In this document: positions 1 through 64,000 of the stretch, piece by piece
How positions within the stretch are numbered: position 1 is the first letter of the stretch
Layout of the letters: each line of letters begins with the position of its first letter
DNA from: Synechococcus sp. UW105
GTDB taxonomy: Bacteria > Cyanobacteriota > Cyanobacteriia > PCC-6307 > Cyanobiaceae
DNA: 64,000 nt
Reading direction: 5' to 3'
Assembly: GCF_900473935.1 (NCBI RefSeq)
Contig: NZ_UCNN01000030.1
Coordinates: forward strand, 124,001-188,000
The notes under the pieces: generated by a model
Database searches by the model: none
The model's input: only the letters and a program-made list of their open reading frames with translations
What the model was told of the DNA's origin: nothing
Made by a program: the position numbers and the translations under genes

Positions 1-1520
1 TTGAGCGCTTTTTTAATCAAGCCACGCAGGTTTTCACTTGGGCTTTCACCATCTTGATCGGTCAGTTCAGGTTGTTCATCGCGCAGGCTCTCGTCGAGCT
101 CGGCATCAACACGCTGAAATTTGAGCTCACTATGCTTCGATTCAAGCCAAGGAATGAATTGACTGTCGATCACTGTTTCGGCGAGGAGAACTTCCGCTCC
201 CTGGCCTTTCCAAAGGCTAAGAGCCCCTGCTTGTGCAATTTCGTCAGTGCAGTAAAGAACGCGATTGACATGATCGCTCGCTTGGCGGGCTCGATAGCCC
301 GCCAAAGTTGTAAAGGCTTGATCCCCTACGGCAATGGGTTCTTCTGTTTCGCTTGGATTTGGTGGTGCGGTTGTGCCAAACAAGATGAGCTCACTGACCT
401 GATCGGCAAACTTTTCATCCTCCATGGCCCCGATCTTCACGAATGGAGCCAAGGCATCCCATGCCTCGGCGTAGGACTTGGCATCCTCTTGCTTGAGGTT
501 GCGTAGACGATCTGCAACTTTCTTGGCTACAAAATTGCCAATAGACCGCACTCTGCGGTCAGTCTGCAATGCGCTGCGACTGACGTTCAGAGGAATGTCT
601 GGTGAGTCGATCACGCCTCGCAGTGGCAATAGATATCGAGGAACTATTTCCTTGATTGAATCGCTAACGAAGACTTGATTGCAGTAGAGACGGATCTCGC
701 CCTTTTCCCAGTCGGCCCGACCACTCACTTTCGGGAAGAAGAGAATTCCTTGCAGTGCATAGGGGTAATCTGTATTGAGGTGAACCCAAAGCAATGGGTC
801 ACCCTGGAATGGATAAAGATATCGATAAAGTTCGATGTAGTCCTCGTCAGTTAGCTCTCTTGGTGATTGCCTCCATGGTGCTATTTTTTTGTTGACTGGC
901 TCTCCTTCTAGCTCCACTGTGACCGGCATGAAGTCGCAATACTGCGTGATCAGATTGCGCAGGCGGGCTGGCTCGAGGTATTCAACTTCTTCGTCGAGAA
1001 GATGCAGAATCACGTCTGTGCCTGGTTCACTCCGCTCAGCAGCTTCAAGGCTGAAGTTGGGGGAACCGTCACAACACCAGCGCACAGGCTCTGAGTTGGG
1101 TCGAGCTGAACAGGTAATCAGCTCAACTTCTCGGGCGACCATAAAACTTGAATAAAACCCTAGGCCGAAATGTCCAATAATTGCGTCGTCTTCTTTCTTG
1201 TACTTTTCCAGGAAATCTTCTGCACTTGAGAATGCAACCTGATTGATATAGCGCTTTACTTCATCGGCGGTCATGCCAATGCCGTTATCTGTGATGGTGA
1301 TCGTTTTCTTTTCGCGATCAACCCGAATTGAGACGGTGCCTTCGGCTCCTTCGCTGCAGTCTCCCGCCATCGCTGCCATTCGACGCTTGCTAATGGCATC
1401 AGCAGCGTTGCTGACTAGTTCGCGTAAAAAGACCTCATGGCCGGAATAAACCGCCTTCTTGATAATCGGGAAAATATTTTCGGTATGGATCTGAATCTGA
1501 CCCTGTTCTAGAACGGTCAT
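1..1520 (-). CDS. htpG: Molecular chaperone HtpG (Hsp90), 3' end cut by window edge
   Basis: ATP-dependent cytosolic Hsp90 chaperone that helps fold and protect client proteins under stress. The reading frame starts at the ATG at 1520 and stays open to the left edge, giving about 506 codons. The bacterial family usually has about 630, so roughly 130 C-terminal residues lie outside. The N-terminus begins MTVLEQGQIQIHTENIFPII and shows the GHKL ATP-binding motifs: NAADAI, DNGIGM and GHFGLGFYSSFMVA. The middle domain is recognisable (WVHLNTDYPYALQGILFFP; LPLNVSRSALQ-type sequence). It is the last gene of a minus-strand run behind a small ferredoxin, with an 89-bp spacer that may hold its own promoter. 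The identification is secure. Confidence 0.97.
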   Translation of the reverse strand, partial: MTVLEQGQIQIHTENIFPIIKKAVYSGHEVFLRELVSNAADAISKRRMAAMAGDCSEGAEGTVSIRVDREKKTITITDNGIGMTADEVKRYINQVAFSSAEDFLEKYKKEDDAIIGHFGLGFYSSFMVAREVELITCSARPNSEPVRWCCDGSPNFSLEAAERSEPGTDVILHLLDEEVEYLEPARLRNLITQYCDFMPVTVELEGEPVNKKIAPWRQSPRELTDEDYIELYRYLYPFQGDPLLWVHLNTDYPYALQGILFFPKVSGRADWEKGEIRLYCNQVFVSDSIKEIVPRYLLPLRGVIDSPDIPLNVSRSALQTDRRVRSIGNFVAKKVADRLRNLKQEDAKSYAEAWDALAPFVKIGAMEDEKFADQVSELILFGTTAPPNPSETEEPIAVGDQAFTTLAGYRARQASDHVNRVLYCTDEIAQAGALSLWKGQGAEVLLAETVIDSQFIPWLESKHSELKFQRVDAELDESLRDEQPELTDQDGESPSENLRGLIKKAL

Positions 1521-1609
1521 GGCACGAGATCGAACAAGGCGAGATTAGGGATGTCCCTTCAGCTGCTCAAGCCTTTTGTTGGTGAGGTCTCCGTACCTCG
1601 CCCGTAGGG

Positions 1610-1834
1610 TTAGGGAGTGCGCTGGAGATCAGAGCGTTCTTCAGCAAGAATTGCACCCTCCACCGGACAGACTTGCAGACAGATGCCGCAGTCGATGCAG
1701 GTATCGAAATCAATCCAGTAGAACTCGGTACCTTTCTTGTTGCGGCCTTGGCCTGCCTGGATGCAGGCGACAGGACACGCATCAAGGCAATCGGCGATGC
1801 CTTCGCAGACATCGGTCACGATTGTGTGGGCCAT
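1610..1834 (-). CDS. Small ferredoxin with two Fe-S cluster motifs
   Basis: A 74-residue soluble electron-transfer protein of the bacterial two-cluster ferredoxin type. Eight cysteines are present: C10, C16, C20 (followed by P), C24, then C46, C49, C52 and C56 (followed by P). The second half is a standard CxxCxxCxxxCP motif. The first half, C-x5-C-x3-CP-x2-C, differs from the usual CxxCxxC spacing and resembles the 3Fe/4Fe-type first motif of FdxA ferredoxins with a shortened first loop. It may therefore carry a 3Fe-4S plus a 4Fe-4S cluster, or two 4Fe-4S clusters. It lies between hisZ and htpG on the same strand. Its redox partner cannot be told from the sequence. Confidence 0.85.
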   Translation of the reverse strand: MAHTIVTDVCEGIADCLDACPVACIQAGQGRNKKGTEFYWIDFDTCIDCGICLQVCPVEGAILAEERSDLQRTP

Positions 1835-1879
1835 GGGGCACTCAGAGCGACGTTGATCCTAGTCAGCCGTTGATCCCAC

Positions 1880-3058
1880 TCAGCTCGGTAACCAGACAAG
1901 AGAGCTACATCGACGCGTTGCCAGTAGTGACTCTGCGTGATCGGAACTCTCCACTGGATCCAGTTCGATCATGGCGTTCATCCCCTTGCCGTGAAGCTCC
2001 TGTTGATGGAGCAATGCTGTTTCCAGACTCGAGGCTGGGCCATAGGCCACCAGAACCCGATCCAAGTCGCTCACACAAGGTTGTTCGGCTGCAGGCAGAT
2101 CTCGGATGTCGTCCACACAAAAACTGAAGCCAAGTCCTGCTGCGTTGTGGCCTGATGCTCCAAAGCGCTTCAAAACACGGTCATAACGGCCGCCACGAGC
2201 GATTACGACCGGTGCTGCACGGCCCTGGCAAACCAACTGGAAAACGAGTCCGTCATACAACTCGAAGTGGGGTTGGAAACTTGGGTCGAGCTGCAGTTTG
2301 ATCCCTAGTTGGGCCGCAATCGGTTGTAGATGGTTGAACATGCGTTCCAGATGGGACAGCACTGGCTGGCTGCCGAAGACGCGTCGTTCCTCGGCGAGAA
2401 CTGCAGAGGGTTCTCCTCGCAGGTCGATTTGTGTCTGAAGCCGTTGCAGTTGCTCGGCTGGTAAATCGAGTGCTTGGAGTTGAAGGCGATCGAAGCAAAC
2501 AAGGGCCTGCTTGATCTTGGGACGGACCTCAGGGGCGAAGGGAGACAGAATCAGGTTCATTAAGCCGGCATGGCCGACCAGAAGCTGAGCCCCATGGTTC
2601 TGTTGGAGCTCAAGCGCTTGCATCGAGGCCATCAGCAAGGAGAGCAGTTCCAATTCGCCATTGACTTGGCTCGCACCAAACAGCTCAACGCCGCTATGAA
2701 GCTTCTCTTCGATTCGCTGCCCACCCTCATCGTTGGCGCAGCTCTCAAACACGGTTCCCGACGACCAGAGTCGTAATGGACGCGGACGCTCAGCAAGTCT
2801 GGTGGTTGCCGCTCTGGCAATCGACGCGGTCAGTTCTGGACGGAGTCCGAGCGGCTCATCAGCGACCAGACGCACAATGTCTGCGCTGTCAATGCCACCA
2901 CCGGCTTTAAGGGTGTCCATCCGCTCCACCTGAGGTGGAGAGACCTCGTCATAGCCCCAACAGCGATAGACAGTGGCGAGGCGCTCGCGCAGCAACTGGT
3001 TGTGCTCCACCTGTTGGGGATTGAGATCACGCGCGCCGGAGGCAGGTTGCAGGGCCAT
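1880..3058 (-). CDS. hisZ: ATP phosphoribosyltransferase regulatory subunit HisZ
   Basis: HisZ is a histidyl-tRNA-synthetase paralogue that binds the short catalytic HisG and makes the first step of histidine synthesis active and sensitive to histidine. The protein shows the class II synthetase-like core, including LRPELTASIARAATTRL and the motif ARGGRYD, but no C-terminal anticodon-binding domain, as expected. I chose the ATG at 3058 (MALQPASGARDLNPQQVE), giving 392 residues. A longer in-frame start at 3115 would run into the upstream phosphatase gene, and its extra 19 residues are not family-like. The next gene upstream ends at 3081, so the spacing of 22 bp suggests one transcript. The presence of hisZ implies that the genome carries a short-form hisG elsewhere. 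Confidence 0.93.
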   Translation of the reverse strand: MALQPASGARDLNPQQVEHNQLLRERLATVYRCWGYDEVSPPQVERMDTLKAGGGIDSADIVRLVADEPLGLRPELTASIARAATTRLAERPRPLRLWSSGTVFESCANDEGGQRIEEKLHSGVELFGASQVNGELELLSLLMASMQALELQQNHGAQLLVGHAGLMNLILSPFAPEVRPKIKQALVCFDRLQLQALDLPAEQLQRLQTQIDLRGEPSAVLAEERRVFGSQPVLSHLERMFNHLQPIAAQLGIKLQLDPSFQPHFELYDGLVFQLVCQGRAAPVVIARGGRYDRVLKRFGASGHNAAGLGFSFCVDDIRDLPAAEQPCVSDLDRVLVAYGPASSLETALLHQQELHGKGMNAMIELDPVESSDHAESLLATRRCSSLVWLPS

Positions 3059-3080
3059 CCCAGTGCAAACAACAGATGTC

Positions 3081-3968
3081 TCAGGATCCCATGAGCCCGA
3101 GATTGGGTTCGCCAATGACCTCTCCCAACAGCGGTTTCACCTGTGCCAGTTCGCTTGAGATTTGAGAATGGAGTACAGGATTCGAGGCGAGTACACGGCC
3201 TGATCCCAGTTGAAAGGGGCTTCGGTCGTAATCCGATACAACGCCACCAGCCTGTTGCACCAGGGCGACACCTGCCGCTAGATCCCAAGGAGCGAGGCCT
3301 CGTTCCCAGTAACCGTCTAACAGCCCAGCTGCGACGAAGGCGAGGTCAACAGCGGCTGCCCCTCCGCGCCGAACACCATGGGTTCGGTGGGTGAGCCAAC
3401 AGAACTCGGCATAGTTGTTGTCCAGTCTGGTGTGACGGTCGTAAGCAAAACCTGTCACAAGAAGCGAATCCTTGAGATCAGAACACTGAGAGACGGCAAT
3501 CGGTGCGTCGTTGCAGAAGGCGCCTTGGCCCGGACAGCTGTGAAAGATCTGCTTCAGATATGGAACAGCAATGGCCCCAAGCAATGGAGCACCGTTCCAG
3601 CACAAACCAACCGATGTGGCGAAGAATGGATATCCGTGGGCAAAGTTGGTGGTGCCGTCTAGCGGGTCCACCATCCACTGCAAGCCATCCTGTGGCCCAA
3701 GATGTCCTGATTCCTCAGCAAGGATTCCGATCTTGGGTGTTTCGGTCTGAAGCAGCTGTAGAACCGCTGCCTCAGCCGCTTCATCAGCTTCAGTGAGCAG
3801 ATCTCCATGACGGCCTTTGCTGCGAATATTCGACACTCGGCCGTAGTGGACCATCAGCTGCGCTGCACCATGTTCGGCAGCTTTTTTCGCCGTGGCATGC
3901 AAGTGCGTGAGTTGCGACGTGTTCAGGCCAGCTGAACTGGCAACTGATTCGCAAGACGATCGGTTCAA
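3081..3968 (-). CDS. Inositol-monophosphatase-family phosphatase (TTG start)
   Basis: A Mg2+-dependent sugar-phosphate phosphatase of the FIG/IMPase fold. The hallmark WMVDPLDGTTNFAHGYP metal-binding motif, an upstream acidic EES site (ILAEESG) and the C-terminal WDLAAGVALVQQAGG motif are all present. The first ATG in frame lies at 4265, inside the upstream ferredoxin gene, and would add about 99 unrelated residues. The likely start is TTG at 3968, one base past the ferredoxin stop, with GAGGA about 7 bases upstream, giving 295 residues. Members of this family act on inositol phosphate, on fructose bisphosphate or on histidinol phosphate (HisN). Its place directly before hisZ makes a histidinol-phosphatase role possible, but this is inference only. 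Confidence 0.9.
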   Translation of the reverse strand: MNRSSCESVASSAGLNTSQLTHLHATAKKAAEHGAAQLMVHYGRVSNIRSKGRHGDLLTEADEAAEAAVLQLLQTETPKIGILAEESGHLGPQDGLQWMVDPLDGTTNFAHGYPFFATSVGLCWNGAPLLGAIAVPYLKQIFHSCPGQGAFCNDAPIAVSQCSDLKDSLLVTGFAYDRHTRLDNNYAEFCWLTHRTHGVRRGGAAAVDLAFVAAGLLDGYWERGLAPWDLAAGVALVQQAGGVVSDYDRSPFQLGSGRVLASNPVLHSQISSELAQVKPLLGEVIGEPNLGLMGS

Positions 3969-3969
3969 G

Positions 3970-4338
3970 TCATTCCTCGTCGAGTGGGAGACCAGAGGTG
4001 ACACGGCCTTGGCCGAAGTGACGTCCGAACTGCAGCTCGTACACCTCATCTTCATCCTGGGTTTCAGCTTCCAGATCAGCGGTTGCCCTGGCAACACAAA
4101 GCAACCCGTAGCCCTGGTCACGAAGCTCACGTGACAATCCCATCGCTTCTCTCTGATCAAGTTCTCCGCTGAGAACACGCACTGCACAGGCTGTGCAACA
4201 TCCGTTACGGCAAGAGAAAGGCAGAGGGTCTCCTTGCAGTTCAAAACTGCGGAGGATGTACTCACCCTCCGGCACCTGATGGGTAATCGTGCGTTGCTCC
4301 TGTCGCCAATGGATGGTCACCCTGTGGCTGCGGGGCAT
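3970..4338 (-). CDS. Plant-type 2Fe-2S ferredoxin
   Basis: A 122-residue soluble ferredoxin of the plant/cyanobacterial fold that carries one electron at a [2Fe-2S] centre. The cluster ligands are visible as C43-x4-C48-x2-C51 (sequence SCRNGCCTACAVRV) and C81 (GYGLLCVARA). An extra cysteine sits at C47. The C-terminus extends about 20 residues past the normal end with an acidic tail. It is not the abundant photosynthetic PetF, because the loop around the cluster differs and the N-terminus is basic. It is more like the accessory 2Fe-2S ferredoxins of cyanobacteria. It heads the minus-strand run leading to the phosphatase and hisZ, and its stop is one base from the next start, so translation may be coupled. 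Confidence 0.88.
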   Translation of the reverse strand: MPRSHRVTIHWRQEQRTITHQVPEGEYILRSFELQGDPLPFSCRNGCCTACAVRVLSGELDQREAMGLSRELRDQGYGLLCVARATADLEAETQDEDEVYELQFGRHFGQGRVTSGLPLDEE

Positions 4339-4391
4339 GGCCGAAATCGATCAAACGCCCTGCTACATTCGCACTGCCCCAATCAGCCGCT

Positions 4392-4478
4392 GGAGAGGTG
4401 GCCGAGTGGTCGAAGGCGCAGCACTGGAAATGCTGTATAGGGGCAACTCTATCGAGGGTTCGAATCCCTCCCTCTCCG
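4392..4478 (+). tRNA. tRNA-Ser (anticodon GGA)
   Basis: An 87-nt class II tRNA. The acceptor arms GGAGAGG (4392-4398) and CCTCTCC (4471-4477) pair perfectly, followed by discriminator G at 4478. The anticodon stem-loop CAGCACTGGAAATGCTG carries GGA at 4426-4428, reading UCC and UCU serine codons. A long variable arm (TATAGGGGCAACTCTAT) and the T-loop GGTTCGAATCC are present. The CCA end is not encoded. It lies on the plus strand, divergent from the 2Fe-2S ferredoxin gene, and a terminator follows directly. Confidence 0.97.
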
Positions 4479-4484
4479 CTATCT

Positions 4485-4508
4485 ACCGGCCCTAAGGCCG
4501 GTTTTTTT
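4485..4508 (+). terminator. Intrinsic terminator of tRNA-Ser
   Basis: A GC-rich hairpin, CCGGCC (4486-4491), loop CTAA, GGCCGG (4496-4501), is followed at once by seven T residues (4502-4508). It lies 7 bases behind the tRNA and has the form of a factor-independent terminator on the plus strand. Confidence 0.92.
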
Positions 4509-4540
4509 ATGCAGTGGTTGGCTCGGTGGACGGTTACGGA

Positions 4541-5359
4541 TCAGCCGAAACGCCCAGAGACATAGTCATAGGTGGCCTGTTGGGTCGGTGCATTGAAAAT
4601 CTTGTCGGTTTCGTTGAATTCAACGAGGTAACCCACTTTCCCTGAGCCTCCCTCTTGCGCTTCGGCATTGAAAAATGCTGTTCTATCACTGACGCGCACA
4701 GCTTGTTGCATGTTGTGCGTCACGATCACAATTGTGAAAGTCTTTTTGAGTTCATGCATGGTTTCCTCAATTTTGAGGGTTGAGATCGGATCAAGAGCAG
4801 AACATGGCTCGTCCATTAGAATCACTTCGGGTTGAATTGCAATGGTTCGAGCAATGCATAAGCGTTGCTGTTGGCCACCAGAGAGAGAACATCCGCTTTC
4901 ATTTAGTTTGTCTTTGCACTCATCCCATACAGCCGCTTGTCGTAAGGAGCGTTCAACTAATTCATCCATATCACCCGTATAGCCATTGATTCTGGCGCCA
5001 AAAGCAATATTTTCGAAGATGCTCTTGGGGAATGGATTCGGTTGCTGGAACACCATGCCAATCCGCCTTCTCACCTCAACTGGGTCGACGCCTGGATGGT
5101 AAAGATCAGCACCGTCAAAGACAACTCGTCCACTAAGAGTGCAGTTATCAATTAAATCATTCATTCGGTTCAGTGCTCTCAGCACCGTGGACTTCCCGCA
5201 TCCAGATGGGCCGATGAAGGCTGTGACCTGTCCTCTAGGGATGGCGCAGTAGACGTTGCGCACGGCCTCTTCCCCGCCATAACTGATGGATACATTCTCA
5301 AGGGAGAGGCAGATCTCTTCCCCAGTGGTAGGCGTCGCAGTAGTTGCAGAGACTGTCAT
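4541..5359 (-). CDS. pstB: Phosphate ABC transporter ATP-binding protein PstB
   Basis: The cytoplasmic ATPase of the high-affinity phosphate importer. It has 272 residues, with Walker [10 protein letters not shown] at 50-58, the Q-loop in the VFQQPNPF segment, the ABC signature LSGGQQQR at 159-166 and Walker B VILMDEP at 179-185. The sequence around [13 protein letters not shown] is typical of PstB. It is the last gene of the pstC-pstA-pstB run, 75 bp behind pstA. No gene for the binding protein PstS lies next to it, which is common in marine cyanobacteria, where pstS copies sit elsewhere. Confidence 0.97.
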
Positions 5360-5434
5360 GGAAAGAAGTGAGGAGGCGCTGCCTTTAATCAGCTAATTGG
5401 AGCGATGGGTGGATTGTTAATACCTTAGGAATGG

Positions 5435-6334
5435 TCAACGAGAGGTGAAGGTATTGATCCACCGGGCCACAAGATTGAGTGCAAGAATGAAGGCCACTAG
5501 TACGAACGAGGCAGCCCAGGCAAGTTCGTTCTGTACCTCGTAGGGCATGGTTGCAAACTTGAAGATCAACACGGAGAGACTGCCGACAGGGTTGAAGATC
5601 CCTTCTGCCCACCAGGGTGAATACAGGGCTGTGAAGATCAGCGGAGCGGTTTCGCCAGCAGCCCTGGCGATCGAGAGAACAATCCCTGTTGCAATTGAGC
5701 GCGAGGCCTTCGGCAACGTGATTCGAATGGTCGTGACAAAACGGGAAGCACCGACGCCGAGAGCGGCTCTGCGTAGGTCATCCGAGACCAGTTTCAGACC
5801 TTCATCGGTTGTTTTGATCACAGTCGGCAACATCAAAACAGCCAATGCCATTCCCCCGGCTACAGCGCTGTAGGCGTGACCAAACAGGATTCGTGTTGAA
5901 ACGATGGCGCTATAGATAAAGACACCGGCAATAATCGATGGAACTCCTGAGAGAACATTGGTGCCAAATCGGATGAAATTAGCAAACCATCCATTACGTG
6001 AATATTCTGCTAGAAATACGCCACCACCAATACCGATCGGTATCGCTAGAAGGCTGGCTATCAAGGTCACAATGATTGAACCTTGGATTGCATTGCTGAT
6101 TCCTCCCACCTCCAAGCCTGGAGCGGGCTGCTCTAGCAAAAACAGGTCGAGGCTGAGCTTGCTAGCACCCTTGTAAAGCACATAGCTCAAAACGAGAAAG
6201 AGTGGCAGAACAGCGACGAGTGAAAAGAGCCCTGCAACGGAAGTTAAGGCGATCCCGATGATGTTTCGTGATCGCGTTGGCTTGTATCGGAGATCTGGAA
6301 TTGGCCGACTGGCCTGAGCAACTGTGGAAGTCAT
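5435..6334 (-). CDS. pstA: Phosphate ABC transporter permease PstA
   Basis: Inner-membrane permease subunit that forms the phosphate channel with PstC. The 299-residue protein has about six hydrophobic membrane segments and the conserved cytoplasmic loop DDLRRAALGVGASRFVTTIR, which contacts PstB (the EAA-type loop), followed by LPKASRSIATGIVLSIARAAGE. Its ATG shares one base with the stop of pstC (6334), so the two are translationally coupled. Confidence 0.96.
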   Translation of the reverse strand: MTSTVAQASRPIPDLRYKPTRSRNIIGIALTSVAGLFSLVAVLPLFLVLSYVLYKGASKLSLDLFLLEQPAPGLEVGGISNAIQGSIIVTLIASLLAIPIGIGGGVFLAEYSRNGWFANFIRFGTNVLSGVPSIIAGVFIYSAIVSTRILFGHAYSAVAGGMALAVLMLPTVIKTTDEGLKLVSDDLRRAALGVGASRFVTTIRITLPKASRSIATGIVLSIARAAGETAPLIFTALYSPWWAEGIFNPVGSLSVLIFKFATMPYEVQNELAWAASFVLVAFILALNLVARWINTFTSR

Positions 6335-7284
6335 CAGTACTTAAGGCTGAGCCGTTTAACGAGTAACTGGGCCAGGATATTGACCACTAGTGTTAAAAGG
6401 ATTAAGACGAATGCTGCATACATCAGTGAGGAGACCTGGCTGCCATCAGCCTCGCCAAATTGATTGGCCAACATGGCGGCAATCGTATTGCCCGGAGCGA
6501 GTAGAGACCAGCTGAAGTTGTTTGAATTGCCAATGATCATCGTGACTGCCATGGTTTCACCCATGGCACGACCAAGGGCCAACATCACACCTCCCACAAT
6601 TCCGGAGATGGATGCAGGCAAGATCACATGCAGGATGGCTGACCATTGAGTGCTGCCAACCCCATAGGCAGCCTGCCGCAGCCTGATCGGCACTTGATTC
6701 AGTGAATCGCGAGAGATCGCCGTGATGATCGGCAAGATCATCACCACAAGAACCAAAATGGCTGGGGTCATGCCTGGACCCAGCGGTTGGGTGCTGAACA
6801 ACGGGATGTCCTTCAACGTGACGTGCAACCAGGTCAGGAAGGGGCGCAAGGCTGGCTCCAGAACGAAAATGGCCCATAGCCCTAGAACCACCGAGGGAAT
6901 CGCCGCAAGCAGCTCGACCATCAGCCCGATGATTTCCCGCAGCGGTCGAGGAATGAACCTTTCTGTGATGAAAATGGCGGTGCCAACTCCGAGTGGAACG
7001 GCAATGAGTAATGACACCAACGAAGTCACCATCGTTCCGTAGATGGCTGTTAAGGCTCCGTATTCGTCGTCGACCGGGTTCCAGTTCGAGGTGACCAGGA
7101 AGCGCCATCCATAGAGCCCCATCGACTCCAAGGAGCCGTGAAAGACGATGGCCAGGATCAAGACCAGGACAATCGCGACGGTGGAGGCCGTTAAGACAGT
7201 CAGCCAATGGAAGCCCGTGTCGAGCTGTTTTTCCGAAGGCGGGCGACGCCGAAGCCTGTAAAGGTCGTTGGGATCGATGGGCAT
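6334..7284 (-). CDS. pstC: Phosphate ABC transporter permease PstC
   Basis: The second membrane permease of the phosphate importer, 316 residues. After a basic cytoplasmic N-terminus (RLRRRPPSEKQ) there are about six membrane segments. The EAA-type loop reads IRLRQAAYGVGSTQWSAI, followed by GRAMGETMAVTMIIGN, which is characteristic of PstC. It is the first gene of the operon. The 144-bp spacer shared with the divergent dnaK must hold its promoter. One TTAACC-like element is present there, but I could not find the tandem repeats expected of a PhoB box. Confidence 0.96.
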   Translation of the reverse strand: MPIDPNDLYRLRRRPPSEKQLDTGFHWLTVLTASTVAIVLVLILAIVFHGSLESMGLYGWRFLVTSNWNPVDDEYGALTAIYGTMVTSLVSLLIAVPLGVGTAIFITERFIPRPLREIIGLMVELLAAIPSVVLGLWAIFVLEPALRPFLTWLHVTLKDIPLFSTQPLGPGMTPAILVLVVMILPIITAISRDSLNQVPIRLRQAAYGVGSTQWSAILHVILPASISGIVGGVMLALGRAMGETMAVTMIIGNSNNFSWSLLAPGNTIAAMLANQFGEADGSQVSSLMYAAFVLILLTLVVNILAQLLVKRLSLKY

Positions 7285-7428
7285 GCAGGCGAACCACTGT
7301 GCTTAAAACGTACGCGGAAGCCACCGCTTCGATCACTAAGACCGTATTAACCAATTGGAAATTCGGTCATGAATGGGCTTGGGCCGTTTGGTTTGGCCCG
7401 TTAACTTGGAGGTTCGCTAATCACGGCC

Positions 7429-9426
7429 ATGGGGCGGATCGTCGGAATCGACCTGGGAACGACCAATTCCGTCGTTGCGGTGTTGGAAGCGGGTCGACCG
7501 CAGGTCATCGCGAACGCCGAGGGCACCCGTACCACACCATCAGTGCTTGGTTACACCAAGGATTCAGAACTTCTTGTTGGTCAGGCAGCTCGGCGTCAAC
7601 TGGTCCTCAACCCCAGAAATACGTTTTCCAATCTCAAACGCTTTGTAGGTCGCAGTTGGGATGAACTGGATGACAGCAGTCTGACGGTTCCATACACGGT
7701 TCGAGCCAATGCTCAGAACAACGTGCGCGTGGCCTGTCCAATCACGGAAAGGGAATACGCCCCTGAGGAATTGGTGGCCAGCATTCTTCGCAAGCTCGTT
7801 GATGATGCCGCCACCTATCTCGGTGAAAGCGTGGAAGCGGCGGTGATTACAGTCCCTGCCTATTTCAATGATGCCCAGCGTCAGTCCACCCGCGATGCCG
7901 GACGGCTCGCCGGGATTGAGGTTGAACGCATCCTTAACGAACCCACTGCAGCAGCTCTGGCCTATGGCTTTGATCGCAGTGCGGTGAAGCGTGTGTTGGT
8001 GTTTGACCTTGGTGGTGGCACCTTCGATGTCTCACTGTTGCGTGTGGCTAACGGTGTTTTTGATGTCAAGAGCACCAATGGAGACACCCAATTGGGTGGT
8101 AACGACTTCGATCAGCGCATTGTTGATTGGCTAGCAGAGGCTTTTTTGAAGGCTCACGGTATCGACCTACGTCGTGACAGGCAGGCTCTGCAGCGACTGA
8201 CAGAGGCAGCAGAAAAGGCCAAACAGGAGCTGTCTGGTGTTGTGATCACACCGATCTCACTACCTTTTATTGCCACAGGTACCGATGGTCCGCTTCACAT
8301 CGAAACCTCATTGGAACGCTCGACCTTCGAGGGTTTGTGTCCTGATTTGCTCGACCGTCTGCTCGTCCCCGTCCAATCAGCCTTGCGTGATTCTGGCTGG
8401 GCGGCAGACGATGTCGATGATGTGGTGCTGGTTGGTGGTGGCACGCGAATGCCGATGGTGCAGCAGCTTGTGCGCACTCTGATTCCTCACGATCCATGCC
8501 AATCAGTCAACCCGGATGAGGTTGTAGCCGTTGGGGCAGCTGTTCAAGCCGGGATTCTCACTGGAGAACTGCGTGATCTGTTGCTGAATGATGTGACACC
8601 ACTATCCCTAGGTCTTGAAACGGTGGGAGGGCTGATGAAGGTTTTGATTCCCCGCAACACTCCGATTCCCGTTCGCCAGTCGGATGTGTTCAGTACCTCC
8701 GAATCGAATCAGTCGTCGGTCGAGATTCATATTTGGCAGGGAGAACGTCAAATGGCCTCTGACAACAAATCGTTGGGACGGTTCCGTCTCTCCGGTATTC
8801 CTCCCGCTCCTCGGGGTGTCCCCCAGATTCAGGTCGCCTTTGACATCGACGCCAACGGCATCTTGCAAGTGAGTGCAACGGATCGAACCACTGGCAGAAA
8901 GCAATCAGTAACGATCCAAGGTGGATCGAATTTGAACGAAGACGAACTGCAGGCTCTGCTCGCCGAAGCTGAAGCTCGGGCCGATGAAGACCGTCGCACC
9001 CGTGCTGCGATTGAGCGCCGGAATAGGGCCCTGACGTTGGTCTCCCAGGCTGAACGTCGTTTAAGGGATGCGGCCCTCGAATTAGGTCCTTATGGGGCTG
9101 AGCGGCAGCAGCGTGCCGTGGAGATGGCCATGCGTGACCTCCAGGATCTTCTGGAACAGGATGATCTTCAGGAATTGGAACTGGGTGTTAGCGCTCTCCA
9201 GGAGGCCTTGTTTGGTCTCAATAAACGTTTGTCTGCAGAACGACGATCTGAGTCCAGTCCATTGCAGGGGATCAGAAACACCCTCGGTTCTCTGAAGGAT
9301 GAATTGTTCGCCGATGACGACTGGGACGAGGACCCCTGGTCGAGCCCCAGTGGCAGACCTTCCCAGGGCCGATACAGCTCATCAAGACAAGGGATGGATC
9401 CCTGGGATGATGACTTCTACCGCTGA
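7429..9426 (+). CDS. dnaK: Hsp70 chaperone DnaK (DnaK1 type)
   Basis: ATP-driven Hsp70 chaperone, 665 residues. The N-terminal ATPase domain begins MGRIVGIDLGTTNSVVAVLE and contains VFDLGGGTFDVSLL, NEPTAAALAYG and VVLVGGGTRMP. The substrate-binding domain follows (DVTPLSLGLETVGG). The C-terminus is charged and ends in a D/W-rich tail (DDDWDEDPW and DPWDDDFYR), not the EEVD-like or GG-rich tail of DnaK2. Cyanobacteria carry several dnaK genes. The sequence and tail fit DnaK1, whose role is less clear than that of the essential DnaK2. The downstream J-domain gene overlaps its last 20 bases, so the pair is probably co-translated. No CIRCE element was found upstream. Confidence 0.95.
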   Translation: MGRIVGIDLGTTNSVVAVLEAGRPQVIANAEGTRTTPSVLGYTKDSELLVGQAARRQLVLNPRNTFSNLKRFVGRSWDELDDSSLTVPYTVRANAQNNVRVACPITEREYAPEELVASILRKLVDDAATYLGESVEAAVITVPAYFNDAQRQSTRDAGRLAGIEVERILNEPTAAALAYGFDRSAVKRVLVFDLGGGTFDVSLLRVANGVFDVKSTNGDTQLGGNDFDQRIVDWLAEAFLKAHGIDLRRDRQALQRLTEAAEKAKQELSGVVITPISLPFIATGTDGPLHIETSLERSTFEGLCPDLLDRLLVPVQSALRDSGWAADDVDDVVLVGGGTRMPMVQQLVRTLIPHDPCQSVNPDEVVAVGAAVQAGILTGELRDLLLNDVTPLSLGLETVGGLMKVLIPRNTPIPVRQSDVFSTSESNQSSVEIHIWQGERQMASDNKSLGRFRLSGIPPAPRGVPQIQVAFDIDANGILQVSATDRTTGRKQSVTIQGGSNLNEDELQALLAEAEARADEDRRTRAAIERRNRALTLVSQAERRLRDAALELGPYGAERQQRAVEMAMRDLQDLLEQDDLQELELGVSALQEALFGLNKRLSAERRSESSPLQGIRNTLGSLKDELFADDDWDEDPWSSPSGRPSQGRYSSSRQGMDPWDDDFYR

Positions 9427-10339
9427 ACCCAATTACTGGTCCCTGCTCGGTCTCGAGCCAGATAGCGATGCGGATGCCCTAAAGCGGGCCTTCCGTCGTG
9501 AGGCAAGACGCTGGCATCCGGATTTGAATGCCAACGACAGGCAGGCAGAAGAGCGGTTCAAGTTGGTCAATGAGGCCTATGCGGTGCTCAGTGATCCGAA
9601 GCGGAGGCGCGCCTGGGAAGGACGCAGCATCGATCCCCCTTCCCATGTCGACCCCTTTGCCTCAGGCTTTCCAGACTTTGAGGATTACCTCGAGGTTGTG
9701 TTGGGTTTGGGCCGACGCCGGGCCAATGATGAAGACGATGAGGCACGGCAAACGGTGACCGATTCACCAGGTGACTCACAGCATTTTTCTGGTGATTGGC
9801 CGGCAACAGCCCCACCACCCCCACCTCCGCCTGTGCAGGCAGCGGAAACTCTTGAGACTGATGTTTTGCTCACGCCGGATCAGGCACTGTGCGGAACCGC
9901 TGTTGAGATTGAGCTCAGCGATGGAACCGTCGTTGAGGTGCTGACTCCACCTCAGGCCGGAGATGGCTGGAGGCTCAGGCTTGCCGGCGTGACCCCTGGG
10001 GGAGGAGATCACTTCCTCCATTTGCGAGTGCAAACGGAGGAGGGCCTTCGCATTGATGGGCTTCGCGTGCACTATCGCCTGGAGCTCCTACCCGCCGATG
10101 CTGCTCTGGGCTGTGCTGTTGACGTGCCGACTCTTACTGGACCGGTCACGCTCCAGGTGCCGCCAGGCTCCTCTAGCGGCCGGTTGCTGCGACTGCGAGG
10201 ACGAGGACTCGAATCGGACGATCGTCGGGGTGACCAATTGGTGGAGATCGTCGTTGTGATTCCTGCTCAGCTCACGGAGGCGGAGCGGGCTCTCTATCGA
10301 AGACTGCAAGAACTAGCTCTCGAAACTGAGCTCGACTGA
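9407..10339 (+). CDS. J-domain co-chaperone (DnaJ/CbpA-like)
   Basis: A 310-residue co-chaperone expected to stimulate the ATPase of the DnaK encoded just upstream. The J-domain is at the N-terminus (NYWSLLGLEPDSDADALKRA) with the HPD catalytic tripeptide at residues 37-39. A linker with a run of prolines follows (about residues 125-145), then one or two C-terminal beta domains as in CbpA or type II DnaJ (LTPDQALCGTAVEIELSDG). No zinc-finger cysteines are present, so this is not a type I DnaJ. The start at 9407 (MMTSTAEPNYW) fits the family and overlaps dnaK by 20 bases. A longer in-frame start at 9299 would add 36 residues that are out-of-frame dnaK sequence. Confidence 0.9.
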   Translation: MMTSTAEPNYWSLLGLEPDSDADALKRAFRREARRWHPDLNANDRQAEERFKLVNEAYAVLSDPKRRRAWEGRSIDPPSHVDPFASGFPDFEDYLEVVLGLGRRRANDEDDEARQTVTDSPGDSQHFSGDWPATAPPPPPPPVQAAETLETDVLLTPDQALCGTAVEIELSDGTVVEVLTPPQAGDGWRLRLAGVTPGGGDHFLHLRVQTEEGLRIDGLRVHYRLELLPADAALGCAVDVPTLTGPVTLQVPPGSSSGRLLRLRGRGLESDDRRGDQLVEIVVVIPAQLTEAERALYRRLQELALETELD

Positions 10340-10398
10340 TCTTGTCCGATCGGTTTCTGGCTCATCGGTGAGAGACTGGCCTTGATTATCTGCGCCGA

Positions 10399-10803
10399 AT
10401 GCTTGTTCACGTTCTTCTTTATGACGCCGGACAGGACAGTGAAGGCATTCACTCACTGGAAGTCTCCGGAAACACAGTGGTGTTGATGTTCGAGAACCGT
10501 GATGATGCGGATCGTTACGCCGGACTGCTGGAGGCGCAGGACTTTCCTGTTCCAACCATCGAAGCCTTGGATCGCGAAGAGATTGAGATCTTCTGCCGTC
10601 AGGCCGGTTACGAACCAAGGCTTGTGGAGTCTGGATTTGTTCCCAAGACGGATGAAGACCGGTTGCTGCTTGCGCCTCCATCCGCCAATCGTGATGTGAG
10701 CACTTGGCAGGAGTCTGAACCAGGTGATGAAACTGCTGCTCCACCCACAGGCAAGAGCAGTGATCTGGATGAGATCCGCCGGCGCCTTGAAGGATTGCTC
10801 TGA
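10399..10803 (+). CDS. DUF3110 protein
   Basis: A 134-residue cytoplasmic protein of the cyanobacterial and plastid family DUF3110. The conserved core is at residues 1-60 (MLVHVLLYDAGQDSEGIHSL, then VLMFENRDDADRYAGLLEAQDFP). It resembles the small alpha/beta fold that reports a value per residue, and no catalytic residues are evident. The second half is polar and probably disordered until a short amphipathic C-terminal helix (DLDEIRRRLEGLL). It lies 59 bp after the J-domain gene and 6 bp before murQ, in one likely transcript with dnaK. A chaperone-related role is suggested only by this position. The function of the family is not known to me. Confidence 0.8.
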   Translation: MLVHVLLYDAGQDSEGIHSLEVSGNTVVLMFENRDDADRYAGLLEAQDFPVPTIEALDREEIEIFCRQAGYEPRLVESGFVPKTDEDRLLLAPPSANRDVSTWQESEPGDETAAPPTGKSSDLDEIRRRLEGLL

Positions 10804-10809
10804 GCGACG

Positions 10810-11769
10810 ATGACGGAACCCATCAACTCAGAGCCAATGCTTGTGGCGTCCGAAGATCGTGGCCACTTGCTCACCGAGCAGTCCAATCCCCGCAGCAGCG
10901 ATCTCGACACCCTCAGCGTTGAAGACCTGGTCACCCTGTTCATTAGCGAAGACGTCAAACCTCAACAGGCTGTGGCTCAAGCTGCTGGGGCAATCACTGA
11001 GGCAGTTGAACGCATTTCCGAGCGGCTGCGTGGTGGAGGACGCCTTTTCTATGTGGGAGCTGGTACGTCTGGAAGGCTTGGCGTTTTGGACGCCGCAGAA
11101 TGCCCACCAACCTTCTGTAGTCCTCCAGAGCTTGTGCAGGGTGTTCTTGCCGGAGGCGCTCCTGCTCTACTCCGCAGTTCAGAAGGACTCGAGGATCTCA
11201 GTGATGCTGGAGCCAGTGATCTTCAGGCTTGCCAGCTCGGGCCAGCAGATTGCGTGATCGGAATTGCAGCGGGAGGAACGACACCCTATGTGCATGGTGC
11301 CCTGAACTATGCACGAGTCACTGGAGCACTTGCCATTGCGATGGCCTGCGTTCCTGCCGAGCAGGTGCCGATTGGTTGTGACATTGATATCCGTTTGATC
11401 ACAGGCCCTGAGCTGCTGACGGGCTCAACTCGCCTGAAGGCTGGCACTGCAACCAAAATGGCGCTCAACGTGATTTCAACCTCGGTGATGGTGCGCCTGG
11501 GGAAGGTGTATGGAAATCGCATGGTTGATGTCGCAGCAACCAACAGCAAGCTGATGGATCGTGCTTTGCGCATCCTTAGGGATCTCGCCAATGTTCCGCG
11601 CGATCGTGGCATCGAGTTGCTGCGACAAGCTGACGGATCTGTGAAGCTGGCGCTGTTGATGGCAGGCACCGAACTTCCGTTGGAAGAAGCCCGCTCAGTG
11701 CTCGCCAATCACGGCAATCAGCTACGGGACGCTTTGATCAGTTGTGACGCTGAGTTGAAAGCATCCTGA
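10810..11769 (+). CDS. murQ: N-acetylmuramic acid 6-phosphate etherase MurQ
   Basis: A cytosolic SIS-domain enzyme that cleaves the lactyl ether of MurNAc 6-phosphate, giving GlcNAc 6-phosphate and lactate in cell-wall recycling. The 319-residue protein shows the sugar-phosphate-binding segment FYVGAGTSGRLGVLDAAECP, with the family glutamate at E97, and the GGTTPYV motif of the SIS fold. About 20 residues at the N-terminus go beyond the usual start, so a downstream start is possible. Recycling in cyanobacteria is poorly explored. The amidase, lysozyme-like and PBP4 genes further along would release its substrates, but no anhydro-MurNAc kinase is seen here. Confidence 0.92.
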   Translation: MTEPINSEPMLVASEDRGHLLTEQSNPRSSDLDTLSVEDLVTLFISEDVKPQQAVAQAAGAITEAVERISERLRGGGRLFYVGAGTSGRLGVLDAAECPPTFCSPPELVQGVLAGGAPALLRSSEGLEDLSDAGASDLQACQLGPADCVIGIAAGGTTPYVHGALNYARVTGALAIAMACVPAEQVPIGCDIDIRLITGPELLTGSTRLKAGTATKMALNVISTSVMVRLGKVYGNRMVDVAATNSKLMDRALRILRDLANVPRDRGIELLRQADGSVKLALLMAGTELPLEEARSVLANHGNQLRDALISCDAELKAS

Positions 11770-11786
11770 ATCACCAGACTCTCGGC

Positions 11787-12719
11787 TTAGTCAGCGTTGA
11801 AAGCACCCCAATAGGGGCTTGTGAACAGGTCAAGGGCTTGGCGTGTTGTGGCCGGAACCGACTCAGGACGCGTCATCAAGGCATCCGCGAGAGCTGTGTG
11901 CGCTGGTGAAAGGGGGCGCGACGCAGCCAGGGCTTGCATGAGCCCCTGAAGAATCGGACCTGTGGCTGCCGCATTGGCCTGCAAATTGGCGATCACCATC
12001 TCGACACTGACAGCATCATGATCCGTATGCCAGCAGTCAAAGTCGGTGACCATGCTGAGAGACGCATAGGCGATCTCAGCTTCACGGGCGAGACGGGCTT
12101 CCGTGTGGTTGGTCATGCCAATCACATCACAACCCCAACTTCGGTACAGCTCACTTTCCGCCCGGGTCGAAAAGGCAGGTCCCTCCATGCATAAATACGT
12201 CCCACCCCGGTGCAGTCGTTGACCATCCGGTAGTGAGGTTTCCGCCGCCGTTGCCAAGAGGGCACTGAGCTTTGGGCAGAAGGGGTCAGCGAGACTGACA
12301 TGAGCAACACAACCGTTGCCGAAAAAGCTTGACGGTCGCTGCATCGTGCGATCAATAAATTGTTCCGGCACCACCATGTCGCGCGGTTGAAGATGGGCCT
12401 GTAAGGAACCAACAGCCGATACGGATACCAGCCATCGAACTTGAAGTGATCGCATGGCCCAGATGTTTGCCCGATAGGGCACTTCCGTTGGCAGCAGATG
12501 ATGACCTCGACCATGTCGAGCAAGGAACACCACTTCAACTCCGTTCAAGCGGCCGATTCGAAAGGAATCGGAAGGCTCACCGAAGGGGGTTTGCACTTGT
12601 AGTTCCTTGACCCCCTCCAATCCATCGATGGCATAAAGCCCACTGCCGCCGATCACTCCAACTCGGGCCTCTTTGAGGTTGTCCTGAAGGGCGTCACTGG
12701 GCATGGCAAGGGATGTCAT
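11787..12719 (-). CDS. mtnP: 5'-methylthioadenosine phosphorylase MtnP
   Basis: Cytosolic phosphorylase that splits methylthioadenosine, the by-product of spermidine synthesis, into adenine and methylthioribose 1-phosphate. The 310-residue protein has the phosphate and base sites of the trimeric purine nucleoside phosphorylase family: GVIGGSGLY near the start, [20 protein letters not shown], and [19 protein letters not shown] with the catalytic [15 protein letters not shown] segment. AGGA lies about 8 bases before the ATG at 12719, which supports this start. It is convergent with murQ and divergent from the cyclophilin gene. Confidence 0.93.
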
Positions 12720-12766
12720 TCAGTCCATCCTGCACCTGCGTAGCATGGTCTTTTGCTGCCAGCGTT

Positions 12767-13207
12767 TTGACGACTGTTCTGATGGAAACCGATGCCGGCC
12801 AGATCAAGCTGGACTTGTTCGATAACGACGCCCCGAAAACGGTGGCCAACTTCGTCAAATTGGCCAAAGACGGGTTCTATGACGGTCTTGCCTTCCATCG
12901 GGTCATCGATGGCTTTATGGCCCAGGGCGGCTGTCCGAATTCACGTGAAGGCGCGAAGGGAATGGCTGGAACCGGAGGCCCCGGCTACATGATCGATTGC
13001 GAGATCAATAGCCGAAAGCATGGTCCAGGTGCGCTCTCAATGGCCCATGCGGGCCCTAACACCGGCGGCAGTCAGTTTTTTATCGTTCACGAAGCACAGC
13101 CTCATCTTGATGGAGTGCACACGGTTTTTGGTCAAACCGGGGATATGAACGTTGTGATGGCTCTGCGCAATGGTTCCCGAATCAACAAAGTGACCGTTCA
13201 GGACTGA
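12767..13207 (+). CDS. Cyclophilin-type peptidyl-prolyl isomerase (TTG start)
   Basis: A 146-residue single-domain cyclophilin that catalyses proline cis-trans isomerisation. The catalytic core is complete: [24 protein letters not shown] and [10 protein letters not shown]. The start TTG at 12767 ([17 protein letters not shown]) fits bacterial cyclophilins of this size. The alternatives are ATG at 12782, and ATG at 12713, which would overlap the divergent mtnP start and add an unlikely leader. There is no signal peptide from the preferred start, so the protein should be cytosolic. Confidence 0.9.
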
Positions 13208-13220
13208 TTGGTCGCCACGA

Positions 13221-14933
13221 TCAAGTCCACATCAACAGAGTCGGCTGCTCAAGCTGACTCTGTTCGGGCATCCGTCCGCTTCTGACGTCTTCGAGGGATG
13301 CTTCGATCCGCTCCAAGGTCTGCGATGGATGATTGAGTTGTTCAGCTGTTGGGGCGGTGTAGAGACCAATCCGGCTGGTTTCCTGCCAAGAAGCGAGTGT
13401 TTGAATCAGTGACCGGAGTCGCGTCGTGAAGGATGTACCACCGGGTCCTCTCTGTACATCCGTGATGCGCCATGCAAATTGGGGACGTTCCCACAGGGCC
13501 AAAAGCCTCGGTGATGAGTTGGCTGTGATCGAGACTTCAAGGTTGCTGGCAGCTGTTTCACATCTGGTGCGGATCAAGGGGAGTTGATCTGAACGGCAAT
13601 TGCCATCCCAGCTAATCACCGTTTGGCTTGTTATTGGCGCAATGATTGAGTCTTCGCTATTAAAGATTGGCGTATTTGGCTGATCATTGCTAGCTTGAAA
13701 TAGATGGCCTAACTTGTCACGTTTGACCGCAAGATAATCGGCATTGTGATCGCCTGGATTGATCACCAGCGGCACCCGATCCACCACCTCCAGGCCATAA
13801 CCACCCAGACCGGCGATCTTGCGTGGATTGTTCGTCAGAAGACGAAGGCGATGAATGCCAAGATCACTAAGGATCTGAGCCCCAACCCCATAGTTGCGGA
13901 GATCGGCCGGAAACCCCAGCTTCTCATTGGCTTCAACCGTGTCTAGGCCACCGTCCTGAAGGCTGTAGGCCTTGAGTTTGTTGATCAGCCCGATCCCACG
14001 TCCTTCTTGACGCAGATAGACCACCACGCCTTCTCCCTCAGCTTCGATTTGACGCAGTGCAGCCTCCAGTTGTGGCCTGCAATCACAACGCAGTGAGCCG
14101 AAGGCATCGCCGGTGAGGCACTCGGAGTGCATGCGCACCAGAACGGGTTCGCTCAAGCGATCGGGATCGCCTTTAACAATGGCGACATGCTCGCTTCCAT
14201 CAAGCTCATTGCGATAACCAATGGCCTTGAATTCACCGAAAACACTGGGCATCGAGGCATAAGCCTGACGCACAACAAAACGTTCATTCTCAAGCCGGTA
14301 ACGAATCAGGTCAGCAATGCTGATGAGGCGAAGATTCCATTGATCCGCATACTCCTTGAGTTGGGGAAGCCTGGCCATCGAACCATCCGCATTTTGGATT
14401 TCGCAGATCACACCGGCTGGGATGAGGCCAGAAAGGGCGGAAAGATCGATGGCTGCCTCGGTATGGCCGGCTCGCTTCAGAACGCCTCCCTGGCGAGCTC
14501 GCAGCGGGAAAATATGACCAGGACGGCGCAGATCCGTAGGACGTGCATCCTGTCGAAGAGCAACCTGGATGGTTTTGGAACGGTCTTCAGCCGAGATCCC
14601 CGTTGAAACACCATTCTCAGGGCCTGCATCAATGCTGACCGTGAAGGCTGTTTGGTTGGCATCTGTATTGCGATCAACCATCAAAGGCAGATCAAGAGCA
14701 TCAAGCTGCTGGCCTTCCATGGCCAGACAGATCAATCCCCTGGCATGAGTTGCCATGAAGTTGATCTGATCCGGGGAAGCGTATTGGGCTGCGCAGATCA
14801 GGTCACCTTCGTTCTCGCGGCGTTCGTCATCCACCACAACGACACATTCGCCGTTGCGGATCGCAGCAAGGGCATCAGGAATGGTGTCGAAGCGAACGGT
14901 TTGAATCGCGTCAGCAGTGGAAGGCGTGCTCAG
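13221..14933 (-). CDS. ribBA: Bifunctional RibBA: DHBP synthase / GTP cyclohydrolase II
   Basis: Makes the two precursors of riboflavin. The N-terminal half is DHBP synthase ([11 protein letters not shown], then [23 protein letters not shown]). The C-terminal half is GTP cyclohydrolase II (the zinc segment [20 protein letters not shown] and [12 protein letters not shown]). A further C-terminal region of about 130 residues has no known motif. The first ATG/GTG/TTG in frame is GTG at 14837, but that would remove the conserved segment [20 protein letters not shown]. The frame is open back to a stop at 14942-14940, and CTG at 14933 ([13 protein letters not shown]) or ATT at 14906 are the only plausible starts. 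I give the long form. The start is uncertain. Confidence 0.9.
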
Positions 14934-15004
14934 GGGAGTTCAGAAGCCAACGATCTGCATTCATTATCGACATCAGTACGATCAGCCGAACTCCCAAACG
15001 ACGC

Positions 15005-16111
15005 ATGCAGCCCACTTCCACGATTCCCGCCCCTATCGCCTCGGGCGGGGTTGTCGGACGCGTCGCGGTCGTGGGAGCCTCTGGCTACGGCGGTTTGCAG
15101 ACCCTCCGGCTGTTACAAGCCCATCCCCAGTTCGCAGTCACCTTCCTTGGTGGTGAGCGCAGTGCAGGCAAGCGCTGGAGTGATGTTTGCCCTTTTCTGC
15201 CCTTGTTGGATGACCCCGTTGTCGAAGCGCCTGATGCGGACAGGATTTCCGAGGCGGCTGACTATGCCGTGCTCAGTCTTCCCAACGGACTCGCGAGTGA
15301 GATGGTTCCCAAGCTGCTTGAGCGGGGTGTTCGTGTTGTGGATTTGTCGGCGGATTACCGCTATCGCAGCCTGGACGAATGGTCTCAGGTCTATGTGCAT
15401 GAGGCACAGAAGCATCAACGGCAAGACTCCGATTTGTGCCAGGAGGCGGTTTACGGACTGCCGGAATGGCATGGACCGGCCATCGCTCAGGCCCGTCTGG
15501 TTGCTGCCCCAGGATGCTTCCCTACAACAAGCCTTCTGCCACTTCTGCCCTTCCTGAAGCAAGGACTGATCGAGACCGACGGATTGATCATTGACGCCAA
15601 AACAGGAACCTCCGGAGGGGGAAGAGCTGCGAAGGAAAACCTCCTCCTCGCGGAAGCCTCTGAATCGATCTGCCCCTACGGCGTTGTGGGCCATCGCCAC
15701 ACTTCAGAGATCGAACAGATCGCCTCATCCGTGGCTGGATGTCAGATCAATCTCCAGTTCACCCCGCACCTTGTGCCAATGGTTCGTGGTCTTCTGGCCA
15801 CCGTTTATGCCCGGCTGAGGGATCCAGGCTTGACTGCAGACGATTGCACAACGGTCTTGGAGGCTGTGTATCGCCACCACCCCTGCGTGCGCGTTCTCCC
15901 CGTCGGTACGTATCCGGCCACGAAGTGGGCCAAACACACCAACCAGGCACTGCTGTCTGTTCAGGTCGATAGCCGTACCGGACGGTTAGTGCTGATGAGT
16001 GCTGTCGACAATCTGATGAAAGGGCAGGCTGGTCAGGGGGTGCAGTGCCTCAATCTGATGGCAGGCCTCACGGCCACCACGGGCCTGCCACTCGATCCGT
16101 TTTATCCCTGA
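15005..16111 (+). CDS. argC: N-acetyl-gamma-glutamyl-phosphate reductase ArgC
   Basis: NADPH-dependent reductase of the third step of arginine synthesis. The 368-residue protein has the Rossmann motif VAVVGASGYGG near residue 20, LSADYRYR, and the catalytic cysteine C171 in VAAPGCFPTT. The C-terminal dimer domain is normal (TPHLVPMVRGLLATVYARL). The gene is divergent from ribBA across about 70 bp and convergent with purN. Confidence 0.96.
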   Translation: MQPTSTIPAPIASGGVVGRVAVVGASGYGGLQTLRLLQAHPQFAVTFLGGERSAGKRWSDVCPFLPLLDDPVVEAPDADRISEAADYAVLSLPNGLASEMVPKLLERGVRVVDLSADYRYRSLDEWSQVYVHEAQKHQRQDSDLCQEAVYGLPEWHGPAIAQARLVAAPGCFPTTSLLPLLPFLKQGLIETDGLIIDAKTGTSGGGRAAKENLLLAEASESICPYGVVGHRHTSEIEQIASSVAGCQINLQFTPHLVPMVRGLLATVYARLRDPGLTADDCTTVLEAVYRHHPCVRVLPVGTYPATKWAKHTNQALLSVQVDSRTGRLVLMSAVDNLMKGQAGQGVQCLNLMAGLTATTGLPLDPFYP

Positions 16112-16133
16112 TCAGGACAAGGCCTATTCGCTC

Positions 16134-16751
16134 TCAACCTTCTGATCGCCAACGTTCACCACTTAACGCCACGGCCCAAGGCAAGATCCGGTGCTCTTGA
16201 GCACTGATACGGGACGACAGTGTTTCGTGATCGTCGCCTTCCAACACTGGTACGGCTGCTTGGCTGATCACAGGACCGGTGTCCACGTCCTCACGCACCA
16301 AATGTGCCGTACAGCCTGTGATTCGTACGCCAGCAGCCAGCGCTTGACCAACAGCATTGAGACCCCGAAAGCTCGGTAGAAGAGATGGATGAATGTTGAT
16401 CAGTCGTTCCTGATAGGCACTGATCATCACCGGTGTGACAATCCGCATCCACCCAGCCATCACCACCGCTTCCACTCCTGCCTGTCGAAAACTGTCAACA
16501 AGGGCCCTGTCGAGGTCTTCACGGCTGCTGTAACAGCGATGGTCATGGACAAGGCAGGGCACAGCGAGGCGTTCAGCTCTTTGTTGGGCCCCACAGCCTG
16601 GATTATTCACAACCAGTAGCTCGATCTGAGCATCCAGTCGTTCCTGGCTTGCCTGCACCAGAGCCTCGAAATTGCTGCCATTTCCAGAAGCCATCACGCC
16701 AAGGCGCAGCGGTGGGTTGAACTGTGGCCAGGCACGCTCCAACGGAGCCAT
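16134..16751 (-). CDS. purN: Phosphoribosylglycinamide formyltransferase PurN
   Basis: Transfers a formyl group from 10-formyl-tetrahydrofolate to GAR in purine synthesis. The Rossmann-like start LGVMASGNGSNFEAL, the catalytic NIHPSLLPSFRG, and the TGCTAHLVREDVDTGPVISQ loop are present. I prefer the ATG at 16751 (205 residues), which has GGGGA about 8 bases upstream. A longer in-frame start at 16814 would leave only 7 bp to the divergent Ycf35-like start and adds 21 residues not seen in the family. Confidence 0.92.
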   Translation of the reverse strand: MAPLERAWPQFNPPLRLGVMASGNGSNFEALVQASQERLDAQIELLVVNNPGCGAQQRAERLAVPCLVHDHRCYSSREDLDRALVDSFRQAGVEAVVMAGWMRIVTPVMISAYQERLINIHPSLLPSFRGLNAVGQALAAGVRITGCTAHLVREDVDTGPVISQAAVPVLEGDDHETLSSRISAQEHRILPWAVALSGERWRSEG

Positions 16752-16821
16752 CAGGACATCCCCACGCCGATTGTCCATTGGATTGAAGTGGCTAATGTTT
16801 GACAAAGCGGGCATTCAGACC

Positions 16822-17166
16822 ATGTCCCATCTGTCCATCCTGCCCACAGCCCTCACCGATCTCGACCGTCTTGCCTCTGTCCTTGTGGCTCAGGGCTATC
16901 GCGTTGAGCGCGAAGGACGACTGATTGGGTTTGCGGGTGAAAGCCTGCGATTTGATCTCAAAGCCACCAGCTGCGCTGGAATTCACTTCGCTTGGCGACG
17001 GTCTGCATCCGGTCCCCAGCTTGAACTGATTGCTGATCTCGAACGCCAAGGTGCCGCTGATACGTACCAACCGAGGTTGCAACGCATTCTTCGGCTCTAT
17101 GCCTTATCCCAAGCCTTGGATGAGGTTGAGGCTTCTCCCGCTTTGAAGGACGTATGCGCCTGTTGA
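16822..17166 (+). CDS. Ycf35-like DUF1257 protein
   Basis: A 114-residue protein of the DUF1257 family, known in plastid genomes as Ycf35. The start MSHLSILPTALTDLDRLAS matches the family beginning (MSHFS...), and the pattern of a short alpha/beta domain follows. No catalytic residues can be named and the function is not established. The long upstream extension of this frame to 16672 overlaps purN and is ignored. The M61 peptidase starts one base after its stop, so the pair is probably co-transcribed. Confidence 0.83.
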   Translation: MSHLSILPTALTDLDRLASVLVAQGYRVEREGRLIGFAGESLRFDLKATSCAGIHFAWRRSASGPQLELIADLERQGAADTYQPRLQRILRLYALSQALDEVEASPALKDVCAC

Positions 17167-17167
17167 C

Positions 17168-18874
17168 GTGACGGACCACAAGGATGTTTTCCTACGCATT
17201 GATCTCCTGGATCCTGCGTCACAAACGCTCAAGATCGAACTGAGTTGGATTCCCGAAGTCCACATGCAGAGGTGGACCTTGCCGATCTGGACGCCAGGTT
17301 CTTACACCGTCCGAGATCCGTCTCAACATTTACATAGTCTTGCCTTCTACCAGCAAGACCAACAAGTCGAGACAACACGTCTAAGCCCATCGCGCTGGAG
17401 CGCAAAGCTTCCTTGCCTTGATCGGGTTCGTCTTGTGTATCAGCTTGAGGCCAAGCAACTGACGGTACGAACCAGTTTTCTCGACCCAGAGTTTGCCTCT
17501 CTGTGTCTGTCTGCAGTTTGCATGTTGGTGGATGGAAAACGTTGGGAACGCCATGTTCTCGAGTTGCTATTGCCACAAGGGTGGCGTGGTTTTGTTCCGC
17601 TTCCTCAAGACGATGCGTTCTATATCAGTCAGGATTTTGATCAACTTGTTGATAGTCCAGTTCATGCGGGTGCATTCGATGATCGTCCATTTATTGTTGA
17701 TGGCTGTCATCACTCGTTGCTGCTGATCGGTTCACCGCCGACGGGTTGGCCAGACACACTTGTGGAGGACATCGAGGCGGTGTGTGGAGCCGCTGCATCG
17801 CTGATGGGTGAATCACCTCCGTCAGGTGATCGCTACCAGCTTGTGATTCAGATGCTCGATAGCGGCTATGGCGGACTGGAGCATAACGATGGGGCTGTTC
17901 TTCAGTTCGCTTGGCCTGCTTTAGCTGAACCCAATGGTTACCACCAGCTTCTGCAGCTCGTGGGTCATGAATATCTGCACCAATGGAATGTTCGGCGTCT
18001 GCGTCCAAGGGAGTACATCCCTTACGACCATGGAGTTGCTGTGGTGAGTGACAGTCTCTGGTTTGCTGAAGGCATCACGAGTTACTTCGACCTTGCCCTC
18101 CCATTGCTGGCAGGACGATCGACTCGAAAAACTTTTTTAAGGGATCTCGGTAAGGACCTTTCGCATGTCCTGCTCAGTCCAGGTGTACAAGTGCAGAGCT
18201 TGGCTGATAGTTCACGGGAAGCATGGGTGCGTCTTTACAAATGCACAACTGCAGGAGCCGACAGCCAGATCAGTTACTACAAGCTTGGGGCTGCACTTGC
18301 ATTCTGCCTTGATGTTCGGTTACGAGCCCTAGGCGTGTCCCTTGCTCAGGTTGTCAGAGATCTTTGGCAGAGCTTTGGCCAGGTCGGCCGAGGCTACGGC
18401 CGGTGCGATATCCAAAACGCCTTGGCTGTGTACAGCCAGGAACTCGCCGACCAACTCCCTTGTTGGTTAGATCAGAAGGGCACGCTACCGATTAAGGAGT
18501 GTCTTGATCAGTTGGGATTGATCTTGCATCCGGTTTTGGCCAGCACGCCCTGGACGGGCTTAACCCTTGCCGATCATCCAAAAGGTGTGCGGGTGACACG
18601 TGTGCGCTCCGAGAGTCCGGCGCATCATGCCAATCTCGTTGCCGGTGACGAGATTGTGGCAGTTCGTGGTCATCGCCTCTACTCAGTTGATCAGTGGACG
18701 TTGCTGCAATCAGGTGCTGAGCCGATGGCGATCATCTACGCACGACGGGGACGGTTGGAAGAAACACAGGTGATTCCGGCACCCAACCGCACTCAGGAAT
18801 ACACAGTGGAGTGGAATCCTCACGCACCCCATGAGGCCAGGGTGCTTCGCGACCGATGGTTCGAGATCCACTGA
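17168..18874 (+). CDS. M61-family metallopeptidase with PDZ domain
   Basis: A 568-residue zinc peptidase of the glycyl-aminopeptidase (M61) family. The thermolysin-like zinc site HEYLHQWNVRRLRP lies near residues 265-274, and the downstream glutamate region WFAEGITSYFDL supplies the third ligand. The N-terminal beta domain (WTLPIWTPGSYTVRD) and a C-terminal PDZ domain (GVRVTRVRSESPAHHANLVA) are typical. No signal peptide is evident, so it is likely cytosolic and may cleave short peptides with small N-terminal residues. The start is a GTG that fits the family. The amidase gene overlaps its last 19 bases. Confidence 0.9.
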   Translation: MTDHKDVFLRIDLLDPASQTLKIELSWIPEVHMQRWTLPIWTPGSYTVRDPSQHLHSLAFYQQDQQVETTRLSPSRWSAKLPCLDRVRLVYQLEAKQLTVRTSFLDPEFASLCLSAVCMLVDGKRWERHVLELLLPQGWRGFVPLPQDDAFYISQDFDQLVDSPVHAGAFDDRPFIVDGCHHSLLLIGSPPTGWPDTLVEDIEAVCGAAASLMGESPPSGDRYQLVIQMLDSGYGGLEHNDGAVLQFAWPALAEPNGYHQLLQLVGHEYLHQWNVRRLRPREYIPYDHGVAVVSDSLWFAEGITSYFDLALPLLAGRSTRKTFLRDLGKDLSHVLLSPGVQVQSLADSSREAWVRLYKCTTAGADSQISYYKLGAALAFCLDVRLRALGVSLAQVVRDLWQSFGQVGRGYGRCDIQNALAVYSQELADQLPCWLDQKGTLPIKECLDQLGLILHPVLASTPWTGLTLADHPKGVRVTRVRSESPAHHANLVAGDEIVAVRGHRLYSVDQWTLLQSGAEPMAIIYARRGRLEETQVIPAPNRTQEYTVEWNPHAPHEARVLRDRWFEIH

Positions 18875-19776
18875 CCAGACGATTCAAACATTTAAGGCGA
18901 CGGTTGGAAGGCCGCCATGGAATCCTGGCGATCGGATCCTTTGGTTTGATCGTGAGTCTCAGTAGTGTGATTTGGCTGAGTTCTAGCGATGTTGCGCTGA
19001 CCCAGTCGCACCATCAGCCATCACTGCTTGAGCTTCTCGATCAAGTCACCAGTGGTACTCCCAACCAGTTGGATGACGCGTCCAACCGAATGCGGCCAGA
19101 TCCACCAGAGTCGAGCGCATGGCGTTCACCATTGACACGCCAGTGCAAGGGAATCGACGATCAAATCAGAAAGCGCCTCGTCAAGTTGAAGTCAAGCTTC
19201 AAACAACAACGCGAAAGAATTGCAATCGACCCCAGTAATTACGGCAAGCGTTACAGCGTGAATCCCTGGAAGGATTCGATTGACCCTATGCCTCGCATGG
19301 TCGTTTTACACGAAACAGCAAATTCACTCACATCGGCGATTAACACATTCAAGACTCCGCACCCGAATGATCATGATCAAGTGAGTTATCACACCTTGAT
19401 TGGAATGAACGGGCGTGTTGTTGATGTTGTCGATCCACTCCATCGAGCCTATGGAGCTGGCTACTCGGCCTTCCACGGTGAATGGGCTGTGACTAATCCT
19501 GAATTTATGGGATCGGTCAATAACTTTGCGCTGCATCTCAGCCTGGAAACTCCGCCTGACGGCTACATCGGAGGTCGACATCACTCTGGCTATACCGAAC
19601 AGCAGTACGACGCTCTTGCTTTGGTCCTTGATGATTGGATGGAAACATTCAGGATTCCGTCAGAAGCGATCACGACACACCAACATGTTGATCTTGGCGG
19701 TGAAAGAGGTGATCCACGCAGCTTTAACTGGAAGAAACTTCAAGTTAGGATGGCAGCATTGAAGAGACTTTGTTGA
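18856..19776 (+). CDS. N-acetylmuramoyl-L-alanine amidase, membrane-anchored (amidase_2 family)
   Basis: A 306-residue envelope enzyme expected to cut the bond between MurNAc and the peptide stem. A basic N-terminus and one hydrophobic segment (about residues 24-43, ILAIGSFGLIVSLSSVIWLS) point to export and anchoring. The catalytic domain of the PGRP/amidase_2 type starts at about residue 145. Probable zinc ligands are the His in MVVLHETAN and the His in ITTHQHVDLGG, with the family YHTLIGMNGRVV segment between them. The gene overlaps the peptidase gene upstream and ends 3 bp before the convergent lysozyme-like gene. Confidence 0.87.
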   Translation: MVRDPLTRRFKHLRRRLEGRHGILAIGSFGLIVSLSSVIWLSSSDVALTQSHHQPSLLELLDQVTSGTPNQLDDASNRMRPDPPESSAWRSPLTRQCKGIDDQIRKRLVKLKSSFKQQRERIAIDPSNYGKRYSVNPWKDSIDPMPRMVVLHETANSLTSAINTFKTPHPNDHDQVSYHTLIGMNGRVVDVVDPLHRAYGAGYSAFHGEWAVTNPEFMGSVNNFALHLSLETPPDGYIGGRHHSGYTEQQYDALALVLDDWMETFRIPSEAITTHQHVDLGGERGDPRSFNWKKLQVRMAALKRLC

Positions 19777-19779
19777 GCT

Positions 19780-20604
19780 TCAGATTGTTCTGGGCTCTGA
19801 CTCCATCTGAGTGGAATAAATCAATCCATGAAGGGCCGGATCCTGCATATAGCGGAGGATACGAGCGGGATAATCAAGTTTTCCGTTATGCAGATAGGCA
19901 AGCGTGGCGATCGCCTTGGCGTCTGCAAAGGATGCGCTTGCGCACAGCATGGTGGAGTCAGGTAACCGCAAGGCACGCTTGAGCCTGTGTAGCTTCCCGG
20001 CCAGGAGAGAGACATTTTGATGGGGGTCCAGCAGAAAATTCCGGGCCCACGCAATCTGCTCTTGTGAAGGATTTCTTGGCAGTCGTCCCTGATGGATCAG
20101 CTCACTAATGCCGAGTTGTGCGAGACCGTGAGTTGAGACCAAGCCTGAATGGGCGACGAAAGGTAACCCTTCTCCAGGCTTGGAATGCTGAATTTCGTCG
20201 TAAAGGATGCCAGTCAGCAACATCGGATTGATGTGGTGCTGCTCGGATTCCCTCAAAATCACAGGTTTCAGTTGGCTCAATCGAGAGAGGGTCCTCGCGC
20301 GAAGCGGTTCGAATTGATCCACACCGCGGGTGAAAAGCTGCGCCAATGGCGTTTGAGGACCGTGGACGCCGAAACGACGCTGAAGATTCTCGAGTTCTTC
20401 GGCGGAGAAATCTGTGGGGTTGGCACGGTCCTGAAGGGCATTCCCAGTCTGGGATTCCAGTGCGACCTGCGCATCGATCACCTGACCGATCGGAACGGGC
20501 GTCAGGGTTGAACGAACCACAAAGCCTGCGGCAATGCCGCAGGAGAGCGATGCCAAAAGGCTCGGTCTCAAGAATGGAAGGATGACGCGACCGAATGTGG
20601 CCAT
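19780..20604 (-). CDS. Putative exported lysozyme-like protein
   Basis: A 274-residue protein with an N-terminal hydrophobic segment (LLASLSCGIAAGFVV) that looks like an uncleaved signal. The central part resembles the lysozyme superfamily: a helix with a possible catalytic glutamate in MLLTGILYDEIQHSK, then VSTHGLAQLGISELIHQG, which matches the G-x-x-Q region of lytic transglycosylases, then ASASFADAKAIATLAYLHNG. It may cut glycan strands, but the family assignment rests on these short motifs alone. It faces the amidase gene tail to tail, which fits a role in peptidoglycan turnover. Other enzymes with a lysozyme fold cannot be excluded. Confidence 0.6.
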   Translation of the reverse strand: MATFGRVILPFLRPSLLASLSCGIAAGFVVRSTLTPVPIGQVIDAQVALESQTGNALQDRANPTDFSAEELENLQRRFGVHGPQTPLAQLFTRGVDQFEPLRARTLSRLSQLKPVILRESEQHHINPMLLTGILYDEIQHSKPGEGLPFVAHSGLVSTHGLAQLGISELIHQGRLPRNPSQEQIAWARNFLLDPHQNVSLLAGKLHRLKRALRLPDSTMLCASASFADAKAIATLAYLHNGKLDYPARILRYMQDPALHGLIYSTQMESEPRTI

Positions 20605-20692
20605 GGGGAGACGCTAGCTGTGCTGTCGCAGAAAATGGGCATCTGGAGAAATCGAAGATAGCTTCAAGCTGAGAGCGGCCTCGAACCCAGCG

Positions 20693-22291
20693 ATGAGCTT
20701 CCCAGATTTCAGCGCCAACGACCCTCAGGTTCAGTGGCAGCGCTTCTGTGAACTGCTTTGGTTCCATGACGACCTGGGTGTATGGCTTGATATCAGCCGC
20801 ATGCACCTCAACCTTTCGGATCTGGAGGGGCTACGTCCTGGTTTTGATCAGGCCTTTCGATCCATGGCTGCTCTTGAAGCTGGATCGATCGCAAACGCAG
20901 ACGAACAAAGACAGGTCGGGCACTACTGGTTACGGCAACCCCAGCTCGCTCCAGACGCCGACGTTCAAAGCCACATTGCCCTCGAAGTGGATCAAATCGA
21001 GGCGTTTTGTCGCTCGGTGTTGAACAAGGAGATCACCGCCCCCAACGGTCAACCCTTCACAGATGTGCTCTGGATTGGGATCGGTGGCAGCGCTCTTGGA
21101 CCTCTGTTGATGGTCCGCGCTTTACAAGAGGAGGGTGCTGGCCTCCCCTTCCACTTTTTCGACAATGTCGATCCCAACGGCATGAGCCGTGTGCTTGCAG
21201 GCATTGGTGAAGCGCTTCCCACCACATTGGTGATCACTGTCAGCAAATCAGGCGGAACCCCAGAACCACACCTTGGGATGGAACAGGCCAGGCATCGTCT
21301 GGAGGCTTGCGGAGGGCGTTGGGCTGGTCAGGCAGTCGCCATCACCATGGCAAACAGCAACCTTGATCAGAAGGCCAGAGAGGAAGGCTGGCTGAAGCGG
21401 TTTGACATGTTTGATTGGGTTGGCGGACGAACGAGTATCACGAGTGCCGTAGGACTCGTCCCTGGTGCTCTCATCGGTTCTGAAATCAGAGAATTTCTTG
21501 CCGGTGCTGCACAGATGGATGAGGCCACCCGTGTCTGTGATGTCCAACGCAATCCAGCCGCGTTGATGGCTGCGTCTTGGTACGTGGCTGGGGAAGGCCG
21601 TGGCCTACGCGACATGGTGGTTCTCCCCTACCGCGACCGGCTTGAGGTGTTTAGCCGTTACCTCCAACAATTGGTGATGGAATCCCTCGGTAAACGTCTG
21701 GACCGTGACGGCAATGTTGTCCATCAGGGCATTGCTGTCTATGGAAACAAGGGTTCCACCGACCAACACGCCTATGTGCAACAGCTCAGAGACGGTGTCG
21801 ACAATTTCTTTGTCACCTTTATCGAAGTGCTTCGTGATTCACAGGAGATCCCTGAAATCAATGGTGAATACCCAGGTGATTTTCTGGATGGCTTCCTGCA
21901 GGGAACCCGATCAGCCCTCACCGAAGGCGGTCGTCAGAGCATCAGTATCAGCATGCGTCAATTTGATGCCCGACGCCTTGGTGCTCTGATCGCTCTGTTT
22001 GAACGTGCCGTCGGCCTCTATGGCGAGTTGGTCAATATCAATGCTTATCACCAGCCTGGTGTGGAGGCTGGGAAGAAGGCTGCTGCAGCCATTCTTAGCC
22101 TTCAAGGGGAGGTGGAGAAGGTCTTGGCGGATGGGCAGGCCAGGTCTGTCAATGAAGTGCAGTCTGCAATTGGTGAGGGAACAGTGGAGGTGGTGTTCTG
22201 GATCCTGCGCCACCTCACAGCCAATTCGCGTGGTTATTCAGCGCAGGGAAGCTGGGATAACCCCGCATCACTGCGCTTCAGCAAGGCTTGA
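20693..22291 (+). CDS. pgi: Glucose-6-phosphate isomerase
   Basis: Interconverts glucose 6-phosphate and fructose 6-phosphate in glycolysis and carbon storage. The 532-residue protein has two SIS domains, with the substrate region WIGIGGSALGPLLM, SKSGGTPEP, VGGRTSITSAVG, the catalytic glutamate region VMESLGKR and NKGSTDQHAYVQQL. The length is normal for the cyanobacterial form. It is convergent with leuS. Confidence 0.96.
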   Translation: MSFPDFSANDPQVQWQRFCELLWFHDDLGVWLDISRMHLNLSDLEGLRPGFDQAFRSMAALEAGSIANADEQRQVGHYWLRQPQLAPDADVQSHIALEVDQIEAFCRSVLNKEITAPNGQPFTDVLWIGIGGSALGPLLMVRALQEEGAGLPFHFFDNVDPNGMSRVLAGIGEALPTTLVITVSKSGGTPEPHLGMEQARHRLEACGGRWAGQAVAITMANSNLDQKAREEGWLKRFDMFDWVGGRTSITSAVGLVPGALIGSEIREFLAGAAQMDEATRVCDVQRNPAALMAASWYVAGEGRGLRDMVVLPYRDRLEVFSRYLQQLVMESLGKRLDRDGNVVHQGIAVYGNKGSTDQHAYVQQLRDGVDNFFVTFIEVLRDSQEIPEINGEYPGDFLDGFLQGTRSALTEGGRQSISISMRQFDARRLGALIALFERAVGLYGELVNINAYHQPGVEAGKKAAAAILSLQGEVEKVLADGQARSVNEVQSAIGEGTVEVVFWILRHLTANSRGYSAQGSWDNPASLRFSKA

Positions 22292-22322
22292 TCAGCACAA
22301 CACAAGCTGCTACCGCGGCGAT

Positions 22323-24980
22323 TCAGGGCACAAGATTCACCAGTTTCCCTGGCACAACAATCACGCGGCGGGGTGCCTGCCCCTCAAGCCACTTCTCGGC
22401 CACATCACTGGCTAAGGCCAATGTCTCGAGCGTGTCTTTGTCGGCATCGGCGGGGACCTGGAGGCTTCCCCTCACCTTCCCCTTCACCTGAATCACAAGT
22501 TCAATCGTGTCCTGAACCAGAGCATTTGGATCATGCATCGGCCAGGCTTGTTGATGGACGCTGCCAGCCCCGTCGAGGCGATGCCAGAACTCCTCGGCCA
22601 AGTGCGGTGCAAACGGTGCCAACAATCGAATCAGGACTGACAGGGCCTCTTCGCGTATCGGTGGCTGAACAGTCTGAAGCTTGCCGCTTAGGGCATTCGA
22701 CAATTTCATCAATTCCGAAATGGCCGTGTTGAATTGAAACTCTCCAGTGAGGTCGTCTCCAATGGCTTCAATAGCGGTGTGAACAGCACGACGCATGGTC
22801 TGATCGCTTTCACCGAGATCATCTGGAATCACACTGCCATTCTGGTTAGCAAGGCTGACATGCTGATCACCCTCAGCCGCAGCTGATTCAATCAAGCGCC
22901 AGAGCCTCTGGAGAAAACGGAACTGCCCTTCAACATCGGCGTCATCCCATTCCAGATCTTTCTCTGGAGGTGCCTTAAAGAGAATGAACATCCGTGCCGT
23001 ATCGGCGCCATAGCGGTCAATTACAGAGGCGGGATCAACACCGTTGTACTTCGATTTCGACATCTTCTCGAACAACACCTCGAGCACTCCACCGTCCTCA
23101 GGGTCCCGCGGGTCACCTTCATCTGCGACGAGGTTGGGAGCGACATAGCGTCCGGTTCGAGGGTTTCGATAGGTCACTCCCTGCACCATGCCCTGGGTGA
23201 GGAGGCGTTCAAACGGTTCATCAATCGTCAGTAAACCTCGATCCCGCAATGCCTTGGTAAAGAAGCGGGCATAGAGGAGGTGAAGGATCGCGTGTTCGAT
23301 GCCGCCGACGTATTGCTTGACGGGGAGCCAACGTTGGATTGCCTCAGATGAGAAAGGCTGATGGTTGTTGGAGGGATCCGCGAAACGTAGGAAGTACCAA
23401 GACGAACACATGAAGGTATCCATGGTGTCCGTTTCTCTACGCGCAGGCTTTCCGCAACGTGGGCAGGGCACATTCACCCAGTCCTCAAGTTGAGACAGGG
23501 GTGACCCCCCGCGCCCTGAAAGATCGACGCCCTTTGGGAGCGAGACCGGTAAATCTTCACGCGGTACAGGAACTGCTCCACAGCTTTCACAGTGGATCAC
23601 TGGGATTGGACATCCCCAATAACGTTGTCTTGAGATCAGCCAATCCCTTAGCCGATACTGCACTTTTGGCGTCGCCCAACCTTCTTCTCTGCCCTTCGTG
23701 ACAATGGCTTCCTTGGCATCTTCGGATGCAAGACCATTGAACGCACCGGAATGAATCAAGACTCCTGGTTCCGTCCAGGCCTGTCCGTCATTGAGATGCT
23801 CATCAGCTCCAGGCACTTGGATGACCACACGGAGCGGAAGCTCATGGCGGCGGGCAAAGAGGAAATCTCGCTGGTCATGGGCAGGCACGCCCATCACGGC
23901 ACCAGTGCCGTACTCGGCGAGAACATAATCAGCAATCCACACGGGTAGACGCTCTCCATTGGCAGGGTTGATCACCTCCGCACCGATTGGGATCCCGCGT
24001 TTGGGCTGATCTTCAGCTGTGCGATCCTCGCTGCTGAGAGTGCTCATCAGATCGCGGAACGCGGTGACTTCATCACGGTGTTCAGCTGAAGTGATGGTTT
24101 CGACCAGAGGATGTTCCGGGGCGAGAACGAGGTAACTGGCACCAAACAACGTGTCTGGTCGGGTTGTGAAGACTGTGATGCTCGGCTCAACAGAGCTTTC
24201 TTCTGGTGTTGAGCTCTGATCGTGAAGCGAGAAACGAATTTCGGCGCCTTTGGATCGGCCAATCCAGTTGGCCTGCATCGTGCGAACACGCTCTGGCCAA
24301 CCCTTCAGAAGCGCAAGGTCATCCAGCAGCGCATCGGCGTAATCGGTGATCTTCAAAAACCATTGACGCAAGAGCCTTTGTTCCACGACGGCCCCTGAGC
24401 GCCATGACTTGCCGTCGGCATCCACTTGCTCGTTAGCCAGCACGGTTTGATCGATGGGATCCCAGTTGACCTGTGCTTCTTTCTGGTAGGCCAGATCGCC
24501 ATCAAGTAGCTCCAGGAAGAGCCATTGGGTCCAGCGGTAATAGTCCTCATGGCAGGTGGCCTGCTCCCGGCTCCAATCGATCGATAAGCCGAGTCGGGCC
24601 AGTTGGTCTTTCATCTGGTCGATATTGCGATCGGTCCAGATGCCTGGATCAATCTCCCGTTCAATGGCCGCGTTTTCTGCCGGCAGGCCAAACGCGTCCC
24701 AACCCATGGGATGGAGTACGGCATCCCCGCGCATCCGCTGCACCCGCGCGATCACGTCAGTGATGACGTAATTGCGCACGTGACCCATGTGCAGGCTCCC
24801 TGATGGATAAGGGAACATCGAGAGGGCATAGAACGGTGCCCGGTCGTCATCTAGGGGCGGAGTGACATCCAGATTGATATCACTCCAATGGTTTTGCCAG
24901 CGCTGCTCAGTCGCGAGAGGGTCGTAACGACGTTGGCCGTTGTTGGATTCAGGCAGGTTGGTTGTCGACTCGGTGCTCAC
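22323..24980 (-). CDS. leuS: Leucyl-tRNA synthetase
   Basis: Class I synthetase, 885 residues, that charges tRNA-Leu and edits mischarged products. The HIGH-type motif is [15 protein letters not shown] near the N-terminus, and the second motif is [11 protein letters not shown]. Between them lies the editing (CP1) domain with [14 protein letters not shown] and [14 protein letters not shown] zinc-type cysteine cluster is visible at [11 protein letters not shown] and CPRCGKPA. The start [14 protein letters not shown] adds a short polar leader. It lies 65 bp downstream of hfq on the same strand, so it may share its transcript. Confidence 0.97.
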
Positions 24981-25045
24981 GGGCAGGCTTCACCTGGAAG
25001 CGATCGTGCCACAGCCGTGCTTCTTGAGCGGCCTTGGCTGTTCGT

Positions 25046-25267
25046 TCACCCCAGTGGCCTAATCAATGTGAGAGACCGGCGAGTGATCAGGATTGGCTCA
25101 CTGGCATCGGAACGAAGCACAGCAAGAAATTCCGGATCCTGCCAGAGCAGGACACCTTCATGACTGCTGCCATTCAGGAGTTCAATCCGAAGCAGACGTT
25201 GCTCTCTGGTCCATGCCTGTAGCTGACGCACACCCGGCAGACTGGGATCAAAATGGGTGCTATTCAT
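25046..25267 (-). CDS. hfq: RNA-chaperone-like protein Hfq, cyanobacterial type
   Basis: A 73-residue Sm-fold protein. The start MNSTHFDPSLPGVRQLQAW matches the short cyanobacterial Hfq family, whose signature FDxxLPxVRQxQ and Sm1-like WQDPEFLAV core are present. Sm2 ends at about the residue-60 region (LITRRSLTLIRPLG). Cyanobacterial Hfq lacks the usual RNA-binding residues and is known to act with the type IV pilus machinery. I chose the ATG at 25267. A longer in-frame start at 25324 adds 19 unlikely residues. Confidence 0.85.
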   Translation of the reverse strand: MNSTHFDPSLPGVRQLQAWTREQRLLRIELLNGSSHEGVLLWQDPEFLAVLRSDASEPILITRRSLTLIRPLG

Positions 25268-25834
25268 CGCAATCACGGAGGCAGGAATGACGATATTGAA
25301 GTTATGAACTGAGTCTAGATGCAAATTCTAAACGAGAGCTAGAACGATAAAAATCAACCCATCTGTTGATTGTATAAGTGCTTGTCAGATTTGGATTAAT
25401 CTCTGGCCATTTGCTCGCACCTAGAACCCAAGTAAATGGCTGATTTGGCTGATGATGGAAGCAGTGGATCAAGCTTAGTTTCTCTTTGTCATTAGTGAAT
25501 GAGATGAGGTGGGCCTTGATCACTGCTGAAATCTTGTTCAAAGCAGGTAGGACATCACCCACTTCTGGGTTAATCCTGACGATCCGAATGCCAGCCGAAG
25601 GAGATGACAGGTAAGGGGCTTGATCCACGAGGCATTGGAGGGCAGACCAAGATTTGAGCAAGATGTTGACGAGATGATTGCAGCGATCACAACCGCCTGT
25701 TCGAATCAGGCTGGAATCACAGTGACATGAGCTTCTAAACTTTGTTGATCCAAGCCAATCAGTCAGTCAGGTGCGGTAAGGCAGTGGGCATAACGTCTCG
25801 CTGAGATTCCAGACCAAGACAGGAGATGAAGGGA
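25268..25834. other. Long spacer between hfq and dapF
   Basis: About 567 bp between the divergent hfq and dapF genes, looking more AT-rich than its surroundings. No secure gene, tRNA or known RNA is visible. It holds the doubtful minus-strand reading frame noted separately, and an AT-rich hairpin AATCAAC (25352-25358), loop of 6, GTTGATT (25365-25371). On the minus strand that hairpin is followed by a TTTTT-like run and could act as a weak terminator. The promoters of hfq and dapF must lie here. Confidence 0.5.
25302..25791 (-). pseudogene. Possible frameshifted small gene (speculative)
   Basis: The minus frame 25661-25302 codes for 119 residues (LKSWSALQCLVDQAPYLSSP, ending YRSSSRLEFASRLSS) but begins only at a TTG. 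The frame is open further up to a stop at 25769. An ATG at 25791 in another frame reads MPTALPHLTD and then stops. If four bases are skipped inside the tandem CAGTCAGTCAG at 25760-25770, the two frames join into about 161 residues (MPTALPHLTDWLGSTKFRSS and so on), including a CDRC pair. This could be a gene interrupted by slippage in a tandem repeat, or chance. No family is recognised. Confidence 0.2.
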
Positions 25835-26977
25835 ATGCTCTCATTCAGCAAATATCAGGGTCTCGGCAACGATTTCGTAGTGTTGGAGGGGCGCCAAGGG
25901 CAGCTTGATGCCACGATCACAGACCCAGATCCTCAATGGGTTCGCAGAATCTGCGACAGACGTTTCGGTGTGGGAGCAGACGGAATCATCTTGGCGCTTC
26001 CTGGCGAAGGGGATGCCGAGCTGCGGATGCGCATCTTCAACGCCGATGGCAGTGAGGCGGAAATGTGCGGTAACGGGATCCGTTGTCTGGCTCGCTTTCT
26101 TGCCGATAGCGATGGAGATGAGCCAGGTCGTTCCTGGTCGATCCTGACACCTGCAGGGCTGATCGTTCCAGTGCTCCAGGGCGATGGCCAGATTCGAGTC
26201 GACATGGGGCCCCCGGTGCTTGACCCTGCCCAGGTCCCCACAACGCTGGGGGTCGGGGAACAGGGGCTTCCTCAAGGCCTGATTGAGTGCCATGGCGCCT
26301 CACTTTCTGTGGCGTCGGTCGGTATGGGGAATCCCCACGTCGTTGTCCCCGTCGAGGATCTGGCCACGATCCCCTTTGATCAGTGGGGCGCAGCGCTTGA
26401 GCAAGACCCCTGCTTTCCTGCCAAAACGAATGTGCATTTCCTCCAGGTGCACGGCCCCGCATCGCTAGAAATCCGCGTCTGGGAGCGAGGGGCCGGACCG
26501 ACGCTTGCCTGTGGCACAGGCGCTTGCGCCACCCTGGTGGCGGCCTATTTGCTCGGCTTGAGTGAGGACAGCGCTGAGGTGCTGCTGCCTGGCGGTCCCT
26601 TGCAGATCAGCTGGCCGAATGGCGAGGGATCGGTGTTCATGACGGGACCCGCTGAGGCTGTGTTTGATGGGGTTCTGATTCCTGAACTGGTTCCATATGC
26701 ACTAGAGCCCCTCATCGCCGAACCTGAACCTCAGAGACCAAATCAATCCGATCCCAGGCCTGAAGCGGAGATGCCATCGCCATCAAAGCCAAGCTTTGAT
26801 TGTTCTCATGACTGTAAAGATGCCTGTCAGCGACCTGATAATTGCCTCCAGGCTGAAGCACAACAACAGGTGCAATCCCTTCTGGATTCGATGTCGCTCG
26901 ACGCCATGATTGACTTGGCTAGCGATACCCTCGAACAGCGCACTCGTTCTCGCCTCGACCGCCATCAAGGTGGCTAG
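25835..26977 (+). CDS. dapF: Diaminopimelate epimerase with Cys-rich C-terminal tail
   Basis: Converts LL- to meso-diaminopimelate for lysine and peptidoglycan synthesis. The two catalytic cysteines of the family are present: C78 in EMCGNGIRC and C226 in LACGTGACATLV. AGGAG lies 9 bases before the ATG at 25835 (MLSFSKYQGLGNDF). A start at 25826 would add three residues with no ribosome-site spacing. The epimerase fold ends near residue 285. The family is normally 270-290 residues, but here the frame continues to 380: a Pro/Glu-rich linker, then a cluster of four cysteines (C323, C327, C331, C337; C-x3-C-x3-C-x5-C) and a C-terminal helix (SMSLDAMIDLASDTLEQRTR). The cysteine desulfurase start overlaps its last 8 bases. 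Confidence 0.94.
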   Translation: MLSFSKYQGLGNDFVVLEGRQGQLDATITDPDPQWVRRICDRRFGVGADGIILALPGEGDAELRMRIFNADGSEAEMCGNGIRCLARFLADSDGDEPGRSWSILTPAGLIVPVLQGDGQIRVDMGPPVLDPAQVPTTLGVGEQGLPQGLIECHGASLSVASVGMGNPHVVVPVEDLATIPFDQWGAALEQDPCFPAKTNVHFLQVHGPASLEIRVWERGAGPTLACGTGACATLVAAYLLGLSEDSAEVLLPGGPLQISWPNGEGSVFMTGPAEAVFDGVLIPELVPYALEPLIAEPEPQRPNQSDPRPEAEMPSPSKPSFDCSHDCKDACQRPDNCLQAEAQQQVQSLLDSMSLDAMIDLASDTLEQRTRSRLDRHQGG

Positions 26978-28160
26978 TGCTTCCGAGGACATTTATCTCG
27001 ACAGCTGTGCCACATCACCGCCGAGATCGGGAGTGGTGGAGGCGATGAGTGAGGTTCAGACGATGGCTTGGGGCAACCCTTCAAGTCTTCATCGCCAGGG
27101 TTTGGCCGCAGCAGAAGTGCTTGAACGCTGCCGTTGGCGAATCGCATCGCAGTTGAACAGTGAGATCGAGGATGTGGTCTTCACGAGCGGTGCAACAGAA
27201 TCGGTTCATCTGGCCTTGCTCGGCTTTGCAGAGACACTGTCACCTGGCCGTTTGGTGATCAGTGCTGTTGAACATCCTGCTGTGATTGCAGCGGCCAAAG
27301 GCCTTGAACGTCTCGGCTGGGATCTGGCTTATTGGCCAGTGGATCGTTACGGAATGATCGACATGGACCAGCTGGATCGCATGCTGGCCCCGCCCACAAG
27401 ACTGGTGTCATTAATCTGGGGCCAAAGCGAAGTTGGCACCCTTCAACCGATTGAAACGGTTGGTCGTGCCTGCGCTGAGCGAGGCATACCGATCCATACG
27501 GATGCGACGCAGGTCTTGAGTCAGGGAAGGCCTGACTGGCAATCATTGCCCGTTGATTTGCTCAGTGCTTCGGCCCACAAATTCGGAGGCCCAAAAGGGA
27601 TCGGCGTGCTGTTGGCACGAGCACAGTGTCGCCATCGCCTCCGGCCACGACAGGGTGGCGGTGGGCAAGAACACCAACTAAGGGCTGGAACTGAGTCTGT
27701 GGCGCTGTTGGCTGGGATGGCCACAGCGATCGAACAGTTGCCGCCATGGTTGTCTCCACCAGCTGTAAGAGCCGAGACCTCTTGTCACCAGATCAGTGAT
27801 TTACGCGATCAATTGCTGGATGCATTACTCGAGGATCCCCGTCTCAGGCTCACCGGCGACCGCAGGCGAAGACTGCCTCATCACATCTCCTTGCTGGTCT
27901 TCGACCACCGAGAACGGCCTTTACCTGGTCGAGCCATCGTTCGTGCCCTCAGTCAACGGGGCATTGCTGTCAGTAGTGGGAGCGCCTGCTCGTCAGGAAA
28001 GGACAGTGGCAGTTCCGTGTTAGCGGCGATGGGATTTGGACCCGATTTGCAGCGTGCAGGGCTTCGCCTCAGTCTCGGTTCCTGGATTCATCAGCAACAC
28101 TTGCCTCGTATTACTTCAGCCCTCATCGAGGCGCTTAATGAGGTCTCGGCTCAGATCTGA
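26970..28160 (+). CDS. Cysteine desulfurase (NifS/IscS-like)
   Basis: PLP enzyme of 396 residues that takes sulfur from cysteine for Fe-S clusters or thio-nucleosides. The PLP lysine is in SASAHKFGGPKGIG, and the persulfide cysteine lies in a mobile loop, VSSGSACSSGKDSGSS. The N-terminal YLDSCATSPPRSGVVEAM and TSGATESVHLALLG segments are class V aminotransferase hallmarks. The start GTG at 26970 (VASASEDIYLDS) overlaps the dapF stop by 8 bases. A start at 26910 would be deep inside dapF. It is closer to the NifS/IscS group I than to SufS (group II) because of the loop. Confidence 0.92.
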   Translation: MASASEDIYLDSCATSPPRSGVVEAMSEVQTMAWGNPSSLHRQGLAAAEVLERCRWRIASQLNSEIEDVVFTSGATESVHLALLGFAETLSPGRLVISAVEHPAVIAAAKGLERLGWDLAYWPVDRYGMIDMDQLDRMLAPPTRLVSLIWGQSEVGTLQPIETVGRACAERGIPIHTDATQVLSQGRPDWQSLPVDLLSASAHKFGGPKGIGVLLARAQCRHRLRPRQGGGGQEHQLRAGTESVALLAGMATAIEQLPPWLSPPAVRAETSCHQISDLRDQLLDALLEDPRLRLTGDRRRRLPHHISLLVFDHRERPLPGRAIVRALSQRGIAVSSGSACSSGKDSGSSVLAAMGFGPDLQRAGLRLSLGSWIHQQHLPRITSALIEALNEVSAQI

Positions 28161-28195
28161 GAGGACTAAGACCGCGTTACCCTCCTGGCATTCTC

Positions 28196-28900
28196 ATGAG
28201 TGACGTGAGCGCTTCCTTGCCTGCAGATCTGAAAGCTGCTGAAGCCGATGCCCTTGAGGCTCTCTTGCAGGCTCTTCGGAATGGAGAAGGCCTTCGCTGG
28301 TCGGTGACCTGGCGTTTCGAAGGGCTGAGAGTGATGCCGGTGGGGATCAGGTTCATGCACGCTCTGCGCGATGCAGGGCTGGATCCTTTGATCGCATGGT
28401 CGGACGCAGGTTCAGCTGCTCTGGCGCAGCGCGATGCCCCCGAACTGGCTGATGTGTGCTGTTCGTTGAACGATCTCAAACGAGGAAAGTTTGCTGATGG
28501 GCGCGAGCGTTGTCTGCTGGCAATGGCCCCACAGCCAAGTGATTACGAAGAGTTTGAAAGCGTCTGTGACCTCTGGTCAGGCCCGGTGGTGATGCTGAAT
28601 GGTCGCCTGGAGGATGCTGCCGTGGGAATTGGCAATGTGGCAAGAACGCGACGCAAAGGCTTCGTCTCAACTTGGCAGGTTGCTTATTGGCTACAACCGC
28701 TAGCCCAGGGAGCTCTTCAACGTCAGTGGCCTGATGCGTGGTGGGTTTTCCGCAAAGATGCCGATGGTCATCGTGGCGTGACAAGTTTCGAGGTTCGTCC
28801 GGAACCGGAAGCGATCGAAGCTGCCCTCTATGGCGATAACGCGGAACTGCAACGACAGATGGGAGCCATGGATCGTTTCCTCAACGACCTGAGCAACTGA
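28196..28900 (+). CDS. DUF1995 protein
   Basis: A 234-residue soluble protein of the cyanobacterial and chloroplast DUF1995 family. Recognisable parts are the N-terminal helix DALEALLQALRNGEGLRWSV, then FEGLRVMPVGIRFMHAL, and a C-terminal part, WWVFRKDADGHRGVTSFEVR. The fold resembles an alpha/beta protein without identifiable catalytic residues. Plant members have been linked to chloroplast functions, which cannot be carried over from the sequence alone. It lies 35 bp after the desulfurase and 75 bp before the DUF4330 gene. Confidence 0.8.
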   Translation: MSDVSASLPADLKAAEADALEALLQALRNGEGLRWSVTWRFEGLRVMPVGIRFMHALRDAGLDPLIAWSDAGSAALAQRDAPELADVCCSLNDLKRGKFADGRERCLLAMAPQPSDYEEFESVCDLWSGPVVMLNGRLEDAAVGIGNVARTRRKGFVSTWQVAYWLQPLAQGALQRQWPDAWWVFRKDADGHRGVTSFEVRPEPEAIEAALYGDNAELQRQMGAMDRFLNDLSN

Positions 28901-28975
28901 ACTGCATCGCTCCGATGACGTCCTGTTGTTGGAACTGTTCAAGCTCCTTAAATTGACAGCTCTGAGGGCTGGCTG

Positions 28976-29494
28976 ATGGCAGGTGAGAACAGAAGCAGAG
29001 CTGTGTCTTGGATCGATGCCGTCGCAGCAACGGTGGCACTCATCGCCCTCGCCGGTGTCATTTGGAGCCCGAAGCTGAGTAACTCCGTTGCGCGTGCCAC
29101 CGGGTCGATCAAATCTGTCCAGGTCAGCGTGGACGTGCGCGGGTTGCCCACTGCTGATAAAGCGAAGCTGATCTCGGATGCCTTAGCGCATGGAACCACC
29201 AGTCTTGTGATCCGCAATCAACCTGCCGGTTCGCTCACATTGGTGGAGATACAAGACATCTCAAGCAAGCTCAACGCCCTGCTCCCAGACGGCACTGTGA
29301 TCGAAGTGCCAGATCCGAATCGTGAGCTGCAAGGGATCCTGGAGGCAAGATTTGTGCTGGAAGGTGAAGCCACCGTTTCCGACTCAGGAATCGTCATGGC
29401 AGGCACAAAACTGAAGATCGGCTCTCCGGTTGAACTCGAGGGTCCGCGGTATCGCATCAACGGAAGTGTGAGTGGTTTGGAGATGGAGTCATGA
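28976..29494 (+). CDS. DUF4330 membrane-anchored protein
   Basis: A 172-residue protein of the cyanobacterial DUF4330 family. A single hydrophobic segment near the N-terminus (VSWIDAVAATVALIALAGVI) probably anchors it in the membrane. The rest is a beta-rich domain (VQVSVDVRGLPTADKAK). No active site is apparent. Its stop overlaps the start of the following carboxypeptidase by four bases (29491-29494), so translation of an envelope enzyme may be coupled to it. Confidence 0.82.
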   Translation: MAGENRSRAVSWIDAVAATVALIALAGVIWSPKLSNSVARATGSIKSVQVSVDVRGLPTADKAKLISDALAHGTTSLVIRNQPAGSLTLVEIQDISSKLNALLPDGTVIEVPDPNRELQGILEARFVLEGEATVSDSGIVMAGTKLKIGSPVELEGPRYRINGSVSGLEMES

Positions 29495-30825
29495 CCATCA
29501 CCCAAGGGTCGATTGCAGCAATCTTGCTCACCTCCCTGGCCGCCCCTGCATGGGGTGAGTCTGAACTGAGTGCATACCTCTCGGAGACCACAGACCAACA
29601 GCCGAGGATCCCGTTGTTGGCACCACCGCCGCCCTCAAGCAATCAAGCTCTTCCCCTTCTCCAGAAGGGCAAGACCTGCAAGCCATTACAAACGGCCCTC
29701 AGCCGGCACGTTGGTTCTTCCAATCGTGCGTGGAGTATCAGTGTTGTTGATCCAACAGGCTCCCTGATCGGTGATGTGAATGGCAGTCGTTCGCTTGTGC
29801 CTGCCTCGAACCAGAAACTGATCACCACGGCCTTCGCCCTCGACAGGCTTGGGGCAGACTTCCGGCTGAAAACTCGCCTGCTACGTCGTCCTGATGGAGT
29901 GATGGAGATCGAGGGCCAAGGCGATCCGGATTTAGGGCTGGCAGGGGTCCAACGTTTTGCCATGGCAGCCCTTGGTCACGGTGGAGCCCGCACCAATCCT
30001 GCTGGAACAGTTCAGTTGATGTTGCGGGAGGAACCACGTCAGCGCTGGTGGCCCACTGACTGGCATCCGGCAGATCGTGCTGAGGCCTATGGCGCTCCAA
30101 TCACACGACTTGCACTCACGAGTAATGCTCTCGGACGTGCAATCAGTAATCCATCTGCACGGTTCCAAACCCTGATGCAGCGTGAGATCGAGCGTCAGGG
30201 CGGTCAGGTGCGCATGCAGATGCTGAAGGCAGAGGAACCCAATGCAACAAGGTTCAAGCACGGTCAGTCCGATCGTCAGCGACGCGTCGTACTCCACGAA
30301 GAAACATCAGCACCGATGCATGCTTTGCTCAGCCTGGCCAATACAGAAAGCCATAACTTCACCGCGGAAGTATTGCTTCGCCAGGCTGCTGATCGTTGGG
30401 ACGTCAAACAAGCTTCCCATCAAGCGATGCGTTGGATGCGATCTCAGAATTTGCCGGTCTCGGGACTGACGATTGCCGATGGCAGCGGCCTTTCACGGGG
30501 AAATCGGGTCACGAGTCGCACTTTGGCGGCGCTCCTACTGCGCATGAATCAACATCCACTCAGCGCCTACTACACAGCCTCAATGGCGATTGCAGGACAG
30601 CGAGGCACACTGAGGAACTATTTCCGAGGGAGCAGCCTTGAAGGCCGATTCCATGGGAAAACAGGAACATTGACAGGGGTTCGATCCGTCAGTGGAATTC
30701 TGCAGACGAACGATGGTCCTCGCTTTGTGAGCATGATCTCGAACGGAGCTCCGAACCCGAACAGCACAATCGGACGGATACTCCGTTCGGTGCAGAGCTT
30801 CAGCCCGTGCCCTTCATCGATCTGA
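29491..30825 (+). CDS. dacB: D-alanyl-D-alanine carboxypeptidase, PBP4 type (peptidase S13)
   Basis: A 444-residue exported penicillin-binding protein that trims or cuts cross-links of peptidoglycan. The N-terminus is a signal-like segment (IAAILLTSLAAPAWG). The S-x-x-K catalytic motif is S107-N-Q-K110 in LVPASNQKLI, the second motif S-x-N lies in TESHNFTAE, and the KTG motif is in FHGKTGTLTGVRS. The insert between motifs 1 and 2 is shorter than in E. coli DacB. Its end overlaps the convergent coiled-coil gene by 26 bases. Confidence 0.91.
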   Translation: MTITQGSIAAILLTSLAAPAWGESELSAYLSETTDQQPRIPLLAPPPPSSNQALPLLQKGKTCKPLQTALSRHVGSSNRAWSISVVDPTGSLIGDVNGSRSLVPASNQKLITTAFALDRLGADFRLKTRLLRRPDGVMEIEGQGDPDLGLAGVQRFAMAALGHGGARTNPAGTVQLMLREEPRQRWWPTDWHPADRAEAYGAPITRLALTSNALGRAISNPSARFQTLMQREIERQGGQVRMQMLKAEEPNATRFKHGQSDRQRRVVLHEETSAPMHALLSLANTESHNFTAEVLLRQAADRWDVKQASHQAMRWMRSQNLPVSGLTIADGSGLSRGNRVTSRTLAALLLRMNQHPLSAYYTASMAIAGQRGTLRNYFRGSSLEGRFHGKTGTLTGVRSVSGILQTNDGPRFVSMISNGAPNPNSTIGRILRSVQSFSPCPSSI

Positions 30826-31744
30826 TTCGTGATGCGGCGCGACGGGCCCGAGAGATTGGTACAGCTTCGTGACCGCTCCGATCTGATGCGGGGCCTCTCT
30901 GACCGCTCTCCGGATGAATGGTCTGGATCTTCACTAATTCTTGGCGTCCAGCCAAGACAACTTGGGCCATTTCCTTGAGTCGATTCTCAAGTTCTCCCAG
31001 GGTTTGTTCGGCGTAACGATTGGCGCCGTCCTGCACTGAGACCGCTTCCTGACGGGTCCTCTGAATCAGGCTTTCGCACTGCTGCTGGGTTTGTTGCCTG
31101 TATTGAAGAGCCTCTTGATGGAGGCGCTCTGATTCAGCCTGAGCCTCTTTCTGAACTCTCAACCCCTCATGCCGAACTTGTTCAAGTTCCTGCAAGGCCT
31201 GTTGGCGATTTCGATCATGCTGCTCAGCAAGCTGCCGTTTCAACTCAATCGCCTCTTGATCGAGCTGCTGACGCCGCTGTAGTGCCTCTTGCTCCAATTG
31301 CTGACGGCGTGTGGCGAATTGCTGCTCGAGCTGAGAGAGCTTGGTCTGCATTTCATGCTCGATCTGGGCTGATTGCTGACGGGTCGTCTGCAGCAACTGT
31401 TCGCATTGTTGACGGGTTTGCTCACGCAGTTCGTTGACCTGTCTCTCTGCTTCCTGACGGATCGAGGCGGCATTGACGAGTTGCTCACGCTGTTGCTGAG
31501 CCTTTTGAACGATTTCGTCGGCCTGATGCTTGGCAGTGGAGATGAAATCATCGCGTTTCTGGAGGAGCTGGTCCGCCTGCGTGACCTGGTTGGGCAGGGT
31601 TTCGCGAACCGCATCCAACAGTTCAACGGCATCTTGTTCATTAACGAGCCGCCCACCACTGAAGGGGATGCGGCTGCCCTCGAGCAGAATTTCTTCCAGT
31701 TGATCCAACTGGTCAAGAACTGGGAACCGCATCTCGCTCATCAC
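30800..31744 (-). CDS. DivIVA-like coiled-coil protein (Cdv3-like)
   Basis: A 314-residue protein whose residues about 50-265 form a long Gln/Glu/Arg-rich coiled coil. The N-terminal part ([20 protein letters not shown], then [19 protein letters not shown]) is the conserved start of cyanobacterial DivIVA-like proteins such as Cdv3, a cell-division factor. The C-terminal tail ends with a basic patch ([16 protein letters not shown]). The start is GTG at 31744, which overlaps the coaD stop, so the two are coupled. A role in division or septum placement follows from family resemblance only. Low complexity makes it easy to confuse with other coiled coils. Confidence 0.75.
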
Positions 31745-32235
31745 ATCCTTGCCGGGAAAGGCAAATTAAAGAGCCTCGCGAGGTCATCCGCCACCACCTC
31801 GGGGACCATGTGGCTAACCGGCCCACCAAAACGGGCCACTTCCTTGACGACCGAGCTGCTCAGAAAACTGTGGTGAGCTGACGTCGCGAGGAAAACCGTC
31901 TCGAATTCAGCGGACAGGGATCGGTTGGTGTGAGCGATTTGCAATTCATATTCAAAGTCGCTCATGGCCCGAAGGCCACGGAGGATCAAATTCACGCCCT
32001 GCTCGCGAGCGCACTGGACCGTGAGGCCATCAAAACTGATCACCTCGACTCCGTTCAGATGGTTTGTGGCGGTGCGGATTTGGTTCAACCGTCGTTCCAG
32101 GGAAAAGGCTGGTGTTTTGCCAGGGTTCTGCAGGACTGCCACGACCACGTCACCAAACAGACTGCAGCCACGTTCGATCAAATCCAGGTGCCCGAGTGTG
32201 AGGGGATCGAAGCTGCCGGGATAAAGAGCCCTCAT
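31741..32235 (-). CDS. coaD: Phosphopantetheine adenylyltransferase
   Basis: Penultimate step of coenzyme A synthesis: joins 4'-phosphopantetheine to AMP from ATP. The 164-residue protein begins [19 protein letters not shown], with the TxGH nucleotidyl-transferase motif. [19 protein letters not shown] supplies the substrate arginine region, and the C-terminal [11 protein letters not shown] matches the ISSS-type motif. It is normal in length. Its stop is shared with the start of the coiled-coil gene. Confidence 0.96.
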
Positions 32236-32308
32236 GGCCTGTCTTGAGCTGGATCGATCCTATGCAGCGAGGCATGTCTAGATTCTCGCCATTGCTTGAC
32301 GATCAACG

Positions 32309-32791
32309 ATGACCCTCAATGCCGACGCCAAGAAGGTGCTGCTGCGCAAGATCCCTCACGGACTGTTTATCTGCGGTGTGCGCGAAGGTGACCAAGTGAA
32401 TGGGTTTACAGCCAGCTGGGTGACCCAAGGATCTTTCGACCCCCCCTTGGTGGTGATGGCTGTGCGTAGCGACAGCACCAGCCACGGGATGATTGAGCGC
32501 AGCACTCGCTTCTCCCTCAATGTTCTCAGGGCGGATCAGAAGGATTTGGCAGCTGTATTTTTTAAGCCACAAGCAGGGGTAGGAGGTCGATTCGATGCAG
32601 CTCCCTATGACGAAGGCCCGCTTGGGCTGCCGCTCCTCAAAGATGCCGTAGGTGGTATGGAGTGCGAACTTGTCGGATCCGTTGCTCATGGTGACCACAC
32701 CGTTTTCGTCGGAGAAGTCAAAACGGCCACGCTGATTGCAGACGGCGAGGCCCTCAACCTTGCCTCCACTGGTTGGAACTACGGAGGATGA
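32309..32791 (+). CDS. Flavin reductase-like domain protein
   Basis: A 160-residue FMN-binding protein of the flavin reductase-like split-barrel family (flavin_reduct). The segments DGLFICGVREGDQVNGFTAS, WVTQGSFDPPLVVMAV, STRFSLNVL and DHTVFVGEV are typical. Cyanobacterial relatives include the C-terminal domain of flavodiiron proteins, but here it stands alone. The substrate is unknown. It lies 15 bp before uvrC and is divergent from coaD. Confidence 0.85.
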   Translation: MTLNADAKKVLLRKIPHGLFICGVREGDQVNGFTASWVTQGSFDPPLVVMAVRSDSTSHGMIERSTRFSLNVLRADQKDLAAVFFKPQAGVGGRFDAAPYDEGPLGLPLLKDAVGGMECELVGSVAHGDHTVFVGEVKTATLIADGEALNLASTGWNYGG

Positions 32792-32806
32792 ACGTTCTCT
32801 GCAACC

Positions 32807-34774
32807 GTGGCTGCGACTGAAACGCTGCTGACTCATCCAGAGCGCCTCGAGCGAAGGCTGAAGGAGATCCCTCCGGAGCCCGGCTGTTATCTGATGCGTG
32901 ATCGAGAGGACCGCATCCTGTACGTGGGCAAGTCCAAAAGCTTGCGCAGTCGGGTTCGTAGTTACTTCCGTCATCGCAACGATCTATCACCAAGAATCCG
33001 CCTGATGACCCGTCAGGTCTGTGAGATCGAATTCATCGTGACCGATAGCGAGGCTGAGGCGCTGGTTCTTGAATCGAACTTGATCAAGAATCATCAGCCG
33101 CATTTCAACGTGCTCCTCAAGGATGACAAAAAATACCCTTACCTTTGCATTACATGGAGTGAGCCCTATCCGCGGATATTTATCACAAGGCGACGTCGCT
33201 TCCGCAGTCCTCTAGATCGTTTTTACGGACCTTATGTTGATGTTGGCCTACTGCGCCGCACCCTTTTTCTTGTCAAAAGGGTCTTTCCGTTACGCCAACG
33301 TCCTCGACCGTTGTATGCGGATCGCACTTGCTTAAATTATTCAATCGGCCGGTGTCCAGGGGTCTGCCAGCAGAAGGTTAGTTCTGATGATTACCACCAC
33401 ACCTTAAGGAAGGTGGCGATGGTTTTTCAGGGGCGTAGCGATGAGTTGCAGACTCTGCTTTCTGAACAGATGACGCGCTATGCGGAGCGACTTGATTACG
33501 AGTCGGCAGCAAAGATTAGAGATCAATTGCAAGGGTTGGATCAGCTTACGGCCGATCAAAAAATGAGTTTGCCCGATTCATCGGTGAGCCGAGATGTTCT
33601 AGCCTTGGCCAGCGACGACCGTGTTGCCTCGGTTCAGTTATTTCAGATGAGAGCAGGCAAGCTTGTTGGTCGTCTTGCTTATACCGCCGACGCTCAGGAT
33701 CTGGAACCAGGCCAGGTTCTTCAGAGGGTGATTGAGGAGCATTACAGCCAGGTTGAAGCTGTGGAAGTTCCTCCTGAATTGCTGGTGCAACACCCGATCC
33801 CTCAGCATCAGCTCATGGAGGAATGGCTGGCAGAACAACGGGAACGAAAAGTGGTGATTCAATGTCCTCAGCGTCGTCAGAAAGCAGATCTAATTGAGCT
33901 TGTGCAGCGCAATGCCGAATTCGAACTTCTCCGTGCTCAACAAGGCCAAGAGCAGCAGGCCATGGCGACGGAAGACCTTGCGCAGTTGTTGGAACTCCAA
34001 ACACCTCCAAGGCGAATCGAGGGCTACGACATCAGTCATATCCAAGGCAGTGATGCTGTCGCATCGCAGGTGGTGTTCATCGATGGTCTTCCCGCCAAAC
34101 AGCATTACCGCAAGTACAAAATCTGCAGCAGCAGTATTCGCGCTGGACACAGTGATGACTTCATGGCGATGGCTGAGATCATGCGCCGTCGATTCCGTCG
34201 CTGGGCCCGGGTCAAAGCTGAAGGTGGGGACCTCACCGCCCTTCGTAAGACAGGAGGAAGTGCTCTCCAGACTGATGGGCTCAACGACTGGCCCGATGTC
34301 GTCATGATTGATGGGGGCAAGGGTCAGCTTTCAGCTGTGATGGAGGCTCTGCGGGAACTCGATCTGGTTGAGGATCTACACGTGTGCTCCTTAGCCAAGC
34401 AGCGGGAGGAAATCTTCTTGCCCGGAGAGAGTGAACCTTTGGAGAGTGAGCCTGACCAGCTCGGTGTGGCCTTGCTCAGACGTTTACGGGATGAGGCGCA
34501 CCGTTTTGCCGTCAGCTTTCATCGCCAGCAAAGGGGCCAGAGGATGAAACGATCACGCCTCTCGGATATTCCAGGGCTTGGTCCGAAACGAATCCGCGAA
34601 CTGCTTTCACACTTTCAGTCCATCGACGCCATCCAGCTGGCGAGCTTGGAACAGTTGACGGCAGCACCTGGCGTTGGACCTGGAATGGCAGAGCAGATCA
34701 GGGCTTATTTTCACCCTGATCATTCCGATGACAATTTGCCTGAGCAGCACTCTGATCCCTCCCCTAATGCTTGA
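32807..34774 (+). CDS. uvrC: Excinuclease ABC subunit C (UvrC)
   Basis: Makes the two cuts around a lesion in nucleotide excision repair, acting with UvrB. The 655-residue protein has the N-terminal GIY-YIG nuclease domain ([19 protein letters not shown]), the UvrB-binding UVR motif ([13 protein letters not shown]), the RNase-H-like second nuclease domain ([17 protein letters not shown]) and two helix-hairpin-helix repeats at the end ([28 protein letters not shown]). The start is GTG at 32807. The next small gene overlaps its last 8 bases. Confidence 0.96.
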
Positions 34775-35096
34775 TAGAGGCTTAAAGCACCACCATGGAT
34801 TCAGCCTCAGACGCTGCTTTAGGGCTCTATTGCTGGTGATCTTTGGCATGTTGCTTGTTTGGCCATCCGAGGCTTTCGCCGCTCCAGGTTTATGCACCGG
34901 TCCGGTCTGCGCTGACGCGATCACAAGGAGTGCGAAAAACCATTGGCAATTGCTTTTGCGCCTGGAAGATCAACAGGGGCATCGTGAAAAGGTTGTGATG
35001 GACTGCAAGGCAGGGGAGCTCAGTCCAATGGCAGGTCTCGTCGACCGCGGTTATGCCCGTGCTCTTGGCCTCAGACTGTGCCGATACGTGGCCTAA
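34767..35096 (+). CDS. Small exported protein of unknown function
   Basis: A 109-residue protein with a clear signal peptide: a basic start ([17 protein letters not shown]), a hydrophobic core ([12 protein letters not shown]) and a likely cleavage site after EAFA. The mature part of about 72 residues has four cysteines (CTGPVC, DCKAGE, LRLC) that could form two disulfides in the periplasm. No family is recognised. The ATG at 34767 overlaps the uvrC stop by 8 bases. A start at 34674 would lie far inside uvrC and spoil the signal peptide. Confidence 0.65.
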
Positions 35097-35121
35097 TTCA
35101 CTCAGTATCGACGCGGGAAGT

Positions 35122-36609
35122 ATGGACATCACACTGATCTATCCACACCAATTGTTCTACGAACACCCTTCGGTCCGAAAAGGACGTGCCGTCGCTCTGA
35201 TTGAGGACCCACTCCTTTTTGGAACCGATCCCAGCTCGCCAATGCGCATCCACCGCCAGCGGGCACTGTTGCACCGTGCCTCGATGGAGTCCTATGCGGA
35301 AGATCTACGAGGCCAGGGCTTCGAAGTGATCGTTCAGCGCCACCATCTGGCGAGGCAGACCAGCGGTCATCTACGGATTCTCTGGAACAAGGGTTATCGC
35401 TCGTTTTATATGGCCGATCCGGTGGATCATCGCCTGGAACAAGGAATTAAAAAGACAATCAGAGAATTTGGCGGGAACCTTGAGCAGGCTGAGACGCCAA
35501 TGCTATTAACGCCCGAATCAGTGTTGAACGATCACTTCCACCAGGGTCGGAAACCGTTGATGGCTGGTTTTTATGCCATGCAACGCAAACGCATGAATGT
35601 TTTGCTCACACCTGAAGGCAAACCCCTCGGTGGTCAGTGGAGTTTTGATGCTGACAACCGCAAGCGATTACCGAAGGGAATCTGTGTTCCGAAGGAACCC
35701 CATTGCGATCACAATCATCAGCTTGGCGATAGTCTCAGGCAGCTGGAGAATGAAGGCTTAACACTTGTTGGATTCGCCGATCGCTTCACCTATCCAATTA
35801 ATCACAGCCAAGCGGCTGCTTGGCTGGATCATTTTCTAGACGAACGCTTTTACCACTTCGGTGACTATGAGGATGCCATTAGCAGTCAACACCGAGTGCT
35901 TTGGCATGGGGTACTCACACCGATGCTCAACATCGGTCTGCTAACACCAAGACAAGTGCTAAAGCGAGCACTGGAGGTCGCTGAGGTTAGGGCCATCCCT
36001 CTTAATTCGTTGGAGGGATTTGTCCGTCAAATCATTGGTTGGCGTGAGTTCATTGCCGCGATGTATCGCCAGCATTCTGATCGAATGCGCGACACGAACT
36101 TCTGGAATTGTGACCAGAAGCCGATCCCGAGCGCATTTAGCAAAGGAACCACCGGAATAGCTCCAATCGATGATGCCATTCATCATGCTCTTGACACCGG
36201 CTGGTGCCATCACATTGAGCGTTTGATGTTGATTGGAAACATCATGTTTCTGTGCAGCTTTCACCCTGATCGTGTTTATCAATGGTTTATGGAGATGTTC
36301 GTGGATGCCTATGACTGGGTCATGGTTCCAAATGTGTACGGGATGAGTCAGTTCGCTGATGGAGGCCTGTTCACAACAAAGCCCTATCTCTCAGGTTCGA
36401 ACTATGTGCGCAAGATGTCCAACTACGCCAAGGGACCCTGGTGTGAGATTTGGGATGGGTTGTTTTGGAGTTTCGTTGCACGGCATCAGCAATTTTTCCG
36501 CGGTCAACACCGCTTAGCGATGATGGCCCGAAACCTTGATCGGATGGCCCCCGACACTCTGAAGAGCCATCAACAACGGGCATCACAGTTTCTTGACGAG
36601 TTGAGCTGA
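35122..36609 (+). CDS. Cryptochrome/photolyase-related protein (FeS-BCP / (6-4)-photolyase-like)
   Basis: A 495-residue flavoprotein of the bacterial (6-4) photolyase/PhrB group, which repairs UV lesions or senses blue light. The N-terminal Rossmann-like half starts [18 protein letters not shown]. The FAD-binding C-terminal half shows [19 protein letters not shown] (with the HH pair at 363-364), [15 protein letters not shown] and [21 protein letters not shown]. Relatives with an iron-sulfur cluster carry a DYC-x2-C motif and further cysteines after this point. Here the region reads [17 protein letters not shown], so most cluster ligands appear to be missing. I chose the ATG at 35122. A start at 35053 would run into the small gene upstream. 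Confidence 0.87.
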
Positions 36610-36644
36610 GTGGTCTCTAAGGTTTTGGCGTTCGCCTCCCAGCC

Positions 36645-37235
36645 ATGACCCTCCCAGCCGAGGCCTACCTGTGGTTCAAGACCCTTCACATCGTTGGGGT
36701 TGTGGTGTGGTTCGCCGGACTCTTCTACCTCGTGAGGCTTTTTATCTATCACGTGGAAGCCGAGGAGCTATCGGCTGAGTTGAAAGGGCCCTTTCAGCAG
36801 CAGTACTGCTTGATGGAGCGTCGCCTGGCCAACATCATTACCACCCCTGGAATGGTTGTGGCCGTTTCCATGGCCGTCGGCCTCTTGATCACGCAACCGA
36901 GTTGGCTGCATCAGGCCTGGATGCACGCAAAACTTGCCTTTGTTGCCGCGTTACTGGTCTACCACTGGTTTTGCTATCGGCTGATGGGTCAGTTGCAACG
37001 TGGTGAGTGTCGATGGAGTGGCCGACAGCTACGAGCACTCAATGAACTTCCCACGCTGCTCTTGGTGATTGTGGTGATGCTTGTGGTGTTCAAAAATCAG
37101 TTCCCGACAGGAGCTGCCACCTGGTTCATGGTTGCGTTGGTGGTGTTCATGGCCGCGTCAATACAGTTTTATGCACGCTGGAGACGGCTTCGGCAGGAGG
37201 CTGCCGCCACGAGCTCCGAAGCCAATGTCGGCTGA
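36645..37235 (+). CDS. hemJ: Protoporphyrinogen oxidase HemJ
   Basis: Membrane enzyme that oxidises protoporphyrinogen IX in heme and chlorophyll synthesis, the usual form in cyanobacteria that lack HemY. The 196-residue protein has four or five hydrophobic segments. The first contains the family histidine region FKTLHIVGVVVWFAGLFYLV, and the second the segment WMHAKLAFVAALLVYHW. It fits the UPF0093/HemJ family in size. The PHP-domain gene overlaps its end by 11 bases. Confidence 0.93.
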   Translation: MTLPAEAYLWFKTLHIVGVVVWFAGLFYLVRLFIYHVEAEELSAELKGPFQQQYCLMERRLANIITTPGMVVAVSMAVGLLITQPSWLHQAWMHAKLAFVAALLVYHWFCYRLMGQLQRGECRWSGRQLRALNELPTLLLVIVVMLVVFKNQFPTGAATWFMVALVVFMAASIQFYARWRRLRQEAAATSSEANVG

Positions 37236-37881
37236 TCGCCATCCACTCCGGCCGGTTCTTGAAACGGTCGGACCTCAGAGCTGTCCATCAGCTCTCAATT
37301 TTCATTGCCACACCCTCTGCAGTGACGGAAGCTTGGAACCCCTGGCCTTAGCAAAACAGGCCGTGGAACAGGGTCTCAATCACTTGGCAGTGACCGACCA
37401 CCACAGCTCAGCAGCGTTTCTGCCGATGCAGGCCTGGCTTGAGGCAGAGCGTCAACTAGGCACAGCAGTGCCACAGCTTTGGACTGGGATGGAGATCAGT
37501 TGCCTGCTCAAAGGGTGTTTGGTTCATGTTCTGGCCCTGGGCTTTGAGCATGGCCACCGGGCCTTGCATCTCTACAACCAGGGGGACGCTGCAGTGGGTG
37601 TACCTCTGCGTGCAGATGCAGTGGTGGATGCCATCCACGCTGCAGGCGGATTGGCGATCCTTGCCCACCCCGCCCGTTACAGGTTGAGTCACACACTGCT
37701 GATCGAGGCAGCAGCGCTCATTGGCATGGATGGTGGGGAGGCTTGGTATGACTATGAAATGCAAGGCCGCTGGCAGCCAACAGCGGTGGTGTGTGAATCG
37801 ATCGATCAGCACTTGAAAAAACTTGGCCTTTTACGTACGTGTGGCACAGACACCCACGGGCATGACCTCAAAGGCCGCTAA
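37225..37881 (+). CDS. PHP-domain metal-dependent phosphoesterase
   Basis: A 218-residue protein of the PHP fold, which binds up to three metal ions and cleaves phosphate esters. The first metal motif is LNFHCHTLCSDGSLEPLALA (HxH with D), followed by LAVTDHHSSAA, then GMEISC, LAILAHPAR and TDTHGHD, all PHP hallmarks. It is shorter than the RNase AM/YciV type (about 290 residues) and lacks its middle insertion. Substrates could be nucleotides or oligonucleotides. The start at 37225 overlaps hemJ by 11 bases. A start at 37081 would be inside hemJ. Confidence 0.84.
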   Translation: MSADRHPLRPVLETVGPQSCPSALNFHCHTLCSDGSLEPLALAKQAVEQGLNHLAVTDHHSSAAFLPMQAWLEAERQLGTAVPQLWTGMEISCLLKGCLVHVLALGFEHGHRALHLYNQGDAAVGVPLRADAVVDAIHAAGGLAILAHPARYRLSHTLLIEAAALIGMDGGEAWYDYEMQGRWQPTAVVCESIDQHLKKLGLLRTCGTDTHGHDLKGR

Positions 37882-37910
37882 AATGGACTACGCACCAGAC
37901 TGAATCAGGC

Positions 37911-38465
37911 ATGGGCATCTTCGACCGTCTGCGGAAATCGGGCTCGCAAGAGGCCGGCGGCAATTCTGGGGGAAAGGAGAAAGCTGCAAAGAAGGATGAT
38001 TCCTTCTTCCTAGACAGTGACTCTTCCTCCTCCTTGGGCGACCGCAATTACATGCGTGAGGCCAAGACCATTCGTCGCACCTTTCCTGGCTCAGCCGACA
38101 GCCCAGGCAACAAGGAGCTTGTGACTGAGGTGGATGCCATGGGGCTCAAGGTTGAAGCGATGACGGAAGGATTAGGAGGAAGCACAGTCCAGGACGACGT
38201 CACCTCCGTCACAGGCGGAGTGCCTAAGCCGGTCAAGAAGACGTTTGCAGAGGCGATGAGCAAACAGGAGCTTCAACAGCGCTTGAAAGGCAGTGCAATC
38301 AATGGAACAAACACCCGTGCCAGTGCAGATGCGGCACCAGCTGCTCGAAAAGCCGAGTTGAAGCCAGAAACCACCACCACGGCCACAAGCCAAAAGGCGG
38401 CCAAGTCGTCCAGGCCTGGTTCGATTGATCCGTTCATGAGCATGGCCCAGAACCTGGATACCTGA
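37911..38465 (+). CDS. Unknown protein with low-complexity ends
   Basis: A 184-residue protein of unknown function. The start MGIFDRLRKSGSQEAGGNSG is basic and polar, then comes an acidic Asp/Ser stretch (DDSFFLDSDSSSS). The middle (NYMREAKTIRRTFPG, SADSPGNKELVTEVDAMGL, GGVPKPVKKTFAEAMSK) looks like a folded, conserved part. The last 60 residues are Ala/Thr/Lys-rich and end in SIDPFMSMAQNLD. No signal peptide or membrane segment is present. It ends one base before the convergent cobN stop region. I do not recognise a family. It looks like a lineage-specific picocyanobacterial protein. Confidence 0.7.
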   Translation: MGIFDRLRKSGSQEAGGNSGGKEKAAKKDDSFFLDSDSSSSLGDRNYMREAKTIRRTFPGSADSPGNKELVTEVDAMGLKVEAMTEGLGGSTVQDDVTSVTGGVPKPVKKTFAEAMSKQELQQRLKGSAINGTNTRASADAAPAARKAELKPETTTTATSQKAAKSSRPGSIDPFMSMAQNLDT

Positions 38466-38466
38466 T

Positions 38467-41400
38467 TCAACCAAAGCTGCCGTTCTCCACGGCCGTTTCG
38501 GCCTGGAGAACCAGCTTGCGAAGCCTGGCAAGCCTGAGCGGATCGACGCTGCTCCACAATCCACGATTCGCAGCTTCCAGAAGACGCTCAGCCATATCTC
38601 GAAGCGCCCATGGATTGTGTTGCATCAGGAAGTCACGAGGTCCAGACGCGTCTAACCAGTGCGTCTGGAGAGCGTCGTAACACCAATCAGGAATGACTCC
38701 TGTCGCAGCATCGTACGCAAACAGGTAGTCGAGGCTTGCTGCCATCTCAAAGGCTCCCTTGTAGCCATGTTTCTGCATGCCATTCAGCCAGCGAGGATTG
38801 AGAAGACGGCTGCGCATCACCTTGTCGATCTCTTGTTCGAGATGGTGGATCCGAAGTCGTTCCTGACGGGAATGATCTGCAAACCAAAGGGCCGGGCTCT
38901 TGCCATTGATCCGTGTCACAGCCGCAGCAAGTCCGCCATGGAACTGGTAGTAATCATCGGAATCGAGCAGATCGTGTTCGCGATTGTCCTGGTTATGCAA
39001 GACCACTTGCACCCTGGAGAGACTGCGCTCTAAACCGGATCGATCCTTTTGAGGCTCAAGAGATCCGTCGTATCTCCATTGGCTCCATTCGAGATAGGCC
39101 TCGCCAAGATCACTGCGCTCTTCCCACTGTCCTGAGTCAATCAACGCCTGGAGACCAGCTCCGTAGGCCCCTGGTGCCGATCCAAAGATCCGCGGCTGAT
39201 GTTCGTGGTTACGGGATAGAGCCGCTAAGGGGTTCATGGCTTCCGGTTCATCCAGATTGGCTACGAGAGATTGGGCCCGACTCACCCACTCAATTAAATG
39301 AGGGAAAGCGTCTCGGAATAAGCCTGAAATCCGCAGGGTGACATCCACCCGTGGACGCCCCAACAAACTGAGAGGAATCAGCTCGAGATCGATCATGCGT
39401 CGGGTGGGACCGTCCCACACCGGCCTAACGCCTAACAGCGCCAACAGTTGACCAATATCCTCACCACCGTTGCGCATCGTGGCCGTTCCCCAGACGGACA
39501 GGGCAAGATGTCGCAGGGGTTCACCTTGCTCCAACAGATAAAGGTCGAGTAGGCGTTCGGCACTTCTGCGACCAAGGCCCCAGGCCGCCTCTGTGGGCAA
39601 ACCACGCAGATCGACAGAATAAAAATTTCGACCAGTCGGGAGGACATCAGGCCGACCTCGTGTTGGCGCACCAGAGGGGCCACTGGCAAGACGGCGGCCC
39701 TCGAGAGCACGAAGCATTGCCTTCTTCTCCTGGGTTGCACAAGCCTGAAGACGGGGGATCAGGTTGTTGCGAAGGTTGAGCAACACCGGGTCAGTCCCTT
39801 CGTCCAGCCAACGTTGAACCGCGTGATGCAGGGGGCGCGATGGCTCTTGGTCAGGACGCTTGAGCAAGCAACCAATCAAGAGTGCGGCTTGACCTTCCAG
39901 CCAGGCCACACCGTCAGCCACCCGTCGATGTCCACTCGCCTTGAGTTGGATCAACAGTGCCTGGTCATCGTCACTCAGTGCGTCACCGTCTTCATCGCAC
40001 CATGGATCGTGATCCAGACCGACGACAGATGCCAGCCGCTGCGTCAAACCAACACCCTGCGCGGTTGGTGCTCGGCTAATGGCGATGAGGAGCTCCACAA
40101 GTGCGTCCGGATCCGGAATGGTGCCAAGACGATGCAAGCCAGTACGAATCTGAGCTTCCTTCAGTTCACAGAGATAGGCCTCCACTTGATCCAGACAGTC
40201 AGTCCAAGCAGAACTGGAGAAGAGGTCAGGCTTTGACGATCCAACCAGCAGCTCAGCCGGTAATCCAGGCCAGTTGAGCGACTTCAGTAGTGAAAGCAGT
40301 TGCCGATTCAGCTCCAAGCCACGGTCTGCATTGAGCTGATTGGCTTCGACATATTCATCAAGCAGAGCTTCCAGACTTGCCAGAGAGCCGTAAGAACCAG
40401 CACGTCCAAGTGGAGGTGTGAGGTGATCGAGGATCACGGCATGGCCACGACGCTTGGCTTGAGATCCTTCTCCTGGGTCGTTAACGATGAATGGATACAC
40501 GTGGGGGACGGGACCTAGGGCGAGCTGAGGTCCACAACCCTCGCCGAGGCCAACGGATTTACCGGGAAGCCATTCCGCGCTCCCATGCTTTCCGAGATGC
40601 ACAAGCATCTGGGTGCCGTGCACCAGCCGCATCCACAGGTATTGGGCCAAATAACGATGGGGAGGGGGCAGATCAGGTGAGTGCAGATCACTGAGTTGAT
40701 CAGGGTCATAGCCGCGACTTGGCTGAACCAGGACGCACACATGTCCAAGCTTCAAGCCATGAATGGGAAACCCTTCCTCTTCCAGTTCGAGAGCCTGATG
40801 GGCTGGGCCCCATCGCGCTTCGATCGTTTCGCGAGCAGCAATTGGAAGCGTGGCCCACCAGTCCAGATAGTCACTAAGGGGAAGATGGGTGAGCGGTGGA
40901 AGATGATGGCTTTCCGGGTCATTGGTACGAGAGGAAAGGAGGCTTGCCATCAGAGCAGTCGACGACTCTGGTAAGACCTCCTGGCCAAGCGTGTATCCGG
41001 CGTCTTGCATCCAAGTGAGCACATTGAGAAGACTTGCCGGGGTGTCGAGGCCGACGCCATTCGCCAAACGCCCGTTACGAACCGGGTAATTGGCCAGGAC
41101 CAAGCCAACTCGCCTTTGCTCGACAGCGGTTTGCTGGAGATTGACCCAGGCGCGAGCATGCTCTGCAAGCCAGGAGAGACCGAGCTGATCCGGCACCGTT
41201 GTGTGGACAGCTGTGGCAAGACCTTCATGGGCCAGGTCAACCTCACGAAAACCACCGATTCGGGTGGTGATACGCCCATCCAGCTCTGGCAGAACCACCT
41301 GCAGAGACAAATCCAGGGGGTCGAGACCACGACTGGAATTCGACCAGACGCTGCGAGGTTTGCTGCTGCTGAGCACCTGAAGCACAGGGCGATCCAGCTG

Positions 41401-42228
41401 ATCCCAGAGTGGAGCTCCGAATCCTGCCTGTTCGAACTGCACTGAGGCGAAGGAGGTGGCAGTGATCACCACCTCAACGCGCTGTTGCTCGAACAGATTC
41501 AGCACCCCTTCCTGAACCACAGGATCACGCAGGCTGCTCACCCAGAGAGCTCGAGGCACCAGTCCGCGTTGACGGAGAGCCTTGAGCAACGCCTCAGCCA
41601 TGGCCTCATCGCCTGATCGCGCTAAGGCCCGATACAGCACAACACCCACTCGTGCGCCTGAGGCCTCCTCCCACTGCCAAGGTGAGGGGTCTGGCATGCA
41701 GTGGGGAACGAGCGTTGAAGGGTCTTGTGTCTTGCCCAGCAAGACGGAATCAAGAGCTTTGAGCAGAGTGATCAAATTCTCGCCACCGCCTTCTCGCAGC
41801 AAGACAGCCAGCTGATCACTTAAGACCTTTGGGATCGACCCCAGCGGATGCAACGCATCATCTTGATCTGGGGTTCCAGCAAGCACAACGAGATGACGAT
41901 GATCTCGGTCTTGCTGCCATTTCTGCAGTTGATCCAGTCCGTAGGACCAATGGCCACGACCGCCGAGCAGTCGCACCACAATCAGCTGGGCATCCTGGGC
42001 AGTAACGCTGAGGTAATGATCAATCTGGGCTGGGTGTCCGAGGCTGGCCAAGGGAAGGGCTCGGATCCGATTGTGCCAAGAGACAGCCTCAGGCCTGGAG
42101 AGGCAATGCGCTAATGCTGTGAGGTCGGTGACAGCGCTAGAGAGCAGCAGTACAGGTGCTGGCGGTTGCTCAACGAGCGTGATTGCGTCGTCGAAGTCGG
42201 CCCCTGGGAGGCTGCTGAGTCGATGCAT
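38467..42228 (-). CDS. cobN: Cobaltochelatase subunit CobN
   Basis: The large subunit that inserts cobalt into the corrin ring in the aerobic route. It is related to magnesium chelatase ChlH, with 1253 residues. Recognisable segments include WLAEHARAWVNLQQTAVEQR, MRLVHGTQMLVHLGKHGSAEWLPGK (quoted as two overlapping parts: MRLVHGTQMLVHLGKHG and HGSAEWLPGK), LPTGRNFYSVDLRGLPTEAA and FGSAPGAYGAGLQALIDSG, all typical of CobN. I chose ATG at 42228 (MHRLSSLPGADFDDAITLV). A start at 42471 would run over the divergent ilvE. A GGGGAG directly precedes the ATG. Cyanobacteria make pseudocobalamin, used by the nearby MetH. Its ATPase partners CobS/CobT are not in this window and may be replaced by ChlI/ChlD. 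Confidence 0.94.
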   Translation of the reverse strand: MHRLSSLPGADFDDAITLVEQPPAPVLLLSSAVTDLTALAHCLSRPEAVSWHNRIRALPLASLGHPAQIDHYLSVTAQDAQLIVVRLLGGRGHWSYGLDQLQKWQQDRDHRHLVVLAGTPDQDDALHPLGSIPKVLSDQLAVLLREGGGENLITLLKALDSVLLGKTQDPSTLVPHCMPDPSPWQWEEASGARVGVVLYRALARSGDEAMAEALLKALRQRGLVPRALWVSSLRDPVVQEGVLNLFEQQRVEVVITATSFASVQFEQAGFGAPLWDQLDRPVLQVLSSSKPRSVWSNSSRGLDPLDLSLQVVLPELDGRITTRIGGFREVDLAHEGLATAVHTTVPDQLGLSWLAEHARAWVNLQQTAVEQRRVGLVLANYPVRNGRLANGVGLDTPASLLNVLTWMQDAGYTLGQEVLPESSTALMASLLSSRTNDPESHHLPPLTHLPLSDYLDWWATLPIAARETIEARWGPAHQALELEEEGFPIHGLKLGHVCVLVQPSRGYDPDQLSDLHSPDLPPPHRYLAQYLWMRLVHGTQMLVHLGKHGSAEWLPGKSVGLGEGCGPQLALGPVPHVYPFIVNDPGEGSQAKRRGHAVILDHLTPPLGRAGSYGSLASLEALLDEYVEANQLNADRGLELNRQLLSLLKSLNWPGLPAELLVGSSKPDLFSSSAWTDCLDQVEAYLCELKEAQIRTGLHRLGTIPDPDALVELLIAISRAPTAQGVGLTQRLASVVGLDHDPWCDEDGDALSDDDQALLIQLKASGHRRVADGVAWLEGQAALLIGCLLKRPDQEPSRPLHHAVQRWLDEGTDPVLLNLRNNLIPRLQACATQEKKAMLRALEGRRLASGPSGAPTRGRPDVLPTGRNFYSVDLRGLPTEAAWGLGRRSAERLLDLYLLEQGEPLRHLALSVWGTATMRNGGEDIGQLLALLGVRPVWDGPTRRMIDLELIPLSLLGRPRVDVTLRISGLFRDAFPHLIEWVSRAQSLVANLDEPEAMNPLAALSRNHEHQPRIFGSAPGAYGAGLQALIDSGQWEERSDLGEAYLEWSQWRYDGSLEPQKDRSGLERSLSRVQVVLHNQDNREHDLLDSDDYYQFHGGLAAAVTRINGKSPALWFADHSRQERLRIHHLEQEIDKVMRSRLLNPRWLNGMQKHGYKGAFEMAASLDYLFAYDAATGVIPDWCYDALQTHWLDASGPRDFLMQHNPWALRDMAERLLEAANRGLWSSVDPLRLARLRKLVLQAETAVENGSFG

Positions 42229-42294
42229 CTCCCCATTGAAGACTGCAGAGGTGCGGGGGCGGGTGAGAAGATTTGGCCATCGGCCGTTTCCGCC

Positions 42295-43212
42295 ATGCAT
42301 CAGTTTCTGCCGTTCGCCTGGTTTGAAGGCCGGTGTGTGCGATTTGAAGACGCAAAAGTTTCGATCGCCACCCATGCCCTGCACTACGGCACAGGGGCAT
42401 TTGGTGGTATGCGTGCCATCCCTGATCCGGTTCGGCCTGGGGGGATGTTGCTCTTCCGTGCCGACCGTCACGCCCGCAGGCTGAGCCAGAGCGCAAAGCT
42501 TTTGCTGGCTGACCTGAGCGAGACCACGGTGATGGAGGCTCTTGTTGCCGTACTCAGAGCGAACAAACCCACAACGCCCATCTACCTGCGGCCATTTGTT
42601 TACACCAGCGATTTAGGGATCGCACCACGTCTGCACAACATCGAGACTGATTTTCTGATTTACGGTTTAGAGCTCGGCGATTACCTCTCCCCGGAAGGTG
42701 TGAGTTGTCGAATCAGTAGTTGGACAAGGCAGGAAGATCGCTCACTTCCTTTGCGTGGCAAGATCAGTGGTGCATACATCACAAGCTCACTTGCCAAAAC
42801 AGAGGCCGTCACGAGCGGCTTCGACGAAGCCCTGCTCATGAATACGCGGGGGAAGGTCAGTGAGGCCAGCGGAATGAATCTATTTTTGGTTCGCGATGGT
42901 GTCCTGATCACCCCTGGTGTTGATCAAGACATACTGGAGGGAATCACCCGCTCCAGCGTGATTGAACTGGCGAAGCACATGGGACTGGAGGTGATCGAAC
43001 GCCCCGTTGATAAGACGGAACTCTGCATCGCCGATGAAGTGTTCCTGACGGGAACTGCGGCGAAAATCACTCCCATTCGTCAACTCGAATCCACAGTTTT
43101 ACCGACAAACCGACCGGTGATGGATGCTTTAAGACAACGTCTGGTGGCGATTACAGAGGGGAGAGACCCTGAATTTGGTCATTGGGTGACCAGGATCGAA
43201 CTCGAGGCCTAG
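42295..43212 (+). CDS. ilvE: Branched-chain amino acid aminotransferase
   Basis: PLP-dependent transaminase of valine, leucine and isoleucine synthesis, 305 residues. The start MHQFLPFAWFEGRCVRFEDA, then ATHALHYGTGAFGGMRAI, fits the fold type IV branched-chain family. The PLP lysine is in the LPLRGKISGAYITSSLAKTE segment, and the EASGMNLFLVRDGVLITP and ITRSSVIELAK motifs follow. A longer in-frame start at 42166 would overlap the divergent cobN start, so ATG at 42295 is preferred. D-amino-acid transaminases are related, but the sequence agrees best with IlvE. Confidence 0.94.
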   Translation: MHQFLPFAWFEGRCVRFEDAKVSIATHALHYGTGAFGGMRAIPDPVRPGGMLLFRADRHARRLSQSAKLLLADLSETTVMEALVAVLRANKPTTPIYLRPFVYTSDLGIAPRLHNIETDFLIYGLELGDYLSPEGVSCRISSWTRQEDRSLPLRGKISGAYITSSLAKTEAVTSGFDEALLMNTRGKVSEASGMNLFLVRDGVLITPGVDQDILEGITRSSVIELAKHMGLEVIERPVDKTELCIADEVFLTGTAAKITPIRQLESTVLPTNRPVMDALRQRLVAITEGRDPEFGHWVTRIELEA

Positions 43213-43269
43213 GGATCAGTTTTGGGTCAAGTGACGTTCGTAGAATGGCTTGACTGAAGCCAGTGAGCG

Positions 43270-46200
43270 ATGCAGGCCGTCTCTAAGACACCATCCCTGA
43301 ACGCTTCCCGCTTTTTAGAACGTCTGCATGATCCCTCGCGTCCCGTCTTGGTGTTTGACGGTGCCACAGGAACGTCGCTGCAACAGATGGATCTCGGTCC
43401 AGATGACTTCGGTGGTGCGGATCTGGAGGGTTGTAACGAGAATCTTGTGGTCACACGGCCCGATGCTGTCCAGGAGGTCCATCGCCAGTTCCTTGAGGCG
43501 GGCTGCGATGTGATCGAAACCGACACGTTCGGAGCCACCTCACTGGTGTTGTCTGAATACGACCTCCAGGACCAGACCTACGAACTGAATGTTCAGGCGG
43601 CGCGGTTGGCCAGGGAGATGGCAGATCGCTACAGCACACCTGAGAAACCCCGCTTTGTGGCGGGATCGATGGGTCCCACCACGAAGCTGCCGACCCTCGG
43701 CCATGTGGGGTTCGATGAGATGCGCGATTCCTTCGCCGAGCAGGCCAGGGGCTTGCTGGCAGGGGATGTGGACCTCTTCATCATCGAAACCTGTCAGGAC
43801 CCCCTGCAGATCAAAGCTGCGCTGGCTGGCATTGAACAGGCATGTGAGGTGGCCGGTGAACGTCGGCCATTGATGGTGAGCGTCACGATGGAAACCACCG
43901 GCACGATGCTCGTCGGCTCCGATATCGCTGCGGTGGTGTCAATCCTTGAGCCATTCCCCATCGATGTTCTCGGCCTCAACTGCGCCACCGGTCCGGAGCA
44001 GATGAAGGAGCATGTCAAATATCTGAGTGAGCACGCCCCCTTCGTGGTGAGCTGCATTCCCAACGCCGGTCTGCCGGAGAACGTCGGTGGTGTGGCTCAC
44101 TACCGCTTGACTCCGGTCGAGATGAAGATGGCAATGCACCACTTCATCGAGGATCTCGGCGTTCAGGTGATCGGGGGCTGCTGCGGCACCACCCCCGCGC
44201 ACATCGCCGCTCTCTCAGAACTGTCACAGGAGATGCGTCCGGCTGACCGGGACGTACGAACCCCAGTGCTCAGAAAGGAACGCCCGCTGCTTGGGGCAGA
44301 AGCTTCCGTCTCCTCGATCTACGGAACCACGCCCTATCGCCAGGACAACTCATTTCTGATCATCGGTGAACGGCTCAATGCCAGTGGCTCCAAGAAGGTC
44401 AGGGAGCTGCTCAACGCTGAGGACTGGGATGGGCTGGTGGCTGTGGCTCGCGGACAGGTGAAGGAAAACGCCCACGTGCTCGATGTGAACGTCGACTACG
44501 TCGGCCGCGATGGCGAAAAGGATATGCATGACCTGGTGAGCCGTTTGGTCACCAATGTCAATCTGCCCCTGATGCTCGATTCCACTGAGTGGCAGAAGAT
44601 GGAAGCCGGCCTCAAGGTCGCCGGCGGCAAATGTCTGCTCAATTCCACCAATTACGAAGACGGCGATGAACGCTTCTTCAAGGTGTTGGATCTGGCGCGC
44701 ACCTATGGCGCTGGGGTGGTGATCGGCACCATCGATGAAGACGGCATGGCCAGGACGGCCGAGCGCAAATTCGCGATTGCCCAGCGCGCCTACAGGGATG
44801 CGGTCGAATTTGGGATCCCAGCTCACGAGATCTTCTACGACCCTCTGGCGCTGCCGATTTCAACGGGCATCGAGGAGGACCGACGCAACGGCTGCGAAAC
44901 CGTCGATGCCATCCGGCGAATCATCACAGATCTTCCCGGTGTGCATGTGGTGCTTGGCGTGAGCAATATCAGCTTCGGCCTCTCGCCAGCGGCACGGATC
45001 ACCCTCAACTCGGTCTTCCTGCATGACTGCTGTGAGGCGGGAATGGATGCGGCGATCGTCAGCCCCGCCAAGATTCTTCCGCTGATCAAAATCAGTGAGG
45101 ACCATCAGCAGGTCTGCCGTGATCTGATCAATGACAAGCGGCGATTTGAAGGCGATGTCTGCACCTACGACCCGCTCACTGAACTGACCACGTTGTTCGA
45201 AGGCGTTAGCACCAAGGAGGCCCGGGCCTCAGGTCCGTCTCTGGCTGACCTTCCCGTTGAAGAGCGACTGAAGCAGCACATCATTGATGGCGAGCGCATC
45301 GGGCTAGAACCAGCCCTTGACGAGGGTCTGGGGCAGTACAAACCTCTGGAAATCGTGAACACCTTCCTGCTCGATGGCATGAAGGTGGTGGGTGAACTCT
45401 TCGGTTCAGGTCAGATGCAGCTGCCTTTTGTGCTGCAGAGCGCGGAAACCATGAAAAGTGCGGTGGCTTATCTCGAACCACATATGGAAAAAACCGAGGG
45501 AAAAAGTTCAGCCAAGGCCAAATTCTTAATTGCAACAGTCAAGGGTGATGTTCATGATATCGGCAAGAATCTTGTGGACATTATCCTCACCAATAATGGA
45601 TACGAAGTTGTTAACTTGGGCATCAAACAATCGGTCGATGCAATCATCGAAGCCCAGCAAAGCCATGAAGCTGATTGCATCGCAATGAGTGGTCTTTTGG
45701 TGAAGTCAACCGCATTCATGAAAGACAACCTGCAGGCCTTCAATGAGGCTGGTATATCCGTTCCGGTGATTCTCGGTGGTGCGGCACTCACCCCTCGATT
45801 TGTTCAGAAGGACTGCCGTGAGGTCTATGACGGCCAGGTGATTTATGGGCGTGATGCCTTCGCTGACCTGAGATTCATGGACGCTCTGGTGCAGGCCAAA
45901 CAAGACGATGAATGGGATAACAAGAAGGGCTTCTTGGGCACCATTCCCGAAGGCCTAGGGCTCAATGGGGACGCGAACAGTCATGACGCCGAGGGGTCTG
46001 ATTCAAGTGCCAAGGTGGAAGAGGCCAAGCCCAAGGCTCCCGTCAGCCGTGAGCGCTCGGAGGCAGTGCCTGAGGAGCCTGCACTGCAGCCACCGTTCTG
46101 GGGCACCAACGTGCTTTCAGAAGAGGAGATCAATCTGGAGGAAGTCTTCAGTTATCTCGATCGCAATGCACTCTTCGCTGGCCAATGGCAGATCCGAAAA

Positions 46201-46890
46201 AGCAAAGAGCAAAGCCGCGAGGAGTACGAACAGCAGCTCAAGGACAAGGCTGAGCCCGTCCTGCAGGAATGGTTGCAGCGTTCCCTTTCTGAGCAGTTGC
46301 TGACCCCACGAGTGGCCTATGGCTATTTCCCCTGCGGCAGAGATGGCAATGCCGTCGTCGTTTTCGATCCTGCGAATTCAAGTTCTGAACTTGGTCGCTT
46401 CGATCTCCCCAGACAGCGCTCCGGCAACAAATATTGCATTGCTGATTTCTATCGGGATCTCTCCCCAGAGGGCGGCCCCACCGATGTCCTGCCCATGCAG
46501 GCCGTCACCATGGGGGAGAAGGCCAGTGCCTTTGCTAGAGAGCTTTTCCAGGCGGATCGCTACAGCGATTATCTCTATTTTCACGGTCTGGGCGTGCAGA
46601 TGGCCGAAGCGCTGGCGGAGTGGACCCACGCTCGGATCCGCCGTGAACTGGGCTTCAGCGCTGATGAACCATCGGCCCTACGTGATGTGCTGGCCCAGCG
46701 CTACCGCGGCAGCCGCTATTCCTTTGGCTATCCCGCCTGCCCGAATGTGGCCGATTCAAGGCCTCAGCTCGATTGGCTGGGTGCAGACCGAATCGGCCTC
46801 TTCATGGACGACAGCGACCAGTTAGAGCCCGAGCAGAGCACGACCGCTTTGGTGGCGCTCCATAGCCAAGCCCGTTACTTCAGCGCCTGA
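43270..46890 (+). CDS. metH: Cobalamin-dependent methionine synthase MetH
   Basis: Transfers a methyl group from methyltetrahydrofolate to homocysteine via methylcobalamin. The 1206-residue protein carries all four modules. The homocysteine domain has the zinc motif [16 protein letters not shown]. The pterin domain is marked by [14 protein letters not shown]. The cobalamin domain has the base-off histidine motif [14 protein letters not shown] near residue 758. The reactivation domain (C-terminal) has PHAR-like GYFPCGRDG and [11 protein letters not shown]. Between the cobalamin and reactivation domains a charged linker of about 80 residues ([20 protein letters not shown]) is longer than usual. 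The only spacer upstream is 57 bp, and no riboswitch was recognised there. Confidence 0.97.
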
Positions 46891-46923
46891 CATGCCAGCC
46901 TTAGCCGCTGCAGAACAATTCCC

Positions 46924-47196
46924 ATGGCAATCGCAGGACCTGGTGGGGTCGATGAAGCAATCGCAGCTGGCCTCGACCTCGACGGCACACCCATTCCGGG
47001 GCCGATGGTGGAGCTCTACAACGAGGTCATGGACCTGGAAAGCAAGCGGGCACGCAGTGGGGTGAAAAAATCAATGCGCAACCGGATCGTGAAGACCGGA
47101 GCCAAGCATTTCGATCAAAACACACTGAACCAACGGTTGATCGATGCCGGTTGGGATGGCCTGAAAGAAAAGGAGATCGCTTTTTTCTTCAGTTGA
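46924..47196 (+). CDS. Small conserved-looking unknown protein
   Basis: A 90-residue soluble protein, 33 bp behind metH on the same strand. It begins MAIAGPGGVDEAIAAGLDLD, continues with TPIPGPMVELYNEVMDLESK and a basic region (RARSGVKKSMRNRIVKTGAK), and ends with LIDAGWDGLKEKEIAFFFS. The alternation of a short helix, a basic loop and a final amphipathic helix looks like a real protein, not a shadow. No family is recognised. It may share the metH transcript. Confidence 0.6.
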   Translation: MAIAGPGGVDEAIAAGLDLDGTPIPGPMVELYNEVMDLESKRARSGVKKSMRNRIVKTGAKHFDQNTLNQRLIDAGWDGLKEKEIAFFFS

Positions 47197-47224
47197 GCGC
47201 TCTCTAGCTGGGCTCTGTTCAGGA

Positions 47225-47455
47225 TTAGTCCTGGCAGAGCTTCTCCATGGTGTCGATCACCTCTTGCTGGAACTCATCCAGAGCACTCGACTCACTGAGG
47301 TCAATTCCCTCACCGGCCGCGTTCTGGGCAAGGTCCTGGAAATGGAACGCCCCTTCGCCATTGGCGAGAAACTCGATCGCCGAGGATTCGCCGCTTTCGC
47401 GAAAGGCATCGCAAAGCGCCAAAAAAGCGGCGTCTTCAGTGAACTCCCAATCCAT
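47225..47455 (-). CDS. Small acidic unknown protein
   Basis: A 76-residue, strongly acidic protein: MDWEFTEDAAFLALCDAFRE, then SAIEFLANGEGAFHFQDLAQ, ending EFQQEVIDTMEKLCQD. Mostly helical in appearance, without membrane segments. It lies divergent from the DUF2237 gene with 9 bp between the starts and convergent with the previous small gene. The opposite-strand frame through this region continues upstream of the DUF2237 gene but reads as an out-of-frame shadow. No family is recognised. Confidence 0.6.
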   Translation of the reverse strand: MDWEFTEDAAFLALCDAFRESGESSAIEFLANGEGAFHFQDLAQNAAGEGIDLSESSALDEFQQEVIDTMEKLCQD

Positions 47456-47464
47456 CGAGGAGGC

Positions 47465-47959
47465 ATGACTGATCGACCTTTAACGCCTCGCCCCCGGGAT
47501 CCGTCAACCACCTTGTCGCGCAATGTGCCAATGATCAGGCAGAATTCCACCGACAAGATCGCCGGGGAAAACGTGCAAACTCACTCCGACACAAGCGTTC
47601 TCAACGTTTTGGGTGGCCATCTTGAGACTTGTGGCTGTGAACCCATGACCGGTTGGTACAGAGACGGCACCTGCAGAACCGATCCCACTGACCTTGGTCA
47701 ACACAGTGTCTGTTGCGTCATGACAGAGGGGTTCCTGACCTACAGCAAGGCTCAGGGCAATGACTTGTCGACTCCTGTTCCTGAATTCGGATTTCCTGGA
47801 TTGCAGCCAGGTGACCATTGGTGTGTCTGTGCTCCGCGCTGGCAACAGGCCTACAACGACGGCATGGCGCCACCGGTTCGACTGAAGGCCACCGAACAGT
47901 CTGCTCTGGAAATCATTCCGCTTGATCAGCTCAAGCAACACGCTCACCAAACAATCTGA
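47465..47959 (+). CDS. DUF2237 protein
   Basis: A 164-residue protein whose C-terminal 120 residues match the DUF2237 family: NVLGGHLETCGCEPMTGWYR, DGTCRTDPTDLGQHSVCCVM, GNDLSTPVPEFGFPGLQPGD and HWCVCAPRWQQAYNDG. Many cysteines, in CxC and CC pairs, suggest metal or Fe-S binding, but the function of the family is not known to me. The start at 47465 (MTDRPLTPRPRDPS) is preceded by GAGGAGG that ends only 1 base before the ATG, which is close. ATG at 47531 (MIRQNSTDKIAGEN) is an alternative. Its end overlaps the SDR gene by 16 bases. Confidence 0.8.
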   Translation: MTDRPLTPRPRDPSTTLSRNVPMIRQNSTDKIAGENVQTHSDTSVLNVLGGHLETCGCEPMTGWYRDGTCRTDPTDLGQHSVCCVMTEGFLTYSKAQGNDLSTPVPEFGFPGLQPGDHWCVCAPRWQQAYNDGMAPPVRLKATEQSALEIIPLDQLKQHAHQTI

Positions 47960-48678
47960 TGACCGTCCCAGGCCAGGAATGAGCCTGTCTCTTGAGGCCC
48001 TTGAGCCAGCAAGACATCAACCAGATATCGGGCTGCTCGCTCAGGTGAAAACAATGATTGCGGTGGCACGAAATCCTGGAAGGGCCTGGAGAGTGCTGTA
48101 TCGGTGGTGCCTGGATGCAACAAGAGGACTGTGGACAACGGGAAGCGCCTCGCCCACTCAATGCTGAGACATCGCAAATACATGTTCTGAGCTGCCTTTG
48201 CGCCCCTGTAGGCGTACCAGCCTCCACTTTTGTTGTCGCCGATGCTGCCGACTCGTGCGCTCAGGCTGGCGAAGTGAAAGGGGCGGGATCTCGCCAAACA
48301 GGGCTCCACAGCCTGGGCAAGCAATAAAGGCGCCATCGCATTGATCGCATAACTCGCCAGTAGGTGGTCTGTGTTCACCTGCTTGAGACGTTTCTCAGGC
48401 TGCATCCCGGCACCATCAGAGCTGGTTCGGTGCAGCAGTCCAGTGGCGTTCACGACAAGTCGTAGTGGGCGGGAGTCTGCGAGCAATCGACTCTGAAGGG
48501 CCAACAGACTCTCGGGGGATTCAACATCCACAGGCCACCCCTCTGAGGGCTGAAGGGAGCGTCCACAGAGGACGACATCCAGCTCAGGGACCGTTGCGGA
48601 CAGAGTCGTAGCCAGAGCACGGCCGATGCCACCGGCACCAATCACCAGAGCTAGGCCGTTCCAACAATTGCGAATCAT
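47944..48678 (-). CDS. Short-chain dehydrogenase/reductase (SDR)
   Basis: A 244-residue NAD(P)-binding enzyme. The Rossmann glycine motif is ALVIGAGGIGRALA, and the catalytic Ser region is FHFASLSARVGSIGDN. The Tyr-x3-Lys pair is in GWYAYRGAKAAQNMY. The C-terminus VLLLHPGTTDTALSRPF resembles the C-factor-like group of SDRs. The substrate cannot be predicted. It overlaps the DUF2237 gene tail to tail by 16 bases and is divergent from the SpoIID gene. Confidence 0.88.
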   Translation of the reverse strand: MIRNCWNGLALVIGAGGIGRALATTLSATVPELDVVLCGRSLQPSEGWPVDVESPESLLALQSRLLADSRPLRLVVNATGLLHRTSSDGAGMQPEKRLKQVNTDHLLASYAINAMAPLLLAQAVEPCLARSRPFHFASLSARVGSIGDNKSGGWYAYRGAKAAQNMYLRCLSIEWARRFPLSTVLLLHPGTTDTALSRPFQDFVPPQSLFSPERAARYLVDVLLAQGPQETGSFLAWDGHQIVW

Positions 48679-48755
48679 GGATCAATCTCTGAGACGGCGA
48701 TGCTGGTGTTCAGCCACGAACAAACCGTCAGCATGCCCATAACAACCATCCAGGC

Positions 48756-49691
48756 GTGATCGAGCGAGGCCCACTGCAGCGAACGATCGGGATGCTGGGT
48801 CTCGCAGGGCTTCTGTTCTGGAGCCTTGGAGAAGCGTTCCAGAGGGGAATCAGGCCTTGGGATGCTGAATCGGAGGTTGAGCAGGGTGATCTCTTGCTGG
48901 AAGCCCTTCTAGAGGCCGATCAGAGTGCTCCTGGTCCTTTGACGAAGGACAAAGAAGGATCCAAGCCACAAGCCACGCGCCAACCAAATGGTGAGCACTC
49001 GGTGTCGAGTCCGGAGGTGCGGATTGCCTTATTCAGTCATTTCCCAGTGAAGTCATTGGAAGCCAAAGGAAGGGTCCAGTGCTTGAACTCAAACGGCAAG
49101 GAAGTCAACGGGGAGCGCTTGATTCGACTGACTCAAACAGAGTTTTGGCACTGTCGGGCTGGAGAGGGAGGAAGCATTGCTGTGAATGGCGATCCATACC
49201 TTGGAAGCATTCAGTTGATCAGGCAGGACATGGGCTGGCTGGCCATCAATCGTCTGCCTCTCGAGACCTACGTGGCATCGGTCGTCGGCGCTGAAATGCC
49301 GAGTCACTGGAAGCCAGAAGCACTCAAGGCTCAAGCCGTCGCTGCAAGGTCTTATGCGTTGGTCCACATCGTGCGTCCGGCTTCAACGCAATACAACCTT
49401 GGAGATACGACTCGATGGCAGGTGTACCGAGGCCTAAGCAGCTCCACAGAGTCCACGATCCAAGCAACCCAAGCGACCCGCAATCAAGTGTTGAAATTCC
49501 GCGGAGGCCTGGTGGAAAGTCTTTATGCCTCCACGAACCAGATCAGCGAAGAAGCCCATGGTCATCTCGGCGCGAGCATGAGTCAAACCGGGGCTCAGGA
49601 ACTATCGGGTCGTGGATACACCTACGACGAGATCCTGAATCGGTACTACAACGGAGCTGAGTTGGCCCGGATCAAGCTCAATGGCGATTGA
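48756..49691 (+). CDS. SpoIID/LytB-domain protein, probable exported glycan hydrolase
   Basis: A 311-residue protein with one N-terminal hydrophobic segment (TIGMLGLAGLLFWSLGEAF) and a C-terminal SpoIID-type domain. The catalytic-type region INRLPLETYVASVVGAEMP and WKPEALKAQAVAARSYALVH is well conserved. It continues with DTTRWQVYRGLSSSTEST and ends at SGRGYTYDEILNRYYNG. SpoIID is a lytic transglycosylase in sporulating bacteria, and cyanobacterial members probably remodel the cell wall. It overlaps the following gene by 11 bases. Confidence 0.87.
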   Translation: MIERGPLQRTIGMLGLAGLLFWSLGEAFQRGIRPWDAESEVEQGDLLLEALLEADQSAPGPLTKDKEGSKPQATRQPNGEHSVSSPEVRIALFSHFPVKSLEAKGRVQCLNSNGKEVNGERLIRLTQTEFWHCRAGEGGSIAVNGDPYLGSIQLIRQDMGWLAINRLPLETYVASVVGAEMPSHWKPEALKAQAVAARSYALVHIVRPASTQYNLGDTTRWQVYRGLSSSTESTIQATQATRNQVLKFRGGLVESLYASTNQISEEAHGHLGASMSQTGAQELSGRGYTYDEILNRYYNGAELARIKLNGD

Positions 49692-50571
49692 AAGCTACGA
49701 ACAACTGGCTTTGGATCGCAGTCAAACCGCCCTTGAGCAGGGAGCATTGCATCCGCTAAAAACAACTGTTTCGTACTTGCCATCGGTTGGTACTGAACCT
49801 TTTGAGCTCCGGGAGTTGAACTCTGAACTGCCGAGGCATCTTCGCAAGCAAGGACCAAAACCGAATCCATTTCTTCCCTGGGATCCTCGACTAGAGGTCT
49901 GTCCAATTGGTCAATCGCATGCGCTGATACTGAATAAATATCCAGTTCAGCTAGGCCATATGCTCCTGATTAGTAAAGGCTGGGCTGCACAATCCGACTG
50001 GTTGGGAATCAATGACTGGAATGCAGTGGGGCTGGTTGACGACCTCACAACAGGGTTGTGGTTCTTTAATAGTGGTCCGAATGCGGGTGCCAGCCAGCCT
50101 CACCGCCATATTCAATTGCTGCCGAGGAGCGACAAGGAAAGTCGATGCCCCCGTGAAGGCTGGTTTGTCAACTTGATCAATCAAAACACCACAGATTCAA
50201 CAGAACGATCACCAGTCAAGCTGGCAACAGCCGTTAGAAGACGAGATCCAAGCCGGAGCAATCAGGGCGAGCACATAACAACACTTTATTTAGACATGGC
50301 TAACGAACTCTCTCTTGGTACGCCAGCATCTAGGCAAATACCTGCTGCGCCATACAACATTCTGCTAACACGTCATTGGATGGCAATGGTACGGAGACAC
50401 TGCGATGTCAGCCATGGATTTAGTATCAATGCGCTCGGATTCGCTGGTTATCTATTAGCAACAAGTGAAGCCGAACGATCATGGCTTGAGGAGCATGGCC
50501 CCGAACAACTACTGGCCGAAGTCGTCGACCATTCAGTAGTTTCACGGTTGCCAAGACAGTCCAATTTATGA
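49681..50571 (+). CDS. ATP adenylyltransferase-like protein (Ap4A phosphorylase family)
   Basis: A 296-residue HIT-related enzyme that probably phosphorolyses diadenosine tetraphosphate into ADP and ATP. The catalytic histidine triad-like motif is NAGASQPHRHIQLLPR, preceded by LEVCPIGQSHALILNKYPVQ. The C-terminal part has AAPYNILLTRHWMAMVRR. The overlap of 11 bases with SpoIID and the adjacent sigma-factor gene suggest one transcript. Confidence 0.87.
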   Translation: MAIESYEQLALDRSQTALEQGALHPLKTTVSYLPSVGTEPFELRELNSELPRHLRKQGPKPNPFLPWDPRLEVCPIGQSHALILNKYPVQLGHMLLISKGWAAQSDWLGINDWNAVGLVDDLTTGLWFFNSGPNAGASQPHRHIQLLPRSDKESRCPREGWFVNLINQNTTDSTERSPVKLATAVRRRDPSRSNQGEHITTLYLDMANELSLGTPASRQIPAAPYNILLTRHWMAMVRRHCDVSHGFSINALGFAGYLLATSEAERSWLEEHGPEQLLAEVVDHSVVSRLPRQSNL

Positions 50572-51285
50572 ATGGCTGGAGATGAGGGTCACAACATCCC
50601 TTGCATCACAACCAAAGCCATGGCATCCAAACAAAGCAAGACAGCAGAGAGGGTCATTAATCAACTCTCGTTGGTGAAACCAATCGCTGCTCACTACGCA
50701 AGATCAACTGGGCAGGACCAAGACGATCTCATTCAGGTTGGTCGACTAGGCCTGATCAGAGCATCAAAACTCTTCATTGAGAGTGAGGGGAATCCATTCA
50801 CTGCCTTCGCTCGTGTTCATATTCGTGGCGCGATACCCCACTATTTACGGGATAACAGTGGCGTTGTGAAACTTCCGAGACGCATTCAGGAACGAGCACA
50901 ACGGCTGATCAGAGAATCGGCGGAACAAAGCAGTAGGGCGAATCAGAACAAGCGCACACAAGAAGATGAATGGATTCTTGCTGCTTACCGACAACAACGC
51001 CAATGGCTGTCAATTGACGACGAGCCGCTGGGAGCTCGATGCCATGCTCGAGATGAGAGCTGGCAGTGTGTCAACAGACGCGAGCGACAAGACAAGCTCA
51101 CTCGGTGTCTGCAGGCCTTATCGAAGCAGGAACGTCAGTGTGTGCAGTTGGTGATTCTGGAAGGACAAAGCCTGCGCGTGACAGCAGGCCAACTCGGCAC
51201 GAGCGCAATGACCGCGCAACGTCGCGTGAGGCGGGGTCTTATGCGACTGGCTGAACTGTGTGCTGTCCAAGGGCTCAGCGCCTAG
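50572..51285 (+). CDS. Alternative sigma-70-family factor
   Basis: A 237-residue sigma factor. Region 2 includes PIAAHYARSTGQDQDDLIQV, then GRLGLIRASKLF, and HIRGAIPHYLRDNSGVVKLP is the region 2-3 join typical of the group. Region 4 (LSKQERQCVQLVILEGQSLR, then VTAGQLGTSAMTAQRRVRRG) is a helix-turn-helix for the -35 element. It is smaller than a group 1 or 2 factor and fits a small group 3 factor. The first ATG follows directly on the adenylyltransferase stop. ATG at 50620 (MASKQSKTAERV) is an equally plausible start. A specific regulon cannot be told from the sequence. Confidence 0.85.
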   Translation: MAGDEGHNIPCITTKAMASKQSKTAERVINQLSLVKPIAAHYARSTGQDQDDLIQVGRLGLIRASKLFIESEGNPFTAFARVHIRGAIPHYLRDNSGVVKLPRRIQERAQRLIRESAEQSSRANQNKRTQEDEWILAAYRQQRQWLSIDDEPLGARCHARDESWQCVNRRERQDKLTRCLQALSKQERQCVQLVILEGQSLRVTAGQLGTSAMTAQRRVRRGLMRLAELCAVQGLSA

Positions 51286-51291
51286 ACCACG

Positions 51292-51405
51292 TCAGACCTG
51301 GTTGCTGCTGTCGCGATCCATTTGAGTCTCAAGGGTGGTGATGACTGCATTGATCGCAGCCAGTTGGCGCTCAAGACCGTCTCGCCAAAATCGCAACATG
51401 TCCAT
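51292..51405 (-). CDS. Possible very small protein
   Basis: A 37-residue frame, MDMLRFWRDGLERQLAAINA followed by VITTLETQMDRDSSNQV. It looks like one amphipathic helix. The same frame is open up to an ATG at 51474 (60 residues), but the extra part (PPFLCSPSPGREW) looks less like a protein. It lies convergent with the sigma-factor gene, 6 bp apart. The helical pattern and the acidic/basic balance argue against pure chance, but the evidence is thin. Confidence 0.38.
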   Translation of the reverse strand: MDMLRFWRDGLERQLAAINAVITTLETQMDRDSSNQV

Positions 51406-51574
51406 CTTGCGCGCCTGATGATGCTGGCGCCACTCCCTGCCGGGAGAAGGTGAGCACAGGAAGGGAGGAAGCATGAAACCCAGGAAACCCCGTCAATACT
51501 GGCGTATCGAAATCAGTTTCGCGAAGACACTTGGCTTCTGTCTGGAGAGTGTTTAAGTTTGAGGGCTGCGCAGT

Positions 51575-51590
51575 TTGTTCCACGGAACAA
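51575..51590. promoter_or_regulatory. Perfect 16-bp palindrome upstream of the DUF3370 gene
   Basis: The sequence TTGTTCC-AC-GGAACAA is a perfect inverted repeat of two 7-base arms with a 2-base centre. It lies 29 bases before the preferred start at 51620, in a position fit for an operator. The regulator is not known. It does not match the NtcA (GTA-N8-TAC) or PhoB patterns. Confidence 0.5.
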
Positions 51591-51619
51591 GTCATTCAAA
51601 ACCGCGCAGGGGGGCTCCC

Positions 51620-53248
51620 TTGTCTCAGCGAATCCCACTTCTAGTCCTGCTAGGCGTCTCGATTGCGACAGCCGAGATTTGCTTAACGCGTCCTGCCGCT
51701 GCATATGTGCCGTTGATGGCCGGTCAACGTGCTCGCGCTTTGAACGGAACGTTCAACAACGTACCGGTCTTGCATTCCAATCAACCAGAAATCGTCAAGG
51801 GGGCTGGGATCCTCGTTAATACCCAGCCAGGTACGGCCGTCGCCAGCGAGACAAACCAACCACTGCGCAATGCTGCCTTCACATTTAATGGTGAATTTGG
51901 ATTGCATATGCATCATAAGTATTACCCCAGTGATGCCAGTCGAATGGGAGGGGCAAGACAGCGGGGACTGTTGACAATCGCGGCCATCGCCATCAATCCA
52001 GGCAGCAAGCCTGTGACGTTGACGTTCAAGCGTGGATCCGTCAAAAACAGCTTTGAAGCTCCTTACCACCCAAACAGATTGATGGGGGTTAAACCGCTTG
52101 GTCGCAGACCATGGAATACCGGACCAGGAGACGCGACTGCAGTTCAAATGCTGCGAGGGGAGCTCGATAGGAAACTCCCCAATCAAGTCACGATCCCAGC
52201 TCACAGCAGGAAAGTGATCATCAGCACAGTGCTTCCTGCTCGAGGAATCGCGAATGGTCTACTGAGGGGAAGAAGCGATGGGCAGTTTCAGCTAGCCGTG
52301 GTTGCTGCAGAGGAAACCCAACAAGAATCTGATCTCCTAGCTGTGCTTGATCGTGGCCAATTAGCACCAGGGCGGATCTATTTGAATCGGATCAGAGAAA
52401 TTGAGACTGGTCAAGTCTTTTCAAGGGTTGCAGGTGTTGCCTTAGGCGATCACTATCAAGCTTCCATTCGCCATGACCTGGAACAAGGCTCCCTACACGT
52501 CCCACTGACAAGTACTCATAAACATCATTTTGGAACAAGAGAGATACAGATCAATCCTCTAAGCACAAGAATGATTGACTCTGCTGTCAATAATGTCGGG
52601 ACATACGGTGTTCGATATGACGTTGACTTGAATTTGGCTGGTGCCGGTGCTCATGATCTAGTTCTGAGTCATCCTGTTGCATCTGGCCGATCGTCATTCA
52701 CTGCATTTCGTGGATCAATTCGTATTGAAACTGAAGATGGTTTTCGAGAAGTGCATGTTGGCTTGCGCTCAGGTCAAAGTCTGCCAATCAGCGAGCTGCA
52801 GCTCAAACCTGGGCAGAATAATGCTGTGAAAGTAAGCCTTGTCTATCCCGCTGATGCAACACCAGGGCATTTACTCAGTGTTGTACCAGTGCAGCAACTT
52901 GCCATGATGAGGCGTCGGCAGGAGATGCAGGAAGCCGCACAACGTGCTCTAGCCACGTCAAAAGAACGGAAGGTCACACCGAGTGTTGCCCCACCATCGC
53001 CGACGGTTAAGCCAGTCGTGCCAGAACAGGTGCATCACAAACCTCGGCCGGCAACTCGCGCAACCTCAACGACGGTACCGATCCAGCCCAACAGCCCAGC
53101 CCCTTCGTACGTTTCTCCAAGGCGAGGAAGTAGTGCGATGCCACCAGCCATGATTTTGCCTCAGCAACTGAGTCCAAGTCTGGAACAGCGCTATCGCGAC
53201 GCCATACATGCTCAACAACAGTGGCTTGAGCGCATGCAAGGCCGATAG
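51620..53248 (+). CDS. DUF3370 exported protein
   Basis: A 542-residue protein of the cyanobacterial DUF3370 family. From the TTG at 51620 the protein begins LSQRIPLLVLLGVSIATAEI, a signal peptide with probable cleavage after RPAAA. A G-rich stretch (AGGGGGG) lies about 6 bases upstream. The frame is open to TTG at 51575, but that region holds a palindrome and spoils the signal peptide. The body is beta-rich (FTFNGEFGLHMHHKYYP, LTIAAIAINPGSKPVTLTF), and the last 130 residues are a Pro/Arg/Thr-rich linker with a short helix at the end (LEQRYRDAIHAQQQWLERM). The role is unknown. A cell-surface or periplasmic place is likely. Confidence 0.82.
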   Translation: MSQRIPLLVLLGVSIATAEICLTRPAAAYVPLMAGQRARALNGTFNNVPVLHSNQPEIVKGAGILVNTQPGTAVASETNQPLRNAAFTFNGEFGLHMHHKYYPSDASRMGGARQRGLLTIAAIAINPGSKPVTLTFKRGSVKNSFEAPYHPNRLMGVKPLGRRPWNTGPGDATAVQMLRGELDRKLPNQVTIPAHSRKVIISTVLPARGIANGLLRGRSDGQFQLAVVAAEETQQESDLLAVLDRGQLAPGRIYLNRIREIETGQVFSRVAGVALGDHYQASIRHDLEQGSLHVPLTSTHKHHFGTREIQINPLSTRMIDSAVNNVGTYGVRYDVDLNLAGAGAHDLVLSHPVASGRSSFTAFRGSIRIETEDGFREVHVGLRSGQSLPISELQLKPGQNNAVKVSLVYPADATPGHLLSVVPVQQLAMMRRRQEMQEAAQRALATSKERKVTPSVAPPSPTVKPVVPEQVHHKPRPATRATSTTVPIQPNSPAPSYVSPRRGSSAMPPAMILPQQLSPSLEQRYRDAIHAQQQWLERMQGR

Positions 53249-53273
53249 GCTTGGCCTGCAAGGTAGGAGTTGA

Positions 53274-54347
53274 GTGACTGAGTCTGAGTCCAACGATCGA
53301 CGCAGAATCAGTGTTGAGCTTCCAGACTCCCTCGTTCGACGTCTGGATGAGCTGAAGAGTGAATGGGGACTTCGTGCAAGAGGTGATTGCCTCAGTCGCT
53401 TGCTGGAGGAGATCTTCAATACTGACGACGAAGCCGACACGGATCACGCGGTCAACGACAGCACTGAACTGAACCCTGACCAACATCGTCATCAATCCGA
53501 CACTGGAGTTGAAACGGTTGGCGTTTCGACTCGTCAACCCAGTTACAACGAAGAACGTGCGTTGGTCCTGATCGGTAGAAGCAGCATTGAACTGGGAAAC
53601 CAAGACGACGACGAGCTCCCACCACCAAAGCGCCCAAGCGGAAACAGTGGGCCATCGAGCCCAGGAGGGATTGATTTACCCGGTTTCGTCCGCAAACGCA
53701 CCACTCAGATCAGAGAGAGCCTGCATCCCCGCCCCGGAGTGGAGCCGTCTGGAGATGCACCTTTGATGCCTGCAGCCAACGAACAGGATTTACTCGCCAG
53801 TGCCAGTGCTGCTGGCGAGCACTGGCTCAATCTTTACGGAACTGCAGCTGGAGAAACCGTGTTGGAAGCAGCGATGACTTGGCTTGGCAGAGATATCTGG
53901 CCCAATGCGGAAGTCAGTGAAGGCCGAACGTTTACTTGGTCGCAGGCGACCGATGTGATCAACAACATGTGTCCAGGCTGGTTGGAACCCACGCCGCGAT
54001 TCGAGCAGGTGATGGTGGTTGCAGGCCTATTGGAAGATCCCTTCGCAACCTCGGAGCTCGTACACAGAATTCCAACCCTGATTCGGCGATTCGTAAACCG
54101 TTTCAAGAGAAGCCGAAAAGTGACCTCCTTTCAGACACTCGAATCAACCATGACCGTGCATGGAGCACTCAAACTGCTCGCATTGCCAACCCAAGCAGGG
54201 GCATCACTGACGCTGAAAGTGATTCGCGAAGCGTACAAAAAGCAGGCGATGGATGTGCATCCAGACGCTGGCGGGTCGACTGAAGCGATGCGTCGCCTGA
54301 ACGAGGCGTACCAGATGCTTCGCGAGCTCTATCGCCAAAAAAGCTAG
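53274..54347 (+). CDS. Ribbon-helix-helix / J-domain fusion protein
   Basis: A 357-residue protein with an unusual pair of domains. Residues about 8-50 (RRISVELPDSLVRRLDELKS, then RARGDCLSRLLEEIF) form a ribbon-helix-helix DNA-binding motif like CopG/Arc. Residues about 60-165 are polar and probably disordered. The middle (about 170-300) is a helical region (GETVLEAAMTWLGRDIWPNA, then TFTWSQATDVINNMCPGW). The C-terminal region (TLKVIREAYKKQAMDVHPDA, then MRRLNEAYQMLRELYRQ) is a J-domain with the HPD tripeptide intact at 329-331. The start is likely GTG at 53274, 26 bp after the DUF3370 stop. A J-domain at the C-terminus joined to a DNA-binding domain suggests recruitment of an Hsp70 to DNA or to a nucleoprotein complex. 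Confidence 0.8.
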   Translation: MTESESNDRRRISVELPDSLVRRLDELKSEWGLRARGDCLSRLLEEIFNTDDEADTDHAVNDSTELNPDQHRHQSDTGVETVGVSTRQPSYNEERALVLIGRSSIELGNQDDDELPPPKRPSGNSGPSSPGGIDLPGFVRKRTTQIRESLHPRPGVEPSGDAPLMPAANEQDLLASASAAGEHWLNLYGTAAGETVLEAAMTWLGRDIWPNAEVSEGRTFTWSQATDVINNMCPGWLEPTPRFEQVMVVAGLLEDPFATSELVHRIPTLIRRFVNRFKRSRKVTSFQTLESTMTVHGALKLLALPTQAGASLTLKVIREAYKKQAMDVHPDAGGSTEAMRRLNEAYQMLRELYRQKS

Positions 54348-54846
54348 GCTTGCCTGTCTCTTCTGCGTCTAAAGGCTGGACCTAGATTGCGTCACAAGTG
54401 CGACAAGCCAGACAGGCCATTCGCTCCTTGGCGGACGGGGAGAACTCGCAACGTTGACTGGAGAGGCGCTGGTGGAAGGTGCGTCAAGTACGAAGCCACT
54501 GCGTTGCGTCTCGGCAATGCCATTCATTAACACGGGAAATCATCAGGGAGGAAGGCACAATCGCGATCACGGCAGTGATCACAAGATCACGGTTGCTCTG
54601 CTTGCCATTGGTCACTGCACCTGCTGGAGACCAACAGGAATGTCGACCGCGCCTAACCATCAAGAAGTCTTTTTTCAATCATTCCAATTGATGCCACTAC
54701 AGGAACACTGGTCGCCAAGAGCTGGACAGAAACAAGTGCTCCAACAACAAATATGGTCGATCGATGCAGAGACTGATGTCCAGAGCGTTCGTGACAACGG
54801 TCCAGCGGTCCTTTGATTGGGGGAAAAGACTGGCACAACTGGCTTT

Positions 54847-54891
54847 TTCAACCCTGCGTACCTGCTGTAGACACAGGTACGCAGGGTTGAA
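54847..54891. repeat. Perfect 18-bp inverted repeat
   Basis: The arms TTCAACCCTGCGTACCTG (54847-54864) and CAGGTACGCAGGGTTGAA (54874-54891) pair without mismatch around the 9-base loop CTGTAGACA. In RNA it would form a very stable stem. It is not followed by a T run on either strand, so it is not a classic terminator. It may be part of a small RNA or a protein-binding site. Confidence 0.85.
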
Positions 54892-54999
54892 CCATTGATC
54901 TAGCGCCTGCCGATGAGCTTCATGGTCAACGGGAAGCAGCAAAGGCTGAGCGAAGGGACCTAGCCCAAAGGAGGCGCGGCATCTTGGTATTGCCAATCC

Positions 55000-55028
55000 A
55001 AAACAAGACTCAATGCGAGTCTTGTTTT
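55000..55028. terminator. Bidirectional terminator-like hairpin
   Basis: The arms AAAACAAGACTC (55000-55011) and GAGTCTTGTTTT (55017-55028) pair perfectly around AATGC. Because the outer part is A on one arm and T on the other, it looks like an intrinsic terminator from either side. No annotated gene ends here on the plus strand within 650 bp, which suggests an unannotated transcript. Confidence 0.65.
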
Positions 55029-55217
55029 ACGTCTAATTCGATATTGAGAAGAGAGGTAAGAGAGCAGATTCCGGTTGGAGCCCAGAGCCTCAGGCTGCAC
55101 AGGGCAAGCGTTGAGCTCTGAGGGCAAAAAAACTAGTCTCACGAGAATCTTCTGGGTCTTACGACTAGTCTCGTGCCACGTCTCATTCAAGCCCGATGCG
55201 ACGATTCTCTGGTCATG

Positions 55218-55243
55218 AAAAAGCCGGTGGTGTCACCGGCTTT
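55218..55243 (-). terminator. Intrinsic terminator of apcD
   Basis: The stem AAAGCCGGTG / CACCGGCTTT with loop GTGT (55220-55243) is extended by two further A residues on its left. Read on the minus strand it is a GC-rich hairpin followed by five T residues. It lies about 30 bases behind the apcD stop. Confidence 0.88.
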
Positions 55244-55272
55244 GCTTGGAGATTCAGGGGAACAAGGCCTGA

Positions 55273-55767
55273 TCAGGTTGGGGTCTGCATTCCCAAAATG
55301 AGGAAATCGAAGTATGGGGAAGCGAGTGTTTGCTGATCATCAGAGAGAAGTGCAAGTGCAGCAGCCCGCATCGCTTTCATGGCTTCAACCATGCCAGGCA
55401 TCGGAACGCCAAGGCTGTTGTACATCTCACGCGCACCGACCAAGCCGATGTTCTGGATCATCTCAGTGCTGCCAGCAAGAACGCCATACGTCACTAAGCG
55501 CAGGTACCAGCTGTAATCACGCAGGCACTGGGCACGTTGCTTCTGACCATAGGCATTGCCACCTGGTGCCACATATTCAGGCTTTCGGCTGAACAGTTGT
55601 TTAGCCGACTCATCAACGATCTTCTTTTCGTTGTCCGTCAGGGTACGGACAACGGCGAGACGGACGGCACCTTGGTCGAGGAAATCGACCATGGAGCGCA
55701 ATTCACCGCTTGTTGGATAGCGGAGATCGTCATCAGCCTGGAGAATCAGATCCCGAACAACGCTCAT
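55273..55767 (-). CDS. apcD: Allophycocyanin alpha-B subunit ApcD
   Basis: Phycobilisome core subunit that acts as a terminal energy emitter toward photosystem I. The protein has 164 residues from MSVVRDLILQADDDLRYPTS. The bilin-binding region is YGQKQRAQCLRDYSWYLRLV with the chromophore cysteine, and it ends PYFDFLILGMQTP. The sequence agrees with ApcD rather than ApcA or ApcF by its start (SVV..ILxADDxLRYPxSGEL) and by KEMYNSL-type REMYNSLGVPMPGM. A start at 55779 (MPAVMSVV) is possible, but the family begins at the inner ATG. A hairpin spans 55800-55832 just upstream, and a clear terminator follows. Monocistronic. Confidence 0.93.
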   Translation of the reverse strand: MSVVRDLILQADDDLRYPTSGELRSMVDFLDQGAVRLAVVRTLTDNEKKIVDESAKQLFSRKPEYVAPGGNAYGQKQRAQCLRDYSWYLRLVTYGVLAGSTEMIQNIGLVGAREMYNSLGVPMPGMVEAMKAMRAAALALLSDDQQTLASPYFDFLILGMQTPT

Positions 55768-55799
55768 GACAGCTGGCATGCTGAAGTGAGTTTAGTGCT

Positions 55800-55832
55800 C
55801 CCAAGCCCTGAAACCGCCGATGGCGGCTTGGG
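55800..55832. repeat. Hairpin between divergent apcD and rlmD
   Basis: The outer arms CCCAAG (55800-55805) and CTTGGG (55827-55832) join the inner arms CCGCC (55814-55818) and GGCGG (55822-55826), with loop GAT and an 8-base bulge on one side. It lies 33 bases before apcD and 16 before the rlmD start, so it would form in the leader of either transcript. Confidence 0.6.
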
Positions 55833-55847
55833 TGTAACGCCTTTGCA

Positions 55848-57227
55848 ATGGCCAACATCAGCTCCAATCCTCTGCCAGGCCTGGTGATCACCATCACCGG
55901 CGAAGATCTTGACCTGCGCGGCAATGGCATTGCCCGATGGCAGAACTGGGTGATCGTGGTGCCTTCCCTCTTGCCCGGTGAAGTTGCCCGTGTTCAGCTT
56001 CAGCAACGCAAACGGTCTCATTGGATTGGTCGCCGCACTGAATCCTTACTGGCGGCAAGCGATGCAAGAAAACCTCCATGCATCCTTGCGAGCGATTGTG
56101 GTGGATGCACCTTGCAACATCTTGAAGACGCCAGCCAAGCAGCATGGAAGCAACGCCAGTTGGAAAAGGCGTTGTTACGACTGGGATCGATCAGTCATGC
56201 AACAGATGCTCTGCTCACGAGCGATGCCTCCTGCCTGGGGTACCGCAACAGGGCTCTTCTTCCGCTACATCGTGATGTTGAAGGTCGGTTGCGCATGGGT
56301 TACTACCGGCGTGGTTCTCACAGAATCGTCAATCTGAATCACTGCCCTGTGCTTGATCCGCGTCTGGATGAACTGCTCAAGCCAATTAAGCAAGACTTGC
56401 AGGATTCAGGCTGGCCAGCTGATTCAGACCTGCAAAACGGTCCTGCACTAAGGCATCTCGGCCTAAGACTTGGCAGTCGTACCGATGACATTCTGATCAC
56501 TCTCGTGAGCAGCACCAATGCTCTCAATGGCCTGAGGGAGATGGCCCAGTCATGGTGTCGTCGATGGCCACAAGTTCGTGGTGTCACCTTGAATCTCCAA
56601 CCGAAACGAAGCAACCGTGTGCTGGGTGAAGACACCCAGTTGCTGTGTGGATCGGCTCAGATCGAAGAAACGTTCTGCGGCATCTCATTGATGCTGGGAA
56701 CGACAACGTTCTTTCAAGTCAATACCCTTCAGGCCGAGGCAGCCGTGAATCGGCTTTGTGAGTGGCTGAAACAGAGAGCCGGCATCACGAGTGTGATCGA
56801 CGCGTACTGCGGCATTGGCACCATCGCCCTACCGCTTGCGTCACAGGGTCACAGCGTGCTTGGTCTTGAACTTCATCGTGAGTCAGTCGATCAGGCACGA
56901 CTGAATGCAGCCCGTAACCATCTCGAGAACGTGGATTTCAAGGCTGGTGACGTGAAATCGTTGTTGGCAGAAGCCTTGCCTCACCACAAGGCACTGGTGG
57001 TGGATCCACCCAGGAAAGGGCTTGACTCCGAGGTGGTTGATCAGATTCTCTCGTCTCCGCCAGCGTGGTTCGCCTATCTCAGTTGCGATCCTGCCACGTT
57101 ATCTCGCGATCTCAAGCAACTCGCTGGTCCTGAAGGGCCCTATGCGGTGGAAGCACTTCATCCCGTTGATTTCTTCCCCCAGACAACGCATCTGGAGTGC
57201 TTGGCACTATTAAGACTCGCAAAATAA
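55848..57227 (+). CDS. rlmD: 23S rRNA (uracil-5-)-methyltransferase, RlmD/RumA type
   Basis: A 459-residue SAM-dependent enzyme that methylates C5 of a uridine in 23S rRNA. The N-terminal TRAM domain is followed by a 4Fe-4S site (PPCILASDCGGCTLQHL: C-x6-C-x2-C, with the fourth cysteine in LNHCPVLDP). The SAM-binding Rossmann domain contains VIDAYCGIGTIALPLA. The catalytic DPPRKGLDSEV and LSCDPATLSRDL (with the nucleophile Cys) come near the end. The site may be U1939 (RlmD) or another position, since the TRAM and RumA families are close. Confidence 0.9.
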   Translation: MANISSNPLPGLVITITGEDLDLRGNGIARWQNWVIVVPSLLPGEVARVQLQQRKRSHWIGRRTESLLAASDARKPPCILASDCGGCTLQHLEDASQAAWKQRQLEKALLRLGSISHATDALLTSDASCLGYRNRALLPLHRDVEGRLRMGYYRRGSHRIVNLNHCPVLDPRLDELLKPIKQDLQDSGWPADSDLQNGPALRHLGLRLGSRTDDILITLVSSTNALNGLREMAQSWCRRWPQVRGVTLNLQPKRSNRVLGEDTQLLCGSAQIEETFCGISLMLGTTTFFQVNTLQAEAAVNRLCEWLKQRAGITSVIDAYCGIGTIALPLASQGHSVLGLELHRESVDQARLNAARNHLENVDFKAGDVKSLLAEALPHHKALVVDPPRKGLDSEVVDQILSSPPAWFAYLSCDPATLSRDLKQLAGPEGPYAVEALHPVDFFPQTTHLECLALLRLAK

Positions 57228-57268
57228 GCTGGCTAAGTATGTCGCCAAGCTTTTCGGTTGGACAACCC

Positions 57269-59740
57269 TCAGCTGCGTAATTCAGCGTTAAATTGTTTTA
57301 CGAGAGCCTGGCGAACTTTCTCGTGCACAGGTTGCAACTGGTCATCAGTGAGGGTGCTGTCTTTACCTCTATAGCGAATACGGAATGCTTGACTGCATTC
57401 GTTCTCACCAAGCTGTTCACCCTCAAAACGATCAATCAGTTCGACGCTTTCCAGCAATGGCTTACCGGCCTTGCGGATTGCTTGTAGTAGATCGGCACAG
57501 TGTTGATCACGCTCCACCACCACTGCCAGGTCTCGCTCCATTGCCGGCACTGTGCTGAATGGCTTGAAGGCTGGAGACCACCGGTTTGTACGGGTCGCGG
57601 CTTCAAGTAAGCGACTCAGTTCAAGATCAAATAAGAACGTGTGATCTGGAAGGTCGAACTGTTCACACAGCAGGGGATGGAGTTGGCCGAAGTTGCCAAG
57701 CGCTCGCCCTTCCAAGACCAATTGGGCAGCACGACCAGGGTGAAGACGCCCGTCATCTTTGAATGGACGATCGACAACCTCCAGCTTTAGGGCCTGGAAA
57801 ATGCGTGTGAGCAAGCCCCGCGCTGTGAAATAAGTCAGTGGTACAGGTTTGCCACTGCTGGTCCAACGTTCTAGACGTCGTTCGGCGCAGATGACTCCAC
57901 CAAGACGAGCGCTCTGTTGAATCGAGTCTGCCTCCAGAGCAAAGACGTTGCCAATTTCAAACATCCAACATCCTGGCTGGGAACTTTGAAGATTGCGTTG
58001 GCAGATCCTTAGGTGTTCTTCCCAAAGGTTGGCTCGTAGATGACTGGTTTCGGCGAGTAGGGGATTACTGATTGGAATGCGAATCTCATCGCTGTCAGCG
58101 CCCACCGGTCGGGCCTCCGGATCAGGAGAGGTCAGTGACAATGCTGTGACCTCTTGAAGACCAGAGGCGCAGAAGAGCATCCTTAACCGTCGCTCCGCCT
58201 GTTGCGCCGGGGTCAGATGTCCGGGCTCTAGGGGGTCAGGCAACAGTGATTCGAAGCGGTCAAATCCCACCAATCTGGCCACCTCCTCAATCAGGTCGAC
58301 CTCCCGTAAGAGGTCGCAGCTACGGGAGGGAGGAACCTTGACGCTCCACCCCGTCTCAGTGGCTGTGAGGTCACATCCGAGTGCCGTCAGACAACGTTCA
58401 ATCACCACATCGTCCAGTGTTTCGGGGCCCGCCTCGCCGGCCAAGGCTCCTAACAACTGATGCACCGCTGCACGTCGCAGCATGAGAGGGGGCTCTGCTC
58501 TGGCCGGCTCGGAGCAGACGAACGTGCTGCCAGCGGTGGCTCCAAGATGGTCAGTGATCAGAAGAATTGCTCGTTGCGCAGCGGCGAGGGTGACCTCCCG
58601 CGGTAATCCTTTCTCGTAACGACTGCTGGCTTCGGTACGCAGTCCGCCAGAGCGGCTGCTATTTCGGACAGCGGTAGGGCTGAAGAGTGCGGACTCCAAC
58701 CAAATACGGGTTGTGCCGACAGTGACACCGCTTGCTTCACTTCCCATGACACCGGCCAAGGCCACGGGAAGATTGCGACAGGTCACGAGCTGTGCTCTTG
58801 CGTCAAGGCTGAGTTCCCGTCCATCCAGGCCGGTGAACAATTCAGCTTCTTGGGCCTGACGAAGTCCGAAATCGGCAGCACTGACTGGACCACCACAAAG
58901 TCGGTCAAGAGCATCTGCATCGAAGGCATGCAGGGGTTGCCCCTGTTCAAGCATCACCAAGTTGGTGAGATCCACCACAATGTTGACGCTGTTCATGCCA
59001 GCTCGTTCCAGACGCTGGCGAAGCCAGGTTGGCGAGGGTTTTGCTGCGTCGACCTTGCATAGCTCTGTGACGCCATACAGGCCTCCAGCACGCATCGCTT
59101 CCGTACTGACGGGATCGGTCTTGAGAGAGGCGATGGATTGAGGCGGTTGAAGCTCGGGGAGATTGAGAGCTGCACCAGTGAGAGCCGACACTTCACGGGC
59201 GATCCCCGTCATCGACAGCCCATCCGGCCGATTGGCCGTAATCGCCAGGTCGAGCACTGTGTCGTCCAGTCCCAACAGTGCAGCGACTGGAGTTCCTGGA
59301 ACGGGGACCGAGTCCAGCAGATCCTCAAGAATGGCGATGCCATCAACGTCGCTGGACTGCCCCAGTTCCTTAAGGGAACAGATCATTCCCTCACTGGCGA
59401 CGCCCCTCAATTCCCCGGACTTGATCTTGAGGTTGACAGCAGGCAACACCGCTCCAACGGTGGCCACCGGCACATGGATGCCATCACGAACATTGGCTGC
59501 GCCACAGACAATCTGCAGAGTCGCTTCGCGACCGACATCAACCTGACACACACTCAACTTGTCAGCATCCGGATGTTTGACCCGTTCCAACACCCGTCCA
59601 ACGACGACACCCTGAGCCAGGAGGGAGAGATCCTCAATCTCTTCCACCTCAAAACCAGCCATCGACAGGCGTTCTGCCAATTGATCAGCGGGCTCCTCCA
59701 CCTGAACGAGATCCTGAAGCCAGGAGAGAGAAACTCGCAT
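57269..59740 (-). CDS. pheT: Phenylalanyl-tRNA synthetase beta subunit
   Basis: The large subunit of the alpha2beta2 enzyme that charges tRNA-Phe. The 823-residue protein has the N-terminal EMAP-type tRNA-binding domain (LERVKHPDADKLSVCQVDVG), the B3/B4 editing core (VVDLTNLVMLEQGQPLHAFD), a B5 domain, a class II-like catalytic fold (RRLRMLFCASGLQEVTALSL), and the C-terminal ferredoxin-fold anticodon domain (RDLAVVVERDQHCADLLQAI). It is divergent from rpmG across a 139-bp spacer. The alpha subunit pheS is not here. Confidence 0.96.
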   Translation of the reverse strand: MRVSLSWLQDLVQVEEPADQLAERLSMAGFEVEEIEDLSLLAQGVVVGRVLERVKHPDADKLSVCQVDVGREATLQIVCGAANVRDGIHVPVATVGAVLPAVNLKIKSGELRGVASEGMICSLKELGQSSDVDGIAILEDLLDSVPVPGTPVAALLGLDDTVLDLAITANRPDGLSMTGIAREVSALTGAALNLPELQPPQSIASLKTDPVSTEAMRAGGLYGVTELCKVDAAKPSPTWLRQRLERAGMNSVNIVVDLTNLVMLEQGQPLHAFDADALDRLCGGPVSAADFGLRQAQEAELFTGLDGRELSLDARAQLVTCRNLPVALAGVMGSEASGVTVGTTRIWLESALFSPTAVRNSSRSGGLRTEASSRYEKGLPREVTLAAAQRAILLITDHLGATAGSTFVCSEPARAEPPLMLRRAAVHQLLGALAGEAGPETLDDVVIERCLTALGCDLTATETGWSVKVPPSRSCDLLREVDLIEEVARLVGFDRFESLLPDPLEPGHLTPAQQAERRLRMLFCASGLQEVTALSLTSPDPEARPVGADSDEIRIPISNPLLAETSHLRANLWEEHLRICQRNLQSSQPGCWMFEIGNVFALEADSIQQSARLGGVICAERRLERWTSSGKPVPLTYFTARGLLTRIFQALKLEVVDRPFKDDGRLHPGRAAQLVLEGRALGNFGQLHPLLCEQFDLPDHTFLFDLELSRLLEAATRTNRWSPAFKPFSTVPAMERDLAVVVERDQHCADLLQAIRKAGKPLLESVELIDRFEGEQLGENECSQAFRIRYRGKDSTLTDDQLQPVHEKVRQALVKQFNAELRS

Positions 59741-59879
59741 CGAGCCGACGAAGTGGGCTGGGAATCCTACGAAGCCCCCATCCTGCTGAGAGAACCGTGG
59801 GCATGGTCGAAAGGCGGACCGTCAAGAAGGTAAGCTTGGAGGCTGTCACTTCGCCTCGCACCTGCGGTGCAACGTCCTT

Positions 59880-60074
59880 ATGGCTAAGAACAAGGGCGTC
59901 CGGATTGTGGTCACTCTCGAGTGCACCGAATGCCGGTCCGCCACCGACAAGCGTTCTCCAGGCGTGTCTCGTTACACAACTGAGAAGAATCGCCGGAATA
60001 CAACTGAACGGCTGGAGCTCATGAAGTTCTGCCCTCAACTCAACAGGATGACTCTCCATCGAGAGATCAAATGA
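59880..60074 (+). CDS. rpmG: 50S ribosomal protein L33
   Basis: A 64-residue protein of the large ribosomal subunit. The start [20 protein letters not shown] has one CxxC pair, and further on there is [18 protein letters not shown]. It has one pair plus one single cysteine, so the zinc site is partly degenerate compared with CXXC-type L33 that has two pairs. It is followed by rpsR after 38 bp, the standard order in cyanobacteria. Confidence 0.95.
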
Positions 60075-60112
60075 GTTCGCAGATTCGCAGTTCCTTTCCC
60101 CGTTCCTAATTC

Positions 60113-60334
60113 ATGTCGAGCTCATTCTTCAAGAAGCGTCTTTCACCGATCAAGCCTGGTGATCCCATTGATTACAAGGATGTTGATCTGCTCAAGAAAT
60201 TCATAACCGAGCGTGGCAAGATCCTTCCCCGTCGACTCACAGGCTTGACTGCCAAGCAGCAACGTGACCTCACCAACGCTGTGAAGCGAGCTCGCATTGT
60301 GGCAATGCTGCCGTTTGTCAATCCAGAGGGCTGA
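60113..60334 (+). CDS. rpsR: 30S ribosomal protein S18
   Basis: A 73-residue small-subunit protein that pairs with S6 and binds 16S rRNA. The segments [20 protein letters not shown] and [20 protein letters not shown] are the family core. It lies between rpmG and the RNase II gene, with 15 bp to the latter, in one likely operon. Confidence 0.97.
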
Positions 60335-60349
60335 TCCCTGACTGCTCAC

Positions 60350-62371
60350 GTGTTTCATGCTGGCGACCTCGTCGGCCTGCTTGAAACACGTGAGCCGAAG
60401 CTAGCTGTTGTCGAATCAGTACAAGGCAGCAAATATCGCATTCGTGTTGGCTTCACCGCTAAACAGCAAGTTGTCGCTAGGCGTCACCTCGAACTCATCT
60501 ACAGCTTGCCCAATGGCGATGATCCACCCAGTCGCCTGGGCGTTCCACCTTGGTCATTCTCTGAACCAGAGCTAGATCACGCTCGTCCCAGTAGACGCGA
60601 ATGGGCCTCAGCTTGGGTCCTGCTCTCGGAATCAGATGAGACGCTTGCGCTTGATGCGTTCGCTGATCTTGTCTGCGCAGCGGATCGACCTATCCACCGC
60701 GTTGCCTGCTGGTTGGCCTTGCATCATTCCCAATGGATGTTTCGCTTCAAGCAAGGTGTGATTGAAGCGCGAAGTAGCGACGAGCTAAAACATCTTCGTC
60801 AGGAAGAACGCCGGCAAAGGCTTAATCAAGCCCGTCGTCAAGCCTGTATTGACCTGTTTCGTCAGGGTGAAGCAATACAACCTGATCGCCTTGATCATCA
60901 GCAGGCCCTGTGGATGGAGCAGATCAAGGAGATGGCGACAGGACGCCTTGATTTCCGAAAACTAGAAGACGAAGTCAAAATAATACTGAAGGAACTTCAT
61001 CTCAATGAGGACACGATAGATCTCTATCGAATGTTGATCAAGCTTGGACAAATTGATCCCCATCAGTTGCCCGCCATGCAGGCCAGTCGATGGTCTTCGG
61101 GATTTAGTCCAGAGCTCGAAGCATTAGCAAGGCAATTAGTCGCCGACAGTGAGACAACCAAACCAGGTGATGAGAAACGCCTGGATCTGTGTCATTTGCA
61201 CTGCGTCACCATCGATGATGTCGACACACGTGACATCGACGACGGTCTTTCACTTGAGAGGAAAGACGGAGGCAGCGCCCGGATTTGGATCCATGTTGCT
61301 GATCCTGGGCGTCTGATCGAAGCCGGTTCAGCGCTCGATCAGGAAGCCATGGCCCGTGGCAGCAGTCTGTATCTGGCACAGGGAATCCAATCCATGTTCC
61401 CGTCATGTCTGGCAACAGGTCCTTTTAGCCTCCGCAGTGGACGAAGAAACCCAGCCTGGAGTACCTGGGTTGAACTGAATCCAGATGGTGCGATTGAGGC
61501 TTACGGAATCATTCGAAGCTGGGTGAAACCTCTTTACAAACTAAGTTATGACGATGCGGATGAACTGATTGATTTAGCTCCACCAGAAGAAGCGGATCTC
61601 GCAGATCTCGATCATCTTCTCAAACGTCGAAAGCACTGGCGTGAAACAAATGGAGCTCTAATGATGGAACTTCCTGAAGGTCGATTTCGCTGTCGCGACA
61701 ACAAAGCATCACTAGAGATTACGGAGCCCTCCCCCTCCCGTTTGATGGTTGCGGAAGCCATGATCCTGGCGGGTGCTGCAGCCGCTCAGTTTGGCATCGA
61801 CCATTCAGTTGCTATGCCCTTCCGTAGCCAACTGCCTGCGGAGTTGCCCTCGCCAGGCGAATTGGACGAGTTACCAGAGGGTGCTGTGCGCTTTGCCGCC
61901 ATCAAACGATGCTTAAGCAGAGGTCTGATGGGAACGAAGCCAGCTGCTCATTTCAGCCTTGGCCTGCCGGCCTATGTACAAGCCACCTCTCCAATTCGTC
62001 GGTATGGGGATTTGATCGTGCAACGTCAGATACTTGCCACCTTGAACAATGACCTGCCTTTAAGCGAAGACGATCTCCAAGACCTTGTTAATCAAGTGGA
62101 TCATTCCACCCGAGAAGGCATTGGAATCAGCCGAGAAGACCAGCGCCACTGGCAGCAGGTGTGGTTTGAATCCCACTCTGAAGACCATTGGCAGGCCGAT
62201 TTTCTGCGTTGGTTGAGGCCACAAGACCGACTTGGCCTGATTCGGATTGATGCACTGGCGATTGACCTTCCAGCCGAGTGCCCAGCTGGCTGTTCGCCAG
62301 GTGACGACCTAACAGTTGAGGTAATTGCGGCCGATTCGGCCTGTGATCAACTCAAGTTGAGGGGACGCTGA
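60350..62371 (+). CDS. RNase II/R-family 3'-5' exoribonuclease
   Basis: A 673-residue RNB-domain exoribonuclease that degrades RNA from the 3' end. The catalytic acidic cluster is HCVTIDDVDTRDIDDGLSLE, followed by WIHVADPGRLIE and the ARGSSLYLAQGIQSMFP region. The end of the RNB domain has YVQATSPIRRYGDLIVQRQI. The N-terminus is a single SH3/OB-like region, and a short C-terminal S1-like stretch follows, so it is nearer RNase II than RNase R. The start is GTG at 60350. Confidence 0.92.
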   Translation: MFHAGDLVGLLETREPKLAVVESVQGSKYRIRVGFTAKQQVVARRHLELIYSLPNGDDPPSRLGVPPWSFSEPELDHARPSRREWASAWVLLSESDETLALDAFADLVCAADRPIHRVACWLALHHSQWMFRFKQGVIEARSSDELKHLRQEERRQRLNQARRQACIDLFRQGEAIQPDRLDHQQALWMEQIKEMATGRLDFRKLEDEVKIILKELHLNEDTIDLYRMLIKLGQIDPHQLPAMQASRWSSGFSPELEALARQLVADSETTKPGDEKRLDLCHLHCVTIDDVDTRDIDDGLSLERKDGGSARIWIHVADPGRLIEAGSALDQEAMARGSSLYLAQGIQSMFPSCLATGPFSLRSGRRNPAWSTWVELNPDGAIEAYGIIRSWVKPLYKLSYDDADELIDLAPPEEADLADLDHLLKRRKHWRETNGALMMELPEGRFRCRDNKASLEITEPSPSRLMVAEAMILAGAAAAQFGIDHSVAMPFRSQLPAELPSPGELDELPEGAVRFAAIKRCLSRGLMGTKPAAHFSLGLPAYVQATSPIRRYGDLIVQRQILATLNNDLPLSEDDLQDLVNQVDHSTREGIGISREDQRHWQQVWFESHSEDHWQADFLRWLRPQDRLGLIRIDALAIDLPAECPAGCSPGDDLTVEVIAADSACDQLKLRGR

Positions 62372-62392
62372 CTCCACCAGACCGGCACCGAA

Positions 62393-64000
62393 TTAAAAAC
62401 GTTGGCTAATCCTCAACCAAGGTCCCCAAGGATTCGCCGTTCCAATCAGGCAAGTATCAACAGGCTGGTCCAGCGTTGACAGCCAGTCATGAACAGACGG
62501 CTCAAGGGTGATCACTGGCCAGCTGTTGCCATCGGATTGGTGCAGAGTGAAGCCACCGGTTTGATCGGGAACGAGTCGCCCAGACCAACGCGTTGCTCTG
62601 GGATGGTGCAAAGGTCTCTTATTCCTATCGAACCCTGATGCATCTGAATCGCTAGGCCATCGATCACCTTCCAGCATCCGTTGAGGATCTGCAACGACAG
62701 CGGCCTGGCGTTCGCTCCACTGAGGGTGATGCCAAGGGGTATCCCAGAGCGGGACCACCGCAGCAGGAGCCTTCCGGTCATGGATCAAAGCATCCTGCAG
62801 AACGCGGACAGGTAGATCTGCTGGCGAACAATTCAGTTCTACGGACAGAGCTGCAGCGGCTCCAGCCGCCTGACCAAGATTCAGAATCAGAGGTTGAAGC
62901 CGAGTGGCACCGTTAGCTATATGGCTGGTGCTGAACTGTTTATCGGCTGCCAGGAGATTGTCGACCTCCAGGCTCAGCAGGGCGCCATAGGGAATGCAAA
63001 ACGGTGTACCAGTCCATCGGCCTCCCCAACGACAACTTTTCACTGCCAATGGCCAATCCTGGCCGGGGTAATGGTGATCATTCGCATAATTGCCAACTGC
63101 AATTGACTGCAGTTCTCCAGCATCATTCAAGGGCAACGCCGCTAGCGAAACCCCTTCGGCCATGGGCAAAAGCTCCTGCTCAATCAACGTATGACGACCG
63201 ATCATCCGACGGCCCTCACGCCAGTACGGCATCGCCGCTAACCAGGGAGCAGGGCTGCCAGCGGCTTTTGGGAACGCCTTGCCCAGCCTCATCCAACCTT
63301 CACTGGCTTCTTGCATCGAGGCAGCAAATCTGAGGCTATGGGCCTGCATGTCCGCATAGAGCTCTTTCTCGGCCTCTTCCCCACGCCTGAATGCACGCTC
63401 AAGATCGTCGTGCCAATCATTGCCGTGTAACGGCCAATTCAGCATCACCAAGCCAGATGGCAAGCGGCCATAAGTCAGTGTCCGTTCCAACCCGAATGAA
63501 TCACAGGCCTTCCGGAAGGGGGCGCTGATATCAGGTTGGGTAGTTGGTTGAATTGTCCCGGCCCGACCCTTTTGCAATGCGTCGCTCTGCAACTGACCGA
63601 TGACCACCCATGTGGGTGACTGCACCGGCTGCTCAGCAAAGAAGGCTTCGCTTTCCAGTCGCACCCGTGCAGGGGCACTGGGCTCACCCCACGTCTCCTG
63701 CGCTTCCCATCCGAATCGAAAGGGCACATCCGCCAACGGCAAGAGATCTCCGCGATCACTGCCATCGATCACCACACGGCAGCCCACCCTGCGATGTTCA
63801 CCTCCGTGCTCCACGCGCACAGCTGTCAGCACAGTCCCCTCTCGTTCGAGCTCAGAGACTCGACTGCGCCACCACCACTCAAGATTGGTCTCAGCCCGTA
63901 CCCACTCCTGCAGGATCGCTTCAGCTGTTGTGGGGCGATAACCGAAACAGCTCACCCAGTTGTGGTCCAAGCCATCAGGCTCGGACTGTTCTAATGCTCG
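62393..64000 (-). CDS. FAD-dependent oxidoreductase (FAD_oxidored family), 5' end cut by window edge
   Basis: A flavoprotein whose frame runs open to the right edge, so the N-terminus with the FAD-binding GxGxxG is outside. At least 535 residues are present. Recognisable parts are CRVVIDGSDRGDLLPLADVP, WEAQETWGEPSAPARVRLES, GYRPTTAEAILQEWVRAETN and ANGATRLQPLILNLGQAAGA, all characteristic of PF12831-type proteins with a conserved lone C-terminal half. The biological substrate is not known. The TTG at 63970 is only an internal start. Confidence 0.8.
   Translation of the reverse strand, partial: RALEQSEPDGLDHNWVSCFGYRPTTAEAILQEWVRAETNLEWWWRSRVSELEREGTVLTAVRVEHGGEHRRVGCRVVIDGSDRGDLLPLADVPFRFGWEAQETWGEPSAPARVRLESEAFFAEQPVQSPTWVVIGQLQSDALQKGRAGTIQPTTQPDISAPFRKACDSFGLERTLTYGRLPSGLVMLNWPLHGNDWHDDLERAFRRGEEAEKELYADMQAHSLRFAASMQEASEGWMRLGKAFPKAAGSPAPWLAAMPYWREGRRMIGRHTLIEQELLPMAEGVSLAALPLNDAGELQSIAVGNYANDHHYPGQDWPLAVKSCRWGGRWTGTPFCIPYGALLSLEVDNLLAADKQFSTSHIANGATRLQPLILNLGQAAGAAAALSVELNCSPADLPVRVLQDALIHDRKAPAAVVPLWDTPWHHPQWSERQAAVVADPQRMLEGDRWPSDSDASGFDRNKRPLHHPRATRWSGRLVPDQTGGFTLHQSDGNSWPVITLEPSVHDWLSTLDQPVDTCLIGTANPWGPWLRISQRF

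Follow-up and report, generated by a model that had tools for sequence, protein, structure and literature searches.

What could a picocyanobacterium do with a protein that appears to join a ribbon-helix-helix (RHH) domain, from a family of DNA-binding proteins, to a J-domain, from a family that recruits Hsp70? The question is raised by a gene, here called RHH-J, in a 64,000-nucleotide stretch of the Synechococcus sp. UW105 genome (the window, to which all coordinates refer), where an initial annotation, made from the sequence alone, had placed both domains in one open reading frame. We investigated the protein, its relatives and its genomic surroundings computationally.

Domain organization of the RHH-J protein

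The host genome is 2.66 Mb in size. In the window sequence, the RHH-J frame contains no start codon upstream of the GTG listed below and none other in the next 20 codons. Many members of the protein family also appear to start with GTG or TTG, even where the genome is AT-rich and ATG would be the expected choice, the start codons of these members having been chosen automatically. The protein encoded at locus L038 of Synechococcus sp. UW140 is 89% identical to the window protein. From the N to the C terminus, the protein consists of the RHH domain, a variable linker, a conserved middle domain and a J-domain with its HPD motif.

53274–54347, + strand: RHH-J gene, 357 aa, GTG start, stop included
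53298–53417, + strand: RHH domain, residues 9–48, RRRISVELPDSLVRRLDELKSEWGLRARGDCLSRLLEEIF (PF01402 in family members, residue conservation, dN of about 0 against G029)
53418–53663, + strand: variable linker, residues 49–130, with one conserved A-L/I-V-L motif at 96–99 (alignment, residue counts, dN/dS)
53664–54155, + strand: middle domain, residues 131–294, GIDLPGFV ... RIPTLIRRFVNRFKRSR (alignment, selection; no recognized relative)
54156–54335, + strand: C-terminal J-domain, residues 295–354 (PF00226, PDB profile matches, residue conservation)
54258–54266, + strand: HPD motif, residues 329–331 (71 of 71 family proteins)

The only Pfam matches of the window protein at E ≤ 10 were DnaJ and RHH_1. 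The annotated combination of an RHH motif and a C-terminal J-domain in a single frame was borne out, by a match to PF00226 above the cut-off and, for the RHH domain, at the level of the family; the HPD motif was found at residues 329–331, as annotated.

The J-domain is a firm assignment from the sequence. PF00226 matched the window protein with an E value of 2.2e-6 (28.1 bits, cut-off 27.8) over residues 313–350, corresponding to profile positions 13–54 of 63, and matched 21 of 21 aligned family members at E ≤ 1. HPD is intact in all 71 distinct family proteins examined, a set that includes the window protein and, being drawn from the best matches per search, is biased to closer relatives. Also conserved are R318 (71/71), Y321 (69/71), a K or R at position 322 (71/71), and N343 and E344 (71/71); the residues that we take to face Hsp70 are kept. 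As in class C J-proteins, HPD lies between helices II and III, with no match to the DnaJ zinc finger or to DnaJ_C (PF01556). The best PDB matches of the family profile were the J-domains of polyomavirus T antigens, 1faf (E 4.9e-4) and 1gh6 (E 8.3e-4).

An AlphaFold model from two sequences, the window protein and L038, had a pLDDT of 34, with helices at residues 18–29 and 35–48 and no ribbon strand in what is a monomer model. The isolated J-domain was modeled at a pLDDT of 60 as three helices, with HPD between the second and third; Foldseek with this model returned no significant match (best E 1.1) and no J-domain among 37 matches. These AlphaFold and Foldseek outcomes are uninformative, and as models they provide no evidence against the domain calls.

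The RHH assignment is good, but it rests on the family rather than on the window protein alone. PF01402 matched the window protein with an E value of 0.012 and 16.0 bits, under the cut-off of 20.5. It matched 17 of the 21 aligned members at E ≤ 1 (best 4.2e-6), a count of matches at that threshold and not of members passing the Pfam cut-off. The strand-helix-helix sequence motif of the RHH (MetJ/Arc/CopG) superfamily is thus found at the family level, the window protein itself scoring below the cut-off. NCBIfam NikR models matched the RHH domain of some members (best E 4.9e-4). In PDB profile searches, the sole RHH chains were those of the CopG-family regulator 7by2 and of NikR (1q5v and 2bj1), with weak E values of 0.13–0.84. 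A profile of the RHH domain only, searched against the PDB, gave nothing significant and no solved RHH structure at E < 0.3, the top-ranked chain being an unrelated cytochrome (E 0.35).

Residue conservation is high in this domain. Among the 71 proteins, R11 is kept in 64, I12 in 65, a serine or threonine at position 13 in 69, and L44 in 71, and the R-x-R-G turn is conserved (R34 in 70, R36 in 70, G37 in 71). The initial annotation had named the disappearance of HPD or of RHH contact residues from relatives as evidence against its reading; the counts above for HPD, R36, G37, S/T13 and R11 speak for their retention. The third outward position of the strand, position 15, is glutamate or aspartate in 60 of the 71 proteins. 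By analogy with Arc, CopG and NikR, we expect this position to face DNA; those proteins carry Arg, Thr or similar DNA-contacting residues there, and an acid, to judge from the sequence, could weaken base contacts.

Solo RHH-like proteins of 61–75 aa that resemble the RHH domain of the fusion are encoded in other genomes of the same taxonomic family (L066:1477-1662, L067:1495-1722 and L062:1498-1710). One of the three matched RHH_1, under the cut-off (E 0.0077), and two matched nothing. At the position that is acidic in the fusion they carry Arg (L066), Glu (L067) and Asn (L062), a variation that does not decide between DNA contact and dimerization only.

Selection on the protein and its middle domain

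Compared with G029, the nearest relative in the same genus, dN/dS was about 0 for the RHH domain (40 codons), 0.35 for the linker (82 codons), 0.045 for the middle domain (164 codons), and 0.011 for the J-domain (60 codons). Identity to G005, at which distance synonymous sites are saturated, was 88% for the RHH domain, 30% for the linker, 73% for the middle domain, and 87% for the J-domain. Purifying selection acts strongly on the RHH domain, middle domain and J-domain, and the linker is left to drift. Constraint on both ends and on the middle, with a free linker, is the pattern expected of a two-ended tether. The linker sequence is variable, yet the spacer exists in 21 of 21 aligned members, and V98 of its A96-L/I-V-L99 motif is present in 71 of 71 family proteins.

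The middle domain is nearly as constrained as both ends of the protein, a feature that the initial annotation overlooked. It contains the motif GIDLPGFV and a nearly invariant basic stretch, RIPTLIRRFVNRFKRSR, which we read as amphipathic. The region had been described as helical; the AlphaFold secondary structure agrees with this, in a model of very low confidence (pLDDT 34). The middle domain gave no outstanding match in Pfam, NCBIfam or the PDB, and the scattered matches of single members over it, like those of ERCC-6 chains (E 0.11–0.13), look like chance. Among the genomes searched here, the domain was found in one family only.

A second C-terminal J-protein of about 260–285 aa is encoded in several genomes of the family, including the host's own (G000:C2:218884-219021, L132) and those represented by L029, L030, and L061; it has a coiled-coil-like start and a middle region unlike that of RHH-J. 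Two weak matches over residues 155–350 had hinted at a middle domain common to the two proteins. Sharing was rejected with blastp and hhalign on four members, in which the J-domain alone aligned and the middle domain scored a probability of 0.13 out of 100.

Prevalence and probable losses of the gene

To examine the prevalence of RHH-J, we searched genomes of the same genus, family, and class. In the genus, 29 of 31 genomes gave some match and 28 of these matches were full-length; G016 has the J-domain only, and none was found in G015 or G026. The absence from G015 may be an assembly gap, since the neighboring gene lies very near a contig end. In the family sample, 259 of 300 genomes matched at E ≤ 1e-3 and 247 at E ≤ 2.2e-15, among them nearly complete genomes of 1.6–1.9 Mb, in line with the suggestion in the initial annotation that the architecture may be frequent in picocyanobacteria. 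The stricter count excludes 12 of the 259 genomes that matched only above E 1e-10 (single domains or fragments), and includes four between 1e-24 and 1e-14 that may be partial. When completeness of 90% or more and contamination of no more than 5% were required, 197 genomes remained, of which 183 matched, 181 of them strongly.

A class-wide profile search gave matches in 118 of 388 genomes. Of these, 64 belong to the same family, 63 being full-length; the remaining one, in G239, is a short RHH match with stops. The 54 matches outside the family had a best E value of 2e-8 or weaker and, among the matches listed, covered the J-domain only. From this distribution, RHH-J probably arose in the ancestor of the family or earlier, unless it has changed beyond recognition elsewhere.

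G279 and G055 lack RHH-J and keep flanking genes; the sigma factor, DUF3370, and RHH-J genes are missing there, and G279 carries about 10 kb of other DNA. RHH-J is also missing from G038 and G078, where synteny is weaker. In a tree of the neighboring Apa2 gene (a single-gene tree, midpoint-rooted and with weak supports), the gene-less genomes fall on at least three separate branches among carriers, and with this scattering the absences look like losses. Essentiality of RHH-J is not supported, as several lineages lack the gene; it is conserved but not indispensable.

Genomic neighborhood

Regions of about 20 kb were compared in 22 genomes carrying the gene, and a common gene order was widely kept: Apa2, sigma factor, DUF3370, RHH-J, phycobilisome protein, RNA methyltransferase, and pheT. 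Neighbor domains were assigned with Pfam, except for pheT, and Apa2 and pheT are the names that we presume to apply. Upstream of RHH-J in the window are the following genes:

50572–51285, + strand: sigma-70-like factor gene, upstream of DUF3370 (PF04542, PF04545, PF08281); same strand in 15 of 22 loci
51575–53248, + strand: DUF3370 gene, 25 bp upstream of RHH-J (PF11850, E 7.5e-103)

The DUF3370 gene, which had also escaped the initial annotation, lies immediately upstream of RHH-J on the same strand in 16 of the 22 loci, with a spacing of 2–45 bp in 15 and an overlap, by an estimated start, in one. Co-transcription of DUF3370 and RHH-J is likely. In the remaining six loci, all from small genomes, the region showed no DUF3370 and no sigma factor gene, and at least three of these six genomes (G033, G040, and G047) have no DUF3370 anywhere. 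DUF3370, which was found in 186 of 300 genomes of the family, is accordingly not supported as an obligate partner, RHH-J occurring without an adjoining copy in 6 of 22 loci. The DUF3370 protein of the window is likely secreted, judging from its N terminus, and a second copy is encoded elsewhere in the genome; the family was not named in the open-licence literature searched.

A short ORF of 60 aa with no Pfam match (window 51292–51474, − strand) adjoins the locus in 25 of 26 compared regions. It is present even where RHH-J is missing, and is divergent from RHH-J in five small-genome loci. Between RHH-J and the phycobilisome gene lie about 925 bp (54348–55272), which contain an 18-bp perfect inverted repeat (54847–54864 and 54874–54891) and two further perfect hairpins (55000–55028 and 55220–55243). 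Rfam gave no match in 51200–55400.

Upstream DNA was scanned for an operator of RHH-J, and these scans established none, yielding a weak lead only. No inverted repeats were found in 53200–53340, and six short ones were found in 51286–51640, upstream of DUF3370. Promoter and terminator counts were at chance (2 versus 1.9 and 3 versus 4.0, respectively). Upstream sequences of one small-genome genus (17 of 20 stretches aligned) show 92% conservation overall, which leaves footprinting there without power. The lead is a 20-bp AT-rich string located at the same distance before RHH-J in three sequences of two genera (L040, L047, and L077) from small-genome lineages. In a third genus (L035), 15 of its 20 letters are present, a level reached by 6 of 300 shuffles; the window and the remaining 7 of the 11 upstream regions do not have the string. 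Eleven of 13 upstream regions were compared, two being left out for lacking a required short residue string, and the evidence is partly circular in that the string was taken from the three sequences sharing it. From its sequence and placement, the string is a possible candidate operator or promoter, to be treated as a lead only.

Proposed function and alternatives

The host genome encodes seven J-domain matches above the cut-off and two full-length Hsp70s, together with three partial matches. One Hsp70 gene lies in the window, with a gene for a DnaJ (DnaJ and DnaJ_C domains) downstream of it (7429–10339 together); the two ORFs overlap, and the DnaJ start is probably internal. The initial annotation had named three partners, DnaK1, DnaK2, and DnaK3; the genome has two full-length Hsp70 genes, a number that fits the reported absence of DnaK1 from marine picocyanobacteria (PMC9239167).

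By membership of their families, the RHH domain would dimerize and bind DNA and the J-domain would stimulate Hsp70. Joined in one chain, the RHH dimer would bind one or a few chromosomal sites, and the flexible linker would allow the remainder of the protein to extend away from them. A specific client or partner would be held by the middle domain, and the C-terminal J-domain would recruit Hsp70 (the housekeeping DnaK or that encoded in the window) and trigger its ATPase, after which the protein complex on or near the bound DNA would be remodeled or dissociated. The client-binding role of the middle domain and the nature of the target are guesses. We consider it the most likely reading, at about an even chance, that RHH-J is a DNA-tethered co-chaperone concentrating DnaK at specific DNA sites. 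In favor of a tether are the joint conservation of J-domain and RHH residues, the retention of the gene in genomes of 1.6–1.9 Mb, the availability of two Hsp70s, and the precedents of Mdj1 and CbpA, J-proteins for which binding to DNA is important; against it are the window RHH score below the Pfam cut-off, the RHH-only profile with no solved RHH structure at E < 0.3, the acidic position 15, and the operator scans. The fuller version, in which the RHH domain reads chromosomal sites and the J-domain loads DnaK on a defined nucleoprotein complex (regulator, replication, or partition) in the routine, non-stress physiology of picocyanobacteria, is our tentative reading, possible at somewhat less than an even chance.

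Two of these points against a DNA tether would favor an RHH domain that serves as a dimerization or protein-binding module only, in a specialized cytosolic J-protein whose middle domain binds the client with no DNA contact. An acid at position 15 in 60 of 71 proteins and an RHH score under the Pfam cut-off are what this would predict, whereas the retention of R11 in 64 and of S/T13 in 69 of the 71 proteins, and of the R-x-R-G turn, argues for a DNA-facing surface; we regard the module-only role as unlikely. Many RHH proteins are repressors, and RHH-J might instead be a chaperone-gated transcription factor. Its RHH domain would act as an autoregulating repressor that DnaK, brought by the J-domain, strips from DNA or holds inactive, so that free DnaK sets the expression of target genes. 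Precedents are the Anabaena RHH protein TrcR, an autoregulated repressor (PMC10272220), and the removal of Hsf1 from DNA by Hsc70 and DnaJB1 (PMC7360973). In five of the six loci without DUF3370, moreover, a small gene diverges from RHH-J at a distance of 88–226 bp, and an operator could naturally be situated in such an interval. A factor of this kind would have no need of the large conserved middle domain, however, and the upstream scans did not establish an operator; we regard a gated repressor as unlikely, too.

RHH folds are common in antitoxins, and 4 of 21 members weakly matched the BrnA antitoxin model (best E 0.012), which would suit a regulator of antitoxin or mobile-element type that has gained a J-domain. 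Synteny largely refutes such an origin, RHH-J being widely conserved within a syntenic block, and the search results run against it as well. Plasmid records gave 0 matches at E ≤ 1e-3 among 72,556, and the gene is in a conserved chromosomal block, so that the link to plasmid-type complexes raised in the initial annotation is not supported. Fourteen phage records matched, the eight listed covering 18–25% of the query, all inside residues 261–351; 11 viral loci matched inside residues 281–355 only, that is, in the J-region. In PHROGs, the J-region had six matches, all to families without a known function (best E 4.6e-10), and the RHH domain had a single weak match to a repressor (E 0.077). A plasmid or phage origin was rejected on these plasmid, phage, and viral results, and a known defense protein was rejected in the absence of a PADLOC match. 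We hold an antitoxin-like or mobile-element regulator to be very improbable.

Comparison with known systems

J-domain proteins, RHH proteins, and J-proteins that bind DNA through other parts (CbpA, Mdj1, and T antigens) are already known. Polyomavirus large T antigens, whose J-domains are the best PDB matches of RHH-J over the J-domain only, carry a J-domain and a DNA-binding domain in one chain; their J-domain is N-terminal, and their origin-binding domain is unrelated to RHH. NikR and CopG share the RHH motif, with weak or modest matches to RHH-J, and are without a J-domain. The matches stop short of the C-terminal domain of NikR, which binds metal. We know of no RHH domain in Mdj1, the yeast mitochondrial Hsp40. 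Mdj1 resembles the proposed RHH-J in being a DNA-tethered J-protein: DNA binding holds it at the nucleoid, and the maintenance of DNA depends both on the function of its J-domain and on its association with the nucleoid (PMC3750215). It differs in having a zinc-finger-like region and CTD1/2 (PMC3750215).

E. coli CbpA is similar in that a single bacterial protein acts as a co-chaperone of DnaK and also binds DNA (PMC4344490, PMC4063869). Its J-domain is N-terminal (PMC4063869), and it binds the minor groove via R116, without the motifs of other bacterial DNA-binding proteins (PMC4344490). By contrast, RHH-J has a C-terminal J-domain (residues 313–350 of 357), no DnaJ_C, and a separate, fused RHH domain; the CbpA layout of an N-terminal J-domain followed by DnaJ_C was not found in the window protein, which has no PF01556 match. 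In Myxococcus xanthus, the RHH nucleoid protein of the CdbA/CdbS system is genetically linked to PilZ-DnaK chaperones, but the RHH and DnaK parts are separate proteins (PMC10313047).

No description of an RHH and J-domain fusion was found among the best matches in the open-licence literature searched, consistent with the initial impression that the architecture is unfamiliar from bacteria; it may stand in domain-architecture databases. PMC7354497, in which all the relevant terms occur, has them in contexts unconnected with such a fusion. Few photosynthetic cells on Earth are as abundant as picocyanobacteria, and the role of a gene that is retained even where their genomes are small is probably a basic one. 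What appears to be new here, as predicted from sequence, is a dedicated RHH-type DNA-recognition domain fused to a J-domain in a chain that also has a middle domain of its own, for which no relative was found outside the family. If the RHH domain reads specific DNA, RHH-J would give bacteria a J-protein addressed to particular sequences, and would make it possible to ask directly at which places the chromosome needs Hsp70, and for what reason.
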